A DNA stretch of 39,148 nt, from NCBI GenBank assembly GCA_002011235.1, contig MTMO01000024.1:1-39148 (forward strand), written 5' to 3'. Every line of letters begins with the position of its first letter. Position 1 is the first letter of the stretch. Of the stretch, positions 1 through 39,148 are shown piece after piece. The notes beneath the pieces are model-generated. The model saw only the letters and a program-made list of their open reading frames with translations. It was not told where the DNA came from and ran no database searches. Origin of the DNA: Archaeoglobus sp. JdFR-27 (GTDB lineage Archaea > Halobacteriota > Archaeoglobi > Archaeoglobales > Archaeoglobaceae). The translations under genes were made by a program, and so were the position numbers.

Positions 1-101
1 ACAGAGGTTTCCTTGGCCTTGGTTTGCTATTCACAGTTATTCCAGAAACAATAGTCATCTTCGGCCTTGTGATCTCGTTCATCCTGATGTTCGCATTCTA
101 A
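1..101 (+). CDS. atpK: A-type ATP synthase subunit K (c-ring proteolipid), 3' end only
   Basis: Only the last 32 codons are visible, in the frame starting at base 3 and ending at TAA 99-101. They encode a very hydrophobic helix containing LLFTVIPETIVIFGLVISF. The PET triplet carries the membrane glutamate that binds H+ or Na+ in the c-ring of A/V-type rotary ATPases. The rest of the gene lies left of the window. It is the first visible member of the operon, and atpE starts 19 bases downstream, as in other archaeal ATP synthase operons. The identification rests on the PET helix and the gene order. Confidence 0.9.
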   Translation, partial: RGFLGLGLLFTVIPETIVIFGLVISFILMFAF

Positions 102-120
102 AGATTTACAGGGTGTAACT

Positions 121-690
121 ATGCCACTTGATAATGTAATTGAGGAGATATACGAAAAAGGGAAGGAACAGGTAGACAGCATACTGAAGGAGGCAGAAAA
201 GGAGGCAGAGAAGATAATCGCGGAAGCAAAAAAGGAGGCTGAAGAAATTCTAAGGAAAGCCAGAGAAGACGCTGAGAAGGAAGCTGAAAACCTTCGAAGA
301 CAGGAGGTTTCTTCAGTAAGTCTGGAGATGAAAAGACTCTTCCTCAACAAACAGAAAGAACTTCTTGAATCTGTATTTGATCTCACAAAACAGAGAGTTA
401 GGGAAATGGGAGAGGAGGACAGGAAAAAGCTGTTGGAGGAGCTTATTAAAAAGAATGCCCAGGAAGGAATGGTAATTTACTCAAGAAAAGAGGATGAAAA
501 TGTCGTTAAGGAAATCATAAGCGGTTTAGGTAAGAAAGTCGAATATGGGGGGAACGTAAACTGCCTTGGAGGGATAATCCTCGAAGACTCCGAGGAAGGA
601 ATAAGGATAAATCTTACGTTTGATGAGCTTCTCAACCAGCTTTTTGAGCAGGAGATGAGTGAGGTTTCAAAGATCTTGCTGGGTGGTTGA
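121..690 (+). CDS. atpE: A-type ATP synthase subunit E (peripheral stalk)
   Basis: The protein has 189 aa. The N-terminal ~100 residues are a charged, alanine/glutamate/lysine-rich coiled coil (for example KEAEKEAEKIIAEAKKEAEE), and the C-terminal ~90 residues are a globular domain with a GGI motif (CLGGIILEDSEEGI). This is the standard shape of subunit E, which forms the peripheral stator stalk and caps the A/B headpiece. The ATG at 121 directly precedes the typical MPLDNVIEEI start. The stop overlaps the atpC start by 4 bases, which points to coupled translation. Its job is to hold the catalytic head still while the rotor turns. Confidence 0.95.
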   Translation: MPLDNVIEEIYEKGKEQVDSILKEAEKEAEKIIAEAKKEAEEILRKAREDAEKEAENLRRQEVSSVSLEMKRLFLNKQKELLESVFDLTKQRVREMGEEDRKKLLEELIKKNAQEGMVIYSRKEDENVVKEIISGLGKKVEYGGNVNCLGGIILEDSEEGIRINLTFDELLNQLFEQEMSEVSKILLGG

Positions 691-1706
691 GGATGCTAAT
701 AGGAAAGAATGCCACTTGGGCCTACCTTGTAGCAAGGACAAAAGTGATGAAAAGGAAGCTCATTCCAAAAGATGAATACAGAAAGTTGCTAAACATGGAA
801 TTCAATGAAATAGTGAGGTATCTTGAAGAAACTGAATACAAAAAGGAAATAGATGAATTTGGCTACAGATATTCTGGACCAAAGCTTATGGATTATGCTC
901 TCTCACTGAATCTTTCTAGAACCTATCAGAAAATCATAAGGATTTCTTTTGGTCTTGCCAAGGATCTGATTTCAAGTTACCTTAAAAAATGGGAACTTAT
1001 GAATATTATAAGCATAATCAGGGGGAAAGCGGCAAACATACCTCAAGATGAGATAGAAGAAGCGATAGTGCCGGTAGAGAAGGATTTTGAATACTATAAA
1101 TCGCTTATTGCCAAAGATGTGGATGAGATAGTGAATACGTATCGGGGAACACCATATTTTGAAACCCTTTCAAAGATGGGTGCGATGCCACCAAGTCAGC
1201 TGGAGGATGATCTCTTCAAAATATACTATCTAGAGCTTACAAAGCTCAAGCCCGCAGAACTCTCTCTGAAACTCTTTGTTGACTTCGTCAAGATGGAGGT
1301 TGATCTCAGAAATCTGAAAACTATCCTTAGGCTTAAGGTCGAGGGCGCAACTCCCGATGAGATAATAGCGAGGCTCATACCCAATGGTTTCGAGTTAACT
1401 CTCGATGAATGCAGAAAACTTGCTACAATGTCGTGGGGTGAGCTTGTTAAAGCATTGGAAGGATACTGGTTCTGGAAAGATATAGAGAAAATAGAGGAAG
1501 AGCTCTCCACAACGGAAGTGCTCTTTGATAAGGCATGGATTGAGGCCATCACTAAAAGGGCAACGAGCTATCCCCTATCGATTCTACCGGTGATGCACTA
1601 CATGGTACTAAAAAAGGTTGAAGTGGACAATCTTAGGATTTTGGGGTGGGGCAAATGGTATAATATGCCTAACGATGAAATAGAGAGGCAGATGGTGATC
1701 GTATGA
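687..1706 (+). CDS. atpC: A-type ATP synthase subunit C (V-type d subunit homologue)
   Basis: The protein has 339 aa, the usual length of archaeal subunit C (V-type AC39/d). It is mainly helical with no membrane segment. It starts with the Y-A-Y/L-V-A-R-like run NATWAYLVARTKVMKRKL and has the helical repeat composition of the funnel-shaped socket that joins the central stalk to the c-ring. The ATG at 687 overlaps the atpE stop (ATGA-type overlap), and its own stop overlaps atpF by 4 bases. Position in the operon and overall similarity make the assignment firm. No catalytic residues are expected, because its role is mechanical coupling. Confidence 0.93.
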   Translation: MRMLIGKNATWAYLVARTKVMKRKLIPKDEYRKLLNMEFNEIVRYLEETEYKKEIDEFGYRYSGPKLMDYALSLNLSRTYQKIIRISFGLAKDLISSYLKKWELMNIISIIRGKAANIPQDEIEEAIVPVEKDFEYYKSLIAKDVDEIVNTYRGTPYFETLSKMGAMPPSQLEDDLFKIYYLELTKLKPAELSLKLFVDFVKMEVDLRNLKTILRLKVEGATPDEIIARLIPNGFELTLDECRKLATMSWGELVKALEGYWFWKDIEKIEEELSTTEVLFDKAWIEAITKRATSYPLSILPVMHYMVLKKVEVDNLRILGWGKWYNMPNDEIERQMVIV

Positions 1707-2011
1707 AGTTGGTGGTTATTGGTGATCCTGAGTTCAATGTGGGATTTGGTCTGGCAGGTATAGCAAGCGAGAGGATGTTTGACATTAAAAGCGATGATGA
1801 AATTATCGAAAGTGTGAGAAAAGCACTGGATGATAAGGAAGTTGGGATTGTGGTTATAAAATATGATTATCTCAAAAAACTCCCTCCCGCCCTTAGAAGA
1901 GAAATCGACGAAAGGGTGCAACCAACGTTCGTAGCAGTAGGCGGGACTGGGGGTGTTGAGGAGATTAGAGAAAAGATAAGAAAAGCGATAGGTGTTGACT
2001 TATGGAAGTGA
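1703..2011 (+). CDS. atpF: A-type ATP synthase subunit F (central stalk)
   Basis: The protein has 102 aa, typical for subunit F. It opens with [20 protein letters not shown], the beta strand and G-D-x-x-x-x-G-F-x-L-A-G turn that defines the Rossmann-like fold of this family, and ends in a helical, basic tail. Subunit F binds subunit D and forms part of the rotating central shaft. The gene overlaps atpC by 4 bases and atpA by 10 bases, so it sits in a tightly coupled translation unit. Confidence 0.95.
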
Positions 2012-3747
2012 AAACAACTGGAAGTGTAGGAGAAATTTATAGGGTTTCTGGCCCTTTGGTTGTGGCGGAGGGTTTGAAAGCCAGAATGTACGATGTTTGT
2101 CTGGTTGAAGGATTAATGGGAGAAGTCGTGGGGCTAGCAGGTGACAAAGTTCTGATTCAGGTTTACGAGGACACTTCAGGGATAAAGCCTGGTGGAAAGG
2201 TTGAAAACACCGGAATGCCCTTGAGCGTCGATCTTGGACCGGGGATAATAACTTCGATCTACGATGGAATCCAGAGACCTTTGCCGGTGATGAAAGAGAT
2301 CTCTGGAGACTTCATCGGCAGAGGTATCGAGGCCCCTGGCATTGATATGGAAAAGCAATGGGAATTCAAGCCGACGGTTAAGAAGGGAGACAGTGTAAGT
2401 CCAGGAGATGTTATAGGAACAGTTCAAGAAACGAAAGTTGTAGAACACAGAATTCTCGTACCACCGAACGTGGAAGGGGGGGTTATAAACGAAATCTACG
2501 AGGGTAAGTTCACCGTTAGAGATACAATAGCGGTTCTTGACAATGGGGTGGAACTGAAAATGCACCACAAATGGCCGGTCAGGATTCCTAGGCCATATAA
2601 AGAGAAACTCCCACCCGATGTACCCTTGTTGACTGGACAGAGAATTTTGGACGCACTCTTCCCAATAGCAAAAGGTGGTACAGCCGCTATTCCGGGTGGA
2701 TTCGGTACCGGGAAAACTGTTACGCAGCATCAGCTTGCCAAGTGGTCAGATTCGCACATCATAGTGTATGTAGGATGTGGTGAAAGAGGAAATGAGATGA
2801 CAGAGGTTCTTGAGGAGTTTCCAGAGCTTATAGATCCGAGAACCGGGGAGCCATTGATGGAAAGATCTGTCTTGGTTGCAAACACATCAAATATGCCTGT
2901 TGCCGCAAGAGAGGCGTCAGTTTATACTGGAATAACCTTAGCAGAATATTTCAGAGACATGGGATACGATGTGGCAGTTCAGGCTGATTCGACGAGCAGA
3001 TGGGCTGAGGCTATGAGAGAGATGTCGGGTAGACTTGAGGAGATGCCTGGTGAAGAAGGTTATCCGGCTTATCTCGCTTCAAGGCTTGCAGAGTTCTATG
3101 AGAGAGCTGGGAGAGTTAAGACGTTGGCTGGAAGCATAGGTAGTGTTAGTGTTGTTGGGGCAGTCTCGCCACCAGGTGGAGACTTCAGTGAGCCGGTTAC
3201 TCAGAACACACTGAGAATTGTGAAGGTTTTCTGGGCTCTCGACACTAAGCTCGCTGCCAGAAGACACTTCCCGGCAATAAACTGGCTCCAGAGCTATAGC
3301 TTGTATGCTGAGTCGCTTACTGATTGGTTTAAAGAGAACGTTGCTCCCGACTGGTCAGAGCTTAGGACATGGATGATGACAGTTCTGCAGGAAGAAGCAA
3401 ATCTTATGGAAATCGTAATGCTCGTTGGAAAAGATGCGCTTGCAGACAACCAGAGAGTTTTGCTTGAGGTTGCGAGATATATAAGAGAGGTATTTCTCTC
3501 ACAGTATGCATATCACGAGGTTGATACGTACTGCTCGGTGCAGAAGATGTATGATATGATGAAGGCAATTAGGGAGCTCAACGACATATTCTATAAAGCT
3601 TTGGACGCTGGCAAAACGATTGACGAAATTGAGACGGTTGAAGGCAGAGAGGACTTTGCAAGGGCAAAGTTTGAGGAGGATTACAAGAAGTACCTCGACG
3701 AAGCAGTTGCGAAAATTAAGGCTAACCTGCTAGGAGGTGAAGCATGA
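2002..3747 (+). CDS. atpA: A-type ATP synthase catalytic subunit A
   Basis: The protein has 581 aa, the normal length for an intein-free archaeal subunit A. It carries the N-terminal beta barrel, the non-homologous bulge region (about residues 110-200), and the nucleotide-binding domain with P-loop GGFGTGKT at about 232-239. It also shows [17 protein letters not shown] and the Walker B/arginine-containing segment [19 protein letters not shown]. It hydrolyses or makes ATP at the A/B interface in the cytoplasmic head. No intein interrupts the P-loop, a common intein site in other archaea. The first Gly of the canonical GPFGSGKT is followed by Gly here instead of Pro. The ATG at 2002 lies inside the end of atpF, and the stop overlaps atpB by 4 bases. 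Confidence 0.98.
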
Positions 3748-5147
3748 AGGAGTATAGAACTATTAGAGATGTTGCAGGGCCTTTAATCTTTGTTGAGAAA
3801 ACAGAGCCCGTTTCTTACGGTGAACTCGTTTTGATTACACTTCCCGATGGTACAACGAGAAGAGGCCAGGTTCTTGATTCAGCTAAGGACATCGTGGTAG
3901 TTCAGTCTTTTGAGGGTACAAGAGGCATCGACAAATCTTCAGCTGTCCGATTTACCGGTGATATTGTTAAACTTGCCTGCTCCAAGGACATGATGGGTAG
4001 AATTCTTTCCGGTTCAGGAGAGCCAATTGACGGTGGACCAAAGATTATTCCCGAGGAGAGGTTGCCGATCATAGGTTCTGCTATAAATCCATATGCTCGA
4101 ACATATCCGAGAGAATTCATCCAGACTGGTATATCTGCTATTGACGGAATGAACACCCTTGTAAGAGGTCAGAAGCTACCTATTTTCAGCGGTTCTGGTT
4201 TACCGCACAACGACATCGCCTTGCAGATCGCAAGGCAGGCTAAAGTTAGAGGAACTGGAGAGGAGTTTGCTGTCATATTCGCTGCAATGGGTATTACGTA
4301 TGAAGAAGCTCACTACTTCATAAAAGACTTCGAGAGAACGGGAGCTCTGGAGAGAGCTGTCATCTTCCTCAATCTTGCGAACGATCCGGCTATTGAAAGG
4401 CTTATAACGCCGAGAATGGCTTTAACTGCGGCAGAATATCTTGCCTATGAATACGACTATCACATCCTCGTTATTCTGACGGACTTCACAAACTACTGCG
4501 AGGCTTTAAGAGAGATAAGTGCAGCAAGAGAAGAGGTTCCAGGAAGGAGAGGATATCCTGGCTACATGTATACCGATCTGGCAACGAACTACGAGAGAGC
4601 TGGGCGTATTAGGGGCAGAAAAGGTTCCATAACTCAGTTCCCAGTTCTTACGATGCCAGCTGACGATATAACCCATCCGATTCCGGATCTAACTGGATAT
4701 ATCACCGAAGGTCAGATCGTGCTGAGCAGAGAGCTCCATGCCAAGGGTATTTATCCACCAATCAACGTGCTTCCATCTCTCAGCAGGCTGATGAAGGAGG
4801 GGATCGGTGAAGGATTGACAAGAGACGACCATGTCCAGTGGAACGACCAGATGTATGCTGCCTATGCAGAAGGTGTTGACCTCAGAGGTTTGGTTGCCAT
4901 TGTCGGTGAAGAGGCTTTGTCAGAGAAGGACAGGAGATTTCTTAAATTCGCAGACGAATTCGAGAGAAGATGGCTCCAGCAGGGAAGATATGAAGATAGA
5001 GACATCGAATACACCCTTGACCTCGGATGGGAACTTCTTTCCATGTTACCTGAAGGAGATCTTGTTAAAATTGAGAGGAAGTTCATAGAGAAGTATCATC
5101 CTGCCTACAGGAAGAAAGCAGCTGGAGAGGCTGCAGAAGCAGCCTAA
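3744..5147 (+). CDS. atpB: A-type ATP synthase regulatory subunit B
   Basis: The protein has 467 aa, as expected. It aligns over its full length with the non-catalytic subunit [21 protein letters not shown] start, [19 protein letters not shown] in place of a functional P-loop, and the conserved C-terminal run [20 protein letters not shown]. The lack of GKT at the loop is normal for this subunit. It alternates with subunit A in the headpiece. The start overlaps the atpA stop (ATGA). A purine-rich AGGAGGTGA lies just inside the atpA end as ribosome binding site. Confidence 0.98.
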
Positions 5148-5171
5148 ATTTTTTAAAATTCTGGTGGTATC

Positions 5172-5807
5172 ATGGCAGAGGTACAACCGACGAGAATGGA
5201 ACTAATAAAGCTCAGAAGACGAATAGCGATGGCTACGAAAGGACATGCTCTTCTTAAGATGAAAAGAGACGGCTTGATAATGGAGTTCAGACAGATTCTG
5301 GAGGAGGCGAAAGAAGTAATAGGCAGGATGGTTGAAAAGTACGAAAAAGCCCAGCAGAAGCTTGCTCTAGCTATGGCTGTAGATGGGGCTGTGGCTGTAA
5401 AATCTATAGCTCTCGCATGCTGTAGAATTCCTCCCGAGTTTACGATGAAAAGGAAAAACATAATGGGAGTTCCCGTGCCTGTTGTGAAAAAAGAACCGAT
5501 TCGAAAGAAGGTAACTGAAAGGGATTATGGTGTTTTAAGCACTTCTACAAGGATTGATGAGGCTGTCGCAGCGTTTGAAGAGCTTACCGATGCAATTCTT
5601 GAGGTTGCGGAAGTTGAGACAACGTTAAGAAGGTTAATCGATGAGATCGATAGAACGAAGAGGAGAGTTAACGCCCTAGAATTTAGAGTTATTCCAATGA
5701 TGGAGGAAACGGCCAGATTTATTACATTTAAACTCGAAGAGATGGATAGAGAGAACATAATCAAGTTAAAACACCTAAAGAAGAAAATGGCAAGGGCCTC
5801 AAGTTAA
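5172..5807 (+). CDS. atpD: A-type ATP synthase subunit D (central rotor shaft)
   Basis: The protein has 211 aa. It is a long antiparallel helical protein that opens with the family signature VQPTRMELIKLRRRIAMATK-like segment and closes with a basic helix (NIIKLKHLKKKMARASS). Subunit D is the gamma-like rotor axle that binds F and C. The ATG at 5172 follows GGTGGT at 5163-5168 as ribosome binding site. The 24-base gap after atpB is the largest inside the operon. It is the last gene of the operon, as in other Euryarchaeota, and is followed by a T-rich terminator. Confidence 0.96.
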   Translation: MAEVQPTRMELIKLRRRIAMATKGHALLKMKRDGLIMEFRQILEEAKEVIGRMVEKYEKAQQKLALAMAVDGAVAVKSIALACCRIPPEFTMKRKNIMGVPVPVVKKEPIRKKVTERDYGVLSTSTRIDEAVAAFEELTDAILEVAEVETTLRRLIDEIDRTKRRVNALEFRVIPMMEETARFITFKLEEMDRENIIKLKHLKKKMARASS

Positions 5808-5860
5808 TTTTATTTATTTTTAGTTTTTATTTCTGTTTATTTTGTTCTGATTGGTAGTAT
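5808..5860 (+). terminator. T-rich archaeal terminator after the ATP synthase operon
   Basis: Directly after the atpD stop there are several T runs (TTTTATTTATTTTTAG, then TTTTTATTTC, then TTTATTTTG). Archaeal RNA polymerase terminates at such oligo-T tracts without needing a hairpin. The next gene on the right is convergent, so a terminator is expected here. The call is inferred from composition and position. Confidence 0.6.
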
Positions 5861-5880
5861 TTTGGTTAGTATTACCCTAT

Positions 5881-6099
5881 CTATGTTGGTTTTTTGATCT
5901 TCCCGCTTTTTTTGAGGGCAACATAAATGTAAACCCATCCTGCCACAACCAAAATAAGCCCAGCGTAGACAGCCGTATACCCCATTTTTTTGTTGACTAA
6001 AGGTAGAAAGATCCCAACCGCGATGAGGAGATAGCCTATGGTTTTCATTCCAACTCCAACTGCCAGTCTTTTCAGCTCTCTTATGAGTTTCGGATCCAC
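5881..6099 (-). CDS. Small membrane protein, two transmembrane segments, unknown function
   Basis: The protein has 72 aa and starts with GTG (MDPKLIRELKRLA). It has two predicted membrane helices, about TIGYLLIAVGIFLPLV and YTAVYAGLILVVAGWVYIYV, flanked by lysine/arginine on the N side and a basic C tail (KKSGKIKKPT). A TATA-like AATTTAAATA at 6121-6131 lies about 25 bases upstream, so the transcript may be leaderless. I do not recognise the family. A longer ORF in another frame overlaps this one, but it has no membrane or protein-like composition. The gene is convergent with the ATP synthase operon. Confidence 0.6.
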   Translation of the reverse strand: MDPKLIRELKRLAVGVGMKTIGYLLIAVGIFLPLVNKKMGYTAVYAGLILVVAGWVYIYVALKKSGKIKKPT

Positions 6100-6163
6100 T
6101 CTCGAAATTTCTGCCGTAGTTATTTAAATTTATTGAGATCACTGAGGTCACTTGCTATTCGAT

Positions 6164-6574
6164 TTATAGATTGATTATCATGAGGAGGGAAACCGAAATT
6201 ACAAAAATCAACAGTAAAGTGATGAAAATTCTGATTAGCCTTGTAATTTTCCTTCTCTGATCACTTGTTATTACCTCTACTTTCATTCCAGCCATGCTCG
6301 CCCTAGTCTTTGGTCCTCCTTCGAATCTTACTTCAACTTCGTATTTTCTCGGAAATCTGAAATCATACTCAACCTCAAAATAACCGTAAGCGTCGGAAAT
6401 GAATTCCTTTCTTTTAACACCATCCACGAAAAGTAATAACTTACCTCTCAAAGGATTCCATCTTTTATGATCAGAATCGTAAACCTGAAGGTAGCCTGAG
6501 AACAAAACTTTCTCGTTTGGTATCGGTTTTTTATTGCTAACATGAAATCCTGAGACTCTGGTTTTTGCCTTCAT
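6164..6574 (-). CDS. Hypothetical protein: Ig-like beta domain with C-terminal membrane anchor
   Basis: The protein has 136 aa. Residues ~1-100 look like an all-beta, Ig/CARDB-like fold: alternating hydrophobic strands, with KLLLFVDGVKRKEFISDAYG and a following YGYFEVEYDF / YEVEVRFEGG pattern, as in domains that decorate archaeal surface or membrane proteins. Residues ~112-136 form one hydrophobic helix (IRIFITLLLIFVISVSLLMI), so it is a tail-anchored or C-terminally anchored protein. No signal peptide is visible. The start ATG at 6572-6574 faces the divergent gene at 6705. No function can be assigned. Confidence 0.6.
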   Translation of the reverse strand: MKAKTRVSGFHVSNKKPIPNEKVLFSGYLQVYDSDHKRWNPLRGKLLLFVDGVKRKEFISDAYGYFEVEYDFRFPRKYEVEVRFEGGPKTRASMAGMKVEVITSDQRRKITRLIRIFITLLLIFVISVSLLMIINL

Positions 6575-6704
6575 AAATCAACTTTATTTTATTGGAAAGA
6601 TAAACTTTTAGACTCAACTTGGAAAATGTTATTTTTTGAAAATATAATTTTTTCTGTATTAAATTTATAAGAAAGTATAAATAAATCAAAGGTGGCTCAG
6701 TTTT

Positions 6705-6947
6705 ATGAGAGGGGCGGACACGAAATTGGCAATTGTTGCTTTATTTTGTTTGATACTCTTGGCGTTAATTCCAAAACTCTTTGCATTTTCTCTCGATCCC
6801 ATTTCGCAGTTCGCGCCAATCTGGATTTATGTCATTTATAGATTTACGGGAATTGCAAAAGAACGTTATATGGTATGGGTTTATGTTATGTTAACATCTA
6901 CAGCTGTAATTTTGCTTTTTTACACCATTTTTAAAAGTTCTGTATAA
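6705..6947 (+). CDS. Small membrane protein with 2-3 hydrophobic segments, unknown function
   Basis: The protein has 80 aa. Hydrophobic segments are about residues 8-27 (LAIVALFCLILLALIPKLFA), a weaker one around IWIYVIYRF, and 56-75 (MVWVYVMLTSTAVILLFYTI). The ribosome binding site AGGTGG at 6690-6695 stands 9 bases before the ATG, and TATA-like AATTTATAAG lies at about 6662-6671. The gene is divergent from the anchored beta protein and could share a regulatory region with it. I recognise no family. Confidence 0.55.
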   Translation: MRGADTKLAIVALFCLILLALIPKLFAFSLDPISQFAPIWIYVIYRFTGIAKERYMVWVYVMLTSTAVILLFYTIFKSSV

Positions 6948-6968
6948 TACAACCATTTTTAGGAGGAA

Positions 6969-7120
6969 TTAAAACATACAATGGCCTGGATGGGTTGAAA
7001 ACTCCCATGATTCCCCAATCTTATCTTCCTCTAAGCTTTTAAGAGCAGCAATCCACCTACCTCTCCATGGCTTCTCCACAAGGTCCTCCTCTCGGGAGAT
7101 CCATGAAAATGTTGGATAAA
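6969..7120 (-). pseudogene. Remnant of a type I phosphomannose isomerase-like cupin protein
   Basis: Reading the - strand, the frame ending at TAA 6969-6971 gives REEDLVEKPWRGRW, then IAALKSLEEDKIGESWEFS, then THPGH. The pattern K-P-W-G-x-R-W ... I-G-E-S-W-E-x-S is the N-terminal signature of class I mannose-6-phosphate isomerases (metal-binding cupins). Only about 45 codons remain. An in-frame stop closes the frame upstream, there is no start codon, and the rest of the ~300-residue protein is missing. It lies between a short membrane-protein gene and the alpha/beta hydrolase, so it is a deletion scar. Family call from motif only. Confidence 0.5.
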
Positions 7121-7173
7121 TGGATATTTATTTGTAAGCCGGTAGGGAACGCCTTCTCCAATATGGCAAAGAT

Positions 7174-7953
7174 TCAATCTGAACCCATCAAAAATTCTAT
7201 CACATACTTATTAAACTCTTCTGGATTTTCAATCTTTGCCAGATGAGCAGAATTCTTTACCATCTTTATTTCTGAGTTTGGTATGAGCATTGCCATCTCT
7301 TTGCCTATCGCAGGAGGGGTGGTTACGTCATATTCTGCAACAAGAATCAAAGTTGGTACATTGATTTTGGGAAGAACATCCTCGAAGTTAATTTTGCTTA
7401 ATTCGATCGTAACCTTCTTGTAAAATTCCTTGTCGTTTTTTCTCAAAACGGTTTGCACAAAGTCCTTTAAGTCAGCTCTTTCCTGGTGAATCGATATGTT
7501 TGCAATAAAGCTTGCTATTTCACCCATGTCTGCCTTTTCAACGAGTTTCAGCCTCTCTTCAAAAAGAGGTTTTGCTTCCTCAGGCAATTTGTAGAGTGTA
7601 TTGGCGAGAATCAGAGATCTGACTTTTTCTGGATACTTTTTAAAGAAAGCCATACATACAGCTCCTCCCATTGAAAGGCCAAGCAGATTTGCGGATTCAA
7701 TTCCAAGCTCATCCGTCAGATTTTTCACATCTTCTGCAAAATCCTCAATCGAAATACTTTCTGGCACATCGGACATACCGAATCCCCTGAGATCTAGGCT
7801 TATAACCCGGAAATATTTGGAAAATTCATCGTATTGGTAGCTCCAACCCTCTAGGCTTTCACCAAGTCCATGGATAAGGATCAATGGTTCTCCCTCTCCC
7901 ACTTCAAAATATCGCAGTTTTAAACCCTCTGATTCAAAGAAACCGAATTTCAT
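7174..7953 (-). CDS. Alpha/beta-hydrolase fold enzyme (esterase/lipase-like)
   Basis: The protein has 259 aa from the ATG at 7951-7953 (MKFGFFESEG). A further upstream TTG would add 20 residues with no family resemblance, so the ATG is preferred. The fold markers are complete: oxyanion motif LILIHGLGES, nucleophile elbow GLSMGG (Ser), acid in VAEYDVTTP (Asp) and base in NSAHLAKIENP (His). This places it with MhpC/PIP/3-oxoadipate enol-lactonase-type hydrolases of about 260 aa. The substrate cannot be read from sequence. It is cytosolic, with no signal peptide. It is divergent from ribH and not obviously part of an operon. Confidence 0.88.
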   Translation of the reverse strand: MKFGFFESEGLKLRYFEVGEGEPLILIHGLGESLEGWSYQYDEFSKYFRVISLDLRGFGMSDVPESISIEDFAEDVKNLTDELGIESANLLGLSMGGAVCMAFFKKYPEKVRSLILANTLYKLPEEAKPLFEERLKLVEKADMGEIASFIANISIHQERADLKDFVQTVLRKNDKEFYKKVTIELSKINFEDVLPKINVPTLILVAEYDVTTPPAIGKEMAMLIPNSEIKMVKNSAHLAKIENPEEFNKYVIEFLMGSD

Positions 7954-8055
7954 AATGATTATCTTGCCTCTAATTTTAAAAATTATTGGGGAGCAATAGG
8001 GCAAAACCGACAAAATATTAAAATATCCTGATCTATTTCAAGCGTTGGTGATAGA

Positions 8056-8487
8056 ATGGATAAGATCAAACTGGGCTTAGTTGTTGCTGAATTTAATAGA
8101 GACATCACCTATATGATGGAGGTTCTTGCTAAGGAGCACGCTGAATTTCTCGGTGGCGAGATTACAGATATTATCAGGGTTCCCGGAGTTTTTGATACAC
8201 CCATAGCTGTGAAGAAAATTCTTGAAAAGGGTGATGTCGATGCGGTTGTTGCAGTAGGAAGCGTCATCGAGGGAGAGACTGAGCATGATGAGGTGGTTGC
8301 CCAGCATGCTGCAAGGAAGATCATGGATCTTTCACTGGAATACAACAAGCCTGTAACTCTTGGAATATCTGGACCGGGAATGGGTAGGATAGCTGCCCAA
8401 AAGAGAATTGAGTATGCAAAGAGGGGAGTTGAGGCTGCAGTCAAGCTCGTTAAAAGGTTGAAGGAATATGACGAGCAGAAGGGTTAA
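8056..8487 (+). CDS. ribH: 6,7-dimethyl-8-ribityllumazine synthase
   Basis: The protein has 143 aa, the size of archaeal lumazine synthases. Motifs: the aromatic-ring pocket VVAEFNRDIT near the N terminus, RVPGVFDTPIAVKK, and the phosphate/catalytic segment VGSVIEGETEHDEV with the catalytic His. It condenses 5-amino-6-ribitylamino-uracil with 3,4-dihydroxybutanone 4-phosphate to give the riboflavin precursor. The GETEHDEV segment separates it from the related archaeal riboflavin synthase (RibC). The ATG at 8056 follows a short leader with A/T-rich ATATTAAAATAT at ~8016-8028 as possible TATA region. The aminotransferase start lies inside its 3' end. Confidence 0.93.
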   Translation: MDKIKLGLVVAEFNRDITYMMEVLAKEHAEFLGGEITDIIRVPGVFDTPIAVKKILEKGDVDAVVAVGSVIEGETEHDEVVAQHAARKIMDLSLEYNKPVTLGISGPGMGRIAAQKRIEYAKRGVEAAVKLVKRLKEYDEQKG

Positions 8488-9598
8488 TGCTGTAAGTCCA
8501 TCGGCAACGCTGAGAATATCTGAGGCTGCAAAGCAGCTTAAGAGAGAGGGTAAGCCAGTAGTAGACATGAGTGTTGGAGAGCCCGACTTTCCGACACCCT
8601 CTTTCATCATTGAGGCGGCTTACAAAGCTATGAAGGAGGGGAAAGTTTTCTATACTCCATCTCGAGGAATTCCCGAGTTGCTCGAGGCAATTTCTTGGAA
8701 ACTGAAGGAAGAAAATGACGTGGACTTCTCTCCTGAAAACATAATCGTAACTCCAGGAGCAAAGTATGCCATTTTTGAGGCAATAATGAGTTTGATTGAC
8801 GAAGGAGACGAGATTATACTGCTCGATCCAAGCTGGGTTACGTATGAAGCCTGCGTTTTGATGGCAGGAGGAAAAGTTGTTTGGGTTCCCCATACCAAAA
8901 ACTTCCAGGATGCACCGCTTGAAGATTACATAACGCCAAAAACAAAGATGGTTATACTCAACTCTCCAAGCAATCCTCTTGGAGTAGTTTATCCTGTTTC
9001 GTTTCTCAAAAAGCTCAGAGATCTCGCTATAGATCATGATCTTTTTGTAATGTCTGACGAGATTTACGAGAAGATAATATTCGATGGAGAGCATAAAAGT
9101 ATCGCATCAATGGATGGGATGCTCGAAAGAACTATCATAATCAACGGACTATCCAAAACCTACTCTATGACTGGCTGGAGAATCGGTTATGCTGCAGCGA
9201 GAGAGGGCGTAATCAAAGCAATGGCAAGGATGCAGTCTCATTCGGTAAGTCATCCAACATCCTTCGTGCAGTATGCAGCAGTTGAAGCTATAAAAGGAGA
9301 TCAAAGCTTTATCGGAGAGATGGTGGCTGAATTCAAAGCCAGAAGAGACATCCTGATGAAAGGTTTAGATAATCTGGGAATAAGTTATGCCCCACCTCAG
9401 GGGGCATTTTACATATTCATGGAAGTCGGAGAAAGTAGTATGGATTTCTGTGAGCGATTTTTGAAGGAGAAATACGTAGCAACTACTCCTGGGGCAGCGT
9501 TTGGTAAAAGATATAACACTTGGATGAGAGTGAGCTACGCTACTTCGAGGGGGAACATTAGGGAAATGCTCGAGAGACTTGAGGATTTTATTAGATAA
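8468..9598 (+). CDS. aspC: Class I PLP aminotransferase (aspartate aminotransferase type)
   Basis: The protein has 376 aa. It belongs to fold type I, subfamily I-gamma: MSVGEPDFPTP near the N terminus, NSPSNPLGVVY (the N-P contact with PLP), SDEIYEKIIFDG, the Schiff-base lysine in NGLSKTYSMTGWRIGY, and the arginine binding the substrate carboxylate in WMRVSYATS. It moves the amino group between aspartate (or a related amino acid) and 2-oxoglutarate. The exact amino acid cannot be fixed, so the symbol is only a family symbol. The ATG at 8468 overlaps ribH by 20 bases and shares its transcript. Confidence 0.9.
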   Translation: MTSRRVNAVSPSATLRISEAAKQLKREGKPVVDMSVGEPDFPTPSFIIEAAYKAMKEGKVFYTPSRGIPELLEAISWKLKEENDVDFSPENIIVTPGAKYAIFEAIMSLIDEGDEIILLDPSWVTYEACVLMAGGKVVWVPHTKNFQDAPLEDYITPKTKMVILNSPSNPLGVVYPVSFLKKLRDLAIDHDLFVMSDEIYEKIIFDGEHKSIASMDGMLERTIIINGLSKTYSMTGWRIGYAAAREGVIKAMARMQSHSVSHPTSFVQYAAVEAIKGDQSFIGEMVAEFKARRDILMKGLDNLGISYAPPQGAFYIFMEVGESSMDFCERFLKEKYVATTPGAAFGKRYNTWMRVSYATSRGNIREMLERLEDFIR

Positions 9599-9721
9599 TG
9601 ATTTCTATTTAAAAAAAGAATATTTTAGATTTCAATTGGAAAAGGCGTAATTTTTCAATAATCCATTTGATTTTTTGAATTACTGCTTTTGGAGAGGTGA
9701 ATCACTTTGAAAAATAGCGCA

Positions 9722-9754
9722 ATATTTATATGCATTAAACCGACTTTAATGCAT
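9722..9754 (+). promoter_or_regulatory. TATA box with adjoining perfect palindrome (candidate operator) of the glutamate synthase operon
   Basis: ATATTTATATGC at 9722-9733 is a good TATA element. It overlaps the left arm of a perfect inverted repeat: ATGCATTAAA (9730-9739), spacer CCGAC, TTTAATGCAT (9745-9754). The palindrome fills the space between TATA box and expected start site, the classic place for an archaeal repressor to block polymerase recruitment. The next gene starts 72 bases downstream. The control signal (nitrogen or amino-acid status) is inference from the operon content. Confidence 0.65.
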
Positions 9755-9758
9755 TAGT

Positions 9759-9812
9759 ATGTCATGTAATATCATGGTAGTGAGGGGTAGGAGAGTTTTC
9801 GCCATCAAATAG
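9759..9812 (+). other. Possible 17-codon leader ORF in front of the glutamate synthase operon
   Basis: ATG at 9759 opens a frame of 17 codons (MSCNIMVVRGRRVFAIK) closed by TAG at 9810-9812. The ATG lies about 30 bases after the TATA box, so it would be at or next to the transcript's 5' end, a normal leaderless arrangement. The stop codon merges into GAGGGAGGGG, the ribosome binding site of the ferredoxin gene. Such an overlap could couple or gate translation. A chance ORF cannot be excluded. Confidence 0.25.
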
Positions 9813-9825
9813 AGGGAGGGGTAGT

Positions 9826-10257
9826 TTGCCTAAGGTTGTTGCGAAACCGGAAGTTTGCATGGGCTGTCATTTATGCGAGGTTTGGTGTGTCGTAGCCCAT
9901 TCAAACTCAAAGGATATAGTTAAAGCATTCAAGTATGAGAAAACGCCACATCCAAGGATAATTGTAGATGAGAACCTTCCAGAGGTTTTTGCAATTCAGT
10001 GTAGGCATTGTGAAGAGCCCGACTGCGTTTTTGCTTGCATTAGCGGAGCTCTATACAAGGACGAGAGTGGAAGAGTCGTGCACGATGAATCAAAGTGCGT
10101 AGGGTGTCTAAGCTGTGTAATGGCATGTCCCCATGGTGGGATAGTGATAGACTTGGATAACAGGAAGATCGTGAAGTGCGATCTTTGCGAGGAGATAGGC
10201 TTTCCAGTTTGTGTCAAGATGTGCCCGAATGAAGCTCTAATTTACGAGGAGGGTTAA
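9826..10257 (+). CDS. Ferredoxin-type protein with four Fe-S clusters (glutamate synthase operon)
   Basis: The protein has 143 aa and is of the HycB/DmsB/CooF type. It has four cysteine groups: CMGCHLCEVWC, CRHCEEPDCVFAC, CVGCLSCVMAC and CDLCEEIGFPVCVKMC. These can bind four [4Fe-4S] clusters. The start is TTG at 9826, chosen because the very strong GAGGGAGGGG ribosome binding site lies 5 bases upstream and MPKVVAKPEVCMGC is the family's normal start. It probably passes electrons between a donor (ferredoxin or the FAD protein encoded next) and the FMN/Fe-S subunit encoded at 12747. It is the first gene of the operon, with one base between its stop and the next start. Confidence 0.88.
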   Translation: MPKVVAKPEVCMGCHLCEVWCVVAHSNSKDIVKAFKYEKTPHPRIIVDENLPEVFAIQCRHCEEPDCVFACISGALYKDESGRVVHDESKCVGCLSCVMACPHGGIVIDLDNRKIVKCDLCEEIGFPVCVKMCPNEALIYEEG

Positions 10258-10258
10258 C

Positions 10259-11569
10259 ATGCTCGAGATGAAGTTTGATATCGTTATAATTGGGAATTCT
10301 GCAGGAGCTGTTGGGTGTATCGAAACGATAAGAAGCAGAGATAAGGATTTGAGTATAGCCGTTATTTCGGATGAAAAATACCATACTTATTCAAGAGCTT
10401 TAATTCCTTACTACCTGGCAGGGAAAATAGATCTGGAAAAAATGTATTATAGGCCGCTAGATTTTTATGAAAGGATGAATATAACGCCTTTACTTGGTAA
10501 GAAAGCAGTTTCAATCGATTTTAAGAATAAAAAAGTTAAGCTTGATTCCGCAGAAGAGGTTGGTTACGATAAGCTGCTCATAGCGACAGGAGGAAAACCG
10601 TTCATACCTCCTATGGAGGGTTTTGATAGGAATTTGGATAACGTGTTCTCTTTTGTAAGCTTAGATGATGCTCTGGAGATCGAAAAGATTCTTCCCATCT
10701 CGGAAAAAGTTGTGATCCTCGGAGCTGGAGTTATAGGCCTTATGGCCGCTGAAGTTCTGGTTGAGAAAGGACTTGAGGTACACGTGGTTGAATTAGCTGA
10801 TAGAGTTCTTGCTCCTGTTGTGGATGAGGGTACTTCACAGCTCATTGAAAAGGCGTTCGAAGAGCATGGCGTGAGTATTTATACTGGTTTGACGATTAAA
10901 AAGTTGAACAGGGAAGAAAATCACGTTAAAAGTGTTGTTCTTACGGATGGGAGAGAAATTAATTGTGACTTTATGATAGTTGCGGTTGGTGTAATGCCTA
11001 GGGTCGATCTCGTCAAGGATACACCTGTTAAGGTGAACAGAGGTATTCTCGTCAACAAAAAGATGGAGACCTCCGTTAAGGATGTTTATGCTGCTGGCGA
11101 CTGTGCAGAGATTTACGATTTCATAACCGATGACAGGAGGTTGCTCCCTCTCTGGCCAAATGCCTATTACGGTGGAAGAATTGCAGCCATAAACATGCTC
11201 GGCGAGGAAGCAGAATTCGAGTGGGGAACATCGATGAATGCCATGCACTTCTTTGACTTGTACATCATAAACGCTGGGTTAAATGTAACCGATGAGATTG
11301 CCGAAAAAGAAGGCTACGAGATTCTTTCAAGATTTGAGCCTGAAAAGAAGGTATATAGAAGAATAGCTTTGAAGGATGAGCTGATAAAGGGTCTTATATT
11401 TGTGGGAAAGGTTGATAGGGCGGGAATCTATCTCAATTTGATGAGGAGGAAGATACCGGTTACAGAATTCAGAGAGAGACTTTTGGACTACGATTTCGGA
11501 TACACAAAACTGCCTGAAAGCATAAGGTGGAATCTGCTTAAAAATGAGGTAATCCTTGGAATTATTTAA
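10259..11569 (+). CDS. FAD/NAD(P)-dependent oxidoreductase of the NADH oxidase/ferredoxin reductase group
   Basis: The protein has 436 aa. It has two dinucleotide folds: FAD at the N terminus (FDIVIIGNSAGAVG, with N-S replacing the usual G-x-G residues) and NAD(P) at about residue 150 (VVILGAGVIGLMAAE). The FAD-binding aspartate motif is VYAAGDCAE. In NADH oxidases and CoA-disulfide reductases the redox Cys lies in a YSPCxLPYY-like motif; here it reads TYSRALIPYYL, so the Cys is replaced and no disulfide chemistry is expected. Set between the ferredoxin and the GltB genes, it is a good candidate for the GltD-like electron-input subunit, though it is not a GltD homologue in domain order. An in-frame ATG three codons in (MKFD) is an equally possible start. 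Confidence 0.82.
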   Translation: MLEMKFDIVIIGNSAGAVGCIETIRSRDKDLSIAVISDEKYHTYSRALIPYYLAGKIDLEKMYYRPLDFYERMNITPLLGKKAVSIDFKNKKVKLDSAEEVGYDKLLIATGGKPFIPPMEGFDRNLDNVFSFVSLDDALEIEKILPISEKVVILGAGVIGLMAAEVLVEKGLEVHVVELADRVLAPVVDEGTSQLIEKAFEEHGVSIYTGLTIKKLNREENHVKSVVLTDGREINCDFMIVAVGVMPRVDLVKDTPVKVNRGILVNKKMETSVKDVYAAGDCAEIYDFITDDRRLLPLWPNAYYGGRIAAINMLGEEAEFEWGTSMNAMHFFDLYIINAGLNVTDEIAEKEGYEILSRFEPEKKVYRRIALKDELIKGLIFVGKVDRAGIYLNLMRRKIPVTEFRERLLDYDFGYTKLPESIRWNLLKNEVILGII

Positions 11570-11578
11570 GGTGAGACT

Positions 11579-12724
11579 ATGAGATTTGAAATTAACGTCA
11601 AAAGTGAGAGATTCATTCCCGATAAGGACATGCAGGCATGCGGACTCTTCGGAGTCATGAATATAGAAGGGAAAAGATTTGGAGGCGAAATGGCCATAAA
11701 GGCAATAATCAATATGAAAGCAAGGGGCAATGGCCTCGGTGGGGGATTTGCAGCATACGGCATTTATCCGGACTATAAGGATTACTATGCCATACATATA
11801 ATGTTTCAGAACAGAAATCTCGATGCTAAGAAAAAGGTTGACGAATTTCTCTCCAAAAATTTCGATGTGGTTTTTGACGAGGAGATCCCGAACAATCCGG
11901 AAGCTGATGTTGTAGACCCTCCTCTCGTATGGAGGTATTTCGTATCTCCAAAGAAAGAAGGAGAGGATGTTAAGCTCTCTGACGACGATTACGTTGTATC
12001 TAAGGTTATGCACATAAATACCTCGATAGATGACGCTTACGTATTCTCTTCGGGAAAGGATATGGGTGTTTTTAAGGGAGTGGGCTTTCCGGAGGATGTT
12101 GCAGACTTCTTTTTGCTGAATGAGCTCTACAAAGGCTACATCTGGGTAGCTCACAGCCGTTTTCCTACAAACACACCAGGATGGTGGGGAGGAGCACATC
12201 CTTTCAGCATTCTCGACTGGACGGTTGTACATAATGGGGAGATCTCGTCCTACGGAACGAACAAGAGATTTCTCGAGATGTACGGATACTACTGCACACT
12301 CTTTACCGACACCGAAGTTATGGCGTATGCTGTAGATCTGCTGATGAGGAGGCAAGGTTTGCCGATAGAAGTTGTATCGAAAATTTTCGCCGCTCCGATG
12401 TGGGATCTGATAGAGCACATGGATGAGAAAAAGAAAAAGCTCTATTCCACCTTGAGGATGGTTTATTCACCACTCCTGATAAACGGACCTTTCACAGTTA
12501 TCGTTGCCCATCAAGGAGAGATGTTCGGGATAACGGACAGAATAAGGCTCAGACCGATTACAGCAGGGGCAAAAGGGGATTTTGTTTTCCTTTCGTCCGA
12601 AGAATCTGCTATCAGAGCTGTCTCACCCAAGCTCGATCTTGTTTGGACTCCGAGAGGCGGTGAGCCAGTTGTTGTGAGGCTTAAAAGGAAGGATCATCTC
12701 ATGAGCATAAAGGAGTCGATATAA
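11579..12724 (+). CDS. Glutamate synthase, class II glutamine amidotransferase subunit (GltB domain 1)
   Basis: The protein has 381 aa. The Ntn-type glutaminase domain begins at Cys21 in DMQACGLFGVMNIEG. Class II amidotransferases need this cysteine at the mature N terminus, so the first 20 residues should be a propeptide that is cut off. Other family marks are HSRFPTNTPGWWGGAHPFSI, the VVHNGEISSYG segment (Asn and Gly of the oxyanion hole) and FTDTEVMAY. It frees ammonia from glutamine for transfer to the FMN subunit. In bacteria this is the N-terminal domain of one ~1,500-residue GltB; here it is a separate gene. The ATG at 11579 follows GGTGAG; the spacing to the FAD gene is 9 bases. Confidence 0.92.
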   Translation: MRFEINVKSERFIPDKDMQACGLFGVMNIEGKRFGGEMAIKAIINMKARGNGLGGGFAAYGIYPDYKDYYAIHIMFQNRNLDAKKKVDEFLSKNFDVVFDEEIPNNPEADVVDPPLVWRYFVSPKKEGEDVKLSDDDYVVSKVMHINTSIDDAYVFSSGKDMGVFKGVGFPEDVADFFLLNELYKGYIWVAHSRFPTNTPGWWGGAHPFSILDWTVVHNGEISSYGTNKRFLEMYGYYCTLFTDTEVMAYAVDLLMRRQGLPIEVVSKIFAAPMWDLIEHMDEKKKKLYSTLRMVYSPLLINGPFTVIVAHQGEMFGITDRIRLRPITAGAKGDFVFLSSEESAIRAVSPKLDLVWTPRGGEPVVVRLKRKDHLMSIKESI

Positions 12725-12746
12725 GATCTGAAAAGGAGCAGATATA

Positions 12747-14348
12747 ATGCACGAGAAAATATTCGAAAAGATCGAGATGGAAAAGAATCAAACGGGAAAC
12801 ATCGAGTTTTTCCTTGGAGAAAAGGAAATGAAGTCTTTCATGCTACCCGAGTTTATCATAGAGAGGTCTGACGAGAGATGCATAAGGTGCAGGGTTTGTG
12901 AGAGGCAATGCCCAGAAGGAACTCATAGGTATGATGGAGAGCTTGATATGATGTTCCATGCCGAGGAAAAATGCGTTGGATGCCAGAGGTGTGCTGTATT
13001 CTGCCCGACAAATGCTCTCATTGTAAGACCCCATCCTTCTCAGTATAGACCGAATGCTAACTGGACGAGGGAAAAGCTTCAAGATCTTAAAAAACAGGCT
13101 GAAACTGGCGGAGTTATACTTACAGGAAGTGGAAATGATAAGCCTTATAGAATCTATTGGGATCATCTCGTTTTAAATGCCTCTCAGGTTACGAACCCAT
13201 CCATAGATCCTTTGAGGGAGCCGATGGAGCTCCGAACTTTCCTCGGCAGGAAGCCAGACTCTCTTGAGATAAAAATTGGTGAGGATTTTGAGGGTGTGGA
13301 AATTCAATCGGAGCTTTTTCCAAACGTAATGATCGAAACACCAATAGTCTTCTCTGCAATGTCCTATGGGGCGATAAGCTACAATGCCTTCAAATCCCTG
13401 GCAATGGCGGCAAAAGAATATGGCACCCTCTTCAACACAGGTGAAGGAGGGTTGCCGATAAGTTTGAGGGATGGATATGGCAGTAGCGCGATAGTTCAGG
13501 TTGCAAGCGGGAGGTTTGGGGTAGATCCAGATTACTTGAATGTGGCTGCTGCTGTGGAGATAAAGATAGGTCAGGGAGCGAAGCCCGGCATCGGAGGGCA
13601 TCTGCCTGGAGAGAAGGTTACAGAGAAAATCTCCGAGACAAGGATGATACCTGAAGGAACCGATGCTCTATCTCCTGCTCCACAACATGACATCTACTCG
13701 ATAGAAGATCTTTCTATGCTCATCTACGCTTTAAAAGAGGCAACCAACTATGAAAAGCCGGTTAGTGTGAAAATAGCAGCTGTGCATAATGTAGCGGCGA
13801 TTGCATCTGGTATAGTCAGGGCTGGAGCCGATATAGTTGCAATCGATGGATTAAGGGGAGGAACGGGAGCCGCTCCCAAGATCATTAGAGACAACGTTGG
13901 AATTCCCATAGAACTTGCTCTCGCTGCAGTAGATAAAAGGCTTAGAGAGGAGGGAATCAGGAATAAAGCTTCCATACTCATAGCTGGAGGGATCAGAAAC
14001 AGTGCCGATGTGATAAAAGCGATAGCCCTTGGGGCTGATGCTGTGTATATTGGCACCCCCGCCTTGGTTGCGATGGGATGCACTATTTGCCAGAAATGCT
14101 ACACTGGAAGATGCAGCTGGGGGATATGTACGCAGGATCCGTATCTAACAAGAAGACTGAATCCGGAGATTGCAAGCAAAAGGCTGGTAAATCTTTTGAG
14201 GGGCTGGAGCCATGAAATAAAGGAGATGCTTGGAGGGATGGGAATCAATGCGATCGAGAGTCTCAGAGGTAACAGAGATCATCTCAGAGGAGTGGGCTTG
14301 GAAGAATGGGAGCTGAACGTTCTAGGAGTTAAGGGTGCTGGAGAATGA
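12747..14348 (+). CDS. Glutamate synthase, FMN-binding synthase subunit with ferredoxin domain (GltB domain 2)
   Basis: The protein has 533 aa. An N-terminal 2[4Fe-4S] ferredoxin domain (CIRCRVCERQC and CVGCQRCAVFC, ~residues 45-90) is fused to the FMN-binding TIM barrel (PIVFSAMSYGAISYNAF, GEGGLP, GQGAKPGIGGHLPG, IDGLRGGTGAAP, LIAGGIRNSADVIKA). It closes with the [3Fe-4S] motif CTICQKCYTGRCSWGIC. It converts 2-oxoglutarate plus ammonia to glutamate using reducing power delivered through the clusters. Archaeal versions with the extra ferredoxin domain are known. The ATG at 12747 follows AAGGAGCAGA. It is cotranscribed with its glutaminase partner upstream and the GXGXG partner downstream. Confidence 0.94.
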   Translation: MHEKIFEKIEMEKNQTGNIEFFLGEKEMKSFMLPEFIIERSDERCIRCRVCERQCPEGTHRYDGELDMMFHAEEKCVGCQRCAVFCPTNALIVRPHPSQYRPNANWTREKLQDLKKQAETGGVILTGSGNDKPYRIYWDHLVLNASQVTNPSIDPLREPMELRTFLGRKPDSLEIKIGEDFEGVEIQSELFPNVMIETPIVFSAMSYGAISYNAFKSLAMAAKEYGTLFNTGEGGLPISLRDGYGSSAIVQVASGRFGVDPDYLNVAAAVEIKIGQGAKPGIGGHLPGEKVTEKISETRMIPEGTDALSPAPQHDIYSIEDLSMLIYALKEATNYEKPVSVKIAAVHNVAAIASGIVRAGADIVAIDGLRGGTGAAPKIIRDNVGIPIELALAAVDKRLREEGIRNKASILIAGGIRNSADVIKAIALGADAVYIGTPALVAMGCTICQKCYTGRCSWGICTQDPYLTRRLNPEIASKRLVNLLRGWSHEIKEMLGGMGINAIESLRGNRDHLRGVGLEEWELNVLGVKGAGE

Positions 14349-14378
14349 TTTGGTAATTTGAGGTGAGAGGGTGAGATA

Positions 14379-15221
14379 ATGGTTTCAGGCCTATCTTTGA
14401 GGGATATGTTTTTAGAGGGCGTAAGGCCCATAGAAAAACTGCTTAGGTATGTTGAGATAGAGGATGATAGGGCTATTATCGATGCTTCAGAATTGAAACA
14501 TAAAGAAGTGAATGACCTCCTCAGATATGTGGCCTTGAAACATGTAACTAAGGTGGATTTGGTCAATGTTGTCGGTCAGAGGTATATAGGAACCAGGCTG
14601 CATATACCCAATCCCTCTCCAAAGCTTGAGATACATATTCAAGGCACCCCTGGCAACGATCTTGGAGCGTTTTTAGACAGGCATAGGATAATCGTCCATG
14701 GTAACGCCCAGGATGGTGTTGGCAATACGATGGATGATGGAGAAATCGTCGTCTATGGCAGAGCTGGTGATGTTGTGGCGATGTCAATGAGGGGTGGCAA
14801 AATTTTCATCCGCGATAACGTGGGCTATCGCACAGCCATTCACATGAAAGAATATGTTGGCAAGATTCCAATCCTTGTGGTTGGAGGAACCGCTCAGGAC
14901 TTCTTTGGAGAATATATGGCCGGAGGAAGAGTGATCCTGTTGGGTTTAAATCTGAAAGAAGGAGAGAGGCACAAAGCACACTATATAGGTACTGGAATGC
15001 ATGGTGGAATAATCTATCTTAGGGGAAAAGTTGAGGATTATCAGCTCGGCAAAGAGGTTGGAATTCTTAAGCTTGAAGAGGAAGATTGGAAGTTCGTTGA
15101 AAGGCAGGTTGAGCAATATTGCAACTATTTTGGAGCAAACAAGGAGAAGATAATGGAGGGAAACTTCATCAAGTTGGTTCCCGTTTCCAGAAGACCTTAC
15201 GGAAAGATTTATGCGTATTAG
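14379..15221 (+). CDS. Glutamate synthase, GXGXG structural subunit (GltB domain 3)
   Basis: The protein has 280 aa. The central part is a right-handed beta helix built from G-x-x-G-x-x-x-G repeats (GTPGNDLGAFL, GNAQDGVGNTMDDG, GRAGDVVAMSMRGG, GGTAQDFFGEYMAGG), the signature of the C-terminal domain of GltB and of FwdC/FmdC-like proteins. In glutamate synthase this domain holds the other two together and lines the ammonia tunnel. The neighbouring domain-1 and domain-2 genes decide between glutamate synthase and formylmethanofuran dehydrogenase subunit C. Start ATG 14379 after GGTGAGAGGGTGAG. Confidence 0.93.
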   Translation: MVSGLSLRDMFLEGVRPIEKLLRYVEIEDDRAIIDASELKHKEVNDLLRYVALKHVTKVDLVNVVGQRYIGTRLHIPNPSPKLEIHIQGTPGNDLGAFLDRHRIIVHGNAQDGVGNTMDDGEIVVYGRAGDVVAMSMRGGKIFIRDNVGYRTAIHMKEYVGKIPILVVGGTAQDFFGEYMAGGRVILLGLNLKEGERHKAHYIGTGMHGGIIYLRGKVEDYQLGKEVGILKLEEEDWKFVERQVEQYCNYFGANKEKIMEGNFIKLVPVSRRPYGKIYAY

Positions 15222-15238
15222 CTAAATTTTTACTTGCA

Positions 15239-15925
15239 ATGATTGAATATGTTGTATCTTTCATAGGCGGAGTTTTATCAGTATTTTCTCCCTGTATACT
15301 CCCAGTTCTGCCTGTTATATTTGCAACATCAGAAGGAAGTTGGTGGAAAAGTATTTTGGTTGTTATGGGGTTGGTTCTCTCCTTTGGAATTCTCGGCCTC
15401 ATCTTTGGGATTTTAGGCTCGGCATTCAGTTATGTGTCTTTTATTATCCTCTTCATTTTCGGATTGATCCTTCTTTTTGATGTTAAGATCTCGCAAACAG
15501 CTGATTTGAGCAACTACATTGGAAGGAAAATGATAAGGAGTTCTGCATCATCCTTTTACCCCTTCATTCTCGGAATGAGCCTTGGAGCAGTCTGGAGTCC
15601 ATGTATAGGTCCGATTCTGGGAGCCATAATAGGTTTGGTTGCAGTCAGCGGTTCGGCGGTTTCAGGTTTTCTCCTGATGATTTGTTATGCTTTGGGAATG
15701 GCTCTGGTAATCTCAGCTATACTCCTTACTGGCTCGAGAGTGTCGGGTCGTTGGGTTGAGAACCAATCCATGGTTAACAGGATTTTTGGTGCAATAATCT
15801 TGGTCTTCCTGTTCCTCATGATCTCTGGCATCCTCGACTCTTTTGAGCTATTTCTTTCAACAAAGTTGGAGCCGTTCGAAGAATTTGTTAGTGAGGTAAT
15901 GAACAAATTTAAGTTTCTAGGTTAA
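15239..15925 (+). CDS. ccdA: CcdA-type transmembrane thiol-disulfide transporter
   Basis: The protein has 228 aa from the ATG at 15239; an upstream in-frame start inside the previous gene would add a hydrophilic tail foreign to the family. It has six membrane segments arranged as two pseudo-repeats, each with one conserved cysteine after S-P: FSPCILPVLP near the N terminus and WSPCIGPILG about residue 123. The Cys pair takes electrons from cytosolic thioredoxin and delivers them across the membrane for cytochrome c maturation or protein disulfide reduction. It lies 17 bases after the glutamate synthase genes without a clear ribosome binding site of its own. A functional link to them is not evident. 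Confidence 0.9.
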   Translation: MIEYVVSFIGGVLSVFSPCILPVLPVIFATSEGSWWKSILVVMGLVLSFGILGLIFGILGSAFSYVSFIILFIFGLILLFDVKISQTADLSNYIGRKMIRSSASSFYPFILGMSLGAVWSPCIGPILGAIIGLVAVSGSAVSGFLLMICYALGMALVISAILLTGSRVSGRWVENQSMVNRIFGAIILVFLFLMISGILDSFELFLSTKLEPFEEFVSEVMNKFKFLG

Positions 15926-15970
15926 AAACCAAAAAACATAAACTCGCTATGCAGTTTCAGAAATCGAATT

Positions 15971-16000
15971 TGATCCAATTCACTTTGATCCAATTCACTT
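15971..16000. repeat. 15-bp perfect tandem duplication at the 3' end of rnz
   Basis: TGATCCAATTCACTT occurs twice without a gap (15971-15985 and 15986-16000). The second copy contains the stop codon of the RNase Z gene (TGA on the - strand, at 15995-15997). Since 15 bp is five codons, the duplication sits in phase with the gene and puts a second stop five codons further on. It looks like a recent slippage event with no coding effect. Confidence 0.85.
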
Positions 16001-16909
16001 CCCCAATGGAACCTCTATCTCGAGAAAATCCTCTGCAACGATTGTATCAGGAAATATATCCCGTGCCTCTTCCAACAGTGGTGAAAAATCTTTTGAATAT
16101 CTCGCACTTATGTGTGTCAAAAGCAGCTTTCTCACTCCAGCTTTTGAGGCTATTTCAGCAGCTTCTCTAGCTGTTGAATGCTTCGTCTCTTTAGCCCAAT
16201 CGAGTAAATCGTGGGTAAAGGAAGCATCGTGAATCAAAACGTCGGCATTTCTTGCAATTTCTATGACTCTATCAATTGGCCGCGTATCCCCCGTATATAT
16301 AACCTTTCTCCCTGGTCGTGGCTTTCCTACTACCATCTCTGGCCTGATTAGTCTGCCATTAATCTCTATACTTTCTCCTTTTACAAGTTTTGAGTACAAT
16401 GGCCCAGGAGGAATTCCGAGCTCTTCAGCCTTTGCTCGGTTAAACTTCCCTGGCCGAGGTTTTTCAATGAAAGCGTAGCCATAGCTCTCAACTATATGAT
16501 CTGTTTTGAAGGCCATGATGCTGAAGTTCCCGAATTCAAAGATCCTTCCATCCTCTATACCATACACCTCTATTGGGAATTCGAAGTTGTGGTAGCCGAA
16601 AAGCCTGAACATAGTTGAAAGAAATGTCGGGCTAGGTGTATAAACACTTAATTTCTCTTTTCTATCGTTCAGAGACATAGTTTCGAGCAATCCGAAGATT
16701 CCAGCGAAATGGTCGGTATGCAAATGGGTAATGAAAATATTATTCAGTCTTTTAAAACCGGTTTTGGCAATCATCATCTGTCTCTGTGTTCCCTCACCGC
16801 AGTCGAAAAGTACCTTCTCTCCGTTGTAATTTAGAAGAATGGAGGATGGATTCCTCTCAACACTCGGAATCGTGCCTGAGGTGCCGAGAAAAGTTATCTT
16901 TAAAAACAT
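15995..16909 (-). CDS. rnz: Ribonuclease Z (tRNA 3' endonuclease)
   Basis: The protein has 304 aa, the short (ELAC1-like) form of the metallo-beta-lactamase tRNase Z. It starts MFLKITFLGTSGTIPSVERN and carries the zinc motif THLHTDHFAG (HxHxDH), the second-shell GDTRP, and the late His in LLTHISARYS. It removes 3' trailers from tRNA precursors, so CCA can be added. This fits the window's two tRNA genes, which do not encode CCA. It is read from the - strand just after rps10, 26 bases downstream, and is probably on the tuf-rps10 transcript. Confidence 0.95.
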   Translation of the reverse strand: MFLKITFLGTSGTIPSVERNPSSILLNYNGEKVLFDCGEGTQRQMMIAKTGFKRLNNIFITHLHTDHFAGIFGLLETMSLNDRKEKLSVYTPSPTFLSTMFRLFGYHNFEFPIEVYGIEDGRIFEFGNFSIMAFKTDHIVESYGYAFIEKPRPGKFNRAKAEELGIPPGPLYSKLVKGESIEINGRLIRPEMVVGKPRPGRKVIYTGDTRPIDRVIEIARNADVLIHDASFTHDLLDWAKETKHSTAREAAEIASKAGVRKLLLTHISARYSKDFSPLLEEARDIFPDTIVAEDFLEIEVPLGK

Positions 16910-16935
16910 TTTAGAAATTAATTTAAAAAATGAAA

Positions 16936-17256
16936 TTAGGTTTCAAGAACTATTTCGATGTTCACATCTTTCGGAACCTGAATTCGCATAATCTGTCTCA
17001 ATGCTCTTTCATCAGCGGCGATATCTATGAGTCTTTTGTGGATTCTCATCTCCCAGTGGTCGTAGGTTTCAGAACCTTCTCCGTCGGGAGCCTTTCTGAC
17101 CGGTACCACAAGCCTTTTTGTTGGCAGTGGTACAGGTCCGCTCATTTCAACTCCTGTTTTCGTTGCTATCTCCTTGATTTGACTGCATATCCTATCTAAA
17201 TCCACTGGATTAAGTCCAGAGAGTCTAATTCTTGCCTTGTATCCCTTGATTGCCAT
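16936..17256 (-). CDS. rps10: Small ribosomal subunit protein uS10
   Basis: The protein has 106 aa, the usual archaeal length. It shows the family start [18 protein letters not shown], the loop [19 protein letters not shown] and [13 protein letters not shown]. It belongs to the 30S head. The ATG at 17254-17256 follows GAGGG, and the gene follows tuf by 26 bases, the usual archaeal tuf-rps10 pair. Its short 3' neighbour is rnz. Confidence 0.97.
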
Positions 17257-17282
17257 GAAAAACCCTCAGAAAATAGAAAAAA

Positions 17283-18554
17283 TTAGGTTCTCTCGGTAAG
17301 GTCGAGAACCATTCCTGCTGCTACTGTCTGACCCATGTCCCTGATGGCAAATCTGCCAAGAGGTGGGATCTCCTTAACCTTTTCTATTACCATCGGTCTA
17401 GTAGGTTCAAGCTTGACTATAGCAGCATCTCCAGTTTTCAGGAACTGTGGGTTCTCTTCTTTTGCCTGTCCTGTCCTTGGATCGATCTTCTTCTGAAGCT
17501 CAACGAATCTGCAAGCAACCTGAGCCGTGTGAGCATGCACGACTGGTGTGTAGCCAACTGTTATCGCAGTGGGATGCTGCAGCACGACTATCTGCGCTGT
17601 GAAGTCCTTCACAACTGTAGGTGGATTATCTGTATGGCCACAAACATCTCCTCTCCTGATATCGTTCTTGCTCACTCCTCTTACATTGAAACCGATGTTA
17701 TCTCCGGGGATAGCTTCTGGAATCGCCTCGTGGTGCATTTCAATGCTCTTTACCTCTCCTGATACCGCTGGTGGCATGAATATAACTTTGTCTCCGGTTT
17801 TGAGGACTCCTGTCTCAACTCTGCCAACTGGAACTGTTCCAACTCCGCTTATTGAATAGACATCCTGGACTGGAATCCTGAGTGGTTTGTCGATAGGTTT
17901 CTCTGGTGCTTTGAACATATCGAAAACTTCGAAGAAAGTCGGTCCATTGTACCATGGAGTCTTATCGGACTTCTTGATGACATTATCTCCATAATAGGCA
18001 GAGGTTGGAATCATTGGTACCTCATCCGGCTTGTAACCAACCATCCTGATGAGCTTTGAAACATCCTCCTTAACCTGCTCGTATCTTTCTTTGTCGTAAT
18101 TGATCTTGTCCATCTTGTTTATAGCAACAACGAGCTGGTTTATTCCGAGTGTTCTTGCAAGGAATACATGCTCCTTTGTCTGAGCTTGTACACCATCGTT
18201 AACATCAACAACGAGAATTGCAGCATCGGCTTGGCTCGCTCCCGTGATCATGTTCTTGATGAAGTCCCTGTGGCCAGGACAATCGACGATCGTGATGTAG
18301 TACTTGTTCGTCTCGAATTTCCTATGGGCAACGTCAATCGTTATCCCTCTTTCTCTCTCTTCTTTTAGCTTATCCATTACCCATGCAAACTCAAAAGTGG
18401 CTTTCCCTTTCTCCTGTGCTTCTTTCCTGTATTTCTCTATGATGTGCTCTGGGATCTCTCCCGCCTCGTAAAGCAGTCTACCAATTAACGTGCTCTTCCC
18501 ATGGTCCACATGCCCAATCATGGCAATATTGATGTGCTCCTTTTCCTTAGCCAT
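17283..18554 (-). CDS. tuf: Elongation factor 1-alpha (aEF1A)
   Basis: The protein has 423 aa. GTPase motifs are in order: GHVDHGKS (residues ~13-20), the effector region [23 protein letters not shown], and the later beta-barrel domains II and III with the tRNA-contact [12 protein letters not shown] region. It brings aminoacyl-tRNA to the ribosome as a GTP complex. The ATG at 18552-18554 is preceded by GGAGG 7 bases away. It has its own TATA box about 67 bases upstream, so it is expressed apart from fusA. Confidence 0.98.
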
Positions 18555-18616
18555 AATACCAATCCTCCATAATCATTCTTTTAGACCTTTTAGCTTCTTC
18601 AATCGCTTTTGATAGC

Positions 18617-18630
18617 CGGGTATATAAAAC
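18617..18630 (-). promoter_or_regulatory. TATA box of tuf
   Basis: On the - strand AGTTTTATATACCCG covers this site and fits the archaeal TTTATATA consensus well. The start of transcription would be about 25 bases on, near 18595, giving a leader of ~40 bases that carries the GGAGG ribosome binding site. This is the strongest-looking promoter in the - strand gene block. Confidence 0.7.
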
Positions 18631-19042
18631 TTTCACTGAATGAGCCCATCTTTTTAATCGAGCAAACTGATCTTTTTCCTTGTATTTTAAATTTTACCAT
18701 GGGTTCTAGCATAAAGCACGAAATTCCTCCGTATGAAACCTTGTTGTATCCAATTCACAAAGAGCAAGGTAAATCAATATTTTTGGAGAAAATTCTGAAT
18801 TCTGAATATAAAAATCGAAGACAATTATGAGGTGATAACCATCTGAAATTCCATATATCGAGTCTTATGTTGACTGGAAGTGCAAGCTGTAAACTCTTTC
18901 TCTTGTTGGTTAACTTCATAAGAATAGGTTGTAAAATAATTTGGAGACAAGATAGTTACTTTAAAATTTTGGTATCAGGACTAAAAAAGTTTCAATAATT
19001 TGGATAAAGAAAATAGAAATTGGAAAAAGAAGTTTTTCCCTA
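18631..19042. other. Gene-poor gap between fusA and tuf
   Basis: About 410 bases with no convincing gene, the widest gap in the translation gene block. It holds T/A-rich stretches that may end the fusA transcript. On the + strand there is a 43-codon frame from ATG 18699 to 18830 (MGSSIKHEIPPYETLLYPIH...) with no ribosome binding site; I do not call it a gene. No repeat or RNA gene is visible. Confidence 0.6.
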
Positions 19043-21229
19043 TTAGGCGACAAAATCCTCTGGTTTTGGAATCTCCAGTTTTAGCCCTTTTCTTTTCCTA
19101 ACTTCCATCACGAAGTCTTGGAGCATCCCGCCAGGAACGAGTTCGAATCCTGAAACTTCAGTACTCCATAAAGCCTTTCCTGCAGTGGCAGATCTGATGT
19201 CTCCAGCAAAGCCGAACATCTCCTTAACCGGAGCTTTTGCTATAACTGTTACCATGTCTCCTTCAGTCTTCATCTCAAGTACTTGCCCCCTTCTTCCTTG
19301 GATTTCTCTTGTGACATTTCCGAGCATGTCTTGTGGAATTGAAATGAAAACCTTCTGATAAGGCTCGAGCAGAGTTGGATTTGCCTGGAGCATCGCTGCA
19401 AAAATGGCAGATCTCACAGCGGGAATGACTTGAGCGGGGCCTCGATGAACTGCATCTTCATGCAGTTTGCAGTCTACCAGTTTGACTTTCACCCCCATCA
19501 CAGGCTCTCTTGCTAATGGCCCGGCACGCATTGCCTCTCTGAACCCCTCAAGTATTAACTCCATCGTCTCGTTCAGGTATTGGATCCCCTTCGTCACATC
19601 GGTGAAAACATTCCCCTCATAATACTCCTGAATTCCAGCCGCCTCCTCCTTCGTTAGGCCTGCCTGCTCGAGGATCCTCCTCCTCTCTTTCTTATCCATC
19701 CTCATCGAAACTTCACCTTCTTTGAATGCCTTGAGTACAGCTTCAGGCAAAGGTTCGACGACTATGTAAAACCTGTTGTGCTTGTTCGGACTCTTCCCCT
19801 CTACAGTTGGAGAAACAGCTGTTACGGTCTCTCTGAAAACAACTATTGGTGGAGAGGTGATAACCTCGAGATTCTTCTCCCTTCGTATCTTCTCAACCAT
19901 CACTTCCAGATGCAGTTCTCCCATACCACTGAGCAGGTGTTCTCCTGTTTCTTCATTGAGTGTAACTTGAAGCGTTGGGTCCTCTTTGGCGAGCATCCTC
20001 AATACTTCAATGAGCTTTGGTAAGTCTCTCGGATTTTTTGCCTCTATTGCCATCGTCACAACCGGCTCGCTAACATGCTTGATGCTCTCGAAGGGGATGA
20101 AATCCTCTAAGGTTGTGCAGGTTGAGCCAGCCACGGCATCCTTCAATCCAACGATTGCCACGATGTTTCCGGCTGGAATTTCTGGTACATCTACTCTTTT
20201 CGGCCCCATGAAAAGGCCAACATTCTGTATCCTATTCTTTGTCTTTCTGTCAACGATGTAAAGCTCCATGCTTCCTTTGATCGTTCCACTGAAAAGTCTA
20301 CCAACTGCAATTTCTCCGGCATGCGGATCGGCAACGATTTTTGTTATCATTAAAACTACTGGGCCATTAGGGTCGCATTTCGCCATCGCCTGCCCTTCTG
20401 GACTATCGAACTTGCCTTTCCATATAACGCTTATCCTCTCCTTCTGAGCCTGTGTTGGATCTGGCAGATGCCTGATAACCATGTCGAGAACAACTCTGTG
20501 GAGGGGAGACTTCTTCGACAGCTCTTTAGCATCACCGTTCTTTAAGTATTCCGTTACCTCTTTGAATCCTATTCCCGTTTCCTTCACCGAAGGAACGCTA
20601 ACCGCCCATTTGTACAATGCCGAGCCAAATGCAACGCTTCCTTCTGTAACATCCAACCTCCATTCCTTGTACTTTTCCGGCCTCATCGCCTTAATAAGCT
20701 TGTTAACCTCGTTTATAACTTTGAGCAAACGGTTCTGCATCTCTTCAGGACCGAGCTCAAGCTCTCTTATCAGCCTGTCAACCTTGTTAATGAAAAGAAT
20801 TGGTTTAACGTTCTCTCGCAAAGCCTGCCTTAGAACGGTCTCAGTTTGGGGCATTACACCTTCAACAGCATCTATAACAACTAATGCCCCGTCAACAGCT
20901 CTCATCGCCCTTGTAACATCTCCTCCAAAGTCAACGTGTCCAGGTGTGTCGATAAGGTTAATCAAATACTCTTCGCCTTTGTACTCGTGAACCATCGAAA
21001 CGTTCGCTGCACTTATAGTTATTCCCCTTTCCTGCTCCTGCTCATCGAAGTCAAGGTAAAGTTGCCTTCCAGCAAGCTCTTCGCTAATCATTCCAGCCCC
21101 TGCCAAAAGGTTATCGCTCAAAGTCGTTTTTCCATGATCGATATGTGCAACGATACCCATGTTTCTGATCTTCTTTGGCTGATGCATAAGTTCTGTAACC
21201 CTATCAATCATTTTCTTCGCTCTAACCAT
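19043..21229 (-). CDS. fusA: Elongation factor 2 (aEF2)
   Basis: The protein has 728 aa from the ATG at 21227-21229 ([11 protein letters not shown]). An upstream ATG and GTG are in frame, but the AGGTGAT ribosome binding site fits this start best and it matches the family. GTPase motifs: [27 protein letters not shown]. The tip of domain IV carries [20 protein letters not shown], with the histidine that becomes diphthamide. It drives translocation on the ribosome. It sits in the archaeal order rps12-rps7-fusA. Confidence 0.98.
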
Positions 21230-21252
21230 AGTCATCACCTAAAAAAGAAAGT

Positions 21253-21834
21253 TTACCTTGCACTCTTGGCAACTCTCTCCACTTCTTCCTTCTTTGCCAC
21301 AGCAAAGCTCTTGCTATCGTTATTTGCTGCAGCAATAATCTCCTCCGCCAAACAAACCTCAATACTCTTTTTCGATTTGAAGCTGGCCCTTCTAGCTCCT
21401 TCGGCTATGTTCCTCAGAGCAACATCAAGTCTTCTAAGGCTTGAGGAGTCGACGGACTTTGGAACGGCTATGCCACCATATTTCAACCTCACGATCTCCT
21501 CTCTTGGGCCAGCATTCATAACAGCATCAACCAAAACCTGAAGGGGGTTTTGCTTCGTCCTCTTCTCAATAATCTCAAATGCCCCTTTAACGATATTGTG
21601 GGCAAGGATTTTTTTCCCTGTATTTTTCTCTTTTCTCATCACCTTGTTTATCAATCGCTCGACAATGAATACCTTTCTTTTCCCGAAAGGAATCTTTGAG
21701 TGTCTTCCGTGGGTGTGGTAGACATATATCGGCTTTAAAGATATGTAGTTCTTCAATGCAGGATCCTTGATCTCAACCTCATCTGGGTTATATTTACCAA
21801 AAACGAGCAACTCTTCCTCGCTAAAACCGTACAC
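21253..21834 (-). CDS. rps7: Small ribosomal subunit protein uS7
   Basis: The protein has 193 aa, typical for archaeal uS7. Family segments: [28 protein letters not shown]-like [20 protein letters not shown], and a C-terminal basic tail. It organises the 3' domain of 16S rRNA. The start is GTG (21832-21834), chosen for the AGGTGA ribosome binding site 5 bases upstream; that site overlaps the end of rps12, separated by only 4 bases. The stop is 23 bases before fusA. Confidence 0.97.
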
Positions 21835-21838
21835 GCTT

Positions 21839-22267
21839 TCACCTCAATGGTTTTTCTTTTCTCCCTTTCCAGAGCTCCTTTAGCGATACATTGTTAACCT
21901 TGATCACCTTGTATCTTATGCCCGGGATGTCTCCCATACTCCTTCCCATCCTTCCCCCGATCTTCTCGACGATCACTTCATCATGCTCATCAATGAAGTT
22001 GATCGAGCCATCTCCGGGTGTGAATGCGGAAATTTGCTTTCCGTTCTTGATAAGCTGAACTCTCACAGCTTTCCTTATCCCTGAATTCGGCTGTCTTGCC
22101 TCAACGCCAAGTTTCTCTAGCACGATTCCTCTTGCCATTGGCGCACCCTCTAACGGATCGGATTTAACGTTGAGCCTGAGAACTCTCCTTACATATCTCT
22201 TATCGCTCCATCTGAACTTCTTTTTCTGTTCGATCAGCTTTCTTCCTGCGAACAAACCTCTGCCCAT
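21839..22267 (-). CDS. rps12: Small ribosomal subunit protein uS12
   Basis: The protein has 142 aa. It has the decoding-centre loops [20 protein letters not shown] and the [20 protein letters not shown] segment, as in archaeal and eukaryotic S23/uS12. ATG at 22265-22267 with AAGGTGATA upstream. It heads the rps12-rps7-fusA group, 27 bases after nusA. Confidence 0.97.
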
Positions 22268-22294
22268 GTTTTATCACCTTGGTGTCATTATTTA

Positions 22295-22714
22295 TTATTT
22301 CACGATTATACTTTCAATATCGTGATGTCTTTTGGCCAACTCTTTGGCCTTGTTTATATTCTTACCGCCTTTGCCAATCACCAGCCCTTTGAGCTGGGGA
22401 TTAACGGTTATTATCGCATACTTTTTATCATCCTTTTCTTGCAGCTTCACACTGATATTAATCGGTTTAAAAATGTTTACTATGAATTCAACAGGATCGT
22501 CTGAATACTCAACCACCTCTATTTTTTTACCTATAAGTTCTCTTGTTCTTTCTATGTTGATACCCCCCTTTCCTATCGCAGTTCCCATGTCTCCCTTTTT
22601 AACGACAAAAACCACCTTGTCATCTTGTACAACACAATCCTTAACGCTAGCTCCAGTTATACTTTCAAAAAGGGTTAAAAATCTAATACTCTCTGCAGAA
22701 AGTTTAACTCCCAT
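22295..22714 (-). CDS. nusA: NusA-like KH-domain transcription factor
   Basis: The protein has 139 aa, the short archaeal NusA made only of two KH domains. Both G-x-x-G loops are visible: MGTAIGKGGINIERTRELIG (about residue 40) and LVIGKGGKNINKAKELAKR near the end. The S1 and N-terminal polymerase-binding parts of bacterial NusA are absent, as usual in archaea. It binds RNA and probably acts in transcription elongation or termination. It lies between rpl30e and rps12. A TTTATAAAG element about 20 bases before its ATG may be an internal promoter. Confidence 0.95.
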   Translation of the reverse strand: MGVKLSAESIRFLTLFESITGASVKDCVVQDDKVVFVVKKGDMGTAIGKGGINIERTRELIGKKIEVVEYSDDPVEFIVNIFKPINISVKLQEKDDKKYAIITVNPQLKGLVIGKGGKNINKAKELAKRHHDIESIIVK

Positions 22715-22730
22715 ACTATCAGCCTCTGTT

Positions 22731-22743
22731 GGCTTTATAAAAG
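22731..22743 (-). promoter_or_regulatory. Possible internal promoter before nusA
   Basis: On the - strand GCTTTTATAAAGCC reads as a TATA box about 20-28 bases before the nusA ATG. It would start a transcript with a very short or no leader. The 93-base gap between rpl30e and nusA, wide for this block, supports a promoter here. Inference from sequence only. Confidence 0.45.
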
Positions 22744-22807
22744 CATCTAATTCTTTTCTTCATCAATATCGATTCGTGTATTTGTCTCCCTTCTAAACAT
22801 ATGTCGA

Positions 22808-23095
22808 TCAAACCGCACTAAGGATCTCTGATTCTCCTGGTTCGACGATTGCAAGCATCGAAATACCAAAGGGTTTTCCGCACGTTGCTCCAAGATCCAT
22901 GTTGGTGCCTTTGTAAGTAATCACGGGTACATCGAATTTTTTGATTTCTTCCAAATACTCCTCAGGACAGTTTGCTGCCATAATCACGAGTTTCGCATCC
23001 CCACTTTTTAAAGCTTTAAATGTTCTTTTTGCCCCAAGGTATACTTTTCCTGTGTTCAAAGCCTTTCTTAAAGCCTTTTCAACATCGACTTTCAT
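22808..23095 (-). CDS. rpl30e: Large ribosomal subunit protein eL30
   Basis: The protein has 95 aa, the usual length. It is an L7Ae/L30e/S12e-fold RNA-binding protein with the eL30 pattern TGKVYLGAKRTFKALKSGDA, VIMAANCPEEY and GTNMDLGATCGKPFGIS. It binds kink-turn RNA in the large subunit and exists only in archaea and eukaryotes. The ATG follows GAGGTGAAATC. Its place between rpoA2 and nusA is the standard archaeal order. Confidence 0.96.
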   Translation of the reverse strand: MKVDVEKALRKALNTGKVYLGAKRTFKALKSGDAKLVIMAANCPEEYLEEIKKFDVPVITYKGTNMDLGATCGKPFGISMLAIVEPGESEILSAV

Positions 23096-23123
23096 GATTT
23101 CACCTCTTATTGATCATTTTTGC

Positions 23124-24290
<1,167 letters not shown>

Positions 24291-24334
24291 CTACATTCAA
24301 CCATTCTGCCCATTCTCCATTCACCATTCCACTA

Positions 24335-26974
24335 TTATCCTTCCAGCTTTTCCTTGACTTCTTCTTCGAACTCTTCACCGAGGACCTCTCTCATAATCCT
24401 TCTAACATCTACGGCTTTTCCCCTAAAACTTTTCATAGGATCTACGCCATCCTCTCCGTATTTGAACTGAATAACCATGTTTGAGGTTTGTTCTCTTACC
24501 GTTCCATCATAGTCAACTTTAAGGTCTTGTAAAGCGTTAATCAGTCTTCTCTGGAGATATCCTGATTGTGAGGTTCTTACAGCTGTATCTACGAGTCCTT
24601 CTCTCCCTCCGATTGAGTGGAAAAAGAACTCAATTGGATTTAACCCTTCTTTATAACTGCTCCTGATAAATCCTCTTGCCCTCGATCCAAGCTCCCCGGG
24701 CTTGAAATGGGAGAGTGTTCTGTTTGTATAGGTGTAACCTCTCTTAATCCTCTCTCCTCTCACGGACTGCTGACCTATGCATGCAGCCATCTGGGTAAGG
24801 TTGAGCATGGAACCTCTTGCACCACTTACCGCCATTATAACGGCTGAATTGTCCATACCGAGGTATTTGCTTGCTATATTTCCAGCCCTATCTCTTGCTC
24901 TCCCAAGGACTTGCATTATCTTCATTTCCAGCGTTTCCTCTATGCTTCTCCCCGGCATGGGTTCGAGATTTCCTTCCCTGTACTGCTCAATAAGTTCGTC
25001 CACCTTTCTTTCTGCCTCATCAAGAACCTCTCTGATCTGCTGGATAGCCTCATCGGGGATTTCCTCATCGTTTATCCCGAACGAGAAGCCGGCATTCATT
25101 ATGGCTCTTATCGAAAGTTGGGTCATGTTGTCGATGAACTTCCTTGTCTCTTCTGGCCCAAACTTCCTCATGATCTCATCTATGATTATCCCCTTGAACG
25201 CTCCGACTGACTTCTCATCAATCGTCCCCTTCAAGAGCTCTCCTTTCTTTATTATCACGTATGCATCGTGTTCGCAGTTCTCTTTCTTGCACTCCTCACA
25301 GCCCTGACATATTTCTGCCTTGTATTCCAGCGAGATCTCGGGCAGAATCGTGCTGAATATCTGCTTCCCGGTCCAAATTCTGTCGTATTTTGGCTCAGGG
25401 ATTTTGTCAACGTTAAGCCTTCTGGTTAGGTAGATCACCTCCTCTTTGGTGAACTTTTTCTCTCCTCTTGTGAGCAGGTAAAGACCGCTTATGTGGTCGT
25501 GGATACCGCCAATGATTGGTCCACCAAATCTCGGCGAGAGGATGTGCTCCTGGATCGCCATCAAGATCTTCGCCTCGGCCTGAGCTTCGAGGCTTTGGGG
25601 GACATGTAAGTTCATTTCATCTCCATCGAAATCAGCGTTGTATGGTGGGCAGACCGCTGGATTAAGTCTGAAGGTCTTGTAGGGCAGAACCTTTACGTAG
25701 TGGGCCATAATGCTCATTCTGTGTAAGGAAGGCTGTCTGTTGAAAAGCACGATATCTCCATCCTTGAGCTGTCTCTCAACGATCCATCCGGGCTCAAGCT
25801 TCTCGGCGATCTCCTCGGCATTAAGATCGAGAACCCTTATCCTCCTTCCGTCGTTTCTTATAACGTAATTTGCTCTGGGATGTTCTGTTCGCAAAATGTA
25901 TTCTCTTGCCTCATCAATGTTGTTTGGAGTAACGTAGATCGGAACTGTAAGCTCCTTCGCTATCGCAAGCGGAACCCCAACCTCCATTATGCTTAGATTT
26001 GGATCTGGGCTTATTACAGTCCTAGCGGAGAAATTAACTCTCTTGCCTGAAAGACTCCCTCTAAATCTGCCTTCCTTGCCTTTAAGCCTTTGAGCTATCG
26101 TCTTTAAAGGCCTACCACTTCTGTGCCTCGCAGGAGGAATTCCGCTCACCTCATTGTCAAGGTAGGTCGTAACATGGTACTGCAAGAGCTCCCATAGATC
26201 CTCTAGGATCAGTTGCGGAGCTCCTGCCTCTTTGTTCTCGATGAACCTCTGGTTTATCCTGATTATATCTACAAGTTTGTGAGTTAAGTCGTCTTCGCTC
26301 CTCTGCCCAGTTTCAAGGATTATGGAAGGTCGAACCGTTACGGGTGGGACTGGAAGAACTGTGAGAACCATCCATTCTGGCCTTACAGCCTTTGGATCGA
26401 GCCCAAAGACTAGCAGGTCATCAGTCGGTATTTTCTCAAGTCTCTCTCTGACGTCTTTAGGGGTAAGCCTGTGCTCGCCCTCGTAAACGAACGTGGGCTT
26501 CTCAAACTTTATGTCGAACTGGTCAGCTCCACAATAGGGACACTTCTTGATTGGTTTAGTTATCCTGAAGACCTCTTTAACAACGTTCTCGTAGTCCTGG
26601 CCGAGCTGCTTTCTTCTCTCAATTTCTGAAATGAATTCTTCCTTTTTAGAATCCCTAAGCAAAACCCTTCCGCACTCCCTGCATGTTGAGCTTAATAGCT
26701 TGGCTATAAGCTTCGCATAACCCACATGAATGACGGGAGCTGCAAGCTCTATGTGGCCGAAATGGCCAGGACATTCGCCTGCTTTTCCACCGCAAGTTTT
26801 ACATCTCAAGCCGGGATCTATGACTCCCAACTTTGGATCCATCAAACCTGCTTCAATTGGAAATCCATCATCATCATACGTTTCAGGGGTGATGATTTTG
26901 GATACGCTCATTCTCCTGATTTCTTGGGGACTTAAAACCTCAAATCTGATCGATTCTATTCTTTTCGGGATCAT
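24335..26974 (-). CDS. rpoA1: RNA polymerase subunit A' (Rpo1N)
   Basis: The protein has 879 aa. It includes the clamp zinc ribbon CKTCGGKAGECPGHFGH (~residues 58-74), a second zinc site around CRECGRVLL...CPYCG, RFRGSLSGKRVNFSARTVIS, and the absolutely conserved catalytic loop NADFDGDEMNLHVPQ that binds the active-site Mg. There is also an inserted CQGCEECKKENCEH cysteine cluster at ~565. No intein is present at the catalytic loop, unlike some relatives. The ATG follows GAGGTGTTAGA. Confidence 0.98.
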   Translation of the reverse strand: MIPKRIESIRFEVLSPQEIRRMSVSKIITPETYDDDGFPIEAGLMDPKLGVIDPGLRCKTCGGKAGECPGHFGHIELAAPVIHVGYAKLIAKLLSSTCRECGRVLLRDSKKEEFISEIERRKQLGQDYENVVKEVFRITKPIKKCPYCGADQFDIKFEKPTFVYEGEHRLTPKDVRERLEKIPTDDLLVFGLDPKAVRPEWMVLTVLPVPPVTVRPSIILETGQRSEDDLTHKLVDIIRINQRFIENKEAGAPQLILEDLWELLQYHVTTYLDNEVSGIPPARHRSGRPLKTIAQRLKGKEGRFRGSLSGKRVNFSARTVISPDPNLSIMEVGVPLAIAKELTVPIYVTPNNIDEAREYILRTEHPRANYVIRNDGRRIRVLDLNAEEIAEKLEPGWIVERQLKDGDIVLFNRQPSLHRMSIMAHYVKVLPYKTFRLNPAVCPPYNADFDGDEMNLHVPQSLEAQAEAKILMAIQEHILSPRFGGPIIGGIHDHISGLYLLTRGEKKFTKEEVIYLTRRLNVDKIPEPKYDRIWTGKQIFSTILPEISLEYKAEICQGCEECKKENCEHDAYVIIKKGELLKGTIDEKSVGAFKGIIIDEIMRKFGPEETRKFIDNMTQLSIRAIMNAGFSFGINDEEIPDEAIQQIREVLDEAERKVDELIEQYREGNLEPMPGRSIEETLEMKIMQVLGRARDRAGNIASKYLGMDNSAVIMAVSGARGSMLNLTQMAACIGQQSVRGERIKRGYTYTNRTLSHFKPGELGSRARGFIRSSYKEGLNPIEFFFHSIGGREGLVDTAVRTSQSGYLQRRLINALQDLKVDYDGTVREQTSNMVIQFKYGEDGVDPMKSFRGKAVDVRRIMREVLGEEFEEEVKEKLEG

Positions 26975-27015
26975 TCTAACACCTCAAAATATCTAACTAC
27001 TTTATTCTTACACCT

Positions 27016-28827
27016 TTAGGCTTTATCTCCAAGGATAAGCCTTGGAGCAACCATCATGGACTTCAACTCATCGAGAAGGAGCTTGAAGGCGTAGCTCATA
27101 ACAACCCTGTGGATGTTCGTATCATCATCGCAAACGTGGCAGTAGGCGGTGTTCTTTCTGTAATCGAAGGTCGCGACGTGACCGCAATTGCCACATACAT
27201 AAACCTCAACCTTATCAGATTCCTCAAGCAATCTGTCTTTCAAAAGTAAAGCAGCTCCATGGCCGATTAAAACATCTCTTTCCATCTCTCCGAATCTAAG
27301 TCCTCCTTTCCTCGCTCTGCCCTCGGTAGGCTGCCTTGTTAGAACCTGCACAGGACCTCTGCTCCTCGCGTGGATCTTGCTTGAAGCCATGTGGTATAGC
27401 TTCTGGTAATAGATGACTCCAACAAAGATGTCTGCAACGAATCTCTTTCCTGTTATGCCGTCGTACATCACTTCTTTACATGTGTGGGAGAAGCCGTACT
27501 CCTTCAAGGCCTCCCTGAGACCCTTCTCTTTCTCACCATAGAAAATCGTTGCATCTATCCTTCTTCCTTCCAAGGCTCCAACCTTTCCTCCTATCATCTC
27601 AAGCACATGGCCGACTGTCATTCTCGACGGAATCGCATGGGGGTTGATGATTATATCCGGCACTATTCCGCTTTCGGAGAAGGGCATGTCCTCTTCTGGG
27701 ACTATCAACCCAATAACACCCTTCTGACCATGCCTTGATGCGAATTTGTCGCCAAGTTCTGGAATCCTTAGATCCCTAACCCTCACCTTCGCGAGCTTAG
27801 ATCCTCCCTCTGACTGTGCCAAGAAAACCTTGTCAACGATCCCCTTCTCGTTTGATCGCATCGTTATAGAAGTCTCCCTCCTCTTTTGTGGTGATATCCC
27901 TAATTCAGTTGGCTCCTCAAGGAATCTTGGTGGAGATGTTTTTCCTATCAGAACATCATCCGGGCCAACTTCCGTTTCTGGAAAAACTAAGCCATCCTCA
28001 TCGAGATGGGCATAAGCTTCAGCTCCTCTGAAGCCAGATATGTCAGCCCCTGGAATCTCGAACTTGTCTTCTTGGCCTCCAGGATATCTCATCTCCTCTG
28101 TTTCATAGGTTCTGAAGAAATGGCTTCTTCCAAGTCCCCTTTCAATGCTCGCCTTGTTGAAGATCAAGGCATCCTCAATGTTGTATCCCTCATAGCTTAT
28201 AACAGCCACAACGAAGTTCTGGCCTGCGGGCCTCTCATCGAACTTAATCTCGAGTTGCGTGTCAGTTGTGACGATGGGGATCTGGGGATAATGCAGAAGA
28301 TGGCCTCTCGTATCAGCCCTCCAGTCGAGGTTTGAAAATGGCAAACCAAGGCTCTGCTTTATCATCGCAGCTCCCATCGTGTTTCTTGGTGATGCATTAT
28401 GCTCGGGATAGGGAATCGAGCCTGTGCAAATTCCAACTATGAGTGCTGGATCCAACTCGAGGTGAGTGTGCTCAATCGTTAAGTCCTCTTCGTTAACAGC
28501 GACGTATGCATTTTCCTCCTCCTCGGAATCGAGAAATTCTATGACCCCAATCTTTACGAGATCGTCGAATGTTATTTCACCTGATTTCAGAAGCTCGATG
28601 TGTTCAGGCTTGACAGCCGGTTCTCCACCTCTCACAACAATCAAAGGCCTTCTAGCCCTTCCCGCATCTGTGTTAATTCTCACCTCGTTAGAATCTGGAT
28701 AGTAGGCAACATTAACCTGGTGTGAAATCTTTCCGGCCCTTCTAAGCCTTCTTATATGGTTTGCAAGCTTTTCTCCATCCTCATAAAATCCTATAAGAGC
28801 TCCGTTAACGTAAACTCTAGCTTTCAT
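27016..28827 (-). CDS. rpoB1: RNA polymerase subunit B' (Rpo2C)
   Basis: The protein has 603 aa. It is the C-terminal half of Rpb2/beta. It holds [77 protein letters not shown] and the C-terminal zinc ribbon [19 protein letters not shown]. The split of B into two genes is typical of methanogens and Archaeoglobales and is one of the best taxonomic clues in the window. It starts 15 bases after rpoB2. Confidence 0.98.
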
Positions 28828-28842
28828 AATACTTGCCCCCTA

Positions 28843-30372
28843 CTAGTCTCCTCTTATCGGTTCAACGCCCAGATCAAAAAGCGTCTCAAGAACTTCTTTC
28901 TCATCAGTTCCTACGCTCACCTCTGCATACTGGGCAAAGTTCTTGACCAAACCGCAGTTGGGCCCTTCGGGAGTCTCACTTGGGCAAATTCTGCCCCATT
29001 GCGTTGGGTGCAGGTCTCTCGCCTCAAAATGGGGCTGAGAGCGTGAGAGGGGAGATATAACCCTTCTTAGATGGGAAAGGACTGAGATGTAGTTGTGCCT
29101 GTCTATTAGCTGCGAAACCCCTGTTCTGCCACCAACCCAGTTTCCTGTCGCCATCGGGTGCATTATTCTGTCAGTCAGGACATCGCTCCTCACAGCTGTG
29201 CTCATCTTCAAGGGCCTTCCTCTAACCTTCGCCCTCTCAAGCTGGTATTTCACATCTTTAATGAGTCTGAGAAATGCAACCCTAAAGATCTCTTCCATGA
29301 GATCTCCAGCAAGCTTTAACCTTTTATTGGCATAGTGGTCTTTGTCATCCTCCATTCTCAGGCCGAGAGTTAGCTCAAGCACTGCTTCTGCCATCCTTGC
29401 AAGGAAGAATGCCTTAGCCCTTCTGCTTTCTGGAGTTGTGCCAAGATGGGGTAAGAAGTACTGATCTATAACCTGATTTGCCCTGCTGAGCTTATACTCT
29501 CTGCTCTGCCCAGGAGCAACCCTTCTTCCGATGAGCTCGATAGCCTCTTCCTGAGTTTCCACCTCTGCAACCTCTATGTTCTCCAGCATGAACTTCATCA
29601 TCTCCGGATTCTCGCTCACCATGGTAACGATTTCCTGATCTGTCTCTATTCCTAAAGCTTTCATAAGGGTGACAAACTGGATTGTTTTCGGAATCTGTGG
29701 GAAAGAAACCTCCAGAATGTTATTCTTACCCCTCTCAACAACAACAAGCGCCCTATAGCCAGATCTCTGGCTGAAAACCTTTGCGATCTCAATGCTCTCG
29801 CCGTATCTCTCTTCCTTCTCCAAAAGTATTTTATTGGGAGCTAGATCTTCGAGCGTCATCAAGGCTCGTTCACTTCCGTTGATTATGAAATGTCCACCGG
29901 GATCTAGGGGATCTTCTCCTAACAAGGCTAACTTTTTCTCATAGGTTGAGGGCAGGGGATATCTCAGCTTTTCAATTGTATCATCTATGTTGTCAGGATG
30001 GAGATTGCATCTATTCGACTTTACCATTATCGGGAGCATACCGATGGTTACAACCTCCTCTTCAAGCTCTCTACCCTCATCAACCACCTGAGCATGAAGG
30101 TGCACCTTTGCAGCATAGGTCAGGTTTCTTAATCTTGCTGTAGAAGGAACAAGAGGCGGCTCGGAACCATCAGCTTCCCTTATTATAGGTCTATCTACCC
30201 ATATTCTACCCAGTTTTACATAGGTGTTAGGTATGTCCAGTTCGATCTTTTTCTGCTCATCTATAACCTTCTGAAGCCCTTCCTCTATGAATCTGTTAAA
30301 GGAATCGATCTGATGCCTTACGAGCCTCTCATGGGTAAAATACGCTCTTGCAAGAACTCTTCTATCCAACAT
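28843..30372 (-). CDS. rpoB2: RNA polymerase subunit B'' (Rpo2N)
   Basis: The protein has 509 aa, the N-terminal half of Rpb2/beta: protrusion and lobe domains, the fork region (GGHFIINGSERALMTLEDLA and MATGNWVGGRTGVSQLIDRH), and the end HPTQWGRICPSETPEGPNCG that leads into the part encoded by rpoB1. The ATG at 30370-30372 follows AGAGGTG. That site overlaps the stop of a small upstream reading frame. Confidence 0.98.
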   Translation of the reverse strand: MLDRRVLARAYFTHERLVRHQIDSFNRFIEEGLQKVIDEQKKIELDIPNTYVKLGRIWVDRPIIREADGSEPPLVPSTARLRNLTYAAKVHLHAQVVDEGRELEEEVVTIGMLPIMVKSNRCNLHPDNIDDTIEKLRYPLPSTYEKKLALLGEDPLDPGGHFIINGSERALMTLEDLAPNKILLEKEERYGESIEIAKVFSQRSGYRALVVVERGKNNILEVSFPQIPKTIQFVTLMKALGIETDQEIVTMVSENPEMMKFMLENIEVAEVETQEEAIELIGRRVAPGQSREYKLSRANQVIDQYFLPHLGTTPESRRAKAFFLARMAEAVLELTLGLRMEDDKDHYANKRLKLAGDLMEEIFRVAFLRLIKDVKYQLERAKVRGRPLKMSTAVRSDVLTDRIMHPMATGNWVGGRTGVSQLIDRHNYISVLSHLRRVISPLSRSQPHFEARDLHPTQWGRICPSETPEGPNCGLVKNFAQYAEVSVGTDEKEVLETLFDLGVEPIRGD

Positions 30373-30375
30373 TCT

Positions 30376-30477
30376 TTACACCTCTAAAACTTTTTCAAAA
30401 TCGAACCCGAATCTCGATACCAATTTCGATACTAAATTGATACTCCAAAATAACTCCAAAAAATCATTCAAGTCCAT
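30376..30477 (-). CDS. Possible 33-aa leader ORF upstream of rpoB2
   Basis: The ATG at 30475-30477 follows GTGGAGTG and opens a frame of 33 codons (MDLNDFLELFWSINLVSKLV...) that ends with TAA at 30376-30378. The ribosome binding site of rpoB2 (AGAGGTG) overlaps its last codons, and the two genes are 3 bases apart. Composition is protein-like (amphipathic, few rare codons), but no homologue is known to me. It fills the unusually wide 150-base gap between rpoH and rpoB2. Could be a real small protein, a regulatory leader peptide or chance. Confidence 0.3.
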   Translation of the reverse strand: MDLNDFLELFWSINLVSKLVSRFGFDFEKVLEV

Positions 30478-30522
30478 CACTCCACTTTTGATTTCATATC
30501 TTTTTAATATATTTAAATTTTT

Positions 30523-30756
30523 TTAAACAACCAATCTATAAGCTATCGACCTTCCAGAGGTGGGACTTTCCCTTTCTATCCTTACTATATCTCCCACCTT
30601 TGCACCAATCTCTTTGGCTATGGGATCATCAACCTTGATCTTTGGTAGTTGCTCTTTGTTCAGCTTTAAAGTTTCCAAGATTTTCTTTGCTTCTTCCTCA
30701 CTCAGAAGTTCATGTTTTGGCACGAGTATATGATCCTGTAATCTGATCTTGCTCAT
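30523..30756 (-). CDS. rpoH: RNA polymerase subunit H (Rpo5)
   Basis: The protein has 77 aa from the ATG at 30754-30756. An in-frame GTG three codons earlier lies within the GGAGGAGTG ribosome binding site and is less likely. The sequence matches archaeal Rpo5: LQDHILVPKHELLSEEEA, KINKEQLPKI-like LNKEQLPKIKVDDPIA, and the DIVRIERESPTSGRSIAYR end. It is the homologue of the C-terminal domain of eukaryotic Rpb5. It heads the RNA polymerase operon, as in most archaea. Confidence 0.96.
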   Translation of the reverse strand: MSKIRLQDHILVPKHELLSEEEAKKILETLKLNKEQLPKIKVDDPIAKEIGAKVGDIVRIERESPTSGRSIAYRLVV

Positions 30757-30784
30757 TTCCTTCACTCCTCCATCATTGGGTGAA

Positions 30785-30858
30785 CGGGCTCGACGGGATT
30801 TGAACCCGCGGCCAACGGGTTAAAAGCCCGTTGCTCTGCCTGGCTGAGCTACGAGCCC
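30785..30858 (-). tRNA. tRNA-Lys (anticodon TTT)
   Basis: Read on the - strand: 7-bp acceptor GGGCTCG/CGAGCCC, D-arm AGCTCAGCCAGGCAGAGC, anticodon stem-loop with CTTTTAA loop (anticodon TTT), and T-arm GCGGGTTCAAATCCCGT. The discriminator base is G (30785 complement), as expected for lysine. No intron is seen and CCA is not encoded. It lies just upstream of rpoH on the same strand, with its own TATA box. Confidence 0.97.
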
Positions 30859-30892
30859 AGAAGTTTTCCCAGTCTTAATGACAATAGCCTCT

Positions 30893-30904
30893 GGATATAA
30901 ATTT
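30893..30904 (-). promoter_or_regulatory. TATA box of tRNA-Lys
   Basis: On the - strand AAATTTATATCC lies about 35-45 bases before the tRNA 5' end, which would give a short 5' leader removed by RNase P. It fits the archaeal TTTATATA consensus. Confidence 0.65.
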
Positions 30905-31023
30905 TTTTCCTTACAAATTGTAAGATCAGGGGGTTTTAAAACTTGTTGGTGGAGTTCTATTCAAAAAGTGTCTGTTAAATATCTAAGGTTTTTTGATATT
31001 GCTGGAGTCAGGAATACGTTAAT

Positions 31024-31692
31024 CTAAAAGCCATATTCTCCAACTAGGGGAACGAATCTCACGGCACCCCATGGTTTCTTCTTTATCCCCTCCATCTCGT
31101 CTTTTTCTACAATAACGAGGTTCTGCATGAAATGACCAATCGGCAAGACCATTTTTCCTCCCGGCTTGAGTTGATCAATTAAAGGTTTTGGAACGTCCGG
31201 TGCAGAGGCTGTAACGAAGATTCTGTCGTAAGGAGCTTCTTCCTGAAATCCTTTACTCCCATCTCCTACAACAACTCTAATATTACTGTAACCGAGAAAC
31301 TCCAGAACCTCTCTCGCCTTTCTTGCAAGTTCCTCTATTCTTTCCACTGTGATAACTTTTCCTTTTTCACCAATGAGTTCTGCAACGACAGCTGCATGAT
31401 ATCCTCTTCCTGTTCCAACTTCCAGAACTTTAAGCCCCTCTTTAAGATCAAGGAGTTCACACATTATTGCGACCATATGGGGTGCGCTAATCGTCTGATC
31501 CTTTCCTATTGGTAAAGGAGTATCTGCATAGGCATCATCTCTGTAGTTAGAGGGCACGAATAGATGTCTTGGGACTTTAAGCATGGCTCTATAAACTCTC
31601 TCGCTCAGATTGAGTTCGTCTTTTAACCTGTTCATGAGTTTTAATCTTCTTTCAAAGTATGGATCTATGAAGTTCTCTTTCGGTTTTCCCAT
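31024..31692 (-). CDS. pcm: Protein-L-isoaspartate O-methyltransferase
   Basis: The protein has 222 aa. It has the PCMT-specific motif YADTPLPIGKDQTISAPHMV and SAM-binding motif I LKVLEVGTGRGYHAAV, then VGDGSKGFQEEAPYDRIFVT and a C-terminal PIGHFMQNLVIVEK. It methylates L-isoaspartyl residues that form when asparagine and aspartate age, starting their repair; this matters at high temperature. The ATG is at 31690-31692. No operon partner. Confidence 0.96.
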   Translation of the reverse strand: MGKPKENFIDPYFERRLKLMNRLKDELNLSERVYRAMLKVPRHLFVPSNYRDDAYADTPLPIGKDQTISAPHMVAIMCELLDLKEGLKVLEVGTGRGYHAAVVAELIGEKGKVITVERIEELARKAREVLEFLGYSNIRVVVGDGSKGFQEEAPYDRIFVTASAPDVPKPLIDQLKPGGKMVLPIGHFMQNLVIVEKDEMEGIKKKPWGAVRFVPLVGEYGF

Positions 31693-31861
31693 CTCAATAG
31701 AGTTTAATTTTAAAAGTTTATTAATTTTTACCTTCTCTGTTTTATTTGGTGATAACTCTGAGATTTGGAATAAAATCGCTTTAATTTCTGAGTCCTTCGA
31801 ATAGATCTGAAATTAGAATCGGGTAAAGTCAAAGAATTACCTAAAGTTTTCTAGGAGGAGT

Positions 31862-31875
31862 TTTTCCTAGGAAAA
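31862..31875. promoter_or_regulatory. 14-bp perfect palindrome upstream of the acyl-CoA dehydrogenase gene
   Basis: TTTTCCTAGGAAAA is fully self-complementary. A related half, TTTTCTAGGAGG, stands just upstream at 31847-31858. The site is 57 bases before the chosen start and just upstream of the likely TATA region (TTAATTTATTTTT, ~31894-31906). This is a plausible binding site for a regulator of the acyl-CoA operon, such as a TetR- or Lrp-like protein. The regulator type is inference. Confidence 0.45.
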
Positions 31876-31931
31876 GCTAAAGTATGATCAGGGTTAATTT
31901 ATTTTTGGTTAGTCCTACTTTTGGTGGTTCT

Positions 31932-33227
31932 ATGAAGTATCCCGATTTGGATGAACTCTCCGAAGAAAACAGGATTTTGAAGGAAGAAGTCCACAGATTT
32001 GCAGCTGAGATTATAAGGCCAGCTTCGATAAAACTCGATAGAATGTCGCCTGAGGAGAGGATTAAAAGAGATTCACCTTATTTTGGAGTGATGAAAAAGA
32101 TGAAAAAGCTCTCTTACCACAAACTCCATGTTCCGTCTGAATTCGGGGGACCGGATCTTTCGGCTCTGGAAAGATATATAATCATGGAAGAGCTGGGCTG
32201 GGGGAGTCTTGGACTGGCAACAGCTATAGGTGTCGATCAGATACCTTTCGTTAATGCATTGCTCTTCGGTCCTGATGAGCTTGTTGAAGACCTCGTAAAA
32301 CCTTGGTTAGAGGATGAGGAATGCAGATATCACGGATGCTGGGGGGTTACTGAGCCGGAGCACGGAAGTGATTACTTGTTATGCTTCAGAGATGAAGAGG
32401 CTAATAAATTTGGAAAGGGAAATGTTATTGCCCAAGAAGAGGAAGACGGATGGGTTTTGAAAGGGCAAAAATCTGCATGGGTTTCATCTGCTCCTGTTGC
32501 AACTCATTGCGGACTTCACGCTCAGGTTAAAGATGGAAAAGCAATCTATGATGGGATCTTCTGCATAGTTCCGCTGGATGCAGGAGGAGTAAGGAAAGGA
32601 AAGGTTGCGGACATGATGGGGATGAGAGACGGCCCCCAGGGAGAGCTTTTCTTCGATAACGTTTGGATTCCTGAGCATTACGTTGTGGTAGCTCCAACTC
32701 CATTCTACGGAATCTTTTTCGACCAGCTCCTTTGCCTGACGAGCTGTGGAATGGGGGCTTTTGCTGTCGGCCTTGCCAGAGCAGCGTTCGAAGAGGCTTT
32801 AACCTATGCCAGACAGAGAGAGCAGGGAGGAAAACCCCTTGTTAAGCATAAAAACATTAAACTGAAGCTTTACGAGATGTTTGAAAAGATAGAGACTGCC
32901 CGTTACTTTGTAAGAAAAACGATGGAGCATGTTCACAGAAAAATTCTTGAGGAGAAAACCTTCGATGCATTTCCAAGGCATTCCAGAGCGGCACAGATCT
33001 ATGCAAAAAAGATAGCCTTTGAAGTTGCAAACGAAGCTCTTCAGATTTTTGGAGCGTATGGATTGAGTTCCGATTTTATAATAGAAAAACTCTTCAGAGA
33101 CGCCAGAGCTTTGCTGATAGAGGATGGAACCATTGAAGTTTTGAGTTTTGATGCAGCTGATGATGTAATTTCGAACTACGAGAAGGATTATTACGATGTA
33201 GAGGACATTTCTGGGAGGTATGGATAG
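31932..33227 (+). CDS. Acyl-CoA dehydrogenase family flavoprotein
   Basis: The protein has 431 aa from the ATG at 31932, which follows GGTGGT; a longer form from an ATG at 31884 is possible but adds 16 non-family residues. Three-domain ACAD fold: N-terminal helices (EENRILKEEVHRFAAEIIRP), FAD-contact segment WGVTEPEHGSDYL, the DMMGMRDGPQGELFFDNVWI beta domain, and C-terminal helices ending RDARALLIEDGTIEVLSFDA. In most members the catalytic base is Glu in a Y-E-G-T motif; here the aligned motif reads E-D-G-T, with Asp (about residue 398). It oxidises an acyl-CoA using an ETF-type acceptor. Paired with the decarboxylase-like gene 61 bases downstream. Confidence 0.9.
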   Translation: MKYPDLDELSEENRILKEEVHRFAAEIIRPASIKLDRMSPEERIKRDSPYFGVMKKMKKLSYHKLHVPSEFGGPDLSALERYIIMEELGWGSLGLATAIGVDQIPFVNALLFGPDELVEDLVKPWLEDEECRYHGCWGVTEPEHGSDYLLCFRDEEANKFGKGNVIAQEEEDGWVLKGQKSAWVSSAPVATHCGLHAQVKDGKAIYDGIFCIVPLDAGGVRKGKVADMMGMRDGPQGELFFDNVWIPEHYVVVAPTPFYGIFFDQLLCLTSCGMGAFAVGLARAAFEEALTYARQREQGGKPLVKHKNIKLKLYEMFEKIETARYFVRKTMEHVHRKILEEKTFDAFPRHSRAAQIYAKKIAFEVANEALQIFGAYGLSSDFIIEKLFRDARALLIEDGTIEVLSFDAADDVISNYEKDYYDVEDISGRYG

Positions 33228-33288
33228 AGGTATGAGTTGTCTTTGGTTTAAATCGCTTAAATTTAAAATATTTTAGGAGGTGTTTGGA

Positions 33289-34029
33289 ATGGTGAAGGGA
33301 ATCCCCTTTGATTCACCTCTGTATGACGTAGAGGGGGAGATAGAGTATAGGAATTGTGAAGGAATAACAGCCTTCTTCACCATCGAAGGAGACGTAAGTG
33401 ATCTTCTACCTGAGGGATTGAAACCTCTCAGTGAGCCAGCTCAGGGAGGGATATGGATAGCTCACTATCCCTTCAGCACGGTAGGCGAATATCACGAATT
33501 TCTTTCCGTCATTCAAGTTCAGGATACGCAAGGAGAGATCGGATACTACATCCCCTATATCTATGTAACCAACGATGCAGCACTTGCAGCGGGCAGAGAG
33601 GTAGCAGGCGCTCCAAAAAAGCTTGCCAAGATAGAGTTGAAAAAAGAATATGATCTAGTTCAAGGCATACTTGAGAGGCCTTCGGGGAAGAGGCTCGTAA
33701 CTTTTACAATGAAACCGAATTATAAAGCATCTTATGACTTTATCTCAGCTATTTTGCCTAAGCCCACTCCTTTACTCTCGGTAAGGTATCTACCACCAAT
33801 AAACGGTAAAGGAGGGGTGACCCAACTTATAAAATGGTATGCTGATATCGACTTTCATTCAAACGCAAGTGGAGAGAAGGTAATTTATGGTGGAACAGCC
33901 TCTCTTACCTACGACTCACCTTCCGAGATCGATCCTGTACACAAGATAAAGATTGGAGAGATCTTAACGGCGATTTACTTCCAGTTCGACATGAAGCTCG
34001 GGTTTACAGACATATTAAATGAATATTGA
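33289..34029 (+). CDS. Acetoacetate decarboxylase family protein
   Basis: The protein has 246 aa from the ATG at 33289; a GTG nine bases earlier is in the ribosome binding site AGGAGGTG. The family mark is REVAGAPKKLAKIEL, where the first of the two lysines (Lys110-Lys111) is the Schiff-base residue and the second lowers its pKa, plus a conserved Glu around residues 67-70. The family includes true acetoacetate decarboxylase and several aldolase/dehydratase-like relatives. Being next to an acyl-CoA dehydrogenase suggests a role in ketone or acyl breakdown. The true substrate is unknown. Confidence 0.85.
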   Translation: MVKGIPFDSPLYDVEGEIEYRNCEGITAFFTIEGDVSDLLPEGLKPLSEPAQGGIWIAHYPFSTVGEYHEFLSVIQVQDTQGEIGYYIPYIYVTNDAALAAGREVAGAPKKLAKIELKKEYDLVQGILERPSGKRLVTFTMKPNYKASYDFISAILPKPTPLLSVRYLPPINGKGGVTQLIKWYADIDFHSNASGEKVIYGGTASLTYDSPSEIDPVHKIKIGEILTAIYFQFDMKLGFTDILNEY

Positions 34030-34080
34030 TTCTTGTTATTTTTGTTTTTTATTTTTACTATCATTTTATTTTTTAAAATT
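34030..34080 (+). terminator. T-rich terminator after the acyl-CoA operon
   Basis: Right after the decarboxylase stop come T runs of 5 or more (TTATTTTTGTTTTTTATTTT and following TTTTATTTTTT), the archaeal termination signal. The next gene has its own leader. Confidence 0.55.
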
Positions 34081-34159
34081 TATAGTTAAAGATACAAAGT
34101 TGACAGACATGAGTTCGTGGGGGCAACTGTTTTTTAGGTTATTTGAGGCTATTATTTAG

Positions 34160-34726
34160 ATGACAAAAAATCTTGAAGTTAAATTTTTAGAAAACGAATC
34201 GGCTACGAATCTCATAATTTTCACGATTGACCATTCGAACAGAGAAATAGATGAATTTCTGGCTCTTCTCTTCAAAAACAAAATCAAATCGTTGGTGGAT
34301 GTTAGAAGATTTCCTACATCCAAATTTCCCCATTTCAGGGAGAAGAACCTTAATCAGTATCTTAAAGAAAGTGGAATAGAATACTACTGGATCAGAGAAT
34401 TAGGAGGTTACAGGAAGAAAATAATAGATAGCTCTCCGAACGTAGCGATAAAGAGCCAAGGTTTTAGAAACTACGCAGATTACATGCTCACATCTGAATT
34501 CGAATCAACAATTGGAAAACTTGAGGCCATAGCTCTCAAAAAGAGAACGGTGGTCATGTGTGCTGAGAAACTTTACTGATGTCACAGGAAGTTCATCTCA
34601 GATTACTTGACAATGAAAGGGTGGAAAGTCATACATATTCTTGATGATCGAAATGTGGAGCATAAAATCTCAAAAGAAGCGAGAGTTGTTGAAAACAAAC
34701 TGATTTATGATCGATTGATGGATTAA
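34160..34726 (+). pseudogene. DUF488 family protein interrupted by an in-frame TGA
   Basis: From ATG 34160 the frame codes for the DUF488 fold: FTIDHSNREIDEFLALL, SLVDVRRFPTSKFPHF (D-V-R motif), FRNYADYM, and VVMCAEKLY, then TGA at 34577-34579. The same frame continues with CHRKFISDYLTMKGWKVIHI and ends at TAA 34724-34726, a full family length of 188 codons with the stop counted as one residue. In relatives the C-A-E and C-H-R motifs are joined by a few residues, often containing Trp, so TGA may replace TGG. The conserved 3' part shows the lesion is recent, or that the stop is read through. Function of the family is not established. Confidence 0.85.
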
Positions 34727-34781
34727 ATGAGTTAAATTGTTAAATGATTAAAAGAATTGGAGAAAAATGCTAGTTGTCAGA

Positions 34782-35450
34782 TTACTTGACTATTTTACAT
34801 CCTTCTCCTTCTCCTCCAGCAAGCTTTACGATGTAGTCTGAAGCCTTTCTACAAGCTTCTAAAACGATCTCTTTCTCAACTCCTGACACACCGCATGCAA
34901 CCACGAGCACATTCTTTGTTGTTTCTCGAATCATCGTCAGTTTCGAGTCTCTGTGTGGATAGACATGTAGGATCTTCTTTTCATCGGCAAGAACGATCTG
35001 ATTCTCTTTTAACCCCTCTTTTTTGCCACCGATAGGCTCAAAAGTCTCCTCTCTTCTGGCTAATCTGAGTTCGAGCTCCCCTTCAATCAGATCTAGATCG
35101 TATAATCCAATAGGCACCAAAGTTTCCATGCTCGTAATGTTCCCAGCATCCACCACATTGTTTATTATGGGGATATTTCCTTTTAAACCCCTTCTCAACA
35201 ATGCCTCACTACTTGGCCTTTGTTTGGTTGGATCTATTCCTATTCTCCAGTAGAAGTCTCTGTACGCCCGAACAACAGGATGATCCTTTAGATTTTCGAG
35301 GTCGTAGTTATTTTTGATCTTCTCTAAAATTCTGTAAAATAGCTCCATCGTTTTCTCTTTACTTTTTTCAACCTTCACTCCTATCACTTTTCCTATTGAA
35401 ACAAAGATTTTGGGTTCTTTAACTGAGATTTTAAGGTTAATTTTATTCAT
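34782..35450 (-). CDS. Free-standing B3/B4 domain protein (tRNA-editing type)
   Basis: The protein has 222 aa and matches the B3/B4 domain found inside the phenylalanyl-tRNA synthetase beta subunit, where it hydrolyses mischarged Tyr-tRNA(Phe). Visible: HPVVRAYRDFYWRIGIDPTK, QRPSSEALLRRGLKG, INNVVDAGNITSMETLVPIG, GLYDLDLIEGEL and the C-terminal strand TKNVLVVACGVSGVEKE. Stand-alone copies are found in archaea and bacteria and are thought to act on misacylated tRNA or as amino-acid sensors. The ATG is at 35448-35450. It is divergent from the GNAT gene. Confidence 0.85.
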   Translation of the reverse strand: MNKINLKISVKEPKIFVSIGKVIGVKVEKSKEKTMELFYRILEKIKNNYDLENLKDHPVVRAYRDFYWRIGIDPTKQRPSSEALLRRGLKGNIPIINNVVDAGNITSMETLVPIGLYDLDLIEGELELRLARREETFEPIGGKKEGLKENQIVLADEKKILHVYPHRDSKLTMIRETTKNVLVVACGVSGVEKEIVLEACRKASDYIVKLAGGEGEGCKIVK

Positions 35451-35456
35451 GCGGTC

Positions 35457-35477
35457 TTTTCAGTCTGAGCCTGAAAA
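35457..35477. promoter_or_regulatory. Inverted repeat in the divergent promoter region
   Basis: TTTTCAG (35457-35463), 7-base spacer, CTGAAAA (35471-35477). It lies directly in front of the B3/B4 gene start, between it and the GNAT promoter. It could be an operator or a short hairpin in the leader of the B3/B4 transcript. Short enough to be chance. Confidence 0.3.
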
Positions 35478-35508
35478 ATAATTTTTGGGATATTTTAGCG
35501 TTGAAAAC

Positions 35509-35522
35509 CAAAAAGTTTATAT
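35509..35522 (+). promoter_or_regulatory. TATA box of the GNAT gene
   Basis: AAGTTTATATGC at 35510-35521 with A-rich bases before it (CCAAAAAG) as a BRE-like element. It lies about 40 bases before the GTG start, giving a leader of ~15 bases that contains AAGGTGA. Confidence 0.65.
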
Positions 35523-35554
35523 GCTACTATGTCACGCATTAGCAAGGTGATTAA

Positions 35555-35998
35555 GTGATTGCGATAAGAGCCTATAACGACGAAAAAGATAGAGAAGATC
35601 TAGTAAGAATGTACAGAATGTTCTCTCCGGCTGATAGGACTCTTGGTTTACCACCGGAGAGTGAAGAGGAAATTGAAAGATGGATTGGTTTTCTCTCCTC
35701 AAATGGATTGTCTATTGTCGCCGAAGCGGATGGGAAGGTGGTTGGACACCTTGCAATTGTTCCTGAAGACGAGGCTGCACACCTGACTATATTCATACAC
35801 AAGGATTTTCAGAACAGGGGTATAGGGCAGAGGATGGTTTCAGCAGTTGTGGGGATGTGTAGAGATGCAGGATACGAGAGGGTAGTCGTCACCACAGACA
35901 GAAATAACATGCGAGCCATTCATGTTTTTGAAAAGGTGGGCTTCTTTGTTAAATCTGTGGGATTTGAATATGAAATGCATTTACCTTTGCTTTTTTAA
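35555..35998 (+). CDS. GNAT family N-acetyltransferase
   Basis: The protein has 147 aa with a GTG start, chosen because AAGGTGA stands 4 bases upstream. Acetyl-CoA binding motif A is IFIHKDFQNRGIGQRMVSAV (the Q-N-R-G-I-G loop), followed by the TTDRNNMRAIHVFEKVGF segment typical of motif B. It transfers an acetyl group from acetyl-CoA to an amine. The acceptor, a small molecule or a protein N terminus, cannot be told. It stands alone. Confidence 0.88.
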   Translation: MIAIRAYNDEKDREDLVRMYRMFSPADRTLGLPPESEEEIERWIGFLSSNGLSIVAEADGKVVGHLAIVPEDEAAHLTIFIHKDFQNRGIGQRMVSAVVGMCRDAGYERVVVTTDRNNMRAIHVFEKVGFFVKSVGFEYEMHLPLLF

Positions 35999-36085
35999 TT
36001 AAAGATATTTTTGATAGTTTAGTGAAAGGAGATATCGTTGAATAGTTGAAGTTGGAACAACATATTTTAATAGCATATTTTTATA

Positions 36086-36250
36086 CATATTTTACGTGTT
36101 TGTTATGAAATAGCCAAAAAAGCTGTCGAAATCGACGCTGAATTAATACAAAAGGGTAGTGTTATCTTTCCCAGATGTGGTCATTGTAGCAACTGTATGG
36201 TGTACGACTTGAAACTTCTAACTCGGGGGACGAGCATTTTAAAAAGATAA
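36086..36250 (+). pseudogene. Short cysteine-containing ORF without a start codon, possibly frameshifted
   Basis: A frame ending at TAA 36248-36250 reads YEIAKKAVEIDAELIQKGSV, then IFPRCGHCSNCMVYDLKLLT and RGTSILKR. Its composition is protein-like and it has a C-x-x-C-x-x-C cluster. No ATG, GTG or TTG lies in frame. An ATG at 36105-36107 is in another frame and stands 20 bases after TTTTTATACAT (TATA-like), so one missing base right after it would give a leaderless gene of ~48 codons. I recognise no family. Confidence 0.3.
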
Positions 36251-36368
36251 AGTGATTAAAATTGAGAGGTACTGAGTTTACCAACTTGAGGTTTTCTGAC
36301 GATTACATTTAGGAAATCTACTTTAACATCTTTAACACCTGTGAAATAAAATCAGTCTTGGTGAAATT

Positions 36369-36924
36369 ATGTCTGAATCGATGCCTGAACAAAAACCCGA
36401 AATTACATTTACGTTTGAATTCGTTGAGAGGCAACTACGAAAGAAGACCTTTGGTTCTCAGCACCGCAGATTCGAAAGGGAGGCCCCATTCAACTGGAGT
36501 CCTTTACGGAATCTCTCCTGAACCAAAGTTTTTGTTTTTCATTTTAACCGCTAAAAATTACAAGAAAGTTCGAAACATCAAGGAAAATCCACATGTCTCG
36601 TTTGTTGTACCCTTTCCGCACTATTATTTTCGCTTTGTCCCTGATTCGACAGTACAAATACAAGGAATTGCAAAAATAGTTCCTTTTGATAATCCCGGAG
36701 CTCAGGAGGTATTCAGTCAAAAGAGAATTCTGAAGATGATGTTAGAACAATCTTACAAATTAGATGTTAAAGATGAATTGGTTTTTATTAAAATCAAGCC
36801 CAATAGGAAAATATTCTGTTATGGTCTTGGTATGGGGATAATGGAGCTTCGAAAAAATTTAGAGAGTGGAGAATACACGGTTACAATTCCCGAGGATAAG
36901 TTAGAGCTCAGCTTTAAAGATTAG
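36369..36924 (+). pseudogene. PPOX-type FMN split-barrel protein with an N-terminal frameshift
   Basis: The main frame gives RRPLVLSTADSKGRPHSTGV, FFILTAKNYKKVRNIKENPH, VSFVVPFPHYYFRFVPDSTV and KKIFCYGLGMG-like text, the pattern of pyridoxamine-phosphate-oxidase-like flavoproteins. The natural N terminus, MSESMPEQKPEITFTFEFVE with its ATG at 36369, is in the next frame. The join falls near 36440-36446 in CGAAAGAAGACC, where dropping one A restores FVERQLRKRPLVLST. A TTG start at 36358 in the main frame gives a tail unlike the family. So this is a 1-base insertion mutant or a sequencing error. Ligand and function unknown. Confidence 0.65.
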
Positions 36925-37107
36925 CCCCCATTCAATTCTTCATACAGTTCTTCATACAGTTCTTCATATAGTTTTAGCCTCTCAACTCTTTTGAAATGTC
37001 TCTTGTTTCTCGTATATACTGCAGCATTATTTTCCAGAGCGATTCCTGCAATCATCGCATCCCTGAAATCGATTTGTTCTCCTTTTTTTAATAGTTGTAG
37101 CCGAGGA
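36921..37107 (-). pseudogene. C-terminal fragment of a VapC-type PIN-domain toxin
   Basis: On the - strand the frame ending at TAA 36921-36923 reads LKKGEQIDFRDAMIAGIALE, then NNAAVYTRNKRHFKRVERLK, then LYEELYEELYEELNGG. The segment F-R-D-A-M-I-A-G-I-A and T-R-N-K-R-H-F hold two of the acidic/polar positions of the PIN nuclease site and are typical of VapC. The N-terminal half with the first catalytic Asp is missing: an in-frame stop at 37110-37112 and the integrase fragment take its place. The stop overlaps the stop of the convergent flavoprotein. No VapB antitoxin is visible. It must be inactive. Confidence 0.75.
36935..36972. repeat. 12-bp tandem repeat inside the VapC fragment
   Basis: AGTTCTTCATAC-type units follow each other about three times (the last is ...CATATAG). 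In the - strand frame each unit encodes Y-E-E-L, so the C tail is a slippage expansion that keeps the frame. Confidence 0.8.
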
Positions 37108-37345
37108 AGTTATAAAGCCGACCCATAGTAAAGATTTAGAAAAACGAATCTCCAAGTTAGAAAATCAGATTAAAGAGCTATACAACATGATACTTAGCAA
37201 AACCACCGATAACCTTCACAACCAAACTAGAAAAACATGCGCCGGCCGGGATTTGAACCCGGGGCAAGGGCTCGGCAAGCCCTGGTGTTACCAGACTACA
37301 CCACCGGCGCTGGTTAATTTATGGACATACAACCACCTTGGTTGA
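37088..37345 (+). pseudogene. N-terminal fragment, int(N), of an SSV-type tyrosine integrase, overlapping tRNA-Gly
   Basis: The frame reads VVAEEVIKPTHSKDLEKRIS, a leucine heptad coiled coil KLENQIKELYNMIL, then RKTCAGRDLNPGQGLGKPWC and YQTTPPALVN, ending at TGA 37343-37345. The second part is the antisense translation of the whole tRNA-Gly gene. C-A-G-R-D-L-N-P-G is typical of archaeal integrases whose attP lies inside int and copies the tRNA 3' part (compare SSV1 integrase PPGFEPG). On integration the gene is split, leaving int(N) at one border and int(C) at the other. Here no start codon remains: the 5' end is cut at ~37090 where the VapC fragment begins. No int(C) or second tRNA copy is seen in the window. 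Confidence 0.7.
37238..37310 (-). tRNA. tRNA-Gly (anticodon GCC)
   Basis: On the - strand: acceptor GCGCCGG/CCGGCGC, D-arm with GGTGTAGTCTGG, anticodon stem-loop GGGCTTGCCGAGCCC (anticodon GCC), and T-arm CCGGGTTCAAATCCCGG. The discriminator base is A. CCA is not encoded and there is no intron. The gene is intact although an integrase fragment covers it on the other strand, as expected for an integration site where the element restores the tRNA end. The likely promoter is CTTTAAATACC near 37362-37372 (- strand), about 55 bases upstream. Confidence 0.97.
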
Positions 37346-37456
37346 GATTTATGAAGTTTGTGGTATTTAAAGGAGTAGTAATGAAAGTTAGAATTAAAAA
37401 TTTCAGATTTATTAGATTAGGATATTTACGAACGATTTCACACCTCTAGCCAGGAA

Positions 37457-37929
37457 TTAATGATAAAAATTTAAATTAATTTTTCTTCTCTTCTTACTTG
37501 CCTCTCTAGTGTTTGATTTACTCTTTTTCTTAGTTCCTCCCTTCTTTTTAGATTTGGCAATAGTTCCAAAAGGATCTATTTTTGATAAATTTACTTTAGG
37601 AGTAGTTCTAAACAAAGTTGGTTTCTTTTTCCTTCATCTTTATAGGGGTCAATTTTTTGTACGTTTTTTTGTTGATACCCAGCTTTTTTAGTTCTCTATC
37701 AGTTAAACAGATGCTTATCATATTTTCTGTGACAGGTGGGACACATTGGAATTACTACCGACCCTCCTCTTGAATGGGCTTTTAAATGTGCCTTTTGTAG
37801 TTCCCCAATCTATTTTTCGGTTTTACCACAAAGAACACATCTGTTCTTATGTAATTTTTTAAGAGCTTCCCATTCGCTTTTGCTTATTCTGACCCTCTTC
37901 TTCTTTTCTTCACCGAACAGATCATACAT
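37457..37929 (-). pseudogene. HNH endonuclease-type gene with three lesions
   Basis: From ATG 37927-37929 the - strand encodes MYDLFGEEKKKRVRISKSEW, EALKKLHKNRCVLCGKTEK, then TAG (37810-37812), then IGELQKAHLKAHSRGGSVVI, PMCPTCHRKYDKHL. Near 37705 the frame slips by one base into LTDRELKKLGINKKTYKKLT, PIKMKEKETNFV and a stop at 37608-37610, and another frame gives RTTPKVNLSKIDPFGTIAKS and a lysine-rich tail. CxxC ... H-x-K-x-H-S-x-G-G ... CPxCH is the zinc-bound beta-beta-alpha metal core of HNH nucleases. The TAG fits a CAG-to-TAG change. Intact homologues would be ~150 aa. Such genes are common on archaeal plasmids and viruses. Confidence 0.6.
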
Positions 37930-38012
37930 TTCTAAAACTCCTGAAAATTTTTTGATATATCTTTGAGATTAAAAAAACAAAAATTTTTCTTTGGGTAAGT
38001 TAAGATTAAACT

Positions 38013-38204
38013 ATGCCTGAATGCCAATATTGTGGAAAATGGTTTAGAACAAAAAGAGGGCTAAAACAACACATAACCAAAGCACACACAACCGAAATAC
38101 CATTTTCAGGTAGAGTTTTAGATCCTACAACATTTGATTTCCTTGGTGCGATGGAAAGAAGGGAAGAACGAAGGAAAAGAAGGAAAAAAGGCCCTTTGTG
38201 GTAA
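38013..38204 (+). CDS. Small C2H2 zinc-finger protein
   Basis: The protein has 63 aa. It has a single classical finger: CQYCGKWFRTKRGLKQHITK followed by AH (C-x2-C-x12-H-x4-H) at residues 4-25, then a short linker and a strongly basic end (RREERRKRRKKG). This is the typical build of DNA-binding proteins of archaeal viruses and plasmids. ATG at 38013; no clear ribosome binding site, and TATA-like TTGATATATC at ~37953-37962. With the HNH and integrase remnants it supports a mobile origin of this region. Confidence 0.75.
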   Translation: MPECQYCGKWFRTKRGLKQHITKAHTTEIPFSGRVLDPTTFDFLGAMERREERRKRRKKGPLW

Positions 38205-38223
38205 AACTAGCGAAAATAAAGGA

Positions 38224-38379
38224 TTAATAAAAAATCTTAACGATTCCAGCCAATAGCAAAACGATCCCTATCAATACCAAAAGGAGACCGTAATCCCCAG
38301 TAACAATTTTTAAACCCCCGAAAATGAATATAATGCCCCCAATAAGGTATTTAAGAATTTGTTCCTCTCTTCTACCCAT
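38224..38379 (-). CDS. Small membrane protein (51 aa), two hydrophobic segments
   Basis: The ATG at 38377-38379 opens a 51-residue frame: MGRREEQILKYLIGGIIFIF, then GGLKIVTGDY, then GLLLVLIGIVLLLAGIVKIF. Two membrane helices are joined by a short glycine-containing turn, with a charged N terminus. AGGTGG lies 7-12 bases before the start, inside the end of the upstream gene; the stop of that gene and this ATG are one base apart, so the two are translationally coupled. No family known to me. Confidence 0.6.
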   Translation of the reverse strand: MGRREEQILKYLIGGIIFIFGGLKIVTGDYGLLLVLIGIVLLLAGIVKIFY

Positions 38380-38380
38380 C

Positions 38381-39148
38381 TTATCCACCTCTCTTCTTTT
38401 TTTTAGTCTTTTTAGGTTTTTTAGGCTTTTCTGACTTGAATATAAATTTTCTATCTCTCCGAATTCTTTTTACAGGTTTTTCAATGACTTTGAATGGAAC
38501 ATTCCTTCTCTTTAAGAATTTCTGGATGCTTTCTAAAGCACTTTTGGCACATCTTTCAGGTGGTTTAATTATCAAAACACCAATTTGATCCAATCCACAA
38601 TCTTTGTAAACGTGCAATTGATAAGGTAATCTTTGTAACTCTGTTGGATTGTCGGCCAGTTTTATTTCGAGTCCATAGGTCCTATTTATTAAGACATCAA
38701 TTCTATTTTTTCTCCCAATATTTGCTTCTGGTTCAACATTTTCATTCCCATATCTTTCTTTAAGGCATGCCAAAATGTACTTGTTAATTTCTTTATGGCT
38801 ACTAAAGTCTGGATAAAGGTTTATTTTTGATTCTAGAAATTCTAATATCTCTATTACTTCACTTTTACTTTCAAACGTTCGTTCGTCCTCCTCTATTTCT
38901 TTCACAACTTCTTTGAATTCTTGAGTTTTGAGTTCCTTTTCTCCGAATAATTCCTCTTTGAATTTTTCCAAATTATGAACCACGTCTCGATACTCTTTTT
39001 TGTACTTTCTTGCATATTCCACTACTTCCTCAAAGCTCAGGTATTCGACAAGATCTTCAATTAGATCGTATTTCGATTTCTTCCACTTTTTTGTTTCTCC
39101 ACTGAGAATATCAAATTCCTCTTCATAAGTTGGAATTCCCAGTTCTTT
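38381..39148 (-). CDS. Putative PD-(D/E)xK-type nuclease, 5' end outside the window
   Basis: At least 255 aa; the frame stays open to the window edge, so the start lies to the right (a GTG at 39022 is inside the gene). The first ~130 visible residues are charged and helical (coiled-coil-like, KEVVKEIEEDERTFESKSEV). Then comes RKNRIDVLINRTYGLEIKLA, whose D ... E-x-K spacing is the core of PD-(D/E)xK nucleases, followed by QLHVYKDCGLDQIGVLII, a fitting core strand. The end is lysine/proline-rich (KKPKKTKKKKRGG). The enzymatic role is inferred from the motif; substrate and system unknown. Cotranscribed with the small membrane protein. Confidence 0.6.
   Translation of the reverse strand, partial: KELGIPTYEEEFDILSGETKKWKKSKYDLIEDLVEYLSFEEVVEYARKYKKEYRDVVHNLEKFKEELFGEKELKTQEFKEVVKEIEEDERTFESKSEVIEILEFLESKINLYPDFSSHKEINKYILACLKERYGNENVEPEANIGRKNRIDVLINRTYGLEIKLADNPTELQRLPYQLHVYKDCGLDQIGVLIIKPPERCAKSALESIQKFLKRRNVPFKVIEKPVKRIRRDRKFIFKSEKPKKPKKTKKKKRGG

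Follow-up and report, generated by a model that had tools for sequence, protein, structure and literature searches.

An in-frame TGA in a DUF488 gene of Archaeoglobus sp. JdFR-27 that very probably marks a recently formed pseudogene

The DUF488 (PF04343) gene of Archaeoglobus sp. JdFR-27 is interrupted by an in-frame TGA and is very probably a recently inactivated pseudogene of an accessory, dispensable gene. It lies in a stretch of 39,148 nucleotides (hereafter the window), which is contig 31 of a 2.36-Mb genome in 67 contigs (99.74% complete, 3.89% contamination). Relative to its intact orthologues the window copy carries a disabling lesion, which would have arisen through one 3-nt deletion across the boundary between a conserved Trp codon and the codon that follows it (TGG-NNA-TGT to TGA-TGT). 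Such a deletion would have kept the downstream frame, so that the tail still reads as DUF488, and translation would now stop at residue 139, giving a truncated protein that ends before the CHR motif and the final strands of the fold. The loss would be recent, the tail being undiverged, and tolerated. The features concerned are collected in Table 1.

Table 1. Features of the interrupted DUF488 gene and of its surroundings in the window
Feature	Position	Strand	Evidence or remark
DUF488 gene, interrupted; nominal frame including the TGA	34160..34726	+	Pfam 95.1 bits; genus orthologues 64-73% identical, syntenic in the two checked
In-frame TGA; putative one-codon deletion site (conserved Trp and next residue)	34577..34579	+	CAE-CHR spacing
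139-aa ORF, sole product without readthrough; CHR and C-terminal quarter missing	34160..34579	+	
48 codons past the TGA, still conserved	34580..34723	+	pN/pS; window-specific changes
TIDHSNR, codons 22-28 (approximate); Asp for the invariant Gly of GHS	34220..34240	+	second lesion
Acyl-CoA dehydrogenase and acetoacetate decarboxylase-like genes, between PCMT and DUF488	31884..34029	+	missing from this place in sister G001
B3/4-domain protein gene, convergent to DUF488	34782..35450	-	same pair in G001 and G003
PIN-domain (VapC-like) gene remnant	36104..36226	+	tblastn E 6e-10 to the intact L056 gene downstream of B3/4
Second PIN-domain (VapC-like) gene, 3' remnant	36963..37097	-	tblastn 76% identity over 45 residues, E 3e-17

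The first-pass annotation had placed the TGA, codon 140 counting from the ATG at 34160, within the CAE...CHR core of a DUF488 protein (local context CAEKLY*CHRKFISDY), and both the reading frame and the PF04343 profile bear this out. With the TGA read as Trp, the read-through protein matches positions 2-121 of the 121 in the profile (E 5.9e-27), and its score is above the curated cut-off of 22.2 bits, which places the gene in DUF488. A six-frame search of the genome recovered the window gene at 93.4 bits and no second DUF488 copy, intact or other, making it the sole copy. The annotation also described the frame past the TGA as conserved and properly terminated, as it is: the tail aligns with the orthologues residue by residue, so its conservation is not due to chance, and it ends in a TAA at 34724-34726 after 48 sense codons, rather than the 49 first counted. 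The code itself is standard, since TGA is the stop of five of the 25 genes in the window, and reassignment of TGA to sense is thereby ruled out.

The spacing between the CAE and CHR motifs is four residues in the window copy, stop included, and five in every other true motif match. A regular-expression count returned five residues in 114 matches (not all of them distinct, some loci occurring in two collections as the same contig), four in a single match, that of the window, and seven in four matches, of which the one inspected lies on the opposite strand and has no DUF488 core, the other three being presumed alike and set aside. In a stricter count, which took each distinct sequence once and also demanded the GHS motif, the Gly and the five-residue spacing were found in 90 of 90 homologues. 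The window copy breaks both features, with an Asp at the GHS Gly and a four-residue spacer containing the stop, and so lacks an intact DUF488 core as defined by the GHS motif plus CAE-5-CHR. The five-residue spacer of Archaeoglobi is mostly [KR][LF][YF]W[RKN], and the closest orthologues read CAE[KR][LF]YW[RK]CHR, as in TGTGCGGAGAAGCTTTACTGGAGGTGCCACAGG of L004 against TGTGCTGAGAAACTTTACTGATGTCACAGG of the window. Compared with all homologues, the window gene is one codon short exactly at the TGA, a point that the first-pass annotation had missed.

Judging from these sequences, the stop would be explained most simply by a 3-nt in-frame deletion that fused the codon of the conserved Trp with the one after it. 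When all single 3-nt deletions were enumerated, TAC-TGG-NNA-TGT yielded TAC-TGA-TGT, the exact sequence of the window; the possible NNA codons include AGA, AAA and CGA, and TGG-NNA contexts are present in homologues (TGGAGATGT, TGGAAATGT and TGGCGATGT). A single deletion across the codon boundary would account at once for the stop, for the missing residue and for the frame having been maintained. In all four genus members that carry the gene the codon after Trp is AGG or AAG, so the deletion needs either a putative ancestor in which this codon ended in A or an additional substitution.

The lost Trp is accompanied by a second lesion. The G-to-D change in TIGHSNR falls in column G6, which is invariant in the 30-sequence alignment A1. 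Apart from it, the lost Trp is the sole break of the window copy at a family-invariant column. A total of two lies within the 0 to 2 seen in individual intact relatives and so is not unusual in itself; the weight lies in the identity of the columns. In the predicted model of an intact orthologue (L054; model m69d192d27d1d; pLDDT 96.2), the stop would remove the helix at 126-135, which starts at CHR, and the strands at 140-143, 148-150, 157-160 and 163-166, and a 139-residue product truncated in this way is predicted to be non-working. A Foldseek search with the same confident model returned nothing under E 0.001, its weak matches being SRP GTPases and Cys-phosphatases, a sequence search found no PDB relative of DUF488, and a profile search gave a single match, at E 0.5. 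CTP binding has been described for an archaeal ParB-CTPase-fold protein fused to DUF488-HTH (PMC12704722).

Downstream of the TGA the gene has changed little. With L055 or L056 as the outgroup, the tail has two residues specific to the window and 11 specific to the sister; with L057 the counts are three and seven, and more distant outgroups bring them closer to even. The pN/pS of the tail against genus members is 0.15-0.34. There is thus no excess of change downstream of the TGA, the same pattern that is expected of a recent lesion, and since the tail bears no sign of relaxed selection the lesion would be recent. An intact-looking tail fits recent loss and readthrough alike; the balance is turned toward loss by the broken spacing together with the change at Gly.

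The distribution of the gene and the state of its neighbours fit a loss that could be borne. A DUF488 match is present in 33 of the 55 genomes of the family and absent from 22; one of the 22 is G005, which belongs to the same genus and is assembled in one contig. Both PIN-domain genes are intact in L056, where they adjoin the DUF488-B3/4 pair, and only remnants of them are left in the window. Because many relatives are without the gene and nearby accessory genes are decaying, the loss of DUF488 looks tolerated. The gene resembles Archaeoglobi PF04343 proteins (Archaeoglobus sp. UBA234, DACH01000005.1; GB_MAG3_049, JACDNU010000029.1) in its convergent B3/4 neighbour, its 68-73% identity and its motifs; unlike them it is without one codon, has a TGA before CHR and carries Asp for the GHS Gly. 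With ordinary prokaryotic pseudogenes formed by small deletions or nonsense mutations it shares a single recent lesion, a conserved remainder, dispensability and decayed neighbours, the sole difference being that here an in-frame deletion would by chance have formed the stop codon itself.

Two further observations concern the surroundings. Relatives of the acetoacetate decarboxylase-like gene, at 70-94% identity, occur in G004, G003, G017, G008 and G035 on other contigs than their DUF488. At the end of the window, past tRNA-Gly(gcc), positions 37238-39148 hold small unassigned ORFs, including one for a short zinc-finger-like protein near 38013-38205, and this segment may represent an element that inserted close to the tRNA gene.

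Alternatives that keep the gene alive must be set against this reading, and one of them is that the TGA encodes selenocysteine. The TGA adjoins the conserved Cys-His-Arg motif, and a PSTK-aSelB fusion together with Sec coding has been reported in Bathyarchaeota and in one Archaeoglobus species (PMC8762117, PMC9499178). These reports supersede the first-pass statement that archaeal Sec users are methanogens and Asgard archaea, and leave the argument built on it incomplete; the conclusion that Sec is unlikely nevertheless stands, as tRNA-Sec, SelB, PSTK and SepSecS all score below cut-off in this 99.7%-complete genome. Over the whole genome, the best tRNA-Sec score is 36.7 bits (cut-off 47) and belongs to tRNA-Lys, followed by tRNA-His and others; the best SelB score is 164.5 bits (cut-off 242.25) and belongs to an EF-1alpha within the window, the second match being another translational GTPase above no curated cut-off; PSTK reaches 34.6 bits (cut-off 290.5); and SepSecS reaches 19.4 bits on a match that is SepCysS, the control, M. 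jannaschii, scoring over the cut-off in that search. A 95-nt candidate with a long variable arm (L042 1500-1595 (-), G000:C36), missed by ARAGORN, scores as a general tRNA, and its sequence reads as that of a tRNA-Ser with an intron and a putative anticodon TGA. The claim that the 3' region holds no SECIS-like hairpin is upheld by folding against shuffled sequence: three segments around and downstream of the TGA folded no better than shuffles (z -0.75, 1.60 and 0.21) and gave no stable hairpin or SECIS-like fold. Homologues have mostly Trp, Phe, Arg, Lys or Gln around the position, with no general Cys at the site, and among the homologues listed only L077 has a Cys directly before CHR. Like archaeal selenoprotein genes with Sec at UGA and a SECIS (PMC9499178), the window gene has an in-frame TGA and conserved downstream coding; unlike them it has neither the machinery above cut-off, nor the fold, nor a Cys/Sec position, and a codon is missing. 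We regard selenocysteine as having almost no chance of being correct. Readthrough by a near-cognate tRNA, which would supply a low level of full-length DUF488 protein, still selected for and with a CAE-CHR spacer shorter than usual, draws on the conservation of the 48 downstream codons and on the kept frame. That conservation is, however, equally well explained by recent inactivation; a read-through protein would fall one residue short of the spacer length of every other matched homologue and bear Asp at an invariant Gly, the TGA is shared by no relative, and folding around the site, being no better than shuffled, shows no structured element. We judge readthrough very improbable.

The undiverged tail, a pattern also to be expected under readthrough or assembly error, the reliance on a single sequence of one strain, and the AGG or AAG that follows the Trp codon in the genus members are the points against a pseudogene. 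The first two lend some weight to the view that the gene is in fact intact and was misread in sequencing, misassembled or merged from different strain variants, as do the 67 contigs, the 3.9% contamination and the selection that looks intact downstream. Against this, an exact, frame-preserving loss of 3 nt is atypical of errors, the independent replacement of an invariant Gly by Asp also points to decay, and the other syntenic genes of the window are all uninterrupted; an error is therefore unlikely, if the least unlikely of the alternatives. Synteny with G001 extends over about 27 kb, in which DUF488 is the one conserved gene with an interruption. Stops were also counted in the matches to B3/4 and GNAT, but these matches begin outside the window ORFs (35486 against 35450; 35501 against 35555), and we take the reason to be that the ORFs of G001 start further upstream; stops in other rows of the comparison belong to antisense or spurious ORFs. 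A generally poor assembly is accordingly unsupported, no other syntenic gene being interrupted relative to G001. A variant of the inactivation itself combines a TGG-to-TGA point mutation with a separate loss of the next codon. The first-pass annotation had listed ordinary inactivation by such a nonsense mutation first, and it is indeed the Trp codon that is affected; a point mutation leaves the missing codon unexplained, and adding a separate loss makes two events at adjacent codons against one deletion, with an identical functional outcome. We hold this variant to be decidedly unlikely, and a pseudogene formed by the single deletion remains the reading that we prefer.

Two genes met in the search for Sec machinery are recorded in their own right. 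At L048 916-2484 (G000:C27) lies a gene for a 522-aa translational GTPase related to EF-1alpha and SelB, which is under all curated cut-offs and is extended at the N-terminus by about 110 residues. SepCysS, a gene of tRNA-dependent Cys synthesis, is present at L139 1216-2343 (G000:C30; 569.6 bits), while no Sec coding was found.

The case illustrates how a 3-nt in-frame deletion can imitate a recoded TGA, where the missing codon alone betrays the event, and comparing motif spacing with that of homologues is an inexpensive first screen when selenocysteine or readthrough is about to be called. What the window holds is almost certainly no unusual use of the genetic code but the ordinary inactivation of an archaeal gene.
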